Below are positions 1 to 60,000 of a stretch of DNA of 60,000 nt, piece by piece. Position numbers and translations under genes: made by a program. The stretch spans positions 1-60,000 of the forward strand of contig JAKOVI010000027.1 in NCBI GenBank assembly GCA_029782135.1. The letters are read 5' to 3'. Each line of letters opens with the position of its first letter. The first letter of the stretch is position 1. The stretch comes from Bacillota bacterium. Its GTDB lineage: Bacteria; Bacillota; UBA4882; UBA10575. The notes below the pieces were generated by a model that was not told the DNA's origin, searched no databases, and saw only the letters and a program-made list of their open reading frames with translations.

Positions 1-195
1 GGAATCGGCAATTCGCCTAATTGGAACCTTACTTATGGAAATTGACGACAAGTGGATAGCCGGCAAAAAGTATCTGGATATGAGTGAATACCTTCAGTGG
101 CAAGAAGAGCAAAAACAAATCAATGATCAAAGCAATATTGCGTATATCAGATAAGCTTATTGATAACTGAGGAATTTACACACTAATCTGGACTT
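1..195 (+). mobile_element. Right end of an IS256-like insertion sequence (partial)
   Basis: The transposase stop codon is followed by about 40 bp of non-coding sequence ending near 'TTTACACACTAATCTGG' (about 175-191), which looks like an IS256-family terminal inverted repeat. The left end is outside the window, so neither the inverted repeat nor the target duplication can be confirmed. The exact right boundary is a guess within about 10 bp. Confidence 0.5.
2..154 (+). CDS. IS256-like (mutator family) transposase, C-terminal end only
   Basis: The open frame entering from the left edge encodes the last 50 residues of a transposase and stops at TAA 152-154. The segment around 'RLIGTLLMEIDDKW' and 'KKYLDMSEYLQW' resembles the C-terminus of IS256/mutator-family transposases, which catalyse cut-and-paste or copy-out transposition with a DDE active site; that site lies outside the window. 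Whether the copy is intact cannot be judged because the start is not present. No other IS gene is seen in the window. Confidence 0.72.
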   Translation, partial: ESAIRLIGTLLMEIDDKWIAGKKYLDMSEYLQWQEEQKQINDQSNIAYIR

Positions 196-202
196 GATCA
201 AA

Positions 203-233
203 TGAAGTGCACCCCAAATGTTAGTGCACTTCA
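203..233. repeat. 10-bp-arm palindrome between IS end and metQ
   Basis: TGAAGTGCAC (203-212) pairs perfectly with GTGCACTTCA (224-233) across an 11-nt loop. It lies 74 bp beyond the metQ stop codon, just outside the presumed IS end. It could be a terminator for the minus-strand met operon, although no strong U-run follows on that strand, or a hairpin targeted by the element. Confidence 0.5.
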
Positions 234-306
234 AAACAGATCTTTTTTTCTTTTCCCCTTGGGGAAATCAGGTTCGCTTGTGGGTTTCGGCAAACACGAT
301 CCTGAC

Positions 307-1107
307 CTAAAAAGCCGGAACGATATCTCCCTGATAGTTTTTGAGCAGATACTCTTTAACGACACTGCTGTTCAAAGCTTTTGCCAACTTTTGCAAGGCA
401 GGATCATTTTTATCCTTTTCCCGGACTGCTAAGACGTTGGCATATGGAGACTCGCTGCCTTCAATGATTAACGCATCCCTGGTCGGTACCAATTGAGCCG
501 GAAGCGCATAGTTCGTATTGATCACGGCCAAATCGACTTCACTTAAAACCCGCGGTAATTGCGCCGCTTCTAACGGTTTAATCTGCAGCCGTTTCGGGTT
601 CTTGGCAATATCCAGTTCCGTAGCAGTTAACCCGGCATCCTTCCGTAACTCAATCAACCCCGCCTGCTCCAAGAGTAAAAGGGCGCGCCCGCAGTTCGTC
701 GGATCATTGGGAACAGCAATCACAGACCGGTCTTTTAACTCTGCCAGCGATTTAATCTTTTTAGAATAGGCGCCCATCGGTTCGATGTGCACTTTGGCGA
801 TGTAAGTTAGCGCCAACCGGTGGTCCTTCGCAAACTGTTCAAGGTAAGGGATGTGCTGGAAGAAGTTTGCATCCAGTTCTCCTTCCGCAAGGGCAAGGTT
901 GGGTTGGACATAGTCTTGGAACTCGATAATCTGAAGCTCAATTCCTTCTTGGGCTAAAAGCGGTTTAACCACTTCCAGAATCCCCGCATGCGGTGTCGGT
1001 GAGGCTCCTACCTTCAATACCTTAGCCGCAGCGGAAAACAGGGACGAAAGACCCAACAGCCCGACCAATAAAACTAGAGATAACACCAATAACCATCTTT
1101 TCTTCAT
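307..1107 (-). CDS. metQ: MetQ: methionine ABC transporter substrate-binding protein (NlpA family)
   Basis: This is the extracytoplasmic receptor of the MetNIQ importer for methionine. The 266-residue protein has the NlpA/MetQ pattern: 'VGASPTPHAGIL' right after the signal peptide, 'QDYVQPNLALAEGELDANFFQH' (cut here to its recognisable ends), 'IAVPNDPTNCGRAL' and a 'VINTNYA' segment. The start is ATG with a GGAGGG ribosome site. The signal peptide (residues 1 to about 28) ends 'SLFSAAAK' and has no lipobox cysteine; the only cysteine is deep in the mature protein. Most MetQ proteins are lipoproteins, so this one may be a soluble periplasmic protein. It is the last gene of metN-metI-metQ, 137 bp after metI. 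Confidence 0.93.
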   Translation of the reverse strand: MKKRWLLVLSLVLLVGLLGLSSLFSAAAKVLKVGASPTPHAGILEVVKPLLAQEGIELQIIEFQDYVQPNLALAEGELDANFFQHIPYLEQFAKDHRLALTYIAKVHIEPMGAYSKKIKSLAELKDRSVIAVPNDPTNCGRALLLLEQAGLIELRKDAGLTATELDIAKNPKRLQIKPLEAAQLPRVLSEVDLAVINTNYALPAQLVPTRDALIIEGSESPYANVLAVREKDKNDPALQKLAKALNSSVVKEYLLKNYQGDIVPAF

Positions 1108-1150
1108 CTTTTTCCCTCCATTCTTTTCCTCTTTTTCTTTTCGTTTATCC

Positions 1151-1182
1151 CACCGAGCGGGTTTTTTCCGTTCCGTTCGGTG
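1151..1182 (-). promoter_or_regulatory. Hairpin between metI and metQ
   Basis: CACCGAGCGG (1151-1160) and CCGTTCGGTG (1173-1182) form a 10-bp stem with one G-U pair around a 12-nt loop. It sits within the 137-bp metI-metQ gap. It may stabilise or attenuate the message so that the binding protein is made at a different level from the permease. It is seen in the sequence; the function is inferred. Confidence 0.4.
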
Positions 1183-1244
1183 TAAATCCGCCGATGACTA
1201 TTCCTGAGCGCCGCCCATAACCCTGTACGCTCAGTTCAAACCGG

Positions 1245-1889
1245 CTAACGGCGGTTCAAGCGGGCGGCCAACCAACTGCCGAAGGATTGGAGCCCTTGGA
1301 CAATGGCGACCAGGATCACCACCGTAAGGAACATGATATCCCCCCGGAAACGTTGGTAGCCGTAGCGGATTGATAAATCCCCCAGTCCGCCGCCGCCGAT
1401 GGCGCCGGCCATCGCCGAGTAACCAATCAGACTAACCGCTACCATGGTTAAACCTAAAATCAGACCCGGCACAGCCTCCGGAATCATTACTTTCGTAATG
1501 ATCTGGATGGTCGTGGCGCCCATCGCTTGGGCCGCCTCAATTACTCCCCGGTCAATTTCGAGGAGCGCCGACTCGACGACCCGGGCGACAAACGGAATCG
1601 CACTGACGGTCAAGGGGACGATCGCCCCGGTCGTTCCGATGGAGGTCCCCACCACCAAACGGGTGAAAGGAATGATCGCCACCAAAAGAATGATAAACGG
1701 CAGGGAGCGCCCGATATTGATGACGGTTGATAATAGTTTATGGATCAGGGGCGCCGGTTTAATATGACGCGGTTCAGTGATCACTAAAATAATGCCCAAG
1801 GGGATCCCGAAGAAGGCAGATAAGACCAGGGAGAACCCAACCATATATAAGGTTTCTCCTAAAGCTTTAAGCAGTAGGTTCCACACCAT
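1245..1889 (-). CDS. metI: MetI: methionine ABC transporter permease
   Basis: Inner-membrane permease of the methionine importer; it works as a dimer with the MetN ATPase. The 214-residue hydrophobic protein has about five membrane segments and the binding-protein-dependent transport signature region 'EAAQAMGATTIQIITKVMIPEA' (ends given), including the EAA loop that docks on MetN. 'SLIGYSAMAGAIGGGGLGDL' follows, as in other MetI proteins. The start is ATG behind GGAGGTGTTGA and overlaps the 3' end of metN by 23 bp, so the two are translationally coupled. Length is typical of the family. Confidence 0.95.
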   Translation of the reverse strand: MVWNLLLKALGETLYMVGFSLVLSAFFGIPLGIILVITEPRHIKPAPLIHKLLSTVINIGRSLPFIILLVAIIPFTRLVVGTSIGTTGAIVPLTVSAIPFVARVVESALLEIDRGVIEAAQAMGATTIQIITKVMIPEAVPGLILGLTMVAVSLIGYSAMAGAIGGGGLGDLSIRYGYQRFRGDIMFLTVVILVAIVQGLQSFGSWLAARLNRR

Positions 1890-2922
1890 TCAACACCTCC
1901 AGCTTTAACCCCAAGTCCTCAAGATACTGCATGGCCGCTTCGATTTTTGGGCCTTCTCCCATCAAATCGATGATCAGTGAACCAAATGGGATATTTTTAA
2001 TATAATCCAGGTTGGCATAGATAATATTGACATCAACTTGGAATTTCCGGATCAATGAGGAGATGACCGGTTCGCCGGCGACTTCGCCGATAAAGGAGAT
2101 CCGGACAGTTTTCCCGGGCCAATTCTTATCCAACTTTAAAGCCCGCTCTTTGATCTCCGCCGGCACCTCCGTCGGTAATACACTCTTCATAAAACGGCGG
2201 GCGGTCGGGGTCCGGGGGCGGGCAAAAAGTTCGACGACCGGCCCCTGTTCGACAATCCGTCCGTCTTCGATGACCGCAACTGTATCACAGATATCCTTAA
2301 TCACATTCATCTGGTGGGTAATCAGGACGATTGTAAGGTTAAACCGTTGATTGACATCTTGCAGCAGCCCCAAGATCGACTTTGTGGTCTCCGGATCAAG
2401 GGCCGAAGTGGCCTCATCGCAAAGGAGAACCTCCGGATTGTTCGCCAGGGCCCGGGCAATCCCCACGCGTTGTTTTTGTCCCCCGCTTAGTTCCGCCGGA
2501 TAAGCGGAGATTTTATCGGAAAGCCCAACCAGCTCGATTAAGGAAAGGACCCGCTCTTTGATCTCGGAACGTTTAACTCCGGCAATTTCCAGGGGGAAAG
2601 CAATATTACCATAGACGGTGCGGGAAGAAAGGAGATTAAAGTGTTGGAAGATCATTCCGATTTTTCTTCTGGTCTCCCGCAACTCTTTCCCCTTTAATTT
2701 CGTGATCTCCTGTCCGGCAATGGTAATCGTTCCAGCCTGCGGAACCTCCAGTTTATTCATACACCGGATCAAAGTACTCTTCCCGGCGCCGCTTAACCCG
2801 ATAATCCCAAAAATTTCGCCTTTGTTAATCTTCAAACTTACATTATCGAGGGCCACAACCCGTTTCTCGCCCCGGCCATAGATTTTTGTCACATTCGCTA
2901 GTTCAATCATCACTTGTGGCAT
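1867..2922 (-). CDS. metN: MetN: methionine ABC transporter ATP-binding protein
   Basis: ATPase of the methionine importer, cytoplasmic. Walker A GLSGAGKST (residues about 42-50), signature LSGGQKQR, Walker B 'VLLCDEATS' and the switch histidine in 'LITHQM' are all intact. The C-terminal ~90 residues form a NIL domain, the regulatory methionine-sensing domain typical of MetN. I chose the ATG at 2922, giving 351 residues beginning MPQVMIEL, because GGAGAGGTGG lies 6-7 nt upstream. A TTG at 2961 would add 13 residues but has no suitably placed ribosome site. First gene of the metNIQ operon. Confidence 0.95.
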   Translation of the reverse strand: MPQVMIELANVTKIYGRGEKRVVALDNVSLKINKGEIFGIIGLSGAGKSTLIRCMNKLEVPQAGTITIAGQEITKLKGKELRETRRKIGMIFQHFNLLSSRTVYGNIAFPLEIAGVKRSEIKERVLSLIELVGLSDKISAYPAELSGGQKQRVGIARALANNPEVLLCDEATSALDPETTKSILGLLQDVNQRFNLTIVLITHQMNVIKDICDTVAVIEDGRIVEQGPVVELFARPRTPTARRFMKSVLPTEVPAEIKERALKLDKNWPGKTVRISFIGEVAGEPVISSLIRKFQVDVNIIYANLDYIKNIPFGSLIIDLMGEGPKIEAAMQYLEDLGLKLEVLNGVEPTA

Positions 2923-3050
2923 TTTTGCCCACCTCTCCGCAGACCAATCTGGATGACTCAACTTGAAAAACAGCGGAGCCTCCAGGTGCCTTCGTACTAA
3001 AGTGACGGCTGCTGATTTTTAGAAAACACAAACGAAATTGAGTTGAAGTT
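2923..3050 (-). promoter_or_regulatory. metN leader with two mutually exclusive hairpins (candidate switch)
   Basis: On the minus strand, CAGCAGCC (plus coordinates 3014-3007) can pair with GGCTccGCTG (2980-2971), with CC bulged. Alternatively CTCCGC inside that same segment (2978-2973) can pair with GCGGAG (2940-2935), which overlaps the metN ribosome site. The two helices cannot coexist, so the first would expose and the second would hide the start. I do not see the conserved S-box (SAM-I) core or the T-box motif AGGGTGGNACC. The pairings are visible; a regulatory role is inferred. Confidence 0.4.
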
Positions 3051-3080
3051 ATTGTACCTGATCGGTCCTTACGCTGTCAA
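3051..3080 (-). promoter_or_regulatory. Sigma-A promoter for metNIQ
   Basis: Read on the minus strand: TTGACA (3080-3075), an 18-bp spacer, then TACAAT (3056-3051). This gives a leader of roughly 120 nt before metN. Confidence 0.75.
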
Positions 3081-3251
3081 CTACTGCCTTTTTAAATATA
3101 GAAATTCCTTTCATCTTTATACAACCGTTTTCTGTCCGGTCTTTTTTATGAAATCCCGCCCGGCCATTGAATGTTTATTAAAACTATGGTAAGTTTGTAG
3201 AAAAGACTTTTCCCCAGGCCTATTTATATATTTGGAAGAAGGGATTATTAC

Positions 3252-4124
3252 TTGAGAACGCATATCATTACCGACAGCGCCTGCGACCTCCCGGCCCAAA
3301 TCATCGCCGATTATCAGATTGAGGTCTTTCCGTTTACGATTCTCCTGAACAACCAGGAATATTTGGACGGCGTAACAATCACAACCGAACAGCTTTATCA
3401 GTTCATGCGTGCGGGCCATAGTCCGAAAACTTCACAGGTGAATCCGCAATTGATGCGCGACTCTTTCCTGCAGCACGCGGCAAAAGGGGAATCATGCATC
3501 TATATCGCCTTCTCCGCCGCCCTCTCCGGCACCTACCAGACCAGTCTCCTTGTTGCGCGGGAGGTTAAAGCCTTATATCCCGATTTTGACATTGAGATTA
3601 TCGATAGTAAAGGGGGCTCCTTAGCGACCGGCTTAGTAGTATACCAGGCTGCCCGTATGGCCAAGAACGGGGTCGCCAAAGCGGAAATCGTCCGTTTTAT
3701 TAAAAACCAGTCCCCCCATATAGAGCATATTTTTACGGTTGACAATTTAGAATCGTTATACCGGGGCGGCCGGCTAAGCCGTTCCGGTGCGATAATCGGC
3801 AATATTCTCAATATTAAACCGGTGTTACATGTGGTCGACGGCAGTATTCAACTTCTCGAGAAAGTGCGCGGGAAAAAAAAGGCGATCGAAAAAATCGTCG
3901 AAGTTATGGAGGAGAAATGTTTGAAGGTCAAAGACCAGATTATTGGGATCGCCCACGCCGATGATTTGGAAAACGCGCTGAATTTAAAGGCGATCATCCA
4001 AGAAAGACTTGGTTTTAACCGGTTTATGGTTAATCTCATCGGCAGTGTCCTCGGCGCCCATATTGGCATTGGGGGCGTCGGCCTTTTTTTCCCTAACCAG
4101 ATTTTTTACACCCCGGAACCGTAA
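3252..4124 (+). CDS. DegV family protein (fatty-acid-binding)
   Basis: DegV proteins bind a long-chain fatty acid and act, as FakB, in handing exogenous fatty acids to a FakA kinase. The 290-residue sequence opens with 'HIITDSACDLPAQI', the DegV phosphate/lipid-binding start, and has 'KTSQVNPQL', 'FSAALSGTYQT', 'DSKGGSLATGL' and 'NLESLYRGGRLSR', all typical. The start is TTG, with AAGGG about 10 nt upstream. It stands alone between the met operon (divergent) and a strong terminator. No fakA is nearby, so the partner and lipid are not known. Confidence 0.9.
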   Translation: MRTHIITDSACDLPAQIIADYQIEVFPFTILLNNQEYLDGVTITTEQLYQFMRAGHSPKTSQVNPQLMRDSFLQHAAKGESCIYIAFSAALSGTYQTSLLVAREVKALYPDFDIEIIDSKGGSLATGLVVYQAARMAKNGVAKAEIVRFIKNQSPHIEHIFTVDNLESLYRGGRLSRSGAIIGNILNIKPVLHVVDGSIQLLEKVRGKKKAIEKIVEVMEEKCLKVKDQIIGIAHADDLENALNLKAIIQERLGFNRFMVNLIGSVLGAHIGIGGVGLFFPNQIFYTPEP

Positions 4125-4156
4125 AAACAGGCCTGTCCCCAACGGTAAGACAAACG

Positions 4157-4188
4157 AAGGCTACCTTGGACGCAAGGTAGCCTTTTCT
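4157..4188 (+). terminator. Strong intrinsic terminator after degV
   Basis: A perfect 12-bp stem, AAGGCTACCTTG (4157-4168) with CAAGGTAGCCTT (4173-4184), has a 4-nt loop and a short T-run. It may also serve the convergent glucosaminidase gene. Confidence 0.85.
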
Positions 4189-4259
4189 GCTTCCCGGCAA
4201 GCGCTCTTCAATTAAACTTTTGTGATGATCCTAAATCAGGCAAAAGTGCGAATCCCCTT

Positions 4260-4736
4260 CTATTCAATTACTACACTTGTTTCATCTTTCAGGTATTTAC
4301 GCATGATCTGGATGAGTTTCTCCGCATACCGCGGATCCCCCGCATAACCGCTTCTTTGCATCTCCCGGACATACAATTCCGGATCATAGGCCTTTTGCAA
4401 AGCCGCCTTATAACGTGGACTTTCTGTGATTAACCGTGCATAATCCTCGAATGATTCCTCGTAATTATTGTAGGCCCTGAACTTCTGAAGCTTTTTTACC
4501 GCCCGCCCGTTGATATACTCCAGATCATAAGCCAGCACGCTTCCCGCCGGACCTTCTCCTTTAATGTTAAAGAGATTAAAGGATTGACGCCCGGTTGTCA
4601 CATCGGTAACCGGGTTCCGCAACCAACCGGTCTCCAGGGCAGCTTGGGCTAGGATCGCCTTCCAAGGCAAGCCGTAGAGTTCATTAATCAGCAAGGCGGA
4701 AGGTTTAAAAGTTTGAATAAATCTTTCCGGAGTCAA
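4260..4736 (-). CDS. Glucosaminidase-domain protein (peptidoglycan hydrolase)
   Basis: The whole 158-residue protein is one glucosaminidase (GH73/FlgJ C-terminal-like) domain, which cleaves the GlcNAc-MurNAc glycan backbone. Visible hallmarks are 'AILAQAALETGWL' with the presumed catalytic Glu, 'FNLFNIKG', and the C-terminal 'YVREMQRSGYAGDPRYAEKLIQI' pattern (ends given). The TTG start has GGGAGG 8 nt upstream. There is no signal peptide or membrane segment, unusual for a wall hydrolase; it may be exported by another route or released on lysis. It is a single-gene unit convergent with degV. Confidence 0.85.
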   Translation of the reverse strand: MTPERFIQTFKPSALLINELYGLPWKAILAQAALETGWLRNPVTDVTTGRQSFNLFNIKGEGPAGSVLAYDLEYINGRAVKKLQKFRAYNNYEESFEDYARLITESPRYKAALQKAYDPELYVREMQRSGYAGDPRYAEKLIQIMRKYLKDETSVVIE

Positions 4737-5063
4737 AGTTTGTTCCTCCCGTACCGTAATTTTGGGTTTTCTCCCTCGATTCCTGACGATAAAATAAGTG
4801 TTTTTTTTACTATGGCTTGTTAACTACATTATATGACCGGTAAGCGCATAAAGCTAAAGTTAAAAAGTCTATCTTTACGGGCTTTTTTCCCGGTTTTCAG
4901 GAAGCATTGGCCGCGGTTGCCTTGGCCGAAAGGGGGTACTAGAAATTGGTGCTTCCTAGCTGCAAAAAAAGCGTTTTTTTCTAAAGGAAGACTGTCCTTT
5001 TGGTATAATAATTAATTATCATCAAAAGCCACCGCAGAACAAAACTGGCAGGGGAGGTCTAAA
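4737..5063. other. Gene-free region upstream of the efflux operon
   Basis: The 327 bp between the divergent glucosaminidase and efflux genes hold no convincing gene. An extended -10 promoter element TGGTATAAT lies at 5001-5009 facing the efflux operon, with no good -35. Upstream are inverted arms AGGAAGCA (4899-4906) and TGCTTCCT (4950-4957), 43 bp apart. These lie before the promoter, so they would be DNA-level or divergent-transcript structure. No known riboswitch is seen. Confidence 0.5.
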
Positions 5064-6269
5064 ATGAGAAAAATTATTGCCTGCTTGTCACTGCTCTTCT
5101 TTTTATCCTTTGTTGGTTATAAAGTAATCGAACGCATCAACTTGCAAAACCAGAAACAACCAACACAAGCCCGTTACCAAGCAACCACCGTTGTGAAAGT
5201 TTGGCCGACGCGCGCCCAATTATTGCGTGAGACCATAAAAACGGTCGGGGAAATTGCCACGGTCGAGGAGGCCCTGGTTCAACCCCGGGTCAATGGCCAA
5301 TTACTCCGCATCCTGGTAAAAGAAGGGGATCAAGTTGAAGCCGGCCAACTTTTGGCGGAGATTGACGACCGTTCCCTTCAAGTACAAATCCTTCAGTCGA
5401 AGCATAACTTAGCCATTCTCACCGCCAATCTTAACCAGGCCCTCCTGCGACTCGAGCAGGCTGCAGCAGAAAAAGAGCGGTACAGCGAACTCTTAAAACA
5501 CCGGTATATCTCACAACGGGAGTTTGAACAGAGCGAAAGCGCTTACTTCTCTGCCTACACCAACTGGCAAGTCTTGACCGAACAGCTCGCTACTGCCCAG
5601 GCCAACCATGAACTGCTTGAGCTGCAGTTGGCCCAGACGAAAATACATAGCCCTCTCTCCGGCGTAATCCTGAAACAACACGTTGTTGCCGGAACGAATG
5701 TTACCTCGGGTACCACACTCTTTACCATTGCGCCTTTGAACCGGGTTAAATTGAAGTTTCATTTGGACCAGAAAGAAGCAACGAAAGTCAAGCGAGGAAC
5801 AGCCATCGAATTTATGACGGATGCCCTGCCCGGTCAACGCTTTACCGGGCAGATCGAAGACTCATCACCGGTTTATGACCCGACCACGCGTACACTCGGT
5901 TTCACCGTGATTTTACCCAATGAGCCCATCAAACTGGAACCAGGAATGTTTGGAACGGTGGAGATTATCCTCCAGAGCAACCACCAGGCGATTGCCGTTC
6001 CCCAGGAGGCTTTGGTGACCCTGCAAGGTCAAAACGGCGTTTTTGTTGTTGATGCCACTCAGACCGCCCGCTTTAAGCCGGTGGAAACAGGAATCATCAT
6101 CGATCATTTGGTCGAAATCACTTCCGGGTTAAAAGAAGGGGAAGCGGTGGTGATCATTGGTCAAGCCCGCCTCCGCGATCAACAAAAAGTTGAAGTCCTG
6201 GTGGATGAGGAAACCCCGGTTGAATTCCAACCGAAAAATACCTCCGCCGGCAGGGAGGGACGCCAATGA
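5064..6269 (+). CDS. RND efflux periplasmic adaptor (HlyD/MFP family)
   Basis: Membrane-fusion subunit that bridges the inner-membrane RND pump and the outer-membrane channel. The 401 residues show an N-terminal membrane anchor (about 4-22), a first half lipoyl-like domain ('PRVNGQLLRILVKEGDQVEAGQ', ends given), a coiled-coil hairpin (about 110-190), a second lipoyl half ('SPLSGVILKQHVVAGTNV'), and beta-barrel and membrane-proximal domains ('LEPGMFGTVEI'). This is the full-length AcrA-like layout. The start is ATG behind GGGGAGG. The stop overlaps the next start (ATGA), so the two genes are coupled. Confidence 0.93.
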   Translation: MRKIIACLSLLFFLSFVGYKVIERINLQNQKQPTQARYQATTVVKVWPTRAQLLRETIKTVGEIATVEEALVQPRVNGQLLRILVKEGDQVEAGQLLAEIDDRSLQVQILQSKHNLAILTANLNQALLRLEQAAAEKERYSELLKHRYISQREFEQSESAYFSAYTNWQVLTEQLATAQANHELLELQLAQTKIHSPLSGVILKQHVVAGTNVTSGTTLFTIAPLNRVKLKFHLDQKEATKVKRGTAIEFMTDALPGQRFTGQIEDSSPVYDPTTRTLGFTVILPNEPIKLEPGMFGTVEIILQSNHQAIAVPQEALVTLQGQNGVFVVDATQTARFKPVETGIIIDHLVEITSGLKEGEAVVIIGQARLRDQQKVEVLVDEETPVEFQPKNTSAGREGRQ

Positions 6270-9200
6270 ACCTTACGTCGCTCTGTATTCGCCGCCCGGT
6301 AACCACGACCATGATCTTCCTGATCCTGGTCTTACTCGGTCTCTTTAATAGTGCGCAAATGCCAATCGATCTGTACCCGGATATAGCTTCCCCCGCGGTC
6401 AATATCAGCACCACCTACTCCGGGGCCGGTCCCGAAGAAGTGGAACAATTGGTCACCATCCCGATCGAACAAGCGGTTGCCACCGTTAACCGCGTAACTG
6501 CGGTGTCTTCTTCATCCCAGGAAGGCCGGTCGTGGGTGACGGTCTACTTTAATTGGGGGGTTAACCTTGAGCAAAGCATCGATGAGATCCGGACCAACCT
6601 GGACCGGATCGTCAGGCGCCTCCCGGATCAAGCCGGAACCCCGACAATTAATCGTTTTGATCCCTCTGCCGCCCCCATTATGACCATTGGCCTCTCCGGG
6701 CAAATGGATGAGTCTTTCCTCCGCAGTATTGCTGAGAATGAGATCAGCCCGGAGTTACAAAAGATTGACGGCCTGGCCAATGTCGAAGTCCGGGGCGGCC
6801 GTAACCGCCGCATCACCATCGCCCTGAAACGGGAACGGCTGGCCGCTTTCGGGCTCACTATCAGTCAAGTCGCTTCCGCGATCCGTAACGAGAATATTAT
6901 CCTGCCCGCCGGCAGTCTGGAGACAGAAACCAGTGAAATATTATTACGGACCACCGGTAAGTTGGAAAGCGTCGCCGAGCTCAAAGAGATCATCGTCGCC
7001 TACCGGAACGGTATCCCCCTCTACCTGCGTGACTTGGGGACAGTGGAAGAAACGTTAACGGGGGTGGAAACACTGGTCCGGATCGACCAACAACCCGGCA
7101 TCGTGTTGTCCCTCCAAAAACAGTCGGGCGCCAATACAGTCGCGGTTGCGAATGAAGTGTATGCCATTCTTTCCACCCTCCAAAACAAATATCCGGAACT
7201 GAACCTCCGGGTCTTAAATGATACTTCGACTTTTATCCGTGAGTCGGTCAGTGGCGTGGCCAATGCTGCGCTCTGGGGCGCCCTCCTCGCCGGGTTGGTA
7301 CTGCTTTTTTTCTTACAAGACTGGCGTGCAACCTTAATCGCCGGAGTTGTCATGCCCGTTTCCATCCTCGCCACCTTGGTCATTACTTATTTCTTTAAAA
7401 TGACTCTCAATACAATCTCGCTGGGGGGCTTGGCCCTCGGTGTCGGAATGTTGGTTGATAATACCGTCGTGGTAATCGATAATATCTCCCGCAAACTGGA
7501 GGATCCCGCCCTCACCCCCGCTGCGGCGGCTCTGGAAGGAACCAACGAAATGCGTTTGGCACTGCTGGCTTCGACGCTGACCACGGTCTGTGTCTTTTTT
7601 CCCGTTATTTATCTCTCCGGGCGCACCGGGATCGTCTTTAAAGAACTGGCCTACATGGTGATCTTCTCGCTCCTCTGCTCCTTTGTGGTGGCTGTTACCC
7701 TGGTCCCCATGTTAAGCGCCAAGTATTTAAAACAAAAAAACCGGCACCGGCCGGAAGAAGGTAAGGAGAGTTATTTATCAGCCCTGCAAAAACGGTGGGA
7801 GCATTCCTACCGTAACCTCCTCGCCTGGTGTCTTGCACATAAAACACTGGTCGTTCTGGGCTGTCTTTTCCTTTTTGCCATCACTTTGCTGATTTGGCCG
7901 CTAATCGGAACTGAATTAGTCCCGGCCACCGACGAAGGGATAATTTCAATCTATTGTACGCTTCCACCCGGCACAAAACTGGCCGAAACAGACCTCCAAG
8001 CCCAAAAGTTTGAAGCGCTGATCGCCCAAATTCCGGAAGTGGAAAATATAGAGGTTTCGGTCACCAACACGCGGGCCAACTTTACGTTACGGCTTCACCC
8101 CCGCTCGAAACGGCAACGTTCAACCAATGAGGTGCTCGAAGAGCTTCAGAAGAAATTGGTACTGCCCTACGCGGGGGCAAGCTTACGGATTAATGCCCGC
8201 AATTCTATGCGGATGCTCTACAGTTCTTCCGATTCCGCGATCGTCATCGATCTGCGCGGTTACAACCAGGAACTGGGCCGGCAAACGGCCGAGATCATTG
8301 TCTCCCGTTTGAGCGCGCTGCCGGGGATCTCCAATGTCGCGATCTCCCGGGATGCGGAAGAACCGGAGTTCAGGGTTGCGATCAATCGCCAACGCGCCGC
8401 CGATTTAGGGGTATCGACCGCCCGGATCGCGGAGACGATTCAGTCTGCTTTCGTCGGGGTAACGGCAACGACGATCCGGAGAAACGGCGAGGAACTACCT
8501 GTCCACCTTAGTTTACAGGATGCCGATAAAGCTTCAATCCAAGATGTCGGCCGGCTGCTCGTTCCGGGCCGGAATAACCAGCTCTTTCCTTTATCCAGTA
8601 TGGTGGAGATCAAACTTAGCAACAGTCCGGTCTCGATCCAGCGTAAAGACCGGGAACGCAATATCGCGGTGACTGCCCGGTTAACAGAAGGGGCTGATCT
8701 GGCGGCCACGATCCGCCTCATCCAGGCAGAACTGAAAGATCTCCAGTTACCGCCGGGCTTTAACCTCTATTACGGCGGAGATTTTGAAGAACAACAACGC
8801 AGTTTCTCCGAGTTAAGATTGGCCTTAATTATGGCTGTTCTTTTGGTCTATATGGTGATGGCTTCCCAATTCGAGTCCCTGTTGGACCCGTTCCTGATTA
8901 TGTTCTCCCTCCCGTTTACCCTCGGAGGTGTGCTGCTCATGCTCTTACTGACCAACACCTTAATTAACACCCAAGTCTATATCGGCCTCATCATCTTAGC
9001 CGGGATTGCCGTCAACAACGGCATTGTCCTGATCAGTTATTTCCGTTTATTATTAAGCCGCGGCCTGCCTTTACACGAGGCGGTTCTCTCGGGCTCCGCC
9101 GCCCGCCTGCGTCCGGTATTAATGACCAGCATCACCACGATCTTCGGTTTAACCCCACTTGCCTTGGGAATTGGTACCGGGTCGGAATTACAAGCACCAA

Positions 9201-10687
9201 TGGCCCGGGCGGTTATTGGCGGTCTCAGTTTTTCGATGCTCCTCACCCTCGTCTTAATTCCGGTCCTCTTTACCGCTGTTACGGAGCGGGTAAACAAAGC
9301 CCGGTCACATCACCGGCTAGCCCGCCCTGCGGCTAACGGGCTAGCAGCCTTCATCCTCCTGTTCGGCCTGGTACTGGGTTGCACCCGTCCGGCCTGGGCC
9401 GGAACAGGAACGGCCAACCTCACTTTGGGGGAAAGTATCAAACTGGCTCTCGCCCAGAGTGAAGACGGCCAAATCATTCTTTACCAGCGGGAGCGGGCAG
9501 CCAGCAGCTTACGGGAAGCAGGTGGCGACAAAGCCCTCCAAGCCTACTCTGACTTCAAGGCCGGAACCGGCCCGACACCGCTTTCGGTTGGACTCAATTT
9601 GGAAAAGAGTCTCCCCTTGACCAATCTGTGGGGTGTAACCTCATATACCGAAACAATTACCTTACAAAATCACCAGTTGACCCTTTTCTCCCTCGAACTC
9701 CAGGAAGAGCAGCTCATTTCCCGGATCATCTCTGCTTACCAGCAGGTCCTCCTCACCGGCCGCCGCCGGGAGTTGGCCAAGCAGAACCTCCAGCAGGTTC
9801 AGGCTTTTTCTGAAGAAGTCAAGCTCAAGTCCGAATTGGGTTTAACAAATATCGTCGAAGAAACTAGAGCCCAGGCGCAACTGGCTGCCGCGGAGAGCGG
9901 GTTGGTCCGGGCGGAGCAACAATACCAGTTGGCTGTCTTTAATTTAAAGCGGCTCTTAAATCTTGATCCCCAGGATGAACCAGCCTTAGCCCCATTACCA
10001 GCTGTAAACTATACCGGGGATCTGGAAACTTTAATCCAAATTGCCGCCGCCCGGCGGTCTGATCTCAAACAGGCAAAAATCAGGATCAACCAGGCGGAAA
10101 CCTTGCTCGCTCTGGCTAAACTCGCAAACAACCTGGGAATCGGCTTAAATTGGAACTTCACCGCCCCTAATCTCTCGGCCGACCTTAGCCTTTCCAACCA
10201 AACCCAAGGCCGTACGACCGGCGAATGGGGCGTGGCTGCTAAAACCGGACTGGTGATTAACACCCCCGGCTTTAAAACTGACGGCCAAAGCAAACTGGAG
10301 TTAGTCCTCCGCTGGAACTGGTTGGATGGCAACCGCCGACAGGAACGGATCGTACAAGCAGAATTAGTACGGGAGCAACAGGAAGCTGAATTACGAAAAC
10401 TGGAGAAGACCATTGAATATGAGGTTACCGAAGCCTATTACCGCTTCCTTGACCAGCAGAACAATATCACAACCAGTGAATTGCAACTCATCTATAACCG
10501 GACCAATTGGGAAGCCCTCCTGGCGAAATACCGGCTCGGACTGGCTTCGATTAAAGAGGTGCTCGATGCCCAGCTACTCCTTGCCCAGGCGGAAACAAAC
10601 TTTGAACAGAGTAAAGCCGATCTGTTCCTGGCCTATATCGATCTGCTCAAGGTCACCGGCCAGCTGCGGGAGGCCCCTTTCCATTAA
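6266..10687 (+). CDS. RND (HAE1-type) efflux permease fused to a TolC-family outer-membrane factor
   Basis: One uninterrupted 1473-residue frame holds two proteins that are normally separate. Residues 1 to ~1010 are a complete RND permease: N-terminal TM1 with 'RRPVTTTM', porter domains, TM4 'LGVGMLVDN' with proton-relay Asp398, and TM10 'GIAVNNGIVLISYF', where AcrB has a lysine. Residues ~1025-1046 form a new signal-like helix with a possible lipobox (VLGC, Cys1039) and a possible AWA/G cut (1045/1046). Residues ~1046-1473 are a full TolC-like domain with two alpha-helical OEP repeats ('LTLGESIKLALAQSE', 'RRSDLKQAKIRINQAE'). No in-frame ATG, GTG or TTG lies at the junction, so the channel has no separate start. 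Substrate unknown. Confidence 0.9.
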   Translation: MNLTSLCIRRPVTTTMIFLILVLLGLFNSAQMPIDLYPDIASPAVNISTTYSGAGPEEVEQLVTIPIEQAVATVNRVTAVSSSSQEGRSWVTVYFNWGVNLEQSIDEIRTNLDRIVRRLPDQAGTPTINRFDPSAAPIMTIGLSGQMDESFLRSIAENEISPELQKIDGLANVEVRGGRNRRITIALKRERLAAFGLTISQVASAIRNENIILPAGSLETETSEILLRTTGKLESVAELKEIIVAYRNGIPLYLRDLGTVEETLTGVETLVRIDQQPGIVLSLQKQSGANTVAVANEVYAILSTLQNKYPELNLRVLNDTSTFIRESVSGVANAALWGALLAGLVLLFFLQDWRATLIAGVVMPVSILATLVITYFFKMTLNTISLGGLALGVGMLVDNTVVVIDNISRKLEDPALTPAAAALEGTNEMRLALLASTLTTVCVFFPVIYLSGRTGIVFKELAYMVIFSLLCSFVVAVTLVPMLSAKYLKQKNRHRPEEGKESYLSALQKRWEHSYRNLLAWCLAHKTLVVLGCLFLFAITLLIWPLIGTELVPATDEGIISIYCTLPPGTKLAETDLQAQKFEALIAQIPEVENIEVSVTNTRANFTLRLHPRSKRQRSTNEVLEELQKKLVLPYAGASLRINARNSMRMLYSSSDSAIVIDLRGYNQELGRQTAEIIVSRLSALPGISNVAISRDAEEPEFRVAINRQRAADLGVSTARIAETIQSAFVGVTATTIRRNGEELPVHLSLQDADKASIQDVGRLLVPGRNNQLFPLSSMVEIKLSNSPVSIQRKDRERNIAVTARLTEGADLAATIRLIQAELKDLQLPPGFNLYYGGDFEEQQRSFSELRLALIMAVLLVYMVMASQFESLLDPFLIMFSLPFTLGGVLLMLLLTNTLINTQVYIGLIILAGIAVNNGIVLISYFRLLLSRGLPLHEAVLSGSAARLRPVLMTSITTIFGLTPLALGIGTGSELQAPMARAVIGGLSFSMLLTLVLIPVLFTAVTERVNKARSHHRLARPAANGLAAFILLFGLVLGCTRPAWAGTGTANLTLGESIKLALAQSEDGQIILYQRERAASSLREAGGDKALQAYSDFKAGTGPTPLSVGLNLEKSLPLTNLWGVTSYTETITLQNHQLTLFSLELQEEQLISRIISAYQQVLLTGRRRELAKQNLQQVQAFSEEVKLKSELGLTNIVEETRAQAQLAAAESGLVRAEQQYQLAVFNLKRLLNLDPQDEPALAPLPAVNYTGDLETLIQIAAARRSDLKQAKIRINQAETLLALAKLANNLGIGLNWNFTAPNLSADLSLSNQTQGRTTGEWGVAAKTGLVINTPGFKTDGQSKLELVLRWNWLDGNRRQERIVQAELVREQQEAELRKLEKTIEYEVTEAYYRFLDQQNNITTSELQLIYNRTNWEALLAKYRLGLASIKEVLDAQLLLAQAETNFEQSKADLFLAYIDLLKVTGQLREAPFH

Positions 10688-10700
10688 AGGCAAAAAAAAT

Positions 10701-10739
10701 AAAGCCCAACCCTTTGGTCAATAAGGGGTTGGGCTTTTC
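10701..10739. terminator. Bidirectional terminator between the efflux operon and rlmH
   Basis: AAAGCCCAACCC (10701-10712) pairs with GGGTTGGGCTTT (10726-10737), extended by further pairs near the loop. T-runs flank it on both strands. It serves both convergent units. Confidence 0.85.
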
Positions 10740-10757
10740 TGTCTTTAACTCTCCTTT

Positions 10758-11222
10758 CTAAAGATGATATTTCTCCCCTCTTAAAATCTTAAACCCCCGG
10801 TATATCTGTTCAACCAGGATCAACCGGAACAACTGGTGGGGGAAGGTCAGGGTGGAGAAGGAGACCACCTCATGCACCTGGGCGAGAACCTCCGGGGCCA
10901 AGCCGGAAGGACCACCAATAATCAGCAGCACTTCTTTTCCTTCCCGTTCCCTTTCCCCTAACCAATGGGCCAACTCTTCCGAGGTGAGCATCTTGCCCCC
11001 CGGATCAAAAGCAAGTTGATAAGCGTTCTTCTTCATAGCCGCGCAGATTTTCTTTCCTTCCGCGGTTTTCGCTTCGTCCGGATCTTTTCCCAAGGGCGAG
11101 TCTGGAATTTCGACTATTTTTAATTTAACATAGGGGGTCAAGCGTTTCTGGTACTCGGCAACCCCTTTCCGCAGGTAATCCTCCTTGAGTTTCCCGACCG
11201 CCAGGATTGTTAGATGAAGCAT
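10758..11222 (-). CDS. rlmH: RlmH: 23S rRNA (pseudouridine1915-N3) methyltransferase
   Basis: SAM-dependent SPOUT-class enzyme that methylates pseudouridine 1915 in helix 69 of 23S rRNA. The 154-residue sequence fits: 'ILAVGKLKEDYLRKGVAEY' start, 'FDPGGKMLTSEELAHWL', the knotted SAM site 'LLIIGGPSGLAPEV', and the C-terminal 'FPHQLFRLILVEQIYRGFKI' (ends given) with 'GEKYH'. The start is ATG with GGAAGTGAGG upstream. In Firmicutes rlmH often follows htrA, as here, although a 209-bp inverted-repeat element separates them. Confidence 0.96.
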   Translation of the reverse strand: MLHLTILAVGKLKEDYLRKGVAEYQKRLTPYVKLKIVEIPDSPLGKDPDEAKTAEGKKICAAMKKNAYQLAFDPGGKMLTSEELAHWLGEREREGKEVLLIIGGPSGLAPEVLAQVHEVVSFSTLTFPHQLFRLILVEQIYRGFKILRGEKYHL

Positions 11223-11326
11223 CTTTCCTCACTTCCCTTGCAGAATAACACTGAACCCTCAATCAAGCTATCCAGAAAAGTCTTCTCTTTTTGCAAATTA
11301 TTCGTGTTCAAAATTTCCTCATAAAA

Positions 11327-11535
11327 CCGGACAGAATGGTGTTCTCCGGTGACTTGAATTTCTTGGCAAAGTATTCTTAGCGAAGCGGAGATTGAAAGCC
11401 GGTCGAGCGACACGGAAGTCGCGAGCCGCTTTTGGTTCAGGAGGAACCATAAAGCGGTTGCCCGCTTTCAATCGGAGCTGAGTTTTAGAATACACCAAGA
11501 AATCCACCGGAACATGGAAACACCATTCTGTCCGG
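11327..11535. repeat. 209-bp long inverted-repeat element with branched internal hairpins
   Basis: Outer arms CCGGACAGAATGGTGTT (11327-11343) and AACACCATTCTGTCCGG (11519-11535) are perfect over 17 bp. Pairing then continues with bulges: TCCGGTG/CACCGGA, ATTTCTTGG/CCAAGAAAT, GTATTCT/AGAATAC, ATTGAAAGC/GCTTTCAAT. Inside are two more hairpins: GCGAC-N6-GTCGC (about 11406-11421) and CCGCTTT-TGGTTC / GAACCA-T-AAAGCGG (about 11426-11457). It carries no convincing gene. It could be a structured RNA on either strand or a MITE-like element; no flanking duplication is obvious. The surrounding 363-bp gap (11223-11585) contains only this and a terminator. Confidence 0.75.
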
Positions 11536-11557
11536 GTGAAAATTGTAAGGCGTTCGT

Positions 11558-11587
11558 AAAAAAAGCCCACAACCGTGGGCTTTTTTT
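11558..11587. terminator. Bidirectional terminator overlapping the htrA stop codon
   Basis: A run of A, GCCCAC, 4-nt loop, GTGGGC and a run of T make a perfect 13-bp stem with U-tracts in both directions. The htrA TAA lies in its distal T-run. It would end htrA on the minus strand and any plus-strand transcript of the inverted-repeat element. Confidence 0.88.
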
Positions 11588-12734
11588 ACCGGATCGGTCC
11601 GGCGATAACCTCTACTTTATACTTCCGGTTGTTCCGGATAATCTCCATCGTTACTTTATCGCCGACTTTGAGGTCCAAACCGACAAAGTTGGCCCCTTTC
11701 GTAATCTCTTGACCGTTGATGGAAACCACCACATCGCCCGCTTTAATCCCGGCCTTCGCCGCCGGGCCGGAAGCGACCTGGGTGATGAGAAAGCCTTGCT
11801 CAACAGGGAGTTTAATCCGGAAGCGTTGTTCGATCAGGCTCTTATTACTGGCATCGAACGGTAAATAGGTGATGCCAATCGCACCGGGACGCCGCAGTTC
11901 ACCTTTGATGATCAGTTCGGCGATCTCCCGCGCTTTATCGATCGGAATCGCAAAGCCGATTCCTTGTGCTTCTTCAATAATCGCCGTATTGATCCCGATC
12001 ACCTTTCCTTCACTATCCAACAAGGGTCCGCCTGAGTTGCCGGGGTTAATGGACGCATCGGTCTGGATCAGATCGCGCAACGAAGTATCCTGTCCGGAAG
12101 CAATATTCCTCCCCAATGCACTAATAACCCCGACGGTCACGGTGTTGTTCAAGCTTTCGCCAATCGGGTTCCCAATCGCAATCGCCATTTGTCCAACCTT
12201 CAGGCCGGCAGAGCGCCCAAACTGGGCGACCGGAAACCCTTTCCCTTCAATCTTCAAAACGGCCAAATCATTATCGGGATCCCCGCCGATCAGTTTTGCC
12301 GCTACTTTACGGCCATCGTTTAAGACAACTAAAATCTCTTCCGCTTCAGCGATCACATGGTAATTGGTGAGGATGTGACCATCCTCACGGAAAATCACAC
12401 CCGAACCGAGCCCCTGTACCGGCTGGTAACCAACCAAACCGAAGAAGAAATCTTTCACCTCGACCATACTGGTGGTCGTAATCATCACCACACTCGGTCC
12501 GACCTTCTCCACGACCTGGACCGTCGCGCGCTCATATTCCGTTAGCAGTCCCGGAGACTGGGTGGTAGATGGTGTTTTTTCCTCTTGTACTACCGGCGGA
12601 ACGACCAAGGCCTGGCCCAACCCGGTATATTTGACGGCAAGCAACATAAGGAAAGCGCCCATAAAGGCCGCCACCAACAATAGCGTAAATAGCCCGATCC
12701 GGGAAGAAGATCGTTCAAATCTGATCGTGCTCAC
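11586..12734 (-). CDS. htrA: HtrA/DegP-type membrane-anchored serine protease
   Basis: Envelope quality-control protease. The 382-residue layout is an N-terminal membrane anchor (about 13-34), a trypsin-like domain with the triad His126 (TNYHV), Asp156 (DNDLAV) and Ser234 (GNSGGP), then one PDZ domain (about 285-375, 'GDVVVSINGQEI'). This is the DegS/HtrA architecture with one PDZ. The GTG start overlaps the stop of the upstream coiled-coil gene (GTGA), so the pair is coupled. Paralogues exist in many species, so a specific name such as degS would be a guess. Confidence 0.95.
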   Translation of the reverse strand: MSTIRFERSSSRIGLFTLLLVAAFMGAFLMLLAVKYTGLGQALVVPPVVQEEKTPSTTQSPGLLTEYERATVQVVEKVGPSVVMITTTSMVEVKDFFFGLVGYQPVQGLGSGVIFREDGHILTNYHVIAEAEEILVVLNDGRKVAAKLIGGDPDNDLAVLKIEGKGFPVAQFGRSAGLKVGQMAIAIGNPIGESLNNTVTVGVISALGRNIASGQDTSLRDLIQTDASINPGNSGGPLLDSEGKVIGINTAIIEEAQGIGFAIPIDKAREIAELIIKGELRRPGAIGITYLPFDASNKSLIEQRFRIKLPVEQGFLITQVASGPAAKAGIKAGDVVVSINGQEITKGANFVGLDLKVGDKVTMEIIRNNRKYKVEVIAGPIR

Positions 12735-14536
12735 CTCCCGCCAGCCAATTTTTCTCCCGCTCTATTTTCTATTAATATGATCTGACCGCTTGGAAACCAT
12801 TCTTGCAAAAGCGAAAGAAGGCCGATCTTCCGGTCGGCCGGCAATTGCTCAAGAATACTCAAGATCAGGAACGCCTTCTCCTTCGCTTGACGTTGCCGGG
12901 ATAAAGCCAGCCGGAAAGCAAGCACAACCAGTCCGGCGGTTCCTGGTTCCAACTGGTGGGACGGCGCTTCTCCGCCGGCGCCGCTCACGATAAACCCTAA
13001 CTGATCCCCTTCAAGATGGGGGGTGAGGAACCGGTACTGCCCGGCGGTCAAAACCCCCAGCATATTACTGGCGTCCTGATATAAAACCGCCAGCGGGTCA
13101 TCCCCCCAGGTGTTGGGCTCTTCAACAGCCGTCGCCAATTCAACCTCAAGCGTTTTCCGTTTTTGATCCAAATAGGCGAGGGCTGCTTCCGGCTGCTCCT
13201 GCCCAAGCCCGGTCAGCAGGGCAGTCAACTCGGTATCCACGATCCGTTTTTTCTGTTTGAGTTCCCGGAGGGCTTTCACTTTTGTTTTGACCGACTCCAA
13301 CTCTTCACGGCCCGCCAAATTAAAAAGCTGCTCCAATTGTTGCCGGAGATGCTCCTCCCTTTTTTTGGCCATTGCCAAGCGCTCAAGGGTCTGTTCATCC
13401 CCTTTGGACCGGGGAGTGGGACGTTCCAGTTTTGACAGATCTTGATAATACTGTTCCAGTTGTGCTTTTTCCGCCAAATAATCCTCCGGACGTTTCCCTT
13501 TCAGCAAAACCCGGAGTTCCTCCCGGATCAGCGCCAAGTCCTGCAGCAACTTCTCGATCCTTTGTTTCCGTTCTTCAATCAACTCTTTCTGCCGTAACCG
13601 CGAAAACAGCCCCATACTTTCGAGACGGCTTAACTCTACTTCTTCCTTTTGCAGATAGGTCATCCGCTGTTCTTTGATCTTTAAGAGCTTCAGCACCCGT
13701 TCTTCGACCTCGGGTGTATAAAGACTCCGGTCAAAAGCAGCGATTTTTTCCCTTAACCGTTGCGCTTCCCGCTCAATTATCTTCCGCGCTTCCTGTTTCT
13801 CCCGGACCTGCTCTTCATAAAAGCTCCGTTCCAAAGACGCCGCTGTATACTCCTGTGCCAATTCCTCCAGCAGATCACCTTGCCCGCTGGAGAGGAACTT
13901 TTCATACGCGGCATACTGTTCTTCCTCCTGCACCAACTCGTTGCTCTCCTTTTGCAGATCCGTGATTCGCTGCTGCAGGCGGTCGATCTTTTCGATCTCA
14001 AGTTTGATCTGGCTGGAATTGGTCGTGGAGAACGCCGGCGGAACAATCCGTTGACAAGCACCGGTGCTGATCAGTTGTTGGACATGTTCGCGCACCAGGG
14101 GCGCGTGTTGATTCAGCAGCAATTGATCGGGCTCAAACAGGGAGATCACTTCAAAATCCAACGGGTTTAATGTTCCGACCTCACGGTAGAGTAAGTCCAT
14201 TAACGCGGTGGCGGGGAGGGAAAGCAGGCGCCGCGCTTGACACTGAAAAATCTCCAGGGACTCATCGTTAAAATTCCGGCCGATCAGATATTCACCGTCT
14301 TCCGTTTCGATGACCAAGGAAGCGCTATACTCTCCCCCTTTTACCCGGGAGATATACCGCTCACAACGCGCCCGGCGGTGCGGCGGAAAACCGAATAAGA
14401 CGGCCATGATCACTTCGCATAACACTTGCTGCTCTTCTGCGTTGCGCGCGGTAAAGGTCACCACAGGTTTTCCCCCGTCATATTCGCGGTCAACCAGTTC
14501 ACCAAATCGTTTAACCATCAGTTTTTTGATCTGCAA
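12731..14536 (-). CDS. Coiled-coil protein resembling a YhaN/Rad50-type ATPase with all nucleotide motifs degraded
   Basis: The 601 residues start like YhaN/AAA_27 proteins (MQIKKLMVKRFGELVD) and keep the spacing to 'AVLFGF'. The P-loop position, normally GPNEAGKST, reads ARNAEEQQV (residues 30-38). Residues ~185-450 are charged heptad-like coiled coil. The C-terminal head has 'LEPGTAGLVVLAFRLALSR' where the ABC signature should be, and 'AFLILSILEQL' where Walker B should carry acidic residues. I therefore see a full-length SMC-like fold without ATPase chemistry, not a broken gene. TTG start behind GAGG. It lies between gyrA and htrA and is coupled to htrA. Function unknown. Confidence 0.7.
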   Translation of the reverse strand: MQIKKLMVKRFGELVDREYDGGKPVVTFTARNAEEQQVLCEVIMAVLFGFPPHRRARCERYISRVKGGEYSASLVIETEDGEYLIGRNFNDESLEIFQCQARRLLSLPATALMDLLYREVGTLNPLDFEVISLFEPDQLLLNQHAPLVREHVQQLISTGACQRIVPPAFSTTNSSQIKLEIEKIDRLQQRITDLQKESNELVQEEEQYAAYEKFLSSGQGDLLEELAQEYTAASLERSFYEEQVREKQEARKIIEREAQRLREKIAAFDRSLYTPEVEERVLKLLKIKEQRMTYLQKEEVELSRLESMGLFSRLRQKELIEERKQRIEKLLQDLALIREELRVLLKGKRPEDYLAEKAQLEQYYQDLSKLERPTPRSKGDEQTLERLAMAKKREEHLRQQLEQLFNLAGREELESVKTKVKALRELKQKKRIVDTELTALLTGLGQEQPEAALAYLDQKRKTLEVELATAVEEPNTWGDDPLAVLYQDASNMLGVLTAGQYRFLTPHLEGDQLGFIVSGAGGEAPSHQLEPGTAGLVVLAFRLALSRQRQAKEKAFLILSILEQLPADRKIGLLSLLQEWFPSGQIILIENRAGEKLAGGR

Positions 14537-14589
14537 ATAACCTCACCCGTTCCGGAAATGCTCCTATACAGTATAGAAGGGGATTTCCC

Positions 14590-17049
14590 TTACTCGCTAC
14601 TTTCCCCCTCGTCCTCGTCGGCTCTACCGACCACCCGGGCTAAAGCGACAACCCGGTCATTTTCATCTAAACGCATTATCCTGACCCCTTGTGTATCCCG
14701 GCCGAGCGACGGGATGTCGCTAACCGTCACCCGGATAATCAACCCGCTGGCATTAATCAGCATTAATTCATATTCCGGATAGACGCCTCTCCCGCCAATG
14801 ATCTCGCCGGTTTTTGCTGTTTTCTTCAGGGTTTTTATCCCAATTCCGCCCCGGGACTGGAGGCGGTATTGGGTAAACGGCGTTCTCTTTCCGTAACCGT
14901 TTTCGGTAATGACCAATAATTCCGCGTCATCCTTCACGACATCCATCCCGACAACCAAGTCTTGATCGCGTAAGGTAATTCCCTTTACGCCCCGGGCGGT
15001 CCGCCCCATCGGTCTAATCTCCTCTTCCTTGCACCGGAGCGCCTGACCGTTTTTGGTGATAAAGACGATCTCCCGGTCACCGTCGGTGAGACGGACATCA
15101 ATTAACTCGTCGCCTGGATCAAGGGTGATCCCGATCAACCCGGTGCGGCGGTTGTTTCTGAATTGCGATAAATCGGTCTTCTTCACAACACCCCGCCGGG
15201 TACACATGAGCAAGTATTGATCTTCACTAAATTCTTTGACCGGGATGAAGGCGTTAATCCGTTCGCCGGGGGCCAACTGAATCAGATTAATCAATGCCAC
15301 TCCGCGGGCCTGCCGGGAAGCCTCCGGAATATCAAAGCCACGGAGTTGATAGACACGCCCCTGGTTGGAGAAGAACAAGACATAGTCATGGGTCGACGTG
15401 ACAAATAAATGTTCGACAAAGTCTTCTTCCGATTTGGTACTGATCCCGGCAATTCCCCGGCCGCCCCGCCGTTGGCTCTTATAGGTGTTGATGGGGAGGC
15501 GTTTGATATAACCGCTATGGGTAATCGTGACGACAATATCCTCATCGGCAATCAGATCTTCCACTGAGATCTCCTCTTCGTCATGGACAATCTCAGTACG
15601 GCGCGGGTCAGCATATTTTTCTTTAATCACCAGCAGTTCGTCTTTGACCACCGCCATAATTTTGGCCGGATCAGCCAGTAACTCCCGGTAGTAAGCGATC
15701 GTCTTTGTCAGCTGAGCATACTCTTCCTCCAGTTTTTCCCGCTGCAGACCGGTCAGGCTCTGGAGGCGCATATCCAAAATCGCCTGGGCTTGACGTTCGG
15801 AGAGGCCGAACTTCTGCATTAACCCTTCCCGGGCACTCTCCACCGTCCGCGACGACCGGATGAGCTTAATGACGGCGTCGATATGGTCAAGCGCGATCCT
15901 TAAGCCTTCAATAATATGCGCCCGTTCTTCCGCTTTCCCGAGATCAAATTTTGTCCGCCGGGTAATAATCTCGCGTTGGTGATCCAGATAATGCTGGAGA
16001 AGATCCTTCAAGCCCAAAACCTGCGGTTCATTATCCACCAGCACCAGCATGATCACGCCAAAAGTATCCTGGAGTTGTGTATGTTTGAAGAGTTGATTCA
16101 GGATGATATGGGGGTTGGCATCCCGCTTCAGTTCAATAACGATCCGCATCCCGGAACGGTCCGATTCATCGCGCAGGTCGGTAATTCCCTCGATCTCCTT
16201 GTTCCTTACTAACTCTGCGATCTTCTCAATTAATTTAGCCTTGTTGACCAGATAAGGAATTTCCGTCACAATAATCTGGCTTTTTCCGTTGTTCAGGGTT
16301 TCAATTTTTGTTCTAGCCCGGACTTTGATTCTTCCCCGACCGGTCAGATAGGCCTCGCGGATCCCGTCCCGTCCCAGAATAATTCCCCCGGTCGGAAAGT
16401 CGGGTCCTTTCACGTATTTGAACAAAGCTTCCGGCTGCGTATCCGGGTGATCGATCAAATAAACCGCCCCGTCAATTACTTCCCCTAGATTATGCGGGGG
16501 GATATTCGTCGCCATTCCGACCGCAATCCCGGAGGAGCCATTCACCAGCAAGTTGGGGAAACGCGAAGGTAAAACAACCGGTTCTTCCAAACTACCGTCA
16601 AAATTCGGCGTAAAATCGACCGTATTTTTCTCGATATCAGCCAGCAACTCCATCGCCAGCTTGGAGAGGCGAACTTCGGTATACCGCATCGCCGCCGGCG
16701 GATCGCCGTCCACCGAACCAAAGTTACCATGGCCGTCAATTAAAGGATTCCGGTAGGAAAAATCCTGCGCCATCCGGACGGCCGAATCATAGATCGCCGC
16801 ATCACCGTGGGGATGATATCTTCCCATCACATCTCCCACAATGCGCGCGGATTTTTTATAAGGTTTATCCGGGGTTGTCCCGGATTCATACATTCCGTAT
16901 AATATCCGCCGGTGGACCGGTTTGAGCCCGTCCCGGACATCCGGGAGTGCCCGCCCGACGATCACACTCATCGCATAGCTAAGATAAGACCGTTTCATCT
17001 CTTGTTCGAGATCGACCGGGATAATTTTTCCTTCAAAGATTTCTGCCAA
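14590..17049 (-). CDS. gyrA: GyrA: DNA gyrase subunit A
   Basis: Subunit of the ATP-dependent type IIA topoisomerase that introduces negative supercoils. The 819 residues begin '[21 protein letters not shown]', with '[16 protein letters not shown]' (quinolone-determining region) and the catalytic Tyr in 'AAMRYTE'. The tower and coiled-coil regions follow ('[16 protein letters not shown]'), then the C-terminal beta-pinwheel with the gyrase-specific GyrA box-like 'SQRRGGRGI' and 'TARGVKGI' repeats. The TTG start has GGAGGGAG upstream. It lies 46 bp after gyrB on the same strand. Length is normal. Confidence 0.98.
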
Positions 17050-17095
17050 ACTTCTCCCTCCATCGGATGCAGTTCTTCCCGTTCTGATCCGTTAA

Positions 17096-19292
<2,197 letters not shown>

Positions 19293-19304
19293 GGACACCC
19301 TCCT

Positions 19305-19790
19305 TTATCGGATCTTCTCCTCCTCCATCTCATTTTTCATCATCTGGTGCCGGTGATAGAAGCGGAGAAAAACAGTTCGCAGTTCCGGATCGGAAATTTG
19401 TTCCACCTCTTGGGCGAACGCCGGTGGAAGAGGGGACGCAGATAGTAGTCCTTTACTATTTTTCCCTGTTTTACTGGAATCATGAACCAGAGACAACGCA
19501 CCAACTGTTACTCTGAGATCATGGATCAACTTTCTCCCTAAATATCTTTGGTACTTCTTGATAATCTCTTTTTTAAAAAAAGTTAAATTATAGGCTAATG
19601 TGGGATCCGGAGTTTTGATCCATAAAATTCCGTTGCTGACCCGCACTGCTTCGGTTTTGGTTACCAACTGCTCGCCGATCACCTTTGGCCAATAATATAA
19701 AGCCAATCCTGATTTAACCTGGTTATTCTGCATCCAGGAGGAGAGCATCCCCTGGACAACCTCTGCTAAGGCGCTCACGTTGTTAATCAT
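19305..19790 (-). CDS. DciA-like protein (DUF721)
   Basis: A 161-residue protein with a DUF721/DciA-type N-terminal domain: 'WPKVIGEQLVTKTEAVRVSNGILWI' (ends given), 'AYNLTFFKKEIIKKYQRYLG' and 'IHDLRVTVG'. DciA proteins load or interact with the replicative helicase in many bacteria; in Firmicutes the role of recF-gyrB-linked copies is less clear. The ATG overlaps the end of recF. The low-complexity tail after residue ~110 is typical of the group. The family call is fairly secure, the helicase role is inferred. Confidence 0.75.
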   Translation of the reverse strand: MINNVSALAEVVQGMLSSWMQNNQVKSGLALYYWPKVIGEQLVTKTEAVRVSNGILWIKTPDPTLAYNLTFFKKEIIKKYQRYLGRKLIHDLRVTVGALSLVHDSSKTGKNSKGLLSASPLPPAFAQEVEQISDPELRTVFLRFYHRHQMMKNEMEEEKIR

Positions 19791-20892
19791 AAATCACTCC
19801 ATTCTCAACCCGGAATGATTTAAGCTCCGCCCCGAAATTTAAGAAGTCGCGCTCTTCCGCCGTACTGATGATCGTCTGTGTCCCCTCGGTTAAAACCCGC
19901 AATAGTTCCTTTTTCCGGTCATCATCAAATTCGGAAAAGACATCATCCAAAAGCAAGAGGGGAGGAACTCCGTGCGTCTTCTTGATCAGATCCACCATCG
20001 CTAGTTTCATCGCTAAGGCGGCGGTTCTTTGCTGCCCTTGCGAACCATAGACGCGCATCTCCCATTCCCGGTTCAACAGCAAGATCAGATCATCACGATG
20101 CGGCCCTACCAAAGAATAACCCCGGAGAATCTCTTCATTTTTCCGGCGTTCAAGTACTGTCCTTAACTTGTCTTGAACGGTACTTACTGGTAAAGACGGC
20201 ACCCGCTCGCCGGCCAGTTTATAGTTAATAGACAAACTTTCCTGCTCTTGACTCATCAACTGATGATAACGGTTAACCCACGGACTGATATCCTCGATCG
20301 CTTTTAAGCGGAGATAGATGACCTGACTTCCTTCCGCAATCATTTGTTCGGTCCAGATCTCCAACTCCCGGAAGTCGCGGAACCCTTCGCGAAACTTTTT
20401 TAACAACGAATTCCTCTGGAATAAGGCCCGGTAAAATTGGTGGTAATGCTGCCGGTATTCCGGATATACCTGGGCCAGATAAAGATCTAAGTATTCACGG
20501 CGTTTCTCTGGACCGTCTTTAATAAGCTGGAGATCATCCGGGGTAAAAATTACGGTCCGTACCCGCCCGAACAGACTACGCTTACTTTTATATTCTACAC
20601 CATTGATCTTCACCAGGATCCGGTTCAGATCCGTTCCAACTTCAAGAGTTAGAGATTCTTCATCATCCAGAAATTCTCCTTTTAGATAAAAACCATTTTC
20701 TTCATGTCGCGGTAATTCCTCATCCCGTTTCGTCCGGAAGGAACAACCAAGGGTTAGGAAAGAAACCGCTTCCAGGAAATTGGTTTTCCCCTGGCCGTTC
20801 TTCCCGTACAAAACATTAATTCTCGGCGATAAAACTACTTCCGCCGAGTGATAGTTCCGGAAATTTCGAAGCTTGAACTTCTCAAGATACAA
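19783..20892 (-). CDS. recF: RecF: recombination mediator ATPase
   Basis: SMC-like ABC ATPase that helps load RecA at single-strand gaps. The 369-residue protein opens 'LEKFKLRNFRNY', has Walker A YGKNGQGKT (about 29-37), the signature region 'YGSQGQQRTAALAMKLA' and Walker B 'LLLLDDVFSEFDD'. All motifs are intact, unlike the degraded SMC-like protein near gyrA. It overlaps yaaA by 11 bp upstream and the DUF721 gene by 8 bp downstream, so the yaaA-recF-dciA run is one translation-coupled unit. Confidence 0.97.
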   Translation of the reverse strand: MYLEKFKLRNFRNYHSAEVVLSPRINVLYGKNGQGKTNFLEAVSFLTLGCSFRTKRDEELPRHEENGFYLKGEFLDDEESLTLEVGTDLNRILVKINGVEYKSKRSLFGRVRTVIFTPDDLQLIKDGPEKRREYLDLYLAQVYPEYRQHYHQFYRALFQRNSLLKKFREGFRDFRELEIWTEQMIAEGSQVIYLRLKAIEDISPWVNRYHQLMSQEQESLSINYKLAGERVPSLPVSTVQDKLRTVLERRKNEEILRGYSLVGPHRDDLILLLNREWEMRVYGSQGQQRTAALAMKLAMVDLIKKTHGVPPLLLLDDVFSEFDDDRKKELLRVLTEGTQTIISTAEERDFLNFGAELKSFRVENGVIYD

Positions 20893-21115
20893 TTTCTTCT
20901 TCCCTACTTACAACCATAAATTCTTCCCCGTCAGGCATGACGACGCGGTCGCCGGCTGTTAACTGATGGCCGCGCCGCTTTTCAATCTCACCGTTAACTT
21001 TAATCATCCCGCTTTGAATAAGGTTTTTCGCTTCCCCGCCGGTCATCACCAGACCCGCAAACTTAAGAAACTGTTCAAGACGGATTGTCCTTCCCCTAAT
21101 CGTAACTTCCTTCAT
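20882..21115 (-). CDS. yaaA: YaaA/RlbA: S4-domain RNA-binding protein
   Basis: A 77-residue S4-like RNA-binding protein found between dnaN and recF across Firmicutes. The S4 fold is visible in 'RLEQFLKFAGLVMTGGEAKNLI' (ends given) and 'VNGEIEKRRGHQL'. In B. subtilis the equivalent has been linked to ribosome assembly. ATG at 21115 is preferred, 5 nt after AGGTGG; a GTG three codons earlier is possible. Confidence 0.92.
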   Translation of the reverse strand: MKEVTIRGRTIRLEQFLKFAGLVMTGGEAKNLIQSGMIKVNGEIEKRRGHQLTAGDRVVMPDGEEFMVVSREEEIVS

Positions 21116-21180
21116 TCCGCCCACCTTAAATCTTTATGTACTTTATCTGTAAAACAGCTTGCCGCCGTTGGAACACTTTT

Positions 21181-22323
21181 TTAATAATTAAGACGGAGTG
21201 GCATAATCACATAAGTATAGTCTTCGCTTCCCTCAACTTTCAAAACCGAAGCTTTCATCCCTTTCGAAAGGTTAAAAATAACTTGCCGGTCCGGTTCAAT
21301 CACTTTCAAAAAATCCATTAAATAAAAGACGTTAAACCCAATCTCGAAAGACTCATCCTGATATGAGCAGTTTAAATCTTCGGAAAACTGCCCCAAATCC
21401 GGCGACATCGCATATATATTAAGACAGTCCGGGGACAAACTGAGTTTAACCGCACTGTCCACCAGTGAGCTTCTGGTTAAAGCCGTCAAGATCGAGGTCC
21501 GGTCGCACTGGATTTGGCCGTCAAATTCAACCGGGATCACCTGTTCATACCGGGGGAACTGCGCATTAATCAGCCGTGTGTAAAAGACCACCCCGCGACT
21601 GGTGGCATATAATTGCCGGTTGAGCAGCAAAAAATGAATCTCGTCCTCCTGGTCATCGCCAAAGATGGCAGCCATTTCTTTGAGTGATTTCACCGGGACA
21701 AGGAACTCCTCTTCAAACTCTCCCATGACCGGCAGATCTTTAATCACCAAACGGTTAATATCCGTGGCAACTAGGCGGAGTTTCCCTTCTTTAAGCTCCC
21801 ACAGTACACTTGAGAGAAAAGGACGTGAATCGTTGGGCGCCGTCGCATAAATACTCTGTTTAACTGCTGTACTGAAAGCAGCCGCCGGTAAAGTGAAAAG
21901 GGTGTGCTCAGAAACCTTCGTCTTATCCTCGCGGACAAGGCGGATCGTCCGAATTCCTTCCGGCAAAACCGGGTATTCTTCCGCGGGAAAAGTATTAAGC
22001 TCGAATTTGGTCTGGGCGGTGTTAATTTTGAAGGTATTGTTATCCTGGTCCAGCCCCATTTCGATGCGGCCGGCGGGTAGGTGCCGGATGATATCATACA
22101 AGGTCCGGCCGGCAACAACAACCCGTCCGGGGGTAATGATTGTAACTTCCGGAACCTGAACTTCGATTCCAATCTCCAAATCGCTGCCCAAACAGAAAAG
22201 CTGATCGTTTCTGGTTTCCAACAATAAACCGTTAAGAATCGGCATCGTTGTTTTGGTTGGAATCACTCTGACGGCAAGTTGTAATGAACGGAGTAATTCT
22301 TCTTGAGAACAAAGGAGTTTCAT
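21181..22323 (-). CDS. dnaN: DnaN: DNA polymerase III beta sliding clamp
   Basis: Ring-shaped processivity clamp. The 380 residues have the three-domain clamp pattern, opening 'MKLLCSQEELLRSLQLAVRVI' (ends given) and 'TMPILNGLLLE'. The C-terminal 'YVIMPLRLNY' supplies the pocket that binds clamp-interaction peptides (family end is usually MPMRL). ATG start with AAGGAGG upstream. It lies downstream of dnaA, separated by 311 bp of origin DNA. Confidence 0.97.
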   Translation of the reverse strand: MKLLCSQEELLRSLQLAVRVIPTKTTMPILNGLLLETRNDQLFCLGSDLEIGIEVQVPEVTIITPGRVVVAGRTLYDIIRHLPAGRIEMGLDQDNNTFKINTAQTKFELNTFPAEEYPVLPEGIRTIRLVREDKTKVSEHTLFTLPAAAFSTAVKQSIYATAPNDSRPFLSSVLWELKEGKLRLVATDINRLVIKDLPVMGEFEEEFLVPVKSLKEMAAIFGDDQEDEIHFLLLNRQLYATSRGVVFYTRLINAQFPRYEQVIPVEFDGQIQCDRTSILTALTRSSLVDSAVKLSLSPDCLNIYAMSPDLGQFSEDLNCSYQDESFEIGFNVFYLMDFLKVIEPDRQVIFNLSKGMKASVLKVEGSEDYTYVIMPLRLNY

Positions 22324-22634
22324 TCTGTAACCTCCTTAAAAAGTTTTTCTTAAAACAAAAACAATCAACAGTTATTAGTTCTATTAAAAAGTTAACATTA
22401 ATATCTAAAAAAAGCAGTAGTAATAGGGGACGACAAACTGTGGATATATTACTTTCTCCAAGCTAGAACAGTCAATTTTTTAAAGAAAAGATTGTGGAAA
22501 AAAAGAGGGTTTTCGACAAAATAAACTTATACACAACAGATTAAATTAATGTGGATTATTAAACCACAGCATACAAACAAATTATCCCCAAGTTGGTCCG
22601 TAAAGATGTTGATAAAAAAGAACGGGATGAAGGC
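22324..22634. other. Origin segment between dnaN and dnaA: DnaA boxes and candidate DnaA-trio/unwinding region
   Basis: AT-rich gene-free DNA. A perfect DnaA box TTATACACA lies at 22527-22535. One-mismatch boxes are at 22439-22447 (TGTGGATAT), 22550-22558 (TGTGGATTA) and 22582-22590 (TTATCCCCA). Left of the 22439 box are a GC-rich spacer GGGGACGAC and then TAG-TAA-TAG (22418-22426). Read from the box as 3'-GAT-AAT-GAT, this is the order box, GC spacer, DnaA-trios of the Bacillus basal unwinding element. The AT-rich stretch toward dnaN would be the melted region. Confidence 0.7.
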
Positions 22635-23975
22635 TTACTGTTTGATTTGTTGGGTGAGTTCTTTGATCGCTTGGTTTGTTTGGAAATCTTTCGTCATTGC
22701 TTCTTTGATCCGGTCGCAGGCGTGAATAACCGTACTGTGATCGCGTCCGCCAAACTCCTCTCCTATTTTGGGAAGAGAAGCATCAGTCAATTCCCGGCAA
22801 AGATACATGGCGATTTGGCGGGGAAATGCGATGTTTTGGGTCCGTCTTTTTGACTTTAAATCATCAACCGATAATTGGAAATAATCGGCAACTAATTCCT
22901 GAATTAATTGAATGGTCACTTTCCTCGTTTGCTGGGTGGGGATGATATCTTTAAGCACCTCGTCAGCCAAAGCGATCGAAATTTCTTGGTTGGTCAACGA
23001 AGCGTAAGCGATCACCCGGATGAGCGCGCCTTCCAACTCCCGGATATTCGAATTGATTAAATCGGCAATATAAACTATTACATCATTGGGAAGATTCCAA
23101 CCTTCGGCGGTTGCCTTTTTTCTTAAAATTGCAATTCTGGTCTCCAGATCCGGTGCTTGGATATCAGTAATTAATCCCCATTCAAACCTGGAACGTAGCC
23201 GTTCTTCGAGGGTTGGGATCTCTTTTGGCGGGCGATCACTCGAAATGACAATCTGTTTATTGGCTTCATGAAGTGCATTAAAAGTATGGAAAAATTCTTC
23301 TTGGGTACTTTCTTTCCCGGCAAGAAACTGAATATCATCAATTAATAAGAGATCGACCGTCCGGTATTTCGCCCGAAAACTTGATGTCTTATTTTTCTGG
23401 ATCGCATTAATCAATTCATTGGTGAATTTCTCAGAGGAGACATAAACCACTTTCAACCCGGGACAATTTTGGATAACATAGTGACCGATCGCTTGCATTA
23501 AGTGGGTTTTTCCCAGACCGACGCCGCCGTATATAAATAAAGGATTATACGCCTTGGCCGGAGATTCAGCAACTGCTAAGGAAGCGGCATGGGCAAAACG
23601 GTTGCTGTCACCTACAACGAAGGATTCAAAAGTATACTTTGGATTAAGGTTTAAACTGTTTTCTTCCTGGTTGGCTCCTGTCTCCTGCGAGCCGAACGAA
23701 AGATGATTGAGGGAAGCATTATTCTTTTGGATGACAAATTTAAGGCTGATTTCTTCCGGGATGTAATTACTTAGCGTGGAAAGGATCAGTGAAGCGTATC
23801 TACTCTCTAACAGATCGCGGGCAAATTCGTTGGGGACTTCAATGAATAGTATGTTATCTTCAAAGTTCAGGGGCCGGGTTGGTTTAAGCCAAGTTTCAAA
23901 ACTTGGTTTCGTCATATGGGGTTCGACATCAGTCTGCACTTGCTTCCAAATTACATCCAGTTCTTCAATGGTCAT
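22635..23975 (-). CDS. dnaA: DnaA: chromosomal replication initiator
   Basis: AAA+ initiator that binds DnaA boxes and melts the origin. The 446-residue protein has an N-terminal helicase-interaction domain (about 1-85) and a linker. The AAA+ core has Walker [11 protein letters not shown] and Walker B 'LLIDDIQFL', and the C-terminal HTH carries the signature '[15 protein letters not shown]'. The ATG at 23975 is favoured by AAAGGTGG 8 nt upstream; an upstream ATG at 24017 would add 14 atypical residues. It is transcribed away from rpmH, with origin DNA on both sides. Confidence 0.97.
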
Positions 23976-24017
23976 CAACGATCCACCTTTCCGACAACGG
24001 CCTTTTTTGTTATTCAC

Positions 24018-24420
24018 CTATAAAAAGATAAGCGACAAGCTTTAATCTTATCTGGCCGAGGGTTAACGACAAAGCAGGAACTAATGATTAAAAATAATCC
24101 ACAACCTGTGTATAAATTGTTGATTATTTGAGGATAAGAAAGGAAAAAATAGAGGATAGTAAGCGAGCCTACCCATTAACATAAAAAGGAAATATTTATA
24201 AAAAGCGCTGAACACGAAGAAATTTTGTGTAAAGTTATCAACATTATCCACAGATTTTAAGGCCAAATTGTGGATAAATAACGCCGGAATCTATAATAAC
24301 AGATTTTTCATGCTTTGACAAATTTGTATTTCAGCCGTAAATAAAGGAAAAAGGGGAAAATCTCCAAAACTTAACCCCAAAAACCCCTTCAAGGAAAGAA
24401 TTGTGGATAACTTATTGGCG
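24018..24420. other. oriC: DnaA-box cluster between dnaA and rpmH
   Basis: Four perfect DnaA boxes (TTATNCACA) are visible: 24107-24115 (TGTGTATAA), 24244-24252 (TTATCCACA), 24269-24277 (TGTGGATAA) and 24402-24410 (TGTGGATAA). A one-mismatch box TAATCCACA lies at 24095-24103. The region is AT-rich and gene-free. With the boxes between dnaA and dnaN it forms a bipartite Firmicutes-type origin. Confidence 0.9.
24045..24072 (-). promoter_or_regulatory. Possible dnaA promoter
   Basis: On the minus strand TTGTCG (24072-24067), a 16-bp spacer and TAAGAT (24050-24045) give a modest sigma-A match about 70 bp before the dnaA start. DnaA boxes lie just upstream, so autoregulation is plausible. Confidence 0.4.
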
Positions 24421-24426
24421 GAATTA

Positions 24427-24455
24427 TTGACAATGCTTATTCTCCTCTTTATAAT
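24427..24455 (+). promoter_or_regulatory. Consensus sigma-A promoter for rpmH-rnpA
   Basis: TTGACA (24427-24432), 17-bp spacer, TATAAT (24450-24455): a perfect match. A second, weaker one (TTGACA 24315-24320, TAAATA 24338-24343) lies upstream. A DnaA box at 24402-24410 is immediately upstream of the strong promoter. Confidence 0.88.
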
Positions 24456-24493
24456 AAATTAGAATCATCGTGGCTGAAGCGAGGTGAAAAAGC

Positions 24494-24628
24494 GTGAAAA
24501 GGACTTACCAACCGAATAAACTGAAGAGAAAAAGAAAGATTGGTTTTTTAGTCAGAATGTCCACTCCCAACGGCCGTCTCGTGATTAAACGGCGCCGGGC
24601 TAAAGGGAGAAAGGTTTTATCTGCCTAA
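24494..24628 (+). CDS. rpmH: RpmH: 50S ribosomal protein L34
   Basis: A 44-residue, very basic protein starting [15 protein letters not shown] and ending 'GRKVLSA', the L34 pattern. It begins with GTG and has GAGGTG upstream. L34 binds 23S rRNA in the large subunit. It is the first gene of rpmH-rnpA-yidD, directly beside the origin as in most bacteria. Confidence 0.97.
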
Positions 24629-24629
24629 A

Positions 24630-24983
24630 ATGAAGAGGTACAAAAGTTTAAAAAAGGATAAGGACTTTCAGGAAACTTTTAATCAAGGAGCTTCTTATCT
24701 TAATCAACACTTTGTTCTTTATGTTCGGCCTTCTGATGAAAAAGGGCAGCTGAAAATCGCATTCTGTGTTGGAAAAAAACTAGGGTATGCTGTTCAACGG
24801 AACCGGATTAAGAGACGGATGAGACACGCTTTTCAATCTTTCATGCGGCAAGTGGCCAAGGATCACCAAATTATTGTGATTGCCCGTCAAAAAGTGAACG
24901 AGATTGACTTTTCCCAATTGTGCGCTTCTTTAAAGAGCCTTTTCTTGAAAGCAAACTTAATCGATGAAAAAGATAATCGTTAA
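24630..24983 (+). CDS. rnpA: RnpA: ribonuclease P protein component
   Basis: Protein cofactor of RNase P, which trims the 5' leader of tRNA precursors. The 117-residue basic protein has '[15 protein letters not shown]' and the signature region '[17 protein letters not shown]'. The start is 1 nt after the rpmH stop, so it is coupled. Its end overlaps yidD by 20 bp. Confidence 0.96.
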
Positions 24984-25221
24984 GTTGATTCGTTTTTATC
25001 AATCTTACCTTTCGCCGCTTAAACCACCGTTTTATAAATGCCGGTATTATCCTAGTTGTTCCCAATATATGATATTAGCGATTGAACGCTTTGGTCTTAA
25101 AGGCATCTTCCTGGGTTGCCGCCGAATAATGTCTTGTCATCCGTGGAGTCCGGGAGGGTATGCGCCTGTACCGGTGCAGTGGCCGGGTTGGAAAAGAATC
25201 TTTTGTCAACGAAGGGGCTAA
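24964..25221 (+). CDS. yidD: YidD: membrane protein insertion efficiency factor
   Basis: An 85-residue protein that assists YidC/Sec membrane insertion. It has the invariant core '[11 protein letters not shown]', '[11 protein letters not shown]' and '[17 protein letters not shown]' with its conserved cysteines. The ATG lies inside the end of rnpA. Its TAA sits in the loop of a short terminator hairpin, so termination follows translation closely. Confidence 0.95.
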
Positions 25222-25232
25222 GCCCCTTTTTT
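25212..25232 (+). terminator. Short intrinsic terminator at the end of yidD
   Basis: AAGGGG (25212-25217) and CCCCTT (25223-25228) with a 5-nt loop, then a T-run. The yidD stop codon lies in the loop. Termination is probably partial, because yidC lies downstream with its own leader of about 160 bp. Confidence 0.6.
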
Positions 25233-25398
25233 CCTTGACATAAATATTTTAAATAAGTTGTGAAAAGATACGGAAGAGGAATTTTATCATAAAAAGAGAA
25301 TAGATTCTTTGGTACGCTTGGGCGGGAATTGCCTGATTATAGTTTTGCGGAAATAATCTTTACTTTTAAAGCTAGAGAAAGGTGTGGAGTATAAGCTT

Positions 25399-26052
25399 AT
25401 GATTTCCTCGATAATGGCTAATATTTTAACCTTCTTCCACGAAACCCTCGGTGTCGGATGGGGTATGGCGATTATCTTCCTGACTATACTAGTAAAGGTG
25501 GTTTTGTTCCCTCTATCCCTTAGTCAGATTCGCTCCTTGGAAGGAATGAAAAAGATCCAGCCGGAGATTAAAAAGATCCAAGAGAAATACAAGAATAATC
25601 CAGAAGAACAACAACGCAAGTTAATGGAGCTTTATCAGAAAAACAAAGTCAATCCGCTTGGCGGATGCTTGCCTCTAATTTTACAGTTGTTGATTCTTCT
25701 GCCATTAATTAGAGTTTTAAGCTCTCCGGAGAATTTTAATCTTGACTTTACCAATGCTTATTTTCTGACGATGAACCTCACCCAGAAAAATAGTTATTGG
25801 TTATTGGCTGTGATCTCCGGTGCCACCTCATACATACAACAAAAAATGACGATGGTCGGGACTGACTCTTCCCAAACAGCCGTTATGAACTACATTATGC
25901 CAGTCTTTATGGGATGGATCACATACACGCTAACTGCCGGGGTTGGTATTTACTGGGTGGCCAGTACAGTGCTTGGCATAATCCAACAATGGGTGATCAC
26001 GAAGTTTTTTATACAAAAGCAAAGCGACACGGTAGTGGAGAGTGAAAACTAA
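25399..26052 (+). CDS. yidC: YidC/SpoIIIJ/OxaA membrane protein insertase
   Basis: Inserts membrane proteins, with or without Sec. The 217 residues contain five membrane segments in the short Gram-positive-type layout, with 'GWGMAIIFLTILVKVVLFPLSL' (ends given; the conserved membrane Arg/Lys region), the cytoplasmic 'KMKKIQPEIKKIQEKY'-like helical pair, 'NPLGGCLPLILQL' and 'MGWITYTLTAGVGIYWV'. I prefer ATG 25399 with GGAG 9 nt upstream; GTG 25384 would add five residues. The mature N-terminus lacks a lipobox, unlike B. subtilis SpoIIIJ. Followed by jag. Confidence 0.94.
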   Translation: MISSIMANILTFFHETLGVGWGMAIIFLTILVKVVLFPLSLSQIRSLEGMKKIQPEIKKIQEKYKNNPEEQQRKLMELYQKNKVNPLGGCLPLILQLLILLPLIRVLSSPENFNLDFTNAYFLTMNLTQKNSYWLLAVISGATSYIQQKMTMVGTDSSQTAVMNYIMPVFMGWITYTLTAGVGIYWVASTVLGIIQQWVITKFFIQKQSDTVVESEN

Positions 26053-26122
26053 AAATCTTCGCTTATTGAAGTTTAGATTGTTGATCGTTAAACTTTGGTG
26101 CTCCTAAAGGGAGGTTAGATTA

Positions 26123-26746
26123 ATGAAATCCGTCGAGATTGTCGCGAAAAGCAAAGAGGAAGCAGTGGAGCTGGCCCTGAAAGAACTCCAAGTTGATGAG
26201 AACAATGTAAAAGTTGAGGTCTTGGAAGAAACCTCGAAAAAAGGGTTACTCGGTTTTTTAAATGTGAACAAGGTGAAAGTACGGGTTACCGTTAAAGAAG
26301 ATATTGCCCAACAAGCCGGACGTTTATTACGAGAAATCCTCGTGAATATGGGTGTTTTAGCCCAGGTTGAAATCTTTAAACGACCGGGTGAAGTGATTCT
26401 TAATGTAAACGGCGAAAACCTCGGCAAGCTTATCGGGCGGCACGGGCAGACCCTAAATGCTTTACAGTATTTAGTTAATTTAGCGATCCGCCGGGTGAAT
26501 GAAGAACCGGGAAGGGTCATTATTGATGTAGCCGGTTATCGGAAACGACGGGAGGAAAACCTAAAAAGACTCGCACTGTCGGCGGCCGAGCGGGTTAAAA
26601 AAAGAGGAAGAAAAGAGATTTTAAACCCCATGTCGCCGACCGAACGCCGGATCATTCACTTGACGCTCCAGAATAATAAAGAAGTAATGACCTACAGCGA
26701 AGGAGAAGACCCCTACCGGCGGGTGATCATCTCGCCGAAAAACTAG
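26123..26746 (+). CDS. jag: Jag/KhpB RNA-binding protein (SpoIIIJ-associated)
   Basis: The 207-residue protein has the three Jag parts: a Jag_N domain ('IVAKSKEEAVELALKEL', 'KKGLLGFL'), a KH domain with GRHGQT near residue 108, and a C-terminal R3H domain ('LSPTERRIIH'-like 'MSPTERRIIHLTLQNN' with 'GEDPYRRV'). KhpB binds RNA with KhpA and affects cell division and elongation in streptococci. It sits right after yidC in the conserved order and before a terminator. Confidence 0.94.
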   Translation: MKSVEIVAKSKEEAVELALKELQVDENNVKVEVLEETSKKGLLGFLNVNKVKVRVTVKEDIAQQAGRLLREILVNMGVLAQVEIFKRPGEVILNVNGENLGKLIGRHGQTLNALQYLVNLAIRRVNEEPGRVIIDVAGYRKRREENLKRLALSAAERVKKRGRKEILNPMSPTERRIIHLTLQNNKEVMTYSEGEDPYRRVIISPKN

Positions 26747-26757
26747 CAACTCCAAAC

Positions 26758-26784
26758 AACGTGCCAACCGGCACGTTTCTTTTC
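26758..26784 (+). terminator. Intrinsic terminator after jag
   Basis: AACGTGCC (26758-26765), AACC loop, GGCACGTT (26770-26777), then TCTTTT. Confidence 0.8.
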
Positions 26785-26819
26785 CTAAAGGTAAGAAAAA
26801 GTAAAAAGGGCGCTTTAAT

Positions 26820-28208
26820 GTGAAGGAAATGAGCGAATTAGACACCATTGCTGCCATTTCAACTCCTCCCGGGGAAGGCGGGATCGGAATCATTAGGATC
26901 AGCGGAGCAGAGGCCGCCCGGATCGGTGCGCAAATTTTACGGCATCCTTCCGGAAAAAGGATTACTTCTTGGCCGGAACGTCAGGTCCGCTTGGGGTTGG
27001 TCCTTAGTCCCGAAGGAACAGTCATCGACGAAGTAATCTATTTTTTGTTTAAAAAAGGCCGCAGTTACACCGGGGAGGAACTCCTCGAGATCCAAGGGCA
27101 CGGGGGATACCAGAATTTAAAAAAAATATTAAACGCCGCAATCAAAGCCGGTGCCCGACTGGCGGAGCCCGGTGAATTCACAAAGAGAGCCTTTCTCAAT
27201 GGACGGCTGGATCTGGTACAGGCAGAGGCTGTGATCGATCTGATTCGCGCCAAAACCGACCTGGCGCATCAGGTTGCCTTAACCCAACTCAGAGGGGAAT
27301 TATCAGCGGTGGTCCAGGAGTTGGAAGATCAATTGTTCGAGATCTTGGTGCCAATTGAAGCCGCCCTGGATTATCCGGAAGACGACATTCCCCCGCTTGT
27401 CCGGGAACAAACGGCAAACAAGATTACGGTCATCTGTCGCCGCCTTGAAGAATTACTGGCCAACGCTGACCAGGGGATTATTTTGCGGGAGGCGGCAACC
27501 GTGGTTCTGGCCGGCCGTCCTAATGTCGGCAAATCCAGCCTGCTGAACCGTCTCTTGGGCGAAGAGCGGGTCATTGTGACACCGATTCCCGGAACGACGA
27601 GGGATTTTGTTGCCGAGACCATTGACTTGGACGGGGTCCCTGCCCGCTTGATCGATACCGCGGGTTTACGCGAAAGCGATGATCTGGTTGAAAAAGCCGG
27701 GGTCGAGCGGACCAAAGAGATTATGAAAGAGGCGAATTTAATCCTGGTTGTCCTTGATGCCGGCGAGGAATTAACGCCGGCCGAGGAAGAGATGGTCATT
27801 AATTCAAAACATAAACCGCTCATTGTCTTGAATAAAACGGATCTGCCGGCTGTCTTGACGGAGGAAGAATTAAAAGGCAAATTCCCTGCTGCCCAAGTTC
27901 TCTCCGTTTCAGCGAAGACCGGTGCCGGTCTTACCGCGCTGAAAGCGGCGATCCGGGAAGTGTTAATCGGCCGGCGGGACTTTGAGGAGCATCCGGTTTT
28001 GGTCACGCGGCTCAGGCACAAAGAAGCTTTAGAAGAGGCTTTGGCGTATCTTCGGTCGGTGGTGCAGGGGCTTTCCCGGCAACAGAGTGAAGATTTATTG
28101 GCTATTGATTTAAGGGCCGCCTTAGAGGCTTTGGGACGGATTACCGGACGCGCGGTATCCGAGGAGATTATTGATCGGATTTTTGCCCAGTTTTGTCTTG
28201 GGAAATAG
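26820..28208 (+). CDS. mnmE: MnmE (TrmE): tRNA modification GTPase
   Basis: With MnmG it makes the cmnm5 modification on wobble uridine 34 of certain tRNAs. The 462 residues show the tetrahydrofolate-binding N-domain ('IAAISTPPGEGGIGIIRISG'), a helical domain, the inserted G domain with GRPNVGKSS (about 232-240), 'DTAGLRES' and 'NKTDLP', and the C-terminal FCLGK tail with its essential cysteine. The start is probably GTG 26820 with AAAGGG 9 nt upstream; ATG 26829 is an alternative. Leads the mnmE-mnmG-rsmG operon. Confidence 0.97.
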   Translation: MKEMSELDTIAAISTPPGEGGIGIIRISGAEAARIGAQILRHPSGKRITSWPERQVRLGLVLSPEGTVIDEVIYFLFKKGRSYTGEELLEIQGHGGYQNLKKILNAAIKAGARLAEPGEFTKRAFLNGRLDLVQAEAVIDLIRAKTDLAHQVALTQLRGELSAVVQELEDQLFEILVPIEAALDYPEDDIPPLVREQTANKITVICRRLEELLANADQGIILREAATVVLAGRPNVGKSSLLNRLLGEERVIVTPIPGTTRDFVAETIDLDGVPARLIDTAGLRESDDLVEKAGVERTKEIMKEANLILVVLDAGEELTPAEEEMVINSKHKPLIVLNKTDLPAVLTEEELKGKFPAAQVLSVSAKTGAGLTALKAAIREVLIGRRDFEEHPVLVTRLRHKEALEEALAYLRSVVQGLSRQQSEDLLAIDLRAALEALGRITGRAVSEEIIDRIFAQFCLGK

Positions 28209-28223
28209 AGTGAGGTTCGATCT

Positions 28224-30083
28224 ATGCAAAAGTATTTTGATGTCGCTGTGATTGGCGCCGGCCATGCCGGATGTGAAGCCGCGAATGCCGTCGCCAAAAT
28301 GGGATTCAAGACTTTATTGTTGACTTTAAATTATAATAATATTGCCTTTATGCCATGTAACCCCTCGATTGGAGGCCCCGGCAAAGGCCATTTGATCAGA
28401 GAGATTGATGCCTTGGGGGGGATCATTGGCCGCATTACCGATCAAGCCCACATTCAAATGCGTGCTTTGAACACTAAAAAAGGACCGGCGGTTCGTGCTT
28501 TACGGGCGCAAACCGATAAACATCTGTACCAGGAAACAATGCGGAAGCACCTGGAAAAACAACCCTTAATTATAATGCGGCAAGGCGAAGTTACCGCACT
28601 GGAACGGACGAAGGATCTTTGGCGTCTCATCCTCGATACGGGTGTTAGTTATGAAGCGGCGGCGGTCATTATTGCAACCGGTACTTTTTTACGGGGGAGG
28701 GTGCATATCGGATCGCTCTCTTATTCATCCGGGCCGCAAGGGCAACACCCGTCGATCGCCTTAGCCGAAAATTTAGAAGCGCAGGGGATCAAATTTAAAC
28801 GGTTTAAAACCGGGACTCCGGCCCGGGTACGTAAACGTTCCATCGATTTTAGCAAGATGATCGAACAGCCGGGTGATTGGTTAGAGCACGGTTTTTCGTA
28901 CTGGCTTCCCTGGCAACCCCGGACGCCGGTCTCCTGCTGGCTGACATATACGAATGAAAGAACACACCAGATTATTCGCGACAATTTACATCTTGCCGCT
29001 TTGTATAGTGGGGCAATTACAGGGATCGGTACACGTTACTGTCCTTCGATTGAGGGGAAAGTGGTTAATTTTCCGGACAAAGAACGCCATCAGGTCTTCA
29101 TTGAACCGGAAGGATTGAACACCGATGAGATGTATGTCGCCGGGCTTTCTACGAGTTTGCCCGAAGCGGTCCAGGACGAGTTTTTACGTACAGTTCCAGG
29201 TTTGGAGCAGGTAGAGATTGTTCGTCCGGGCTATGCCATTGAATATGATGTGGTTGCCCCGGAACAACTGTCGACCTCGCTTCAACTTCGGAGCTGTCCA
29301 GGGCTTTTTACTGCCGGACAGATCAACGGGACCTCCGGTTATGAAGAAGCGGCCGCGCAGGGTTTAATCGCCGGGATCAATGCCGGACGTTATCTTTCCG
29401 GAGAAGATCCTTTCGTTTTAGGGCGAAACGAAGCTTACATCGGAGTGCTGGTTGACGATCTAATCACAAAAGAAAACAATGAACCTTACCGGGTAATGAC
29501 TTCAAGAGCCGAATACCGTCTGTCTTTACGGCAGGAAAATGCCGATCTACGCTTAACGGAATATGGTTACAAACTCAAATTAATTACCGACCAGGAGTAT
29601 GAGGCCTTTCTCCAGAAGAAAGCCAGGATCCAAGAGAAACTCCGTTTTTTGGAAGAAAACTATTTATCCCCCAACTCGCCGGAAGCTATTCGGCTCCAGG
29701 AAGAAACCGGAGTGGCCCTGCAACAGAAGACAAGTTTACAACAGATTTTAAAAATGCCGGAAATTAAGCTGTCATTATTATGGAAAATCCTTGATCAAGA
29801 ACGGAGTCCCGGCGAAGAAGATGATGTTTTGGAAAATATGGTTAAATACCAGGGCTACTTAGAAAGAGAAGAAAAAATGGCGGAAAGGTTGCTTAAAACC
29901 GAAGCCAAGAAAATCCCTCCGGATTTTGATTATGATGCGGTCCCCAATTTGTCGATGGAAGCCCGCGAGAAACTGGTCAAATTCCGCCCGGAAACCATCG
30001 GCCAGGCCAGCCGGATTAGTGGCGTTAGTCCTGCCGATTTAACGACCCTTTTAATCTGGATGACAAGGAACAATCAACCATGA
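28224..30083 (+). CDS. mnmG: MnmG (GidA): tRNA uridine-5-carboxymethylaminomethyl modification enzyme
   Basis: FAD-dependent partner of MnmE. The 619 residues have the dinucleotide-binding start 'VIGAGHAGCEAA', 'MPCNPSIGGPGKGHL', 'RALNTKKGPAVRALRAQTD', 'LFTAGQINGTSGYEEAAAQG' and 'VMTSRAEYRLSLRQENAD', all MnmG signatures. It lies 15 bp after mnmE and overlaps rsmG by 4 bp (ATGA). Confidence 0.98.
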   Translation: MQKYFDVAVIGAGHAGCEAANAVAKMGFKTLLLTLNYNNIAFMPCNPSIGGPGKGHLIREIDALGGIIGRITDQAHIQMRALNTKKGPAVRALRAQTDKHLYQETMRKHLEKQPLIIMRQGEVTALERTKDLWRLILDTGVSYEAAAVIIATGTFLRGRVHIGSLSYSSGPQGQHPSIALAENLEAQGIKFKRFKTGTPARVRKRSIDFSKMIEQPGDWLEHGFSYWLPWQPRTPVSCWLTYTNERTHQIIRDNLHLAALYSGAITGIGTRYCPSIEGKVVNFPDKERHQVFIEPEGLNTDEMYVAGLSTSLPEAVQDEFLRTVPGLEQVEIVRPGYAIEYDVVAPEQLSTSLQLRSCPGLFTAGQINGTSGYEEAAAQGLIAGINAGRYLSGEDPFVLGRNEAYIGVLVDDLITKENNEPYRVMTSRAEYRLSLRQENADLRLTEYGYKLKLITDQEYEAFLQKKARIQEKLRFLEENYLSPNSPEAIRLQEETGVALQQKTSLQQILKMPEIKLSLLWKILDQERSPGEEDDVLENMVKYQGYLEREEKMAERLLKTEAKKIPPDFDYDAVPNLSMEAREKLVKFRPETIGQASRISGVSPADLTTLLIWMTRNNQP

Positions 30084-30799
30084 ACGATCATCTTCAAACA
30101 CTTGAACTGCATTTAAAAGACTTTGCTTGTTTAGATCCCGACAAAATCAAATCAAACTACCATTATCTGGAACTCCTCCTCCAAGCCAACCAAAGATCCA
30201 ATTTAACTTCCATTACCGGTTGGGAAGAGGCTGTCATCAAGCATCTTTACGACTCATTAATGCTTACTGAGTTTGCGGATCTATCGAAAACGGAGCTGAT
30301 CTTAGATCTGGGTTCCGGGGCTGGACTTCCAGGGATCCCCTTAGCCCTGGCTTACCCGGAACAGAAGGTTTATTTACTGGAAGCCAGCAAAAAGAAGGCG
30401 GAATTCCTCGAATTCGCAATCAATAAGTTAAACCTAGCTAACACGCTGGTGCTAAACGAGCGGGCCGAAAACCTTGCTCATCACGCCGGGCATCGCGGGA
30501 TGTACGATTTGGTCGTTGCCCGTGCTGTTGCTGAACTGGCCGTCCTCTTGGAATTGGCGGCTCCCTTCTGCCGGAAGGACGGGATCTTCATCGCCTATAA
30601 AGGTCCACACTTTTCTTCGGAACTGAACGAGGCCGAGCGCGCCCTCCATTTGCTCGGGATGGAGATCGATCACATTACCCACTACGATTTACCCCTTATG
30701 ATGGGGGCGCGGACCTTGTTGATTTTTCGAAAAACCACCGAGACACCACCACAATACCCCCGTCGCCCAGGAATCCCGGAAAAACGACCGCTTCGCTAA
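30080..30799 (+). CDS. rsmG: RsmG (GidB): 16S rRNA (guanine527-N7) methyltransferase
   Basis: SAM-dependent methylase of 16S rRNA G527. The 239 residues have 'NLTSITGWEEAVIKHLYDSL', the SAM-binding 'ILDLGSGAGLPGIPLALAYP', 'LLEASKKKAEFLEF' and 'DLVVARAVAEL'. Loss of this enzyme gives low-level streptomycin resistance in other bacteria. The start overlaps the mnmG stop. A parS site begins 2 bp after its stop codon. Confidence 0.97.
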   Translation: MNDHLQTLELHLKDFACLDPDKIKSNYHYLELLLQANQRSNLTSITGWEEAVIKHLYDSLMLTEFADLSKTELILDLGSGAGLPGIPLALAYPEQKVYLLEASKKKAEFLEFAINKLNLANTLVLNERAENLAHHAGHRGMYDLVVARAVAELAVLLELAAPFCRKDGIFIAYKGPHFSSELNEAERALHLLGMEIDHITHYDLPLMMGARTLLIFRKTTETPPQYPRRPGIPEKRPLR

Positions 30800-30800
30800 T

Positions 30801-30816
30801 TGTTTCACGTGAAACA
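30801..30816. promoter_or_regulatory. parS centromere site (perfect)
   Basis: TGTTTCACGTGAAACA matches the ParB/Spo0J 16-bp palindrome exactly. It lies between rsmG and parA, about 7 kb from oriC. ParB would load here, spread, and direct origin segregation. Confidence 0.97.
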
Positions 30817-30836
30817 TCATCGCACCGGAAACAAAC

Positions 30837-30905
30837 AAGAAAACAGCGTGCAATGGGATTTCTCTTCCGCGCAAACCACAATCCCATGGCGGCTGTTTCT
30901 TTGTT
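30837..30905 (+). terminator. Long imperfect hairpin after rsmG, probable terminator
   Basis: AACAGC (30842-30847) and ATGGGATT (30853-30860) pair with AATCCCAT (30880-30887) and GCTGTT (30892-30897), with a small internal loop, followed by TTCTTTG. The 303-bp gap between rsmG and parA holds only this, parS and an AT-rich stretch. I could not place a convincing parA promoter. Confidence 0.5.
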
Positions 30906-31102
30906 CAGGAGATTTTTGAACCAGGATAAATGCATTTGGCAAGCAGAGTATGTTTATAGAAAAACAGCCTTTTTGACACGTATTTTAAGTCTTTTTAGCG
31001 CTTCGTACTTCTAATTAAAAAAATTGGCAGGAGGTTTGCTCTTTGGTCACGAATTTGTTTGTGATGTTTTAGTTGGAAGGTCGATGATGAGGAGGGGGAA
31101 AG

Positions 31103-31864
31103 ATGAGTAAGGTTTTTGCGGTTGCCAACCAAAAAGGAGGAGTTGGCAAAACTACCACGGTGGTGAACTTAAGCGCTTACCTCGCTGTTTTAGGAAAAAA
31201 GGTGTTGGTGTTGGATAATGATCCGCAAGGAAATGCCACCAGTGGCCTGGGGATCGAAAAAAGAAACATCAAAAAGTGTATTTATGATGTTTTAATTAGT
31301 GAAGTGCCAATCGAGGAAGTGATCTTGCCGACACAAGTCTCTGATTTGTATACCGTGCCGGCAACACTCCGCTTGGCCGGCGCTGAAACGGAACTTGTCG
31401 GAATGATGGCGCGGGATCAACGCTTACGACGTTCAATCGAACCAATTCGTCACCAGTATGATTATATTCTAATTGATTGCCCGCCATCACTCGGTAACCT
31501 GACCATTAATGCCCTGGCGGCCGCCGATGCCGTGATAATTCCCATCCAGTGCGAATACTATGCCTTGGAGGGGCTTTCGCAATTGATGCATACCCTGCAA
31601 ATGGTGCAGAAGTTTTATAATTCAGCTTTGGAGATTGAAGGGGTCGTCCTAACCATGTACGACCAAAGGACAAACCTTTCGCAACAAGTAGCGGAAGAGG
31701 TGCGGAATTATTTCAAAGAGAAAGTCTACCAATCGATTATTCCTCGAAATATTCGCCTTAGTGAGGCCCCCAGTCATGGGGTTCCCATTAATTTATATGA
31801 TGACAGATCAAAAGGCGCTGAAGCCTATCTGGCTCTAGCGAAGGAAGTGGTTGCCCATGAGTAA
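31103..31864 (+). CDS. parA: ParA/Soj chromosome-partitioning ATPase
   Basis: Walker-type ATPase that binds DNA in its ATP form and interacts with ParB for origin segregation; Soj also modulates DnaA. The 253 residues have the deviant Walker A 'KGGVGKTT', 'LDNDPQGNATSG' and 'YILIDCPPSLGNLTINAL'. In the Walker A' motif the usual 'DxDPQ' reads DNDPQ. ATG start behind GGAGGGGG. Overlaps parB by 8 bp. Confidence 0.96.
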   Translation: MSKVFAVANQKGGVGKTTTVVNLSAYLAVLGKKVLVLDNDPQGNATSGLGIEKRNIKKCIYDVLISEVPIEEVILPTQVSDLYTVPATLRLAGAETELVGMMARDQRLRRSIEPIRHQYDYILIDCPPSLGNLTINALAAADAVIIPIQCEYYALEGLSQLMHTLQMVQKFYNSALEIEGVVLTMYDQRTNLSQQVAEEVRNYFKEKVYQSIIPRNIRLSEAPSHGVPINLYDDRSKGAEAYLALAKEVVAHE

Positions 31865-32738
31865 ACCTCGTGCTTTAGGTAAGGGACTGGGAGCGTTAAT
31901 TCCCCAGCTGGAGGAAGAAGATCTACAGAATACAATGGAAATCCCGATTGATGAGATCGAACTTAATCCCTTTCAACCCCGGCGCACCTTCGATCAAGAG
32001 AGTCTTAATGAGTTGGCCGGGTCGATCAAGATCCATGGAATCCTCCAACCATTGGTCGTTCGAAAAAAAGATCACCGGTATCAGTTGATTGCCGGTGAGC
32101 GCCGTTTGCGTGCCGCAAAACTGGCGGGCTTGGAAACGGTGCCGGTGATCATTAAAGAGCTCGATGACAGGGCGGTCATGGAGATTGCACTGGTCGAGAA
32201 TTTGCAGAGAGAAGACTTAAATCCAATTGAAGAAGCCGAAGCCTATCAAAAGTTGATTGAAGAATTCTCGTTGACGCAAGAAGAGGTGGCGAAGGCGGTT
32301 GGAAAGAGCAGAACGGCGATTACGAACACATTACGCCTCCTCAACCTTCCGTCGGAGATCCAACAAATGGTTTTAGAGAACAAACTCACGATGGGCCACG
32401 CCCGCGCCCTCTTAGGGTTGGAGTCGGTTGACCAACAGCTTTATCTCAGTAAAAAAGTGATCGATGAGCAGTTATCGGTACGCAATACAGAAGAGTTGGT
32501 TCGTCTAATGAACGCCTCCCCGGAGGTTCCACGTGAAACGTCAGCAGAAACAAAGAAAGAACTTTCTACCCGGGAAGATCAGCTTGATCCCAATCTTCAA
32601 GCGATTGTCGATGATATGACCAGGTTGTTTGGGACCAAAGTCCGGATTAAAACCAGTGGTAACCGGGGTAGAATTGAAATCGAGTATTATTCCCAAGAGG
32701 AACTGGAAAGAATTACCGAGATTCTCCTCAGTTTATAG
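31857..32738 (+). CDS. parB: ParB/Spo0J chromosome-partitioning CTPase
   Basis: Binds parS, then clamps and slides on DNA using CTP. The 293 residues show 'IELNPFQPRRTFDQESLNELA' (ends given), the CTP-binding 'GERRLRAAKLAGL' and 'ENLQREDLNPIEEAEAY', an HTH ('LTQEEVAKAVGKSRTAITNTLRLL', ends given) and a C-terminal dimerisation region. I chose ATG 31857 (AAGGAAGTGG upstream) over a TTG two codons earlier. A near-perfect parS copy lies inside the gene. Confidence 0.96.
   Translation: MSKPRALGKGLGALIPQLEEEDLQNTMEIPIDEIELNPFQPRRTFDQESLNELAGSIKIHGILQPLVVRKKDHRYQLIAGERRLRAAKLAGLETVPVIIKELDDRAVMEIALVENLQREDLNPIEEAEAYQKLIEEFSLTQEEVAKAVGKSRTAITNTLRLLNLPSEIQQMVLENKLTMGHARALLGLESVDQQLYLSKKVIDEQLSVRNTEELVRLMNASPEVPRETSAETKKELSTREDQLDPNLQAIVDDMTRLFGTKVRIKTSGNRGRIEIEYYSQEELERITEILLSL
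32525..32540. promoter_or_regulatory. Second, imperfect parS site inside parB
   Basis: GGTTCCACGTGAAACG matches the parS palindrome at 13 of 16 positions, with the central CCACGTGAAAC intact. B. subtilis also carries a parS within spo0J, so this placement is probably conserved. Confidence 0.75.
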
Positions 32739-33045
32739 CAAAAACATAAGATGTTTTTAAAGAACGGAGCGCCCAAAACCCCCAGATTAAACAGGAAAAG
32801 AAAGCGGGCGAACAAATGTTCGTAATGGCAGTTACCCAGGGAAGTTGAGTCTGATAACGACAGAGGACGATGAGACACGAGGAGCCTTCCCTTCCGAAAA
32901 GAGAATGACGGCTATTGCGGGATTGGACGAGAGGTTCGTAAGCCGGCTAAAAATTTTTGGAAAAAGATGAGCCGGGTTGAAAGGATGTAGGAATCCTGTC
33001 CAGAATAATAATTATTAATGAACGGTTATGAAGAAGGAGCGTTTC
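32739..33045. other. Gene-free gap after parB containing a LexA-box-like palindrome
   Basis: About 307 bp with no convincing gene. CGAACAAATGTTCG (32809-32822) fits the Gram-positive SOS box CGAAC-N4-GTTCG exactly. No clear promoter overlaps it and the next gene begins over 200 bp away. No known riboswitch was recognised. Confidence 0.5.
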
Positions 33046-33552
33046 GTGGTGAATGTAACATCATCTCTCAGCAGTTTATCTTTCCAGGAAAAGCTGGTCC
33101 TTTATGTCTTTCTCTTCCAAGTGTTGTGTCTGCTTCTTTTGGCAATCAACGGAACCGTGCTTAAAAAACTCCTCAACCGTTACCGGCATCTTTTGTCCGG
33201 TGATCGTCCGCAGAATCTTGAAGAGTTATTGCTAACTTTAGGGGAGAGAATAAATAAGATCGAGACCGAGCTGAAAGCGGTTGAAGAGCGGGTCGCGAAA
33301 ATGGAAGAGGAGTCGATCAATTACATACAACGCTGGGCGCTCCACCGTTATCAGGCGTTTGCAAATACCGGCGGGGACCAAAGTTTTTCCTTTGTTTTAT
33401 TGGATAAAAAAGGCGATGGCGTGCTAGTTAGTAGTATTTTTGGACGGGAAGAATCGCGGACCTACGCGAAATCAATTCAGGGAGGAAAAGCGAATTACCC
33501 GTTATCCGATGAGGAACATGAGGTTTTAGTAAAAGCGATCCAGAAAAAATGA
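33046..33552 (+). CDS. DUF4446 family protein
   Basis: A 168-residue protein of unknown function that often lies beside parAB in Clostridia-type genomes. It has one N-terminal membrane segment (about 17-36), a predicted coiled coil (about 60-95, 'LGERINKIETELKAVEERV'), and the conserved C-terminal domain 'RYQAFANTGGDQSFSFVLLD' then 'SIFGREESRTYAKSI' and 'YPLSDEEHEVL'. GTG 33046 is favoured because AAGAAGGAG lies 6 nt upstream; the ATG at 33028 would use that site as coding. The membrane anchor suggests an envelope role near the segregation machinery. Confidence 0.82.
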   Translation: MVNVTSSLSSLSFQEKLVLYVFLFQVLCLLLLAINGTVLKKLLNRYRHLLSGDRPQNLEELLLTLGERINKIETELKAVEERVAKMEEESINYIQRWALHRYQAFANTGGDQSFSFVLLDKKGDGVLVSSIFGREESRTYAKSIQGGKANYPLSDEEHEVLVKAIQKK

Positions 33553-33685
33553 AATAATATAAAATAGCTAAAGGATTTTTTAGAAAAAGGAAGAATAAAT
33601 GAAGGATTTTTCCGGCAGAGGGAGAATAATAATTTTACCATTTTGCGTTAAATCTGTATAAATAAGAACTAAACATTAAAAGATC

Positions 33686-34141
33686 ATGAAAGAGAATCGC
33701 AATTTTCGGCGGAGAACAAACTGCGTTAGCGGTGATTTGATGGACAAGCGGCCCGTAAAGAGGGAGTGCTGGTTAAAGCGCTTTATTCGAAAGAAAAATG
33801 GAACCGGTTATACTATGATGCTTGTCCCCCATTGTTCGGGGATGGCACGTAGTATACATATTCCTTTTTTTGTCGCAGTCATTTTCGTTTTCTTATTCAT
33901 TGCCAATGTTTATTTCCTTGTCCGTTACCCCTTACGCCTTACAGAGATCAATGAACTTGATCGTACGATTTACCAATTAAATGATGTGATCGCGCGGAAT
34001 GATAATGATATCAGATTAATTGAGCCTTCAATCAAGAAGACCGAGGAATATACAGCCACTGTCGAGACACACAGCAAGCTGATTGCCGAACTTGAGGCCT
34101 TACTGAAGTCGATTAATGATAAAAAAGCAGGTAAACTATGA
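33686..34141 (+). CDS. Anchor-only paralogue of the adjacent M23 peptidases (no catalytic domain)
   Basis: The 151 residues match the N-terminal parts of the next two M23 proteins. All have 'GYTMMLVP', a short basic/polar segment ending IP, a single membrane helix (about 61-80), then 'VRYPLRLTEI' and a predicted coiled coil. The protein stops at residue 151 with 'NDKKAGKL', where the paralogues continue into the LytM domain. The stop is clean and I see no remnant of a peptidase after it. The start is uncertain: ATG 33686 lacks a good ribosome site and ATG 33740 has only GGTGA. It could be a regulatory or scaffold subunit that hetero-oligomerises with the peptidases. Confidence 0.7.
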   Translation: MKENRNFRRRTNCVSGDLMDKRPVKRECWLKRFIRKKNGTGYTMMLVPHCSGMARSIHIPFFVAVIFVFLFIANVYFLVRYPLRLTEINELDRTIYQLNDVIARNDNDIRLIEPSIKKTEEYTATVETHSKLIAELEALLKSINDKKAGKL

Positions 34142-34197
34142 ACAGAGTTTAAGAGGGGCGGCTTAGCCAAGGATAAAGTTGGGATTAGGAGTCAGGG

Positions 34198-35187
34198 ATG
34201 ATTACGAAGATGAATAAAGGGATAAGAAAAATCTTTTGTTGCCTCAAAAAGACACAGCGGCATGGATATACCTTTATGGTTTTTCCCAATAAAACCGGGT
34301 GTATTAGGTGTATCTATATTCCTTTTGTGATTTTTGTTGCCTTTTGGTGTTTGATGGGCGTTAATCTTTACTACTTATGCCGTTACCCATTACGGATTGC
34401 AGACATCATAAACCGTGAACAGGTTATTTATCTTGCAAAGCAGGAGATTGGGGAGCAGGAAAAGAAGCTGCGCCGGATTGACCCGGCCATTCAGACCACT
34501 CATCAGTTGGAAGCAACGATTAACCAGCATAACCGGATGATCCTGGACTATAGTGCCAAGTACGAGCAGGTGAAGAATAACCTTTCTGCCCAGAAAGCCC
34601 TAAGCCGGGTCGGGAGTTTCCGTCCATTCCAGTTACCTACCTATACACTGACCAGTGCCGACTCGGAATTGGTTAAACTAAGTGTGCTCAACCGGAATCT
34701 TGAGTCTTTAGAAGAAGAACTGCAGATTTCCGAGAAGAAACTGAAAGAACTCCATGCCAAATATACCGCATATAATGTCGAACTGGACTATACACCTACG
34801 ATTTATCCGTTGGTCGTGAAAGGGTATATCACTTCTTATTATGGTTACCGGCGCGATCCAATCACCGGCCGCCAAGATACCTTCCATGACGGGATCGATA
34901 TTGCCGTCCGCGCCGGTACTCCCGTCCGGGCGACCGCGTCAGGAACGGTTACAATCGCCCGTAATGTTGGTACATATGGATTGCTGGTTGAGATTAAACA
35001 TGGTAATTATGGTTATTCGACACGTTATGCACATAATAGCAAAATACTCGTTAAGCCCGGACAAACCGTAAAAAAAGGCGACCTGATTGCTTATGTCGGC
35101 AGTACCGGTAAAAGTACCGGGCCTCATCTTCATTATGAAGTCCGGTATAAGAATAAGACGGTTAATCCTAGAAACTATCTACCGTAA
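34198..35187 (+). CDS. Membrane-anchored M23 (LytM) peptidase, first copy
   Basis: A 329-residue wall endopeptidase-like protein. It has 'GYTFMVFP' and a membrane helix (about 41-61), 'CRYPLRIADI', a long coiled coil (about 65-195), then an M23 domain (about 210-329) with zinc ligands His230 and Asp234 ('HDGID') and His312 ('HLHYEV'), all intact. Such enzymes cut peptide crosslinks in peptidoglycan. The start is ATG, 6 nt after AGGAG. It is followed 16 bp later by a bactofilin, an arrangement known from shape-determining modules. Confidence 0.9.
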   Translation: MITKMNKGIRKIFCCLKKTQRHGYTFMVFPNKTGCIRCIYIPFVIFVAFWCLMGVNLYYLCRYPLRIADIINREQVIYLAKQEIGEQEKKLRRIDPAIQTTHQLEATINQHNRMILDYSAKYEQVKNNLSAQKALSRVGSFRPFQLPTYTLTSADSELVKLSVLNRNLESLEEELQISEKKLKELHAKYTAYNVELDYTPTIYPLVVKGYITSYYGYRRDPITGRQDTFHDGIDIAVRAGTPVRATASGTVTIARNVGTYGLLVEIKHGNYGYSTRYAHNSKILVKPGQTVKKGDLIAYVGSTGKSTGPHLHYEVRYKNKTVNPRNYLP

Positions 35188-35203
35188 TTAGAGGAGGACA
35201 ACA

Positions 35204-35617
35204 ATGGGAAAAGCAGCAATGGAAGTCGGCAACAAAAAGATTGATACCCTCATTGGTAAAGACTCAAATTTAGTGGGGACGATCGAATCAACGGGGACGA
35301 TCCGGGTCGACGGGAAATTTGAAGGGGAAATTACCACCAAGGGTGATTTGGTTATTGGTGAAAGTGGACAAGTCCAGGGGAAGATTAAAGCACAGAATAT
35401 TGTGATTGCCGGTCAGGTCCGCGGCGAGGTTGAAGCTGGCGGTAAATTGGAACTGGTTCCGACCGGAAATCTCCAAGGCGAGGCCAAAATGACCCTGCTT
35501 ATTATCGAAGAAGGCGCTGTTTTCCAAGGAAACTGTCAACAATTATCCAAGGATCAAAAAGAGAAAGGGCGTTTCTTACAGATCGACACGCCGAAAGAGC
35601 AACCTCCAGTAAAGTAA
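35204..35617 (+). CDS. Bactofilin, first copy
   Basis: A 137-residue bactofilin (polymer-forming cytoskeletal protein, DUF583). The middle is a short right-handed beta-helix made of repeats such as 'GTIRVDGKFEGEITTKGDLV', 'GESGQVQGKIKAQNIVIAG' and 'VRGEVEAGGKLELVPTGNL'. N- and C-terminal tails are disordered. Bactofilins polymerise without nucleotide at the cytoplasmic membrane and position wall enzymes. ATG follows AGAGGAGG. It is directly downstream of an M23 peptidase and followed by a weak terminator. Confidence 0.92.
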   Translation: MGKAAMEVGNKKIDTLIGKDSNLVGTIESTGTIRVDGKFEGEITTKGDLVIGESGQVQGKIKAQNIVIAGQVRGEVEAGGKLELVPTGNLQGEAKMTLLIIEEGAVFQGNCQQLSKDQKEKGRFLQIDTPKEQPPVK

Positions 35618-35635
35618 AGTATGCCAAAGAAAAAT

Positions 35636-35665
35636 TAGCCCGGTCTTTTACGGGCTAGTTTTGTT
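35636..35665 (+). terminator. Weak intrinsic terminator between the two peptidase-bactofilin modules
   Basis: TAGCCCG (35636-35642), 8-nt loop, CGGGCTA (35651-35657), then GTTTTGTT. It may give partial read-through into the second module. Confidence 0.6.
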
Positions 35666-35790
35666 CTGGGGTCCGGTGAGAAGATCGTCTCAGTTAAAGG
35701 AAGGTCTACGCTCTTTCTTTATTATGACAGGATCAGTTAAGCGAGTGAAGTATTATCTCCTAAGAGAAGATCGATTTGATGGTGGATTCG

Positions 35791-36762
35791 ATGAGAGAAG
35801 CCATAACCGGCAACTTATTGACGAAAACCAAGAAAGTTTTCGCCAAAACAGTAAAGAGAGGATATGCGTTGATGGTGATCCCCAATTCGCAGGGCACCAT
35901 CAGGTGTTTCAGTATACCATACTTGGTTTTCCTCTCAGTCTTTGTTTTGTTTGGAATTAACACCTATTTCTTGTGCCGTTACCCCTTCCGGATCACCGAA
36001 ATTATGAAGTTGGAATCCGAAATTAACAGTTTGCAGAGTATCATCTCCAAGCAGGATAAAGAATTACGGAGGCTTGATCCATACCTCCGCGCCACACAAG
36101 AAATTGAGAGCGATTTGAACAAAGCCAACAAGTTTCTGGTTAAGATGGAAAAACAGTATCTGGAGGTCCGTAACCGGAAAAGTACGGAAGAGTTAAGTGT
36201 ACGATTGGTGAACCTTCCCCAGTATAAATTGTCGAGTACGGACCGCGAATATTCCAAATTAGCCGTCCTCAATGATAATCTGGAGTATTTGGCGGAGGAA
36301 ATCTCCTATACAACATCTTCTTTACAGGATCTCTTGACGAGATATAAAGATTACGATCGCCAATTGGATTTCACCCCGACGATCTGGCCGTTAGCGCGTG
36401 AGCGTAGTATATCTTCGGGTTTTGGCTACCGTAGACACCCGATTTATAAACGGTTGATTAAGCACCAAGGAGTTGACATTCCTTGCCGGCAAGGGACCCC
36501 GGTGCGTGCCACTGCGGAAGGGAAGGTTACGATTGCCGGCGTGCGCGGAGGATATGGCCTATTAGTTGAGATTGATCATGGATACGGTTACCGTACCCGT
36601 TACGGTCATAACAGCCGGGTGGCCGTCCGGGTGGGCCAGTGGGTGAAAAAGGGGCAAACAGTTGCCTATGCCGGTAATACGGGAACAAGTACCGGAGTCC
36701 ATGTTCATTATGAAGTGCGGGTCAATGGTGTTCCCGTCAACCCAGTTCCCTATATGAAATAA
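35791..36762 (+). CDS. Membrane-anchored M23 (LytM) peptidase, second copy
   Basis: About 323 residues with the same layout as the first copy: 'GYALMVIPNSQG', one membrane helix, 'CRYPFRITEI', a coiled coil, and an M23 domain with 'HQGVDIP' and 'HVHYEV' zinc-ligand motifs intact. The copies are diverged, so the duplication is old. ATG 35791 is preferred (GGTGG 5 nt upstream); starts up to 35776 are possible. The stop overlaps the first possible start of the next bactofilin gene. Confidence 0.88.
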   Translation: MREAITGNLLTKTKKVFAKTVKRGYALMVIPNSQGTIRCFSIPYLVFLSVFVLFGINTYFLCRYPFRITEIMKLESEINSLQSIISKQDKELRRLDPYLRATQEIESDLNKANKFLVKMEKQYLEVRNRKSTEELSVRLVNLPQYKLSSTDREYSKLAVLNDNLEYLAEEISYTTSSLQDLLTRYKDYDRQLDFTPTIWPLARERSISSGFGYRRHPIYKRLIKHQGVDIPCRQGTPVRATAEGKVTIAGVRGGYGLLVEIDHGYGYRTRYGHNSRVAVRVGQWVKKGQTVAYAGNTGTSTGVHVHYEVRVNGVPVNPVPYMK

Positions 36763-36776
36763 TGAGGAGAGTTGTG

Positions 36777-37130
36777 GTGCCGAAGATGAGTCAGAACCAA
36801 AGAGCCGAAACGATCATTGGCGATGCGACCAGTTTTAAAGGGACAATCATTTCGAAAGAGAATATCCGGATTGATGGTAAACACGAAGGCGAGCTTACGA
36901 CCCAACGGGATCTGGTAATCTCGGAAAGCGGTCAAGTCAAAGGGATTGTACAAGCGGATAATATCCTGCTCGGCGGCTCGCTGGAAGGGGAGTTAAAGAG
37001 CACGCACAAATTAATGCTCCTGCCCAGTGCAAGTTTTCAAGGAAAAGCGGAAATGGTTACTCTAATCATCGAAGAAGGAGCCCGTTTCCAGGGCGAATGC
37101 CAGCAGAAAGAGAAAGAAAAGAGGAAATGA
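36777..37130 (+). CDS. Bactofilin, second copy
   Basis: About 117 residues with the beta-helix repeat pattern 'ENIRIDGKHEGELTTQRDLVI' (ends given), 'SESGQVKGIVQADNILLGG' and 'EGELKSTHKLMLLPSASFQGKAEM'-type turns. GTG 36777 is preferred, 7 nt after GAGGAG; an ATG at 36762 overlaps the previous stop. It is shorter than the first copy and has a basic tail (KEKEKRK). It may co-polymerise with the first bactofilin or form a separate filament paired with the second peptidase. Confidence 0.9.
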   Translation: MPKMSQNQRAETIIGDATSFKGTIISKENIRIDGKHEGELTTQRDLVISESGQVKGIVQADNILLGGSLEGELKSTHKLMLLPSASFQGKAEMVTLIIEEGARFQGECQQKEKEKRK

Positions 37131-37204
37131 AAGAAATACGCTTCTGAGATCCCGGTGGCAAGGCCGGAGAAAACAGGGAGAATTGGTATCGACCTCAAAA
37201 CAGG

Positions 37205-37232
37205 AACGCCCCATCAACGGGGCGTTTTTTTT
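37205..37232 (+). terminator. Intrinsic terminator ending the bactofilin cluster
   Basis: AACGCCCC (37205-37212), 6-nt loop, GGGGCGTT (37219-37226), then TTTTTT. The rest of the 281-bp gap 37131-37411 shows nothing else I can name. Confidence 0.85.
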
Positions 37233-37411
37233 ACACTGTCTTCCCGATCAGGAACTCTTTGGGAAGAGATGCGTTTTCTTTAGGAGAGGTCGATCCGATT
37301 ATTCCTCTATTTTTCCTTAATTAGCCAGTTGTAATTTCTGTTGTTAAAGGGTCATAGGTTTTGAACTATTATTGAAGGGAAAAACATGGCGGAAAACCAT
37401 ATGATAATTAG

Positions 37412-37858
37412 GTGAGTTTTATGTGGTATGAACCAGCCAAAACCAGTGCCCAAAAAATCTTGGCTGCGAAATTGCAGGCGGAGAAGATCGTCTTTTACGA
37501 AAACCAGCAACTTGAAGGATGGGAAGTCGATATTTACATTCCCGACTACTATTTGGTTGTGGAAGTGGACGGTTTTTATCATTTATCCACTAAGCAGCAG
37601 GCCAAAGATTTAGAGAAAGATTCCCAATTGCGGGCGGCCGGATATCATGTTTTGCGTTTTACGAATGCCCAAATCTATCAGGATGGTTCAAGATGTGTCC
37701 AAGAGATCAAAGAGCTGATTGCGGGGCATGGTCAAAGGATAAAGGAAGCGGAAAGGGTCGAAGCGCCAAAGCAGCTTTGGCAGGATCGTCTGGCCGAGTT
37801 AAAGGAACAAATGCAAAACAAAGAAAAAAAAGACCCCGGTGGAGACCGGGGTCAATAA
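37412..37858 (+). CDS. DUF559-type endonuclease-like protein
   Basis: A 148-residue protein with a PD-(D/E)XK-like core of the DUF559/Vsr-related group: 'SAQKILAAKLQAEKI', 'GWEVDIYIPDYYLVVEVDG' with the acidic residues, then 'DLEKDSQLRAAGYHVLRFTNAQI' (ends given). The family's biological role is generally unknown. The charged tail (about 110-148) is not part of the fold, and its last codons lie in a terminator hairpin that serves the opposite strand. Single gene, convergent with the gcv operon. Confidence 0.78.
   Translation: MSFMWYEPAKTSAQKILAAKLQAEKIVFYENQQLEGWEVDIYIPDYYLVVEVDGFYHLSTKQQAKDLEKDSQLRAAGYHVLRFTNAQIYQDGSRCVQEIKELIAGHGQRIKEAERVEAPKQLWQDRLAELKEQMQNKEKKDPGGDRGQ
37822..37855 (-). 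terminator. Terminator for the gcv operon, overlapping the DUF559 gene end
   Basis: GACCCCGGT (37832-37840), GGAG, ACCGGGGTC (37845-37853). On the minus strand a run of eight T follows. The stem codes for the last residues of the convergent DUF559 protein. Confidence 0.85.
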
Positions 37859-37863
37859 AGAAA

Positions 37864-39318
37864 TTACCATTTTAAGACTGGTTGACGTGCAGCCTGGGCC
37901 TCATTTAACCGGCGGACGGGAGTTGTCCGTGGGGCGCTTTTCAGGGCCTCGGGTTCCTCTTTTGCCAGGCGGGCCAGTTCTTTCATAATCGCAACGAAGG
38001 AATTAAGCAGTTCAAGAGTGACGGCTTCGGTTGGTTCGATCATCATCGCTTCTGGAACAATTAAGGGGAAATAGATGGTCGGGGGATGAACCCCGTAATC
38101 GATCAGCCCTTTGGCCAGATCAAGGGTGTTGACGGCGGGTTGCTTATCCCGTAAACCACTTAAGACGAACTCATGCATACATGGAGTGTCGTAAGGGAGG
38201 TGATAAACCTCCTTTAATAATGTTTGGAGATAATTGGCAGCTAGGACCGCATCGGAAGACACTTGTTTTAGCCCCTCATATCCCAGTTGGTAGATATAAG
38301 CAAGGGCCTTAATAATTACCCCAAAATGACCCCAATAACCCTTGACCTTCCCGATTGAGTGCGGGAGATCGTAATTCCAACGCCAACCTTCAGGGGTGGC
38401 GACGATGCGGGGGACAGGCAGGTACTTGGCCAGGTGTTTTTTGACACCGACCGGCCCGGCACCGGGGCCGCCACCACCATGGGGTGTCGCAAAAGTTTTA
38501 TGCAAATTTAAGTGAATGAGATCAAAACCCATATCGCCGGGGCGTGCCCAACCAAGGATGGCGTTCATATTGGCACCGTCGCAGTAAACTAACCCTCCGG
38601 CTTCATGAATCATTTTGGTGATGGAAAGGATCTTCTCTTCAAACAGCCCCAAAGTATTAGGGTTGGTTAACATCAAGCCGGCGACATTGGGACCGAGATA
38701 GGGTTTGAGGGTCTCCGGTTCAATAACCCCGGCGGAGGAGGTGGGGACGGTTTGCACTTTAAACCCAACCAAGGCTGCACTAGCCGGGTTCGTGCCATGG
38801 GCGGAATCCGGGATGAGAATGGTATCCCGCCCGCTCTCCCCTTGTTCGGTTAATGCCGCTTTTATGATCAACAGACCAGTCAGTTCACCGTGCGCACCGG
38901 CGGCGGGTTGGAGCGTAAACGCATCCATTCCGGTAATTGCGGAAAAAACTTCTTCCGCATGGTGCAAGAGCGCCAAGGCTCCCTGGACCGTTGCTTCATC
39001 TTGTAAGGGATGTAAACCTTGGAATCCGGGTAATTGGGGCAGGTCTTCAAGGAGTTTCGGATTATACTTCATCGTGCAGGAACCAAGAGGGTAAAAACCC
39101 TGGTCCACACCGAAGCTCCGTTGGGCGAGGGCGTTAAAATGCCGGGTAACCTCCATCTCACTTAATTCGGGCAAAGTAAGGGCAGTCTGCCGGATGAACG
39201 GCTGCGGGATCAGGTCTCCGGTGGGAACAGTCGGTACGTCGGAAACCGGTGGCAGGTAACCCCGGCGGCCGGGCGTCGAAGTTTCTTTCAGAAAAGCCGG
39301 TCGTTCTTTTTTTACCAT
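37864..39318 (-). CDS. gcvPB: GcvPB: glycine decarboxylase (P-protein) subunit 2
   Basis: PLP-carrying half of the two-subunit glycine decarboxylase. The 484 residues show 'FYPLGSCTMKYNPK', 'LQPAAGAHGELTGL', 'PDSAHGTNPASAAL', 'YCDGANMNAILG' and the PLP-lysine region 'NLHKTFATPHGGGGPGAG'. With GcvPA it decarboxylates glycine and passes the aminomethyl group to lipoylated GcvH. Its ATG overlaps the gcvPA stop by 7 bp. Confidence 0.97.
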   Translation of the reverse strand: MVKKERPAFLKETSTPGRRGYLPPVSDVPTVPTGDLIPQPFIRQTALTLPELSEMEVTRHFNALAQRSFGVDQGFYPLGSCTMKYNPKLLEDLPQLPGFQGLHPLQDEATVQGALALLHHAEEVFSAITGMDAFTLQPAAGAHGELTGLLIIKAALTEQGESGRDTILIPDSAHGTNPASAALVGFKVQTVPTSSAGVIEPETLKPYLGPNVAGLMLTNPNTLGLFEEKILSITKMIHEAGGLVYCDGANMNAILGWARPGDMGFDLIHLNLHKTFATPHGGGGPGAGPVGVKKHLAKYLPVPRIVATPEGWRWNYDLPHSIGKVKGYWGHFGVIIKALAYIYQLGYEGLKQVSSDAVLAANYLQTLLKEVYHLPYDTPCMHEFVLSGLRDKQPAVNTLDLAKGLIDYGVHPPTIYFPLIVPEAMMIEPTEAVTLELLNSFVAIMKELARLAKEEPEALKSAPRTTPVRRLNEAQAARQPVLKW

Positions 39319-40658
39319 GCTAAACAGCCCTCCAATTCCGTACAGAAGTTATCCATCTCCTCTTTGCTCCGTAATTCGGAGGTATAGAGGAGCAAACCGC
39401 TTGCAAAATCAGGGGAATAGCGGCGGAGATCATAGCCAGGGAAAAACCCGCGGTCCTTCATTTTCGTAAAGAAGTCCGGGGGTAAAGAACCGGGATCCAC
39501 CGCAAACTCATGGAAAAACGGAGTGTTAAAGTAAGCTTTAACAGATGGAATCCTGGTGAGTTGGGAAAACAAATAATGACTGTTGCGGACGGAAGACCTA
39601 GCTACCTCTTGCAGCCCGGCCGGTCCCAACAAAGATAGATAAATGGTTGCGATCAGCGCGCAGAGCGCTTGGTTGGAACAGATATTGGAGGTTGCTTTTT
39701 CCCGGCGGATATGTTGTTCTCTGGTTTGCAGGGTGAGGACAAAGCCTTCCCTCCCCTCGAGATCGGTGGTTTTTCCGACCAAACGCCCAGGCAAGCTGCG
39801 CAAAAAGGTTTGCTTGGCAGCTAAAAAACCCAAGTATGGTCCGCCGAAGGAAAGCGGTAACCCAAAGGCCTGTGCTTCACCGACGACCAGGTCAGCGCCT
39901 AAGCTCCCTGGCGGTTCTAGAATTGCCAAGCTGGTCGGATCATTAATGTAAACGATGGAAAGGGCGCCACATTCTTTAATGGTGGAAAGGAGTTCTTTTG
40001 TTAGAACAAGCCGGCCGAAAAAATCAGGGTTCTGGATTACAACGGCCGCCGTTTGCTCCGTCAAAAAGGAGAGCGGAGAACCGCCCGGCTCATCGGCCGG
40101 GGATAAAAACCTTATTTTCAGTCCGCTATGCCTGGTGTAGGTCTGTACTACCTGCCTGGCTTCGGGATTTAGGCCGGGAAAGACGACGATCTCATTTTTC
40201 CGGGTGAAATTGCCGGCCAACAAAACCGCTTCCGCGAGGGCGGTCGGACCATCGTACATCGAGGCGTTCGCTACATCCATTCCGGTTAAATCGGCGATCA
40301 GTGACTGGTATTCAAAAAAGGCTTGCAAAAGCCCCTGGTTCATTTCTGGTTGGTAAGGAGTATAGGCGGTTAAAAATTCGGCCTGCCCGGCGAGGTATTT
40401 AACAGCGGCGGGGATGGCATGCTCATAGGCGCCCGCGCCCAGAAAAGAGACCATTTTGGTGGCGGGTGTATTCATTTCAGCCCAACGGTTGAAGATTTTC
40501 GCCGTCTCTACTTCATTATGGGCGGGAAGGTCGAAGACAGCAGATGTTTGGATCGAAGAAGGAATAACCTTAAAGAGTTCTTCGATCCGTTCGGTCCCGA
40601 TCGTTTTCAACATCTGAGCGCGCTCTTCAGCAGTGAGAGGAAGATAAGGATGGCCCAT
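39312..40658 (-). CDS. gcvPA: GcvPA: glycine decarboxylase (P-protein) subunit 1
   Basis: Partner subunit of GcvPB. The 448 residues begin 'MGHPYLPLTAEERAQML' and have 'FLGAGAYEHAIPAAV', 'AYTPYQPEMNQGLLQAFFEYQ' (ends given) and 'LQTREQHIRREKATSNICSNQ' (ends given). ATG 40658 is preferred, 6 nt after GAGGTGA; the GTG three codons earlier overlaps that site. It lies 5 bp after gcvT. Confidence 0.96.
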   Translation of the reverse strand: MGHPYLPLTAEERAQMLKTIGTERIEELFKVIPSSIQTSAVFDLPAHNEVETAKIFNRWAEMNTPATKMVSFLGAGAYEHAIPAAVKYLAGQAEFLTAYTPYQPEMNQGLLQAFFEYQSLIADLTGMDVANASMYDGPTALAEAVLLAGNFTRKNEIVVFPGLNPEARQVVQTYTRHSGLKIRFLSPADEPGGSPLSFLTEQTAAVVIQNPDFFGRLVLTKELLSTIKECGALSIVYINDPTSLAILEPPGSLGADLVVGEAQAFGLPLSFGGPYLGFLAAKQTFLRSLPGRLVGKTTDLEGREGFVLTLQTREQHIRREKATSNICSNQALCALIATIYLSLLGPAGLQEVARSSVRNSHYLFSQLTRIPSVKAYFNTPFFHEFAVDPGSLPPDFFTKMKDRGFFPGYDLRRYSPDFASGLLLYTSELRSKEEMDNFCTELEGCLAW

Positions 40659-40663
40659 GCTAA

Positions 40664-41764
40664 TCACCTCTTTCGTTTATAAAAAGGAAGGGCAACCACT
40701 TCGGCCGGTTGGAACTTCCCTCTGATTTCCAGCTGGACAATTGTGCCGGCCGGCGGGATTGGATTCACCAGCGCCATGCCGATTGCTTTTTGCAGGGTAG
40801 GAGAATAAGTACCGGAGGTTATCTTACCAATTAGACGTTCATCCCAGTAAACGTTAAAACCGGGACGGGGGATGGCCGCCCGGGCAGAGACTAAACCAAT
40901 CCGTTTGGGAGTCAGTGGATCCTGGCGTTCGTTCCGGAGAGCCTGTTCCCCGGAAAACCCGGTCTTTTCCCAAGCGATGAAGGATTCCAAGCCGGCTTGG
41001 ACCGGTGAGATCCGGGAAGAAAGCTCCTGTCCATAAAGGGGCAAACCGGCTTCCTGGCGAAGGACATCCCGGGCCCCGAGTCCGGCCGGGAGCAGCCCTT
41101 CTTCTTTTCCGGCCTCCATCAATGTTCGCCAGAATGCTTCGGCGTGGGCGGGTGGAATGTAAATTTCAAAGCCATCTTCCCCTGTATAACCGGTTCTGGA
41201 AATAAGCAGCGGCTGTTCTTGCCAGAAAAAAGTCTGAAAACGGAAGGGTTTTAAAGCGGGGACCGCCGGGGAAAGAATTTTCCCGATAAGCGGGGCGGCG
41301 GCCGGACCTTGCAGCGCCAGCAAGGCGAAGGCGGTTGAGCGGTCCGTAACTTCTACCTGAAAAGCGCCCGCTTGTGCCTTAAGAAACTGGAAAACCGCTG
41401 TGGTATTCACCGCGTTGACCACCAACATAAAATGCTCGGGACTAAATTTATAAACCAGGAGATCGTCGAGGGTTCCCCCGTCAGGAAAACATAAAAGCGT
41501 ATAAAGGATTCGATGCTCGCCGATCTTTTCCACATCATTGGTGAACATTTTATTCAGAAAAAGGGTAGCTTCGCGGCCGGTTACTTCGAGCTCTCCCATA
41601 TGCGAGACATCAAAGAGTCCGGCCTTTTCCCGGACAGCTTCAACTTCCTGCAGAATTCCGGAGAACTGTAAAGGTAAGCCCCAACCGGCAAAGGGGGCGA
41701 ACCGGGCGCCGGCTTCGCGACAGATATTATATAAAGGGGTCTTTTGTAATTGCTGGTTTTCCAC
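40664..41764 (-). CDS. gcvT: GcvT: aminomethyltransferase (T-protein)
   Basis: Transfers the methylene carbon from aminomethyl-GcvH to tetrahydrofolate, releasing ammonia. The 366 residues have 'FAPFAGWGLPLQFSGI', 'GLFDVSHMGELEV', 'RTGYTGEDGFEIY', 'LRQEAGLPLYGQEL' and 'GKITSGTYSPTLQKAIGMALV' (ends given). The GTG start has AGGAGG 6 nt upstream. gcvH, usually next to gcvT, is not in this operon or elsewhere in the window. Only 50 bp separate it from capA, with no room for a glycine riboswitch. Confidence 0.96.
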   Translation of the reverse strand: MENQQLQKTPLYNICREAGARFAPFAGWGLPLQFSGILQEVEAVREKAGLFDVSHMGELEVTGREATLFLNKMFTNDVEKIGEHRILYTLLCFPDGGTLDDLLVYKFSPEHFMLVVNAVNTTAVFQFLKAQAGAFQVEVTDRSTAFALLALQGPAAAPLIGKILSPAVPALKPFRFQTFFWQEQPLLISRTGYTGEDGFEIYIPPAHAEAFWRTLMEAGKEEGLLPAGLGARDVLRQEAGLPLYGQELSSRISPVQAGLESFIAWEKTGFSGEQALRNERQDPLTPKRIGLVSARAAIPRPGFNVYWDERLIGKITSGTYSPTLQKAIGMALVNPIPPAGTIVQLEIRGKFQPAEVVALPFYKRKR

Positions 41765-41814
41765 TCCGATCCTCCTCTTTTCTTTGGCTATTTATCAATT
41801 AGAAGTATTTCCGT

Positions 41815-42864
41815 CTAAAATTTGATGACCCCGCGATCCCCGATGATCTCGATCGCCGTTCCAAAAGGCGCCGAGAGCGCTTGCAGTTCGGTAAGGACCC
41901 GTTGGGCCTGGTCGCCGGTCCAGATTCGCGGCCGGAAGTTGACCTGGAAATTATTGATGTTCAGCGGGTAAAAGGTGGCGGCTTGCAGTGCGGAAGGGGT
42001 CAATTGCACCTGGAGGAGCAAGCCGTCTTGGACATTATTGTTACGCGAGGCAAAAACAAAGTTACCTAAACTATAGACGATTAAACCATGTTTATAAACT
42101 TCAACCCCCTGAATAACATGGGGGTGGTGACCGATGACGAGATTGGCGCCGGCGTCGATCGCGAGTTTGGCCAGCGTGGACTGGTAAGGTTTCCGTTCCT
42201 TGAGAAGCTCGGCACTCCAGTGAAAAGAGACCACTACGAAGTCGGCGACGGCGCGGGCTTTTTTTACATCTTGCCGGATATAGCTTTCGTATCCGGGAGC
42301 GGTGCCGGGCTGCTCATTGGTCGCATTAAATTCCAGCGGAAAGGTGTTGTTATATGCTAAAAAGGCAATCTTGACGCCTTTCTTTTCAATTAAGACAGGC
42401 TGCCGTGCTTCTTTCAAGCTTAAACCGGCTCCGGTATAATAAATACCATTTTCTTGAAGAGTCTGGATGGTATCGATTAGCGCTTCCGGACCGTAGTCCA
42501 TAATGTGATTGTTCGCCAACGAGAGAACATTCACTCCGCCGGCGGTCAAGCAGTGGACAACCTGAGGATGCATACGAAAGGTAAAGGTTTTTTCGATATA
42601 AATCTCCCCGCGGGTCGAAAGCGGTCCTTCTAAATTGGCAAAGAAGAGATCATTTGCCCGGCAGAGATCGGCAATATGTAAAAAGGGATACGCCGGGTTC
42701 TTTAAAACGAGCGCCTCAAGAGCTCCCCCCAGGTAGATGTCGCCGGCAAAGGCGATGGTTAACAGGTCATCCGTCGCCAGCCCGGGAAAGGAAAGACTGA
42801 TGATTGCCAGGGCGAGAGAGCTCAGTAAAAGAAAACGAAAGAAAAGGGGTAAGCGTGAACGCAT
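41815..42864 (-). CDS. CapA family protein (metallophosphatase fold), exported
   Basis: The 349 residues carry an N-terminal signal/anchor (about 7-30) and a CapA/PGA_cap domain: 'TIAFAGDIYLGG', 'FANLEGPLST', 'LSLANNHIMDYG', 'VVSFHWSAE' and 'VIGHHPHVIQG'. CapA in Bacillus takes part in poly-gamma-glutamate production, but most members of this family stand alone and their substrate is unknown; no capBC is nearby. It is just upstream of gcvT on the same strand, so it may share that transcript. Confidence 0.88.
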   Translation of the reverse strand: MRSRLPLFFRFLLLSSLALAIISLSFPGLATDDLLTIAFAGDIYLGGALEALVLKNPAYPFLHIADLCRANDLFFANLEGPLSTRGEIYIEKTFTFRMHPQVVHCLTAGGVNVLSLANNHIMDYGPEALIDTIQTLQENGIYYTGAGLSLKEARQPVLIEKKGVKIAFLAYNNTFPLEFNATNEQPGTAPGYESYIRQDVKKARAVADFVVVSFHWSAELLKERKPYQSTLAKLAIDAGANLVIGHHPHVIQGVEVYKHGLIVYSLGNFVFASRNNNVQDGLLLQVQLTPSALQAATFYPLNINNFQVNFRPRIWTGDQAQRVLTELQALSAPFGTAIEIIGDRGVIKF

Positions 42865-42899
42865 TATTTTACCTCCGTTTTCAGGCCGAGTGTTTTAAT

Positions 42900-42927
42900 A
42901 TTATACTTTCTTCATTATTATAACAAG
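42900..42927 (-). promoter_or_regulatory. Promoter for capA (and probably gcv)
   Basis: On the minus strand TATAAT (42905-42900) is preceded by CTTGTT (42927-42922) at a 16-bp spacing. The -10 is perfect and the -35 is partial. It would leave a leader of about 30 nt. Confidence 0.55.
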
Positions 42928-43070
42928 ACTGTTGGTGAAAATGAAGTAAAACCGGATTTGGGATCGAATCACCATTCCTTGGCTCCCCGGATTTTTTGCT
43001 TTCAAGGCAGGAGTAGATAAGAAAGAAGGGAAATATTTATTAAACCAAGAAAGGGATGGGGGTGAAACAG

Positions 43071-44066
43071 GTGAAAAAGATCCCCAATCAGGAATTACCG
43101 CTCACGCCGGAGCAAGGCGAAGTTTTGAATCTAATCCTTTCCTGGATGACTCAGCATAATTTTTCCGAGGCGGACCGGGGCCAAGCGGAACAGATCTGGC
43201 TGGCTTATATCAAAAAGACCGGCCTTCCGAAGATAAACGAAGTTAATAGACGTATTTGGGCCGCAACAGTCATCTATTTACTGAGTCGGCAACGGGGTTA
43301 TTCGTGGATCAACCAAAATCAATTAGCAAAGACTTTCGGGGTTTCGTCCGGCAGCATCAGTAAACGGTGGCAAGAGATGAACCAAGTACTGGAGATGGAG
43401 AAGAATAATCCTTATCAGAATTATTTGAGCACAACCGACTATTTTCTGAATGCACAAACGATGGAGGTTTTTCGCCGGTTATTGGTTTTTACCCGAACCT
43501 CCAACCGTTGGAAAAATTACGTGGAAGAAACCTTTTATCAGTTTATGGGGGCAGATATTCCCTCGATTCCGGCCGGTTTGATCTTAGAACTTTATATCTA
43601 TATTACCTGTGACCGGGAAGTGGGAGAGGGAAAACGGATTGTTGATTATTTTACGGAGAGCTGTCCCAATTTAAGCCAGGAAGAGTTAACCTTTTTGCAG
43701 CGGATCAAAGCCAGCCGGTTTGGTCTGTTTGAAGTACAAGCAGTCCTTTCCGACCAGGTTTTAATGTTCCTCGACCTATTTCGGAATCAGAAGGTTAAAG
43801 TCGAATATAACGGCCCGGAGCTTAAAAAAGGCGATTTTACCATGGGCAGAATTATTCCGCGCCAAGAAGATGATAAAGCCCTGTGGAGTCCGGGTATTTA
43901 TTTAATGAAGATTGACCGTTCCGAACTTCAAGAGTTGGAACCGGTAGCGAGAAAGTGGTTTTGGGATTACAGCGTCAGGCATAAAGGGTGGGCTACCAAT
44001 GAAGAATTTATTCAGGAAAACAGTTTTCTCTTTTGGCGGTGGTTTTTCACCCGCCGGGCTGGTTAA
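43071..44066 (+). CDS. Unrecognised protein with a helix-turn-helix
   Basis: About 331 residues. The N-terminal third ends in a clear HTH: 'AATVIYLLSRQRGYSWINQNQLAKTFGVSSGSISKRW' (ends given), followed by a helical linker. The rest ('EVFRRLLVFTRTSNRWKNYVE', ends given; 'WSPGIYLMKIDRSELQEL'; aromatic-rich tail 'FLFWRWFF') matches nothing I can name. There is no signal peptide or membrane segment, so it is probably cytoplasmic and may bind DNA. The GTG at 43071 is favoured (GGGGGTG 6 nt upstream); ATG 43056 is possible. It is a single gene, divergent from capA. Confidence 0.75.
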   Translation: MKKIPNQELPLTPEQGEVLNLILSWMTQHNFSEADRGQAEQIWLAYIKKTGLPKINEVNRRIWAATVIYLLSRQRGYSWINQNQLAKTFGVSSGSISKRWQEMNQVLEMEKNNPYQNYLSTTDYFLNAQTMEVFRRLLVFTRTSNRWKNYVEETFYQFMGADIPSIPAGLILELYIYITCDREVGEGKRIVDYFTESCPNLSQEELTFLQRIKASRFGLFEVQAVLSDQVLMFLDLFRNQKVKVEYNGPELKKGDFTMGRIIPRQEDDKALWSPGIYLMKIDRSELQELEPVARKWFWDYSVRHKGWATNEEFIQENSFLFWRWFFTRRAG

Positions 44067-44186
44067 GCTGAAGAGGAGAATCCCGCCAAGGGTGATGATT
44101 CATAAAACAAACCGGTTTTGTTGAGATTCAGAGAGATCATAACCTAAAAGGAAATATTTGAAAGAAATAAAGGGGATGTTGAAGAA

Positions 44187-45599
44187 TTGAGTTACTTAGA
44201 CCGCATCAATGCTTACCAGGAAGAGATGCTCGCGACTCTGCAGGAACTGATTGCGATTCCCAGCGTGGAAACTGAGCCGGGGCACGCCGGGGAACCCTTC
44301 GGTCCCGACCTGGCCCGGGCTTTAGAATATGTTTTAGCCTGGGGAGAAAAGAACGGCTTCGCCGCCAAAAACCACGCCGGGTATGCCGGTCACCTCGAGT
44401 ACGGGACCGGAGAAGAAACGGTGGGGGTCCTGGTCCACTTGGATGTCGTCCCGGCGGGTGAGGGCTGGAAGTATCCTCCGTTTTCCGGCCAGCGGGCCGA
44501 AGAGCGGATCTATGGACGCGGGGCGATTGATGATAAAGGGCCGGCCGTTGCGGCCATGTATGCCTTAAAAGCATTAAAAGAGGAAGGTATCAAACTGGGC
44601 AAGAAAATCCGGCTCATCTTTGGCTGTGATGAAGAAAGCGGCTGGCAATGCATGGATTATTATTTCAAACACGAGCCTAAGCCGGAGTATGGGTTTACTC
44701 CTGATGCGGTTTTTCCCCTGATTAACTGCGAAAAAGGGCAATTGGGCCTGGTGATTGAAGGGGAGTGGCAAGAACTGCAAAGCGGTTGCCGGATTGAGTC
44801 CTTGTCCGGGGGAACCCGGCGAAATGTGGTCCCGGAGTGGGCGGAGGCCGTGCTGACCTTCCCGGACCAACAAAGTCTCCAGGCTTTTAAAGCCTCCATC
44901 CCGGAAACTAAGGTGAACGAAGTTCAGCTTAGCACGGGGCAAGCGGAGCACCAACTCAGGATCAGGGTGAAAGGGGTATCGGCCCATGCCAGCTTACCGC
45001 AGGATGGCGATAATGCCATCACCAAACTGGTTGAAATCATCTCCGGGATCAAGGGGACAGGCGGGTTCTGGCCGGCGGTCCGGTTTATCCAAGAGTGCTT
45101 TGGCCGCGAAACCGATGGCCGTGGCTTGGAGATTAACTGCCATGATCAGATATCCGGGGACTTAACAATCAACCTGGGTGTGCTAAAGACGGAGCAGCGA
45201 AAAGTGATGATGGAAGTTGATATCCGTTACCCGCTCTGTACGAGCGGAGAGGAGCTTGAAGAGAAGATCGAGGCGAAGCTGGCGGCGTATCATTTAAAGA
45301 TTAACGCATGCAGTGCACTGCCCCCGCATTATCTTGACGCGAACAACTGGCTGATAAGGACTTTGCTCCGTGTTTATCAGGAAGAGACCGGGGAACAAGC
45401 AACACCCCTGGCGATTGGGGGGCGCACCTATGCAGTGACCCTGGGGAATGCGGTCGCGTTTGGTCCGGTTTTTCCGGGACGGCCGGAGCTTGCACACCAA
45501 AAAGACGAGTATATTTCGGTCCAAGATTTAATGGCGTGTACCCGGATTTTCGCGAGGGCACTTTATGAACTGGCAAAAGCCGGAGCTGAACGAGGTTAA
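44187..45599 (+). CDS. pepV: M20 family dipeptidase (PepV-like)
   Basis: Zinc dipeptidase of the PepV/Sapep group. The 470 residues have 'LIAIPSVETEPG', metal-site 'VLVHLDVVPAGEGW' and 'GRGAIDDKGPAVAAMYAL', 'IFGCDEESGWQCMDYYF', the lid domain with 'HASLPQDGDNAITKL', and the C-terminal 'AIGGRTYAVTLGNAVAFGP'. All M20 ligands visible to me are present. The TTG start has AGGGGATG upstream. It probably trims small peptides in the cytoplasm. The next gene starts 15 bp later, so they may be cotranscribed. Confidence 0.92.
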   Translation: MSYLDRINAYQEEMLATLQELIAIPSVETEPGHAGEPFGPDLARALEYVLAWGEKNGFAAKNHAGYAGHLEYGTGEETVGVLVHLDVVPAGEGWKYPPFSGQRAEERIYGRGAIDDKGPAVAAMYALKALKEEGIKLGKKIRLIFGCDEESGWQCMDYYFKHEPKPEYGFTPDAVFPLINCEKGQLGLVIEGEWQELQSGCRIESLSGGTRRNVVPEWAEAVLTFPDQQSLQAFKASIPETKVNEVQLSTGQAEHQLRIRVKGVSAHASLPQDGDNAITKLVEIISGIKGTGGFWPAVRFIQECFGRETDGRGLEINCHDQISGDLTINLGVLKTEQRKVMMEVDIRYPLCTSGEELEEKIEAKLAAYHLKINACSALPPHYLDANNWLIRTLLRVYQEETGEQATPLAIGGRTYAVTLGNAVAFGPVFPGRPELAHQKDEYISVQDLMACTRIFARALYELAKAGAERG

Positions 45600-45614
45600 G
45601 GGAAGGAGAAGCTA

Positions 45615-47897
45615 ATGGTTAAACGCGGGGTAATATTCATCCTCATCGTTCTGCTTGGGTTTGGGCTCTGTCTTCCCTTACCGGCCGTAGAGGGAAGCCC
45701 GGCGATCCCGCTAATGATTACGGAACGGGCCGGGCTGGACTGGAAGAGCACCCCGATCACTGTCGGCGTGCCGGTTCCCGCCCAGGCGGAATGGGTTACT
45801 GTCCCTCCCCGGGTGATTGACCAATGGGGCAGGGAAGTTCCCAGCCAGGCGGTGCTGCTCGGTAACGACGCCGCGGTAACTAATCCGCGGTGGTGGCGGA
45901 TTACTTTCTTAGGGTCGATCAATAAAAATGATCTCCTTAATTACCGGGTGGTTCCCGGACGCGAGCAGCGGGTAAAGCCCGGTTCGCCAGTGACCGTCCA
46001 TCCCTTGGCCAACGGTTATTTGATCGAAAACGGTTGGATAAGAATAGAATTGAAAGCGGATGAACCCCTCCTTTCCAGAGTATGGTTTGACCCCAACGGA
46101 CGGGGGGCTTTTTCCGAACAAATACCGGTGATCGCCTCACCGGTGCAGTTAGGGGTAAAAACAGAACAGGGAATCTATGAAACGAGTGCGGCCTCCCCTG
46201 CGCTGCTGAAGATCACCGAAGCAGGACCGGTACGGGTAGTTGTCCGGCTTTACGGGGAGTTGGTCCAGGCGCAACAAACGGAGCGGATCAATTATGATTG
46301 CCGGCTTTTGGTTTATGCGGAATCACCGTATCTACGGATGGAAATTACCTTTGCCAATCAGACCAGCAGCGCTTACCTTGAAGAGGCCTGGTTGAAGTTT
46401 AAGAGTCTACCCGGCGAGGAAAACTACCAGCTTACACTCGGCGCTGGTGTGAAAACTCCTTTGTCCGCCACGCTCAAAGCGGCGGAGAGCGCGCAATTAC
46501 TGGTGGACCAAACAGGCCGGGTCCAGTTGGGGGGGATCCTGGCGGCCCATCAGGTGCGGCCGGAAGATAACCCGGCTACCTTGGGCTGGGCTGACTTAAC
46601 CGGTAAGCGGTGGGGGTTGAGTGTCGGCATCAAGGCCTTTCGCCAACAGTTTCCCAAGGGGATTAAAGTCAACGGGGATGGCGAATTCATCATCCAGCTT
46701 GCCCCGCCTTCCTCCCGGCTCCCCTGGGTGGCGGGGATGAGTAAGACCCACCAGTTAACCTTTTATTTTCATGGGGTCCGGGACCGGAACTGGGGCGATT
46801 ATGTGGTGGCGCTCACGAATGCTCCGCCGGTTGCGGCCGCTTCGGCAGCCTGGTTTAACCAAACCGGCGTGCTTTCCCAACCACTCCTCACTACTGAGCT
46901 TCTTTCCAGCTTGCCATCGGCTCTCAGGCCCCTCGGGGAACTGCTTAAAGAGAAAAACTGGTCTGACCTGTTGAATTTATACGGACCACCACACTATGGG
47001 GTGGCTATTAATCCTCAGCATTGGGGGTTCTTTAACTACGGCGATTTACAACTTGCTTTCGCAGCACCGTGGGCGCAACCCGGTGTATACTGGAATAATA
47101 ATGCCTACGACTTGCCTCACCAGTTGCTCGTCGCCTACCTGCAAACCGGCGACCATACCTTCCTTGAGCTTGCCGGGGCGGCGCTCACCCATTATCAAGA
47201 TGTTGATCTGGTTAGCCCTTCGGCGAACACCCGGCCTTTTCCGGGTCTAAACCATGTTCAGGCCGCACGGACCGGAAAACCGGCGGAAGCCGAGGATTTC
47301 CGTTATCTGGCCAACCGTGGGCTGCTTTTAGGATACTATCTTCTCGATGATGACCGGGGCGGAGAATTAGCGCTCAGGATTGCCGAACGTGTCTGTCTGC
47401 AGGACGGGATCAATCTGGACGAACCGCGTACTTTAGGTTTGGGTTTGCGGGCGGTCCTCACCGGCTACCAGGCGACGGGAAGCGTTGTTTATCTTGAACG
47501 GGCCGGGGAGATCGCAAGCACGATCTTAAACTGGCAGCAGCAAAAGGGCGGAGGGATTCCCAGCGATTTTATCTATAAATCCGGACTGGTGGTCGATGCT
47601 TTGGTTGAATACTACCGGTTACGAAAAGATCCCGAGGTGCTGGCGGGAATTAAACGCGCGGTGGATTATGCGATCTACCATTTTTGGGACGAAGAGACGG
47701 GTTTCATCCAGAACCCCGGCGGGCTTCTCTTCTCCAGCGCCCTCCAGTTATTATCGGCCGAAACCGGAGAGGAGAAGTATTTACAGATTGGTCTGGCGCA
47801 ACTTAAATCATTTTTAGCCGGCGAGGCGCCCAGCGAACCGCAAGCGGTTGCGCTGTACTACCGTACACTTCCCTGGCTGTTGCAGACGGTCCACTAA
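45615..47897 (+). CDS. Secreted protein resembling PcRGLX/YetA (exo-rhamnogalacturonan lyase-like)
   Basis: A 760-residue exported protein. A signal peptide (1 to about 27) is followed by what looks like a RIFT-barrel domain ('PITVGVPVPAQAEW', 'VIDQWGREVPSQAVLL', 'RWWRITF'), a beta-sandwich ('RINYDCRLLVYAESPYLRMEI', ends given), and an alpha/alpha toroid of hairpins in the C-terminal 300 residues. This three-part plan is that of YetA-like and exo-rhamnogalacturonan lyase-like proteins. I cannot verify catalytic residues by eye, and no other pectin genes are near. ATG start with GGAAGGAG upstream. Confidence 0.6.
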   Translation: MVKRGVIFILIVLLGFGLCLPLPAVEGSPAIPLMITERAGLDWKSTPITVGVPVPAQAEWVTVPPRVIDQWGREVPSQAVLLGNDAAVTNPRWWRITFLGSINKNDLLNYRVVPGREQRVKPGSPVTVHPLANGYLIENGWIRIELKADEPLLSRVWFDPNGRGAFSEQIPVIASPVQLGVKTEQGIYETSAASPALLKITEAGPVRVVVRLYGELVQAQQTERINYDCRLLVYAESPYLRMEITFANQTSSAYLEEAWLKFKSLPGEENYQLTLGAGVKTPLSATLKAAESAQLLVDQTGRVQLGGILAAHQVRPEDNPATLGWADLTGKRWGLSVGIKAFRQQFPKGIKVNGDGEFIIQLAPPSSRLPWVAGMSKTHQLTFYFHGVRDRNWGDYVVALTNAPPVAAASAAWFNQTGVLSQPLLTTELLSSLPSALRPLGELLKEKNWSDLLNLYGPPHYGVAINPQHWGFFNYGDLQLAFAAPWAQPGVYWNNNAYDLPHQLLVAYLQTGDHTFLELAGAALTHYQDVDLVSPSANTRPFPGLNHVQAARTGKPAEAEDFRYLANRGLLLGYYLLDDDRGGELALRIAERVCLQDGINLDEPRTLGLGLRAVLTGYQATGSVVYLERAGEIASTILNWQQQKGGGIPSDFIYKSGLVVDALVEYYRLRKDPEVLAGIKRAVDYAIYHFWDEETGFIQNPGGLLFSSALQLLSAETGEEKYLQIGLAQLKSFLAGEAPSEPQAVALYYRTLPWLLQTVH

Positions 47898-51700
<3,803 letters not shown>

Positions 51701-51717
51701 AACGGAAAAAGAAAAAG

Positions 51718-51750
51718 AGAAACTCACCTTCACGGGTGAGTTTCTTTTTT
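51718..51750 (+). terminator. Intrinsic terminator after nifJ
   Basis: AGAAACTCACC (51718-51728), 6-nt loop, GGTGAGTTTCT (51735-51745), then TTTTT. Confidence 0.9.
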
Positions 51751-51811
51751 ACGCCAAAATTATGAAAAGGTTATTGTTTGCCGGGCAAAAAAAGGATATT
51801 ATATTAAATAA

Positions 51812-53140
<1,329 letters not shown>

Positions 53141-53461
53141 GGAGAAACAGAGATCTTGCATACCCCTGCAGGGATAAACCTCCCCAGCGGGGGTTTTGTT
53201 CTCTTCTGAATGTAAATTCGCTATTGCAATTTTAAAAAGGGTGTGTTAAAGTATAACCGTGAAAATAATTTACATCCCAGGGAAAGATTTCGAAATAAGG
53301 CAAATGGTTAATATAGAAAAAACTCCCGAAGCAGGAAGAAGGTTAAGCGGTTTGGCGGAAAATATTTTTTTGCAGGATCGGATAAACGTTTTTCTTAATC
53401 CTTAAAAGCAGGACTTACTTTTTTGAGCGTCCAGAAAAACGTTTTTTTTGGAGGGATAGGT
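53141..53461 (+). promoter_or_regulatory. lacI upstream region with two AAACGTTT palindromes (candidate operators)
   Basis: The 321-bp gap contains AAACGTTT at 53384-53391 and AAAAACGTTTTT at 53435-53446. Their centres are 53 bp apart, close to five helical turns, and both have the central CG of LacI-family operators. A weak promoter-like TTGCAA (53224-53229) with TAAAGT (53247-53252) lies upstream. The second palindrome ends 15 bp before the lacI start, which fits autorepression. Confidence 0.4.
53178..53203 (+). terminator. Weak terminator-like hairpin after serS
   Basis: TCCCC-AGC-GGGGG followed by TTTTG. The stem is only about five pairs, so efficiency is uncertain. Confidence 0.45.
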
Positions 53462-54475
53462 TTGCAGAAAAGGCCGGCAACCCTTAAAGATATAGCTAAG
53501 TTAGCGCAAACTTCGGTGGCTACCGTTTCCTGGGTCTTGAACGGAGATTCGCGGAAATATGTCAGTGAACCGTTACGGGAACGGGTGTTGGCAGCCGCGA
53601 AAAAGCTCAACTACCAGCCAAACCGGTTGGCCCAGGGGCTCAAAGGGAAATCCCGCAAGTTGTTAGCAGTGGTGGTTCCCCAGTTTGAAAATATTTTTTT
53701 CAACCATATTGTAATTGGGGCGGAAAAGTACGCGAACAGTCAGGGATACCGTTTACTGATCTGCACAACCGATGATGATCCGCAGAAAGAGATAGAATTG
53801 GTTACACAGTTGATTGCCACCTGGGTGGATGGGATTTTGCTGGCGCCAACTTATGAAGGGAAAAAAGCGGTGGAGAAGATCATATCGGCCGGTCTTCCTT
53901 TGGTCCTCTTAGACCGGCGGATTGGTGAAAATATTGATTACGTCGGGATGGATAATTTCCAAATTGCCTATCACGGGGCCAAATACTTGCTAGCCAATAA
54001 TCACCGGCGGATCGGTTACATCGGTTGGGATAGTCCCCTCCATACAATGCGCGACCGGAACAGAGGGTTTTTAAAAGCCATTGATGAATTCGGGGTTGGC
54101 CGGGATGAGATTAAAATCTGCAAAAGCCCGCGTGATCCGGAAAAAAGTTACCTGGTGACGAAAGAACTGCTGAGCGATTTTGCACCAACCGCTCTTTATA
54201 TTGACCAAAACACCATTGCGGACGGGGTGGTACGCGCCCTGCGCGAGTTAAGGATCCGCATCCCCGAAGATGTCTCAATCATTATTCATGGGGAACCGGT
54301 CTGGGCGGTGATGAACATTCCGGAGTTTACCTGTATAAGATTGCCTGACTTTGAAATTGGGGCCAAAGGGGCGGAACTGCTCATTGCCAGACTTGAAGGG
54401 AAAGCACAGCACGCGCAGGCGATTTATCTCTTGGGCGCAATTATCGAACGGGCTTCGGTCCGCAAGCTCCTTTGA
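53462..54475 (+). CDS. LacI-family transcriptional regulator
   Basis: A 337-residue repressor-type protein. The N-terminal HTH and hinge are clear ('ATLKDIAKLAQTSVATVSWVL', ends given; 'LAAAKKLNYQPNRLAQGLKG'), followed by a periplasmic-binding-protein-like effector domain ('LAVVVPQFENIFFNHIVIGAE', ends given; 'GILLAPTYEGKKAVEKII'). TTG 53462 is chosen because GGAGGG lies 6 nt upstream. It heads the tct-M24-Gfo cluster and most likely controls it; the effector is presumably the imported carboxylate or a breakdown product. Confidence 0.92.
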   Translation: MQKRPATLKDIAKLAQTSVATVSWVLNGDSRKYVSEPLRERVLAAAKKLNYQPNRLAQGLKGKSRKLLAVVVPQFENIFFNHIVIGAEKYANSQGYRLLICTTDDDPQKEIELVTQLIATWVDGILLAPTYEGKKAVEKIISAGLPLVLLDRRIGENIDYVGMDNFQIAYHGAKYLLANNHRRIGYIGWDSPLHTMRDRNRGFLKAIDEFGVGRDEIKICKSPRDPEKSYLVTKELLSDFAPTALYIDQNTIADGVVRALRELRIRIPEDVSIIIHGEPVWAVMNIPEFTCIRLPDFEIGAKGAELLIARLEGKAQHAQAIYLLGAIIERASVRKLL

Positions 54476-54563
54476 GCAGCGATCAGGGAGGTGAGAGTGG
54501 AAAAGGTCAGCAAGCATGATCTTAAATAGCCTGCCAAAATAAATATTTAAAGGAGGAAAACCA

Positions 54564-55541
54564 ATGAAAAGAATGGCGAAAGTTTTGATGTCGTTGGTAC
54601 TCATCGCGGTGATGGCCTTTGGGCCGGTAGTGAGTGCCGATACCTCTTTCCCGAAAAAATCGGTGGAGTTTATTGTGCCGTGGGCGGCCGGCGGCGGTGT
54701 TGATCTCTTAATGCGCGCCATTGCGGCAGTCTTTCCGAAGTATGCCAATGGCCAGCAACTGATTATCATAAACGTTCCGGGTGGCGGCGGCGCGATCGGC
54801 TTTAACGGGGTGGCCAAGGCGAGACCGGACGGGTATACCCTTACTTCCGGAACCACTCCTTTAATCACCAAGATCCATATGTCGGAAGTTCCCTTTAGTC
54901 TGGAGAGCTTTGAACCGGTGATGCTCTTTGCCGATATCCCCTGCTATATTATGGTTCCGGCCGACTCGCCCTATAAAGACCTCCGGGACTATGTGGAAGC
55001 CGCCAAAAAGAATCCCGGGAAGATCACGCTTGGCAACTCGGGTGCGGGTGGCGGCAACCACTTAGTGGCGCTGGCTTTTGAACGGTTTACCGGGATTCAA
55101 CTGAACCACATTCCGTTTGACGGTGGCGGGAAATCGTTCACCGCTTTACTTGGTAAACATATCGATTCAGTAATTGGATCTTCTCCGGAGGGAATCCCGC
55201 AAGCCTTAGCCGGTGAATTGCGGATCCTGGGGATCTTTGGAGAAAAGCGGCTTGAAGAGTTCCCGCAGGTACTGACAGCCAAAGAGCAAGGATTTGATTT
55301 TACAGGAACCATGTGGCGGGGAATTGTCGCGCCGAAAGGAACGCCCAAAGAGATCATCAACCGGCTTGACCAAATCTTTAAGGCCTGTATGGATGATCCG
55401 GAATTTATCAAGAGCGCAAAAGAGATGACCGCACCCCTTCGATACATGGGGCCGAAAGAATTTGGCGAGTTTATGAAGGCCGAAGATCTGCGCTGGAAAG
55501 AGTTGATCATCGCCAATAAGCTTGGAGATCGCTATAAATAA
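54564..55541 (+). CDS. TctC: tripartite tricarboxylate transporter substrate-binding protein
   Basis: Extracytoplasmic receptor (Bug family) of a TctABC secondary transporter. The 325 residues have a signal peptide ending 'PVVSA' (about 1-27), then 'FPKKSVEFIVPWAAGGGVDLL', 'VNVPGGGGAIGFNGVAKARPDGYTL'-like sequence (ends approximate), 'GNSGAGGGNHLV', and 'WRGIVAPKGTPKEIINRL'. There is no lipobox cysteine, so it is a soluble periplasmic type. ATG behind AAAGGAGG. The natural ligand cannot be read from sequence; Bug proteins bind many carboxylates and amides. Confidence 0.93.
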   Translation: MKRMAKVLMSLVLIAVMAFGPVVSADTSFPKKSVEFIVPWAAGGGVDLLMRAIAAVFPKYANGQQLIIINVPGGGGAIGFNGVAKARPDGYTLTSGTTPLITKIHMSEVPFSLESFEPVMLFADIPCYIMVPADSPYKDLRDYVEAAKKNPGKITLGNSGAGGGNHLVALAFERFTGIQLNHIPFDGGGKSFTALLGKHIDSVIGSSPEGIPQALAGELRILGIFGEKRLEEFPQVLTAKEQGFDFTGTMWRGIVAPKGTPKEIINRLDQIFKACMDDPEFIKSAKEMTAPLRYMGPKEFGEFMKAEDLRWKELIIANKLGDRYK

Positions 55542-55602
55542 AAAGATGAAGGAAGAGGCGGGAGCCGTTCGCGGCTCCCCCTTTCCAAAGGTGGTGCTCT
55601 GC

Positions 55603-56712
55603 ATGAACAGATTGGAAGAAGTCTTGGTGAAAGAGAAACGAATCCACGAACTCCTGGAGGAGAAAGGGCTAAACGGGATTCTCCTGAAAAAGCAGGCGAA
55701 CTTTTCCTGGCTGACGGCCGGAGGCTACAACATGGTTGGGATTGCCGCTGAACACGGCGTGACCACATTACTGGTCACTAAGACCGGCCGTTATGTGATT
55801 GCAAACAAGATTGAAGCCCGGCGGATGATGGATGAGGAGAACCTGGAAGCCTTAGGTTTTCAACTGTTGGAACACCCATGGGACGAGAACCCGGAAAAGG
55901 AATTGGTCCGGAAAATCTGTGGTGATCTTACGAAAGTCGGGGCTGACGGTAATTATGGCGAATACCCCGATTTAGAAGGGGAGATTAAAAAACTCCGTTA
56001 TGCCTTGACGGAAAACGAGATCGAACGCTATCTTTTCTTAGGAAATAAGTTAGCAACCGCCGTCGAAAAAGTCCTTTTGGGAGTGAAGCCCGGGGATAAG
56101 GAATGCGAAATCGCCGGCCGGGTCGGCCCTGAACTCTGGAAAGACCGGATTGATCCCACCGCGTTGATGGTGGCGGCGGATGAACGGGCTTATTTATACC
56201 GGCACCCGATCCCCACGGAAAAAATGGTGAAAAGGTACGTCATGTTGTGTGTGAATGCCAGGTACAAAGGGTTGATTACAACCATCACCCGGATCCTGCA
56301 CTTTGGGAAAGTCGATCCGAAACTCTACAAACAATATCGGGATAATGTCGAGATCGAATGCCGGATGATCGCCGCGACCAAACCCGGGGTGGCGTTGAAT
56401 GTTCCTCTGCAAACCGCGATTAATGCCTACCGGCAGCTGGGGTATGGCGATGAATGGCAGTTCCACCACCAAGGTGGCCCCATGGGTTACCTGGCCCGGG
56501 AGATCAGGGTGACCAAGGCAAATCAGGAAAAGGTCCTTGAAAACCAGGCTTTTTGTTGGAATCCCTCCATTGCCGGAACGAAATCGGAGGATGGTTTTAT
56601 TGCGACCAACCAAGGCCCGTTGATGATTTCCAAGCCGGTTGTCTTCCCAGTCATTCAGTGCGAGGTTGACGGGATTCATTTCCGGAGACCGGATCTTTTA
56701 CAGATTGATTAG
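55603..56712 (+). CDS. M24-fold (creatinase/prolidase-like) hydrolase lacking two metal ligands
   Basis: A 369-residue pita-bread-fold protein: N-terminal creatinase-N-like domain, then the M24 domain. The M24 core normally carries Asp-Asp-His-Glu-Glu. Here the two Asp positions read Asn218 ('CVNARYKGL') and Thr227 ('ITTITR'), while 'WQFHHQGGPMGY' and 'KSEDGFIATNQG' are kept. A metal-free creatinase-type amidinohydrolase or other C-N hydrolase is therefore more likely than a metallopeptidase. Related operon-borne M24 proteins share this loss. ATG 55603 follows AAAGGTGGTG; an upstream in-frame extension is not favoured. Between tctC and the oxidoreductase gene. Confidence 0.82.
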   Translation: MNRLEEVLVKEKRIHELLEEKGLNGILLKKQANFSWLTAGGYNMVGIAAEHGVTTLLVTKTGRYVIANKIEARRMMDEENLEALGFQLLEHPWDENPEKELVRKICGDLTKVGADGNYGEYPDLEGEIKKLRYALTENEIERYLFLGNKLATAVEKVLLGVKPGDKECEIAGRVGPELWKDRIDPTALMVAADERAYLYRHPIPTEKMVKRYVMLCVNARYKGLITTITRILHFGKVDPKLYKQYRDNVEIECRMIAATKPGVALNVPLQTAINAYRQLGYGDEWQFHHQGGPMGYLAREIRVTKANQEKVLENQAFCWNPSIAGTKSEDGFIATNQGPLMISKPVVFPVIQCEVDGIHFRRPDLLQID

Positions 56713-56743
56713 ACCACCAGATTCCGATGAGGAGGTTATATTC

Positions 56744-57766
56744 ATGAAGCAGATCGGCGTGGGGCTTGTCGGCTGTGGGATGATTGCCGGTGTGCACGTT
56801 ACGGCTTTAAAAGAGATCCCGTCGGCAAAAATATGCGGGGTCTGGAACCGGACGCATGAAACGATGGTGGGCTTTGCCGAAAAATACGGGATTAATACTT
56901 ATGAAAGTTACGAAAGAATGCTGTCGGATCCGGAAGTGAACACCGTGATTATCACTCTACCACCAGCTCTGCACAGCGAGTATGGGGTCCGGGCGGCCGC
57001 AGCCGGGAAGAACATCATTGTCGAAAAGCCCATTGATATTGATCCCGATCGAGCCGAGCGATTAATTCAAACCTGCCGGCAGCATAACGTGAAACTGGCA
57101 GTGATCTTCCAAAACCGCTACACACCGGCGGCGCAAAAGGTGAAAACCGCTCTGGAGCAAGGGGTGTTGGGAAGGATTATCCTCGCGGACGCCTATATCA
57201 AATGGTACCGTTCACCCGAGTATTACAAGAGCCGTCCCTGGCGGGGAACCTGGGAAATTGAAGGTGGCGGCGCCCTGCTCACGCAAGCGATCCACACGGT
57301 TGACCTGGTTCAGTGGTTTATGGGTGGTGCGCAAAGTGTTTACGGGCGAATTAAAACAGCCTTCCACCAAATCAAGACCGAAGATTTGGGGCTGGCGATT
57401 GTTGAATACAAAAATGGAGCGCTAGGCGTGATTGAAGGATCGACGGCGGTGGTTCCAGGCTTTAAAGAGCGGATCGAACTGCATGGGGAAAAAGGGACCA
57501 TTGTGTTAGAAGGCGGAAACATCACAGGCTGGAAAGTGGAAGGGCAGTGTGAAAGTGACCACGTCACGGCGGAACGGATTTCATACGGGGAGACCAATTC
57601 CCCGGCGATCACCCATGTAAACCATAAAGCCCAATTGGAGGAGGTTCTTCATGCTTTTCTCCAGGATAAAGAGCCGCTGGTCAATGGGGAAGAAGGATTA
57701 AAATCCCTGCAGATTGTTAAAGGGATTTACCGGTCTTCGCAATCGGGGCAGAAAGTTCTTTTATAA
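56744..57766 (+). CDS. Gfo/Idh/MocA family oxidoreductase
   Basis: NAD(P)-dependent dehydrogenase of sugars or related polyols. The 340 residues have the Rossmann start 'IGVGLVGCGMIAGVHVTAL', 'ITLPPALHSEYGVRAAAAGKNIIVEKPI' (ends given) with the EKP motif, and the catalytic-domain stretch 'GGGALLTQAIHTVDLVQWFMG' (ends given) with its conserved histidine. ATG 56744 has AGGAGG about 8 nt upstream. It sits inside the tct operon, so its substrate is probably the imported compound or the product of the M24 enzyme. Confidence 0.93.
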   Translation: MKQIGVGLVGCGMIAGVHVTALKEIPSAKICGVWNRTHETMVGFAEKYGINTYESYERMLSDPEVNTVIITLPPALHSEYGVRAAAAGKNIIVEKPIDIDPDRAERLIQTCRQHNVKLAVIFQNRYTPAAQKVKTALEQGVLGRIILADAYIKWYRSPEYYKSRPWRGTWEIEGGGALLTQAIHTVDLVQWFMGGAQSVYGRIKTAFHQIKTEDLGLAIVEYKNGALGVIEGSTAVVPGFKERIELHGEKGTIVLEGGNITGWKVEGQCESDHVTAERISYGETNSPAITHVNHKAQLEEVLHAFLQDKEPLVNGEEGLKSLQIVKGIYRSSQSGQKVLL

Positions 57767-57778
57767 GGAGGGAAAACA

Positions 57779-58225
57779 ATGAAAAAGTGGGAACGGATCG
57801 CGGCGCTTGTCTTCTTTCTCATTGGACTTGGCGCTGCTTGGGAAGCGACCAATATTGGGTTTGGCAGTTTTCAGACACCAGGACCAGGTTTTTACCCCTT
57901 TTGGCTGGCGGTGATCTTGGCGGTTGTTTCCTTTATCTACTTTCTAAACAATTTAGGGAAAGATTCCAAGGTGGTCGCTCTCTGGGAGAAAAAGACCTGG
58001 GTGAGGCCGTTGCTTGCCATCATTCTGATGCTGGTTTACGGTTTACTCCTTGATCGCTTGGGTTTTCTTCTTGATACGTTTTTCCTCTTCTTGATCTGGC
58101 TAACCGTGATTGAGCGGGAAAAACCATTGACGGTTGCCTTGGTTTCGGTGCTTGGGACCGTTGTTGTTTATATTCTCTTTGTTCAGTTTTTACAGGTTCA
58201 ATTACCGAAGGGACTACTCTTTTAA
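57779..58225 (+). CDS. TctB: tripartite tricarboxylate transporter small membrane subunit
   Basis: A 148-residue protein with four membrane helices, the TctB topology ('FFLIGLGAAWEATNIGFGSFQTPGPGFYPFW', ends given, is the family N-terminus). The sequence is weakly conserved across the family but its place just before tctA settles it. ATG behind AAGGAGGG, 12 bp after the oxidoreductase gene. Confidence 0.9.
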   Translation: MKKWERIAALVFFLIGLGAAWEATNIGFGSFQTPGPGFYPFWLAVILAVVSFIYFLNNLGKDSKVVALWEKKTWVRPLLAIILMLVYGLLLDRLGFLLDTFFLFLIWLTVIEREKPLTVALVSVLGTVVVYILFVQFLQVQLPKGLLF

Positions 58226-58237
58226 GGGGGGAAAGAA

Positions 58238-59749
58238 GTGGGCGCATTTGAAGGCTTAATGCACGGTTTTAGTTTAGCAATCACGCCAACCAATCTGTTA
58301 TTTGCTTTTCTCGGTACCTTACTCGGGACAATGGTCGGTGTCCTCCCCGGTTTGGGACCGGCGGCAACAATCTCTCTCCTTTTACCCCTGACCTACGCGC
58401 TGGGGTCGCCGGTTACTTCCATTATTATGCTGGCCGGGATTTATTACGGCGGCATGTACGGGGGTTCAACCACCTCGATCTTACTGAACATTCCCGGGGA
58501 ATCAGCTTCGGTGGTGACCTGTATTGACGGTTACCAAATGGCCAAAAAAGGACGGGCCGGGGCGGCGTTGGGAATTGCGGCGATCGGTTCGTTTGTCGCC
58601 GGAACGGTTGGGGTGATCGGTTTAACCTGTATGGCTCCCCCACTTTCCCGGTTTGCCTTGCGCTTCGGACCGCCGGAATATTTCTCGTTGACGATCTTAG
58701 GTTTAATGCTGGCTGCTTATTTGACAGGCAAATCGATCATCAAGGGTATTGTGATGGTCATCCTCGGCTTATTCCTGGCCACGATTGGTTTGGATCCAGT
58801 ACGGGGGAACCTCCGTTACACCTTCGGGACGTTGATCCTCCAGGACGGATTGGACTTTTTAACCCTGGGGATGGGGATCTTTGGAATTGGTGAGATCCTG
58901 AGTAACCTTGAACAAAAAATGAAGGCGGAGCTGGTGACAACCAAGATCCGAAACCTCTGGCCGACGGTTAAGGATTTTGCGGCGGCAAAGTGGGCAATTG
59001 TGCGCGGTTCGTTGATCGGGTTTTTTGTTGGCCTGCTGCCGGGCGGCGGGGCGGTTATCGCGTCAATGCTCTCTTACGCGGTTGAGAAAAAATCGGCAAA
59101 ACATCCAGAGGAGTTTGGGGAGGGGGCAATTCAAGGGGTTGCCGGTCCTGAGTCCGCCAATAATGCCGCGGCCAGTGCTTCGTTTATCCCAATGATGACC
59201 TTGGGTATTCCCGGTAACCCGGCGATTGCCATGATCTTTGCCGCTTTGCTGATACAAGGGGTGATCCCCGGTCCCTTACTGATTAAGGAACATCCCGATC
59301 TTTTCTGGGGTGTTGTTGCTTCGATGTATATCGGGAATGTTATGTTAATCATTCTCAACCTCCCCTTGGTCGGGTTATGGGTACAACTGCTGCGGATCCC
59401 GTACTCCATCCTGGCGCCGGTTATTGTTATGATCTGCTCGATCGGGGTTTACAGCATGAAGTACAACAGCGGCGATGTGGTTATGATGTTTATCTTCGGG
59501 ATCGTCGGCTATCTCTTACGGAAGTTTGACTTCGATTTAGGCCCGTTGCTGTTGGCTTTTGTGCTTGGAAAATTGATGGAAAGCTCGTTGAGCCAATCGT
59601 TACTGATTTCCAAGGGCGATTTTTCGATTTTCTTTACCAGACCGATTTCGGCGACCATCCTTTCCTTTGCCGCGCTGATGATTCTTCTGCCGCTGATCAG
59701 CAAGATTGTGAAGGGATTGTGGAAAAAAGCACCGGGAGCGGCCGTTTGA
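58238..59749 (+). CDS. TctA: tripartite tricarboxylate transporter large membrane subunit
   Basis: A 503-residue permease with about ten to twelve membrane helices. Family motifs are clear: 'GVLPGLGPAATISLLLPLTY', 'YYGGMYGGSTTSILLNIPGE', 'GLLPGGGAVIASMLSYAVEK', 'GVAGPESANNAAASASFIPMM' (ends given) and 'LGIPGNPAIAMI'. It is driven by an ion gradient with TctB and TctC. The GTG start lies 12 bp after tctB. The order tctC-M24-Gfo-tctB-tctA is unusual, since tctC is normally adjacent to tctBA. Confidence 0.96.
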   Translation: MGAFEGLMHGFSLAITPTNLLFAFLGTLLGTMVGVLPGLGPAATISLLLPLTYALGSPVTSIIMLAGIYYGGMYGGSTTSILLNIPGESASVVTCIDGYQMAKKGRAGAALGIAAIGSFVAGTVGVIGLTCMAPPLSRFALRFGPPEYFSLTILGLMLAAYLTGKSIIKGIVMVILGLFLATIGLDPVRGNLRYTFGTLILQDGLDFLTLGMGIFGIGEILSNLEQKMKAELVTTKIRNLWPTVKDFAAAKWAIVRGSLIGFFVGLLPGGGAVIASMLSYAVEKKSAKHPEEFGEGAIQGVAGPESANNAAASASFIPMMTLGIPGNPAIAMIFAALLIQGVIPGPLLIKEHPDLFWGVVASMYIGNVMLIILNLPLVGLWVQLLRIPYSILAPVIVMICSIGVYSMKYNSGDVVMMFIFGIVGYLLRKFDFDLGPLLLAFVLGKLMESSLSQSLLISKGDFSIFFTRPISATILSFAALMILLPLISKIVKGLWKKAPGAAV

Positions 59750-59820
59750 GCATAAAAAGGCAGCCAAACTAGCATGGTACGGCTCAAATCGCGGATAACC
59801 TTTAATATAGACAGTTTCGA

Positions 59821-59870
59821 AATAAGTTCTTTCTCGGCCGGCTTTGGCCGTCGGAAAGAACTTATTTTTT
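59821..59870. terminator. Strong terminator after the tct operon
   Basis: AATAAGTTCTTTC (59821-59833) pairs perfectly with GAAAGAACTTATT (59854-59866), with an inner CGGCC/GGCCG stem and a T-run after it. A matching run on the other strand is weaker. Confidence 0.88.
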
Positions 59871-59916
59871 GACAGAAGTTGTGAAGAGGATGACCGGATC
59901 TTTTTCCGTGATAATA

Positions 59917-59945
59917 TTGACTAATCTTTGAACACATGCTAAAAT
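59917..59945 (+). promoter_or_regulatory. Promoter for the tRNA-Ser gene
   Basis: TTGACT (59917-59922), 17-bp spacer, TAAAAT (59940-59945), about 12 bp before the tRNA 5' end. Confidence 0.75.
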
Positions 59946-59957
59946 AGTCTTTGCTAT

Positions 59958-60000
59958 GGAGGAGTGTCCGAGTGGTTTAAGGAGGCGGTCTTGAAAACCG
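59958..60000 (+). tRNA. tRNA-Ser(UGA), 5' part
   Basis: Starts GGAGGAG-TG-TCCGAG, with D-loop GTGGTTTAAGG and anticodon arm GCGGT-CTTGAAA-ACCG. The anticodon TGA reads serine UCA codons. The rest, including the long variable arm, lies past the window end. Confidence 0.95.

Follow-up and report, generated by a model that had tools for sequence, protein, structure and literature searches.

Why should wall-cutting peptidases and bactofilins be encoded, twice over, directly behind parABS? The window considered here (the whole stretch of 60,000 nucleotides that was analysed, from an uncultured member of the Bacillota) carries such an arrangement, which an earlier note took for a repeated module linking origin position to local peptidoglycan cutting. 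We argue, with a probability of roughly 0.7, that the cluster represents a cell-shape module of the LmdC-bactofilin type, expanded by duplication in this lineage, which inherited its position near the origin.

Layout of the locus

The five genes that the earlier note had placed in a row (anchor-only protein, M23 peptidase, bactofilin, M23 peptidase, bactofilin) are all present on the plus strand, downstream of parS, parA, parB and DUF4446 and ahead of a terminator-like hairpin (Table 1), with Pfam recognising M23 twice (E=6.8e-36 and 1.1e-33) and bactofilin twice. Because the same order recurs in relatives, the cluster is not a product of chance, and the repetition of the M23-bactofilin module is likewise borne out. 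The parS site is exact; chance alone would give only 0.23 matches even if 3 mismatches were tolerated. The GC skew changes sign close to dnaA, at 22.6-24 kb of the window, and, as in a parAB-bacM-type arrangement, the bactofilin genes follow parB on its own strand, in the vicinity of the origin. Three Omp85 matches mark the genome as diderm.

Table 1. Features of the par-bactofilin region, in window coordinates
Feature	Coordinates	Strand	Evidence
parS, exact 16-bp consensus TGTTTCACGTGAAACA	30801..30816	+	0 mismatches
parA	31103..31864	+	Pfam AAA_31 1.8e-68
parB, overlapping parA	31851..32738	+	Pfam HTH_ParB 1.3e-41, ParB_N 8.3e-37
DUF4446	33028..33552	+	Pfam 7.4e-41
Anchor-only LmdC paralogue	33740..34141	+	homology to M23a, orthologue lengths
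M23a, LmdC-type bitopic M23 endopeptidase	34198..35187	+	Pfam M23, AF2, residue alignment
BacA, bactofilin	35204..35617	+	Pfam bactofilin 1.1e-28
Terminator-like hairpin, T-rich tail, between the two pairs	35632..35666	+	terminator scan
M23b, second LmdC-type M23 endopeptidase	35779..36762	+	Pfam 1.1e-33, alignment
BacB, second bactofilin, core only	36777..37130	+	Pfam 2.4e-25
Terminator-like hairpin and T tract 3' of BacB	37203..37236	+	terminator scan

The anchor gene is there as described, only not with its start at 33686, which is an upstream in-frame ATG; 33740 is the most likely start because orthologues are 131-136 aa long and align there. M23b most likely begins at 35779 or 35791, and BacB most probably at the GTG at 36777, which is preceded by a good ribosome-binding site. 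Within the pairs, 16 bp separate the end of M23a from BacA, and the stop codon of M23b overlaps the BacB reading frame. Scanning the region for promoters and terminators gave no more hits than shuffled sequence did, and of the hairpins we use only those after BacA and BacB, as weak evidence. Hairpins comparable to the one in the BacA-M23b gap occur in 5 of the 11 other two-pair relatives.

Two M23 enzymes and an enzyme-free copy

LmdC is an M23 endopeptidase that docks on bactofilin via a hairpin in Hyphomonas and Rhodospirillum (PMC10945521). In H. neptunium its N-terminus binds bactofilin directly, with a KD of about 15 uM, while support in R. rubrum comes from hairpin mutants, and mutation of the hairpin abolishes bactofilin-dependent placing (PMC10945521). 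The AF2 model of M23a (pLDDT 88) has strands at residues 24-28 and 37-41, in the position of the LmdC hairpin and directly before a membrane helix (43-92), with further helices as far as residue 197. Motif statistics point the same way, towards an LmdC-type hairpin, single membrane helix and coiled coil: the hairpin motif is found in 52/56 bactofilin-adjacent M23 proteins outside the family versus 4/814 other long ORFs, and is absent from three other M23 proteins of the window genome that have readable N-termini. The common N-terminal architecture that the earlier note saw in all three anchor proteins is genuine, the anchor-only protein aligning with M23a residues 16-127 (E=2e-19), and it is the LmdC cytoplasmic β-hairpin and transmembrane helix.

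Catalytic H-D-HxH residues align in both M23a and M23b, and H230, D234, H310 and H312 of M23a are invariant over 45 homologues. The nearest solved structures are ShyA/NMB0315, along with the shape enzymes Csd1-Csd2. By likeness to homologues, in which others have demonstrated both, the window enzymes would bind bactofilin through the hairpin and act as endopeptidases.

M23a and M23b each adjoin a bactofilin gene, as does the M23 gene of the LmdC-BacA system of Hyphomonas neptunium and Rhodospirillum rubrum (Pohl et al. 2024, PMC10945521), and the products share with LmdC a bitopic build: a beta-hairpin in the cytoplasm, a membrane helix, a coiled coil and, at the C-terminus, an M23 domain that retains its zinc site. 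Unlike that system, the window locus has two enzyme-bactofilin pairs plus a third, enzyme-less LmdC; it comes from a different phylum and lies behind parAB-DUF4446. The Csd1-Csd2-Csd7-CcmA (and Csd5) complexes of Helicobacter (PMC9507126) likewise combine a bactofilin with a pair of related M23 proteins and with a membrane protein that is no enzyme but serves as stabiliser or anchor. However, Csd2 is an inactive enzyme whereas both window M23 proteins keep their catalytic residues, the Helicobacter complexes have one bactofilin rather than two, and where Helicobacter has Csd7 and Csd5 as non-enzymatic membrane proteins the window has a cut-off copy of the enzyme.

This copy, the anchor-only protein, has no Pfam domain of its own, and neither Pfam nor homology reveals an M23 domain. 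It is an LmdC paralogue cut off after the first coil, consisting of hairpin, membrane helix and first coil without the enzyme. Its 12 orthologues have one origin and are under purifying selection (dN/dS 0.084 versus a congener); across them, identity of hairpin and coil is 75%, compared with 58-64% in the N-termini of the enzymes. An apparently independent enzyme-less case (genome G024, locus L055) turned out to be an M23 gene with an internal deletion and remnants past the stop, and was left out of the anchor count.

Two bactofilins and their duplication

Both bactofilins contain a full-length PF04519 core (99.8 and 89.1 bits, cut-off 27.9) that matches the solved bactofilins 6ria and 2n3d, and both carry the C-terminal Phe of the GA(x)FQG segment. 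The C-terminal tail of BacA, K(E/D)RGKxLxxxTP, is conserved; BacB has lost it (0/12 carry the tail). A membrane-targeting N-terminus of the MFxKK type is present in neither, and is found in 1/26 bactofilins of this family versus 18/30 in other members of the phylum. For the collection scan a class-level alignment worked, the phylum-wide bactofilin alignment being too diverse. It is tempting to regard the anchor-only gene as a consequence of losing the targeting motif, but single-pair genera of the same family have neither motif nor anchor-only gene, so that motif loss alone does not explain it.

Anchor, M23a, M23b and BacB each have a single origin, BacB forming one clade with support 100/100 (dN/dS between congeners 0.055), and all three anchors and BacB emerged a single time, through duplication inside the family. 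Relatives with one pair keep DUF4446-M23-bactofilin, and anchor and BacB are both present in 12/12 genomes of the duplicated lineage.

Linkage to parAB

Linkage to parB, whose absence from all relatives would have counted against the earlier note's reading, was found in 16 of 18 informative families of the phylum sample and in further phyla, so that the conserved association with parAB is upheld. Bactofilin immediately follows parB in 19/29 Nitrospirota, 17/30 Acidobacteriota and 8/29 from a third phylum, often with gene overlap. Bactofilins in ParB neighbourhoods generally have been termed less frequent (PMC10653881). The linkage is real and old, and overlapping parB-bactofilin genes in several phyla leave room for a shared function. 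Nevertheless, mnmE, mnmG and rsmG are conserved beside parAB to the same degree, so that a fixed location close to the origin is a weak argument for joint function.

DUF4446 is predicted to have an N-terminal membrane helix, a coiled coil and a small beta domain (AF2 pLDDT 90). The predicted fold has no PDB match below E 0.2, and a literature search returned no naming of the family. Since it is present in eight bactofilin-negative genomes, we rejected it as a bactofilin-specific partner; it is a conserved neighbour that does not depend on bactofilin.

What, then, might explain the position behind parAB? It is possible, though on balance we doubt it, that gene dosage near the origin, or read-through from the par operon, sets the timing of wall remodelling within the replication cycle, without any contact between the two systems. 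The genes share a strand, no terminator-like hairpins were found on either side of DUF4446, towards parB or towards the anchor gene, and parA-parB-bacM is co-transcribed in Myxococcus (PMC3899335, PMC5703909). However, 290 bp separate parB from DUF4446, and in other lineages several kb of unrelated genes, up to 7 kb, intervene between parB and DUF4446-M23-bactofilin.

We consider it unlikely that ParA or ParB is coupled to the bactofilin scaffold in such a way that local peptidoglycan cutting follows the origin. Just as unlikely is the broader version, in which the parB-linked bactofilin would be an ancient cross-phylum partner of ParABS, and the window locus a two-filament scaffold with two cutters and one enzyme-free tether that couples envelope remodelling to the origin as it segregates. 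The breadth of the parB linkage, often as overlapping next genes, speaks for such coupling, and BacNOP-PadC-ParA of Myxococcus xanthus shows that bactofilins are able to place ParABS. BacNOP resembles the window locus in that several bactofilins are encoded together in a ParABS context. Yet the analogy, on which the earlier note had drawn, misleads: the BacNOP operon is separate from parAB and needs the ParB-like adapter PadC, encoded with the bactofilins, whereas the window genome has no PadC-like adapter, ParB itself being its sole ParB_N protein. The survey puts BacM in the place of BacNOP. In the M. xanthus parA-parB-bacM operon the bactofilin is directly in the parAB neighbourhood, albeit without M23 or anchor genes, and BacM is reported to be needed for cell shape but not for segregation (PMC3899335, PMC5703909). 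Moreover, M23-bactofilin pairs away from parB stay paired (loci L072 and L060, and in Aerophobetes), and the equal conservation of mnmE, mnmG and rsmG beside parAB applies here too. A physical link between ParB-parS and the scaffold is not indicated.

That the M23 proteins serve engulfment in the manner of SpoIIQ is very improbable. Many relatives of the lineage are spore formers, and a SpoIIQ-type M23 profile and structure are among the matches, but SpoIIQ is far from the best of them (64 and 59 bits on the NCBIfam SpoIIQ model, cut-off 250), and Nitrospirota and Acidobacteriota, which to our knowledge make no endospores, have this parB-bactofilin order as well. Least probable of all is that the duplication left anchor and BacB behind as decaying remnants, a reading already largely refuted by purifying selection and by the retention of both genes in all 12 genomes, even though both are shorter than their parents and the internal deletion in L055, from another family, demonstrates that decay occurs at this locus.

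A model for the cluster

For the duplicated LmdC-bactofilin shape module that we favour, BacA and BacB would polymerise beneath the inner membrane. Each M23 protein, crossing the membrane once and holding a periplasmic zinc D,D-endopeptidase domain on a coiled-coil stalk, would dock on the filament via its N-terminal cytoplasmic beta-hairpin; cross-links in peptidoglycan would, because of this docking, be cut only where the filament runs, with some division of labour between the two pairs perhaps. The anchor-only protein would most likely serve as filament-membrane tether, enzyme spacer or partner of the enzyme coils, a role that matters because BacA and BacB have no membrane-targeting N-terminus of the usual kind. 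The place behind parAB would have been inherited, and the genes there may share their expression near the origin.

Bactofilin-M23 pairs were previously known from model proteobacteria. Here the M23-bactofilin module emerges as a regular feature downstream of parAB in the sampled Bacillota; in Nitrospirota, Acidobacteriota and one further phylum it is bactofilin by itself that directly follows parB. The enzyme-free LmdC copy, for its part, is a natural experiment in which the docking part has survived without its enzyme, and lets one ask what hairpin and coil do alone.

Origin region and gene order

The window is the replication origin region of an uncultured Bacillota bacterium whose closest named relatives are genomes from anaerobic digesters, one of them labelled Hydrogenispora sp. 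On the + strand, yidC, mnmE, mnmG, rsmG, parS, parA, parB and DUF4446 are followed by an anchor-only protein, the endopeptidase M23a, the bactofilin BacA, a second endopeptidase (M23b) and a second bactofilin (BacB). Pfam bears out this five-gene pattern, noticed earlier from the sequence, with strong scores for two M23 and two bactofilin domains; it finds no domain in the anchor, which is homologous to M23a residues 16-127 (E=2e-19).

Features of the origin region (window coordinates)
Feature	Position	Strand	Remark
RND-OEP ORF	6266-10687	+	1473 aa; ACR_tran residues 5-1005, OEP residues 1253-1465
GC skew sign change	22.6-24 kb		close to dnaA
parS	30801	+	exact match
DUF4446	33028-33552	+	pLDDT 90
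Anchor, probable start	33740	+	matches orthologues
BacA C-terminal tail	35540-35617	+	K(E/D)RGKxLxxxTP
DUF559	37412-37858	+	3' of bactofilin cluster

DUF4446 is a conserved membrane protein of the parB region in Bacillota; its structure is confidently predicted, a PDB fold search gave no match, and we found no paper that names it. The DUF559 protein, whose family has ties to restriction nucleases and to those of the Vsr type, also lies behind the bactofilin cluster in most family genomes and several of related families. The 1473-aa ORF, just behind an HlyD-type fusion protein gene, combines a complete RND pump with a TolC-type domain and is an inner-membrane pump fused to its own outer-membrane channel.

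A known docking element and an enzyme-free copy

In the AlphaFold2 prediction for M23a (45 homologues, mean pLDDT 88), short strands 24-28 and 37-41 precede a long membrane-and-coil helix from residue 43, more helices and a LytM fold. Among the nearest solved structures are ShyA and Csd1–Csd2, which are shape enzymes of Helicobacter. M23a and M23b retain the zinc and catalytic residues, which are invariant across 45 homologues. In LmdC, the bactofilin-associated M23 endopeptidase of Hyphomonas and Rhodospirillum, the docking element is a cytoplasmic β-hairpin right before the membrane helix: in vitro, the N-terminal part of LmdC attaches to BacA, and hairpin mutations in the Rhodospirillum protein abolish bactofilin-dependent placing (PMC10945521). 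The hairpin motif occurs in 52 of 56 bactofilin-adjacent M23 proteins outside the family, against 4 of 814 other long ORFs at the same loci, and was not found in the three other M23 proteins of the window genome with readable N-termini. Given this bias and the LmdC-like position, the N-terminal architecture that the earlier note saw shared among the anchor, M23a and M23b corresponds to this known docking element.

We infer that bactofilin filaments beneath the inner membrane would recruit M23a and M23b through their hairpins, positioning the periplasmic endopeptidase domains over selected wall stretches, with labour divided between the two pairs; Omp85 proteins and one TolC-type protein in the genome place the wall in a periplasm. 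The anchor would dock likewise without cutting, and could serve as a tether for the filament, as a spacer between the enzymes or as a partner for their coils. Non-enzymatic Csd5, Csd7 and Csd2 of Helicobacter (PMC9507126) are a functional parallel, although these are other proteins, whereas the anchor is a truncated version of an enzyme that is itself active. Retention in 12/12 genomes of the duplicated lineage, a dN/dS of 0.084 against a congener (similar to the M23 enzymes) and 75% hairpin-and-coil identity among orthologues, versus 58-64% for M23a/M23b, mark the anchor, by sequence criteria, as a working gene.

Two genera of the family carry a single pair (DUF4446–M23–bactofilin) and four carry anchor–M23–Bac–M23–Bac; trees give a single origin for each of anchor, M23a, M23b and BacB. 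Between the two pairs lies a terminator-like hairpin, both in the window and in 5 of 11 further relatives with two pairs, so expression of the second pair may be separate from that of the first. The BacA tail is present class-wide and lost from BacB in 12/12, which suggests a specific tail-binding partner. Both bactofilins lack the MFxKK-type start, a membrane-targeting sequence (PMC12448750) found in 1/26 bactofilins of the family versus 18/30 in other sampled phylum members.

What the parB linkage means

In the phylum sample, parB lies 1.5 to 7 kb 5' of a bactofilin gene on the same strand in 35/61 genomes; among families with contigs long enough to tell, 16 are linked and 2 are not. One unlinked genome has bactofilin and M23 side by side, distant from the origin. 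Loci selected by BacA similarity extend the linkage to Moorella, Pelosinus, Thermovorax and other Bacillota, and to Nitrospirota, Nitrospinota, Aminicenantes, Calditrichota and Latescibacterota. A second survey, seeded from parB and hence without bias to bactofilins, finds a bactofilin as the next gene, often overlapping parB, in 19/29 Nitrospirota, 17/30 Acidobacteriota and 8/29 of a third phylum, reached via a record labelled Deltaproteobacteria. The linkage is thus far from absent among relatives. Three Nitrospirota loci have tandem bactofilin genes right behind parB with no M23 gene between; at seven loci, two ParB-family genes (Noc-like, Spo0J-like) flank parA 5' of the module, unlike the window, which has one.

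Taking Myxococcus BacNOP as its precedent, the earlier note had inferred that wall cutting is linked to where the origin lies. BacNOP, however, is a separate operon and contacts ParA via the ParB-like adapter PadC (PMC5703909); the window genome encodes a single ParB_N protein and therefore no PadC. The Myxococcus bactofilin that, like those of the window, sits behind parAB is BacM; co-transcribed with parA and parB, it is reportedly dispensable for segregation and acts in cell shape (PMC3899335, PMC5703909). M23–bactofilin pairs also stay together where parB is absent, DUF4446 keeps its position with and without bactofilins, and mnmE, mnmG and rsmG are as constant beside parAB as the module. 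For these reasons we take the linkage to be a matter of inherited place, perhaps combined with shared expression, and consider physical coupling to the origin improbable.

The M23–bactofilin pair was already known from 226 species (PMC10945521), and bactofilin genes near parB have been mentioned as a less frequent trait of ParB neighbourhoods (PMC10653881). What is new is the linkage measured across several phyla, and a doubled cluster containing an enzyme-free LmdC under selection.
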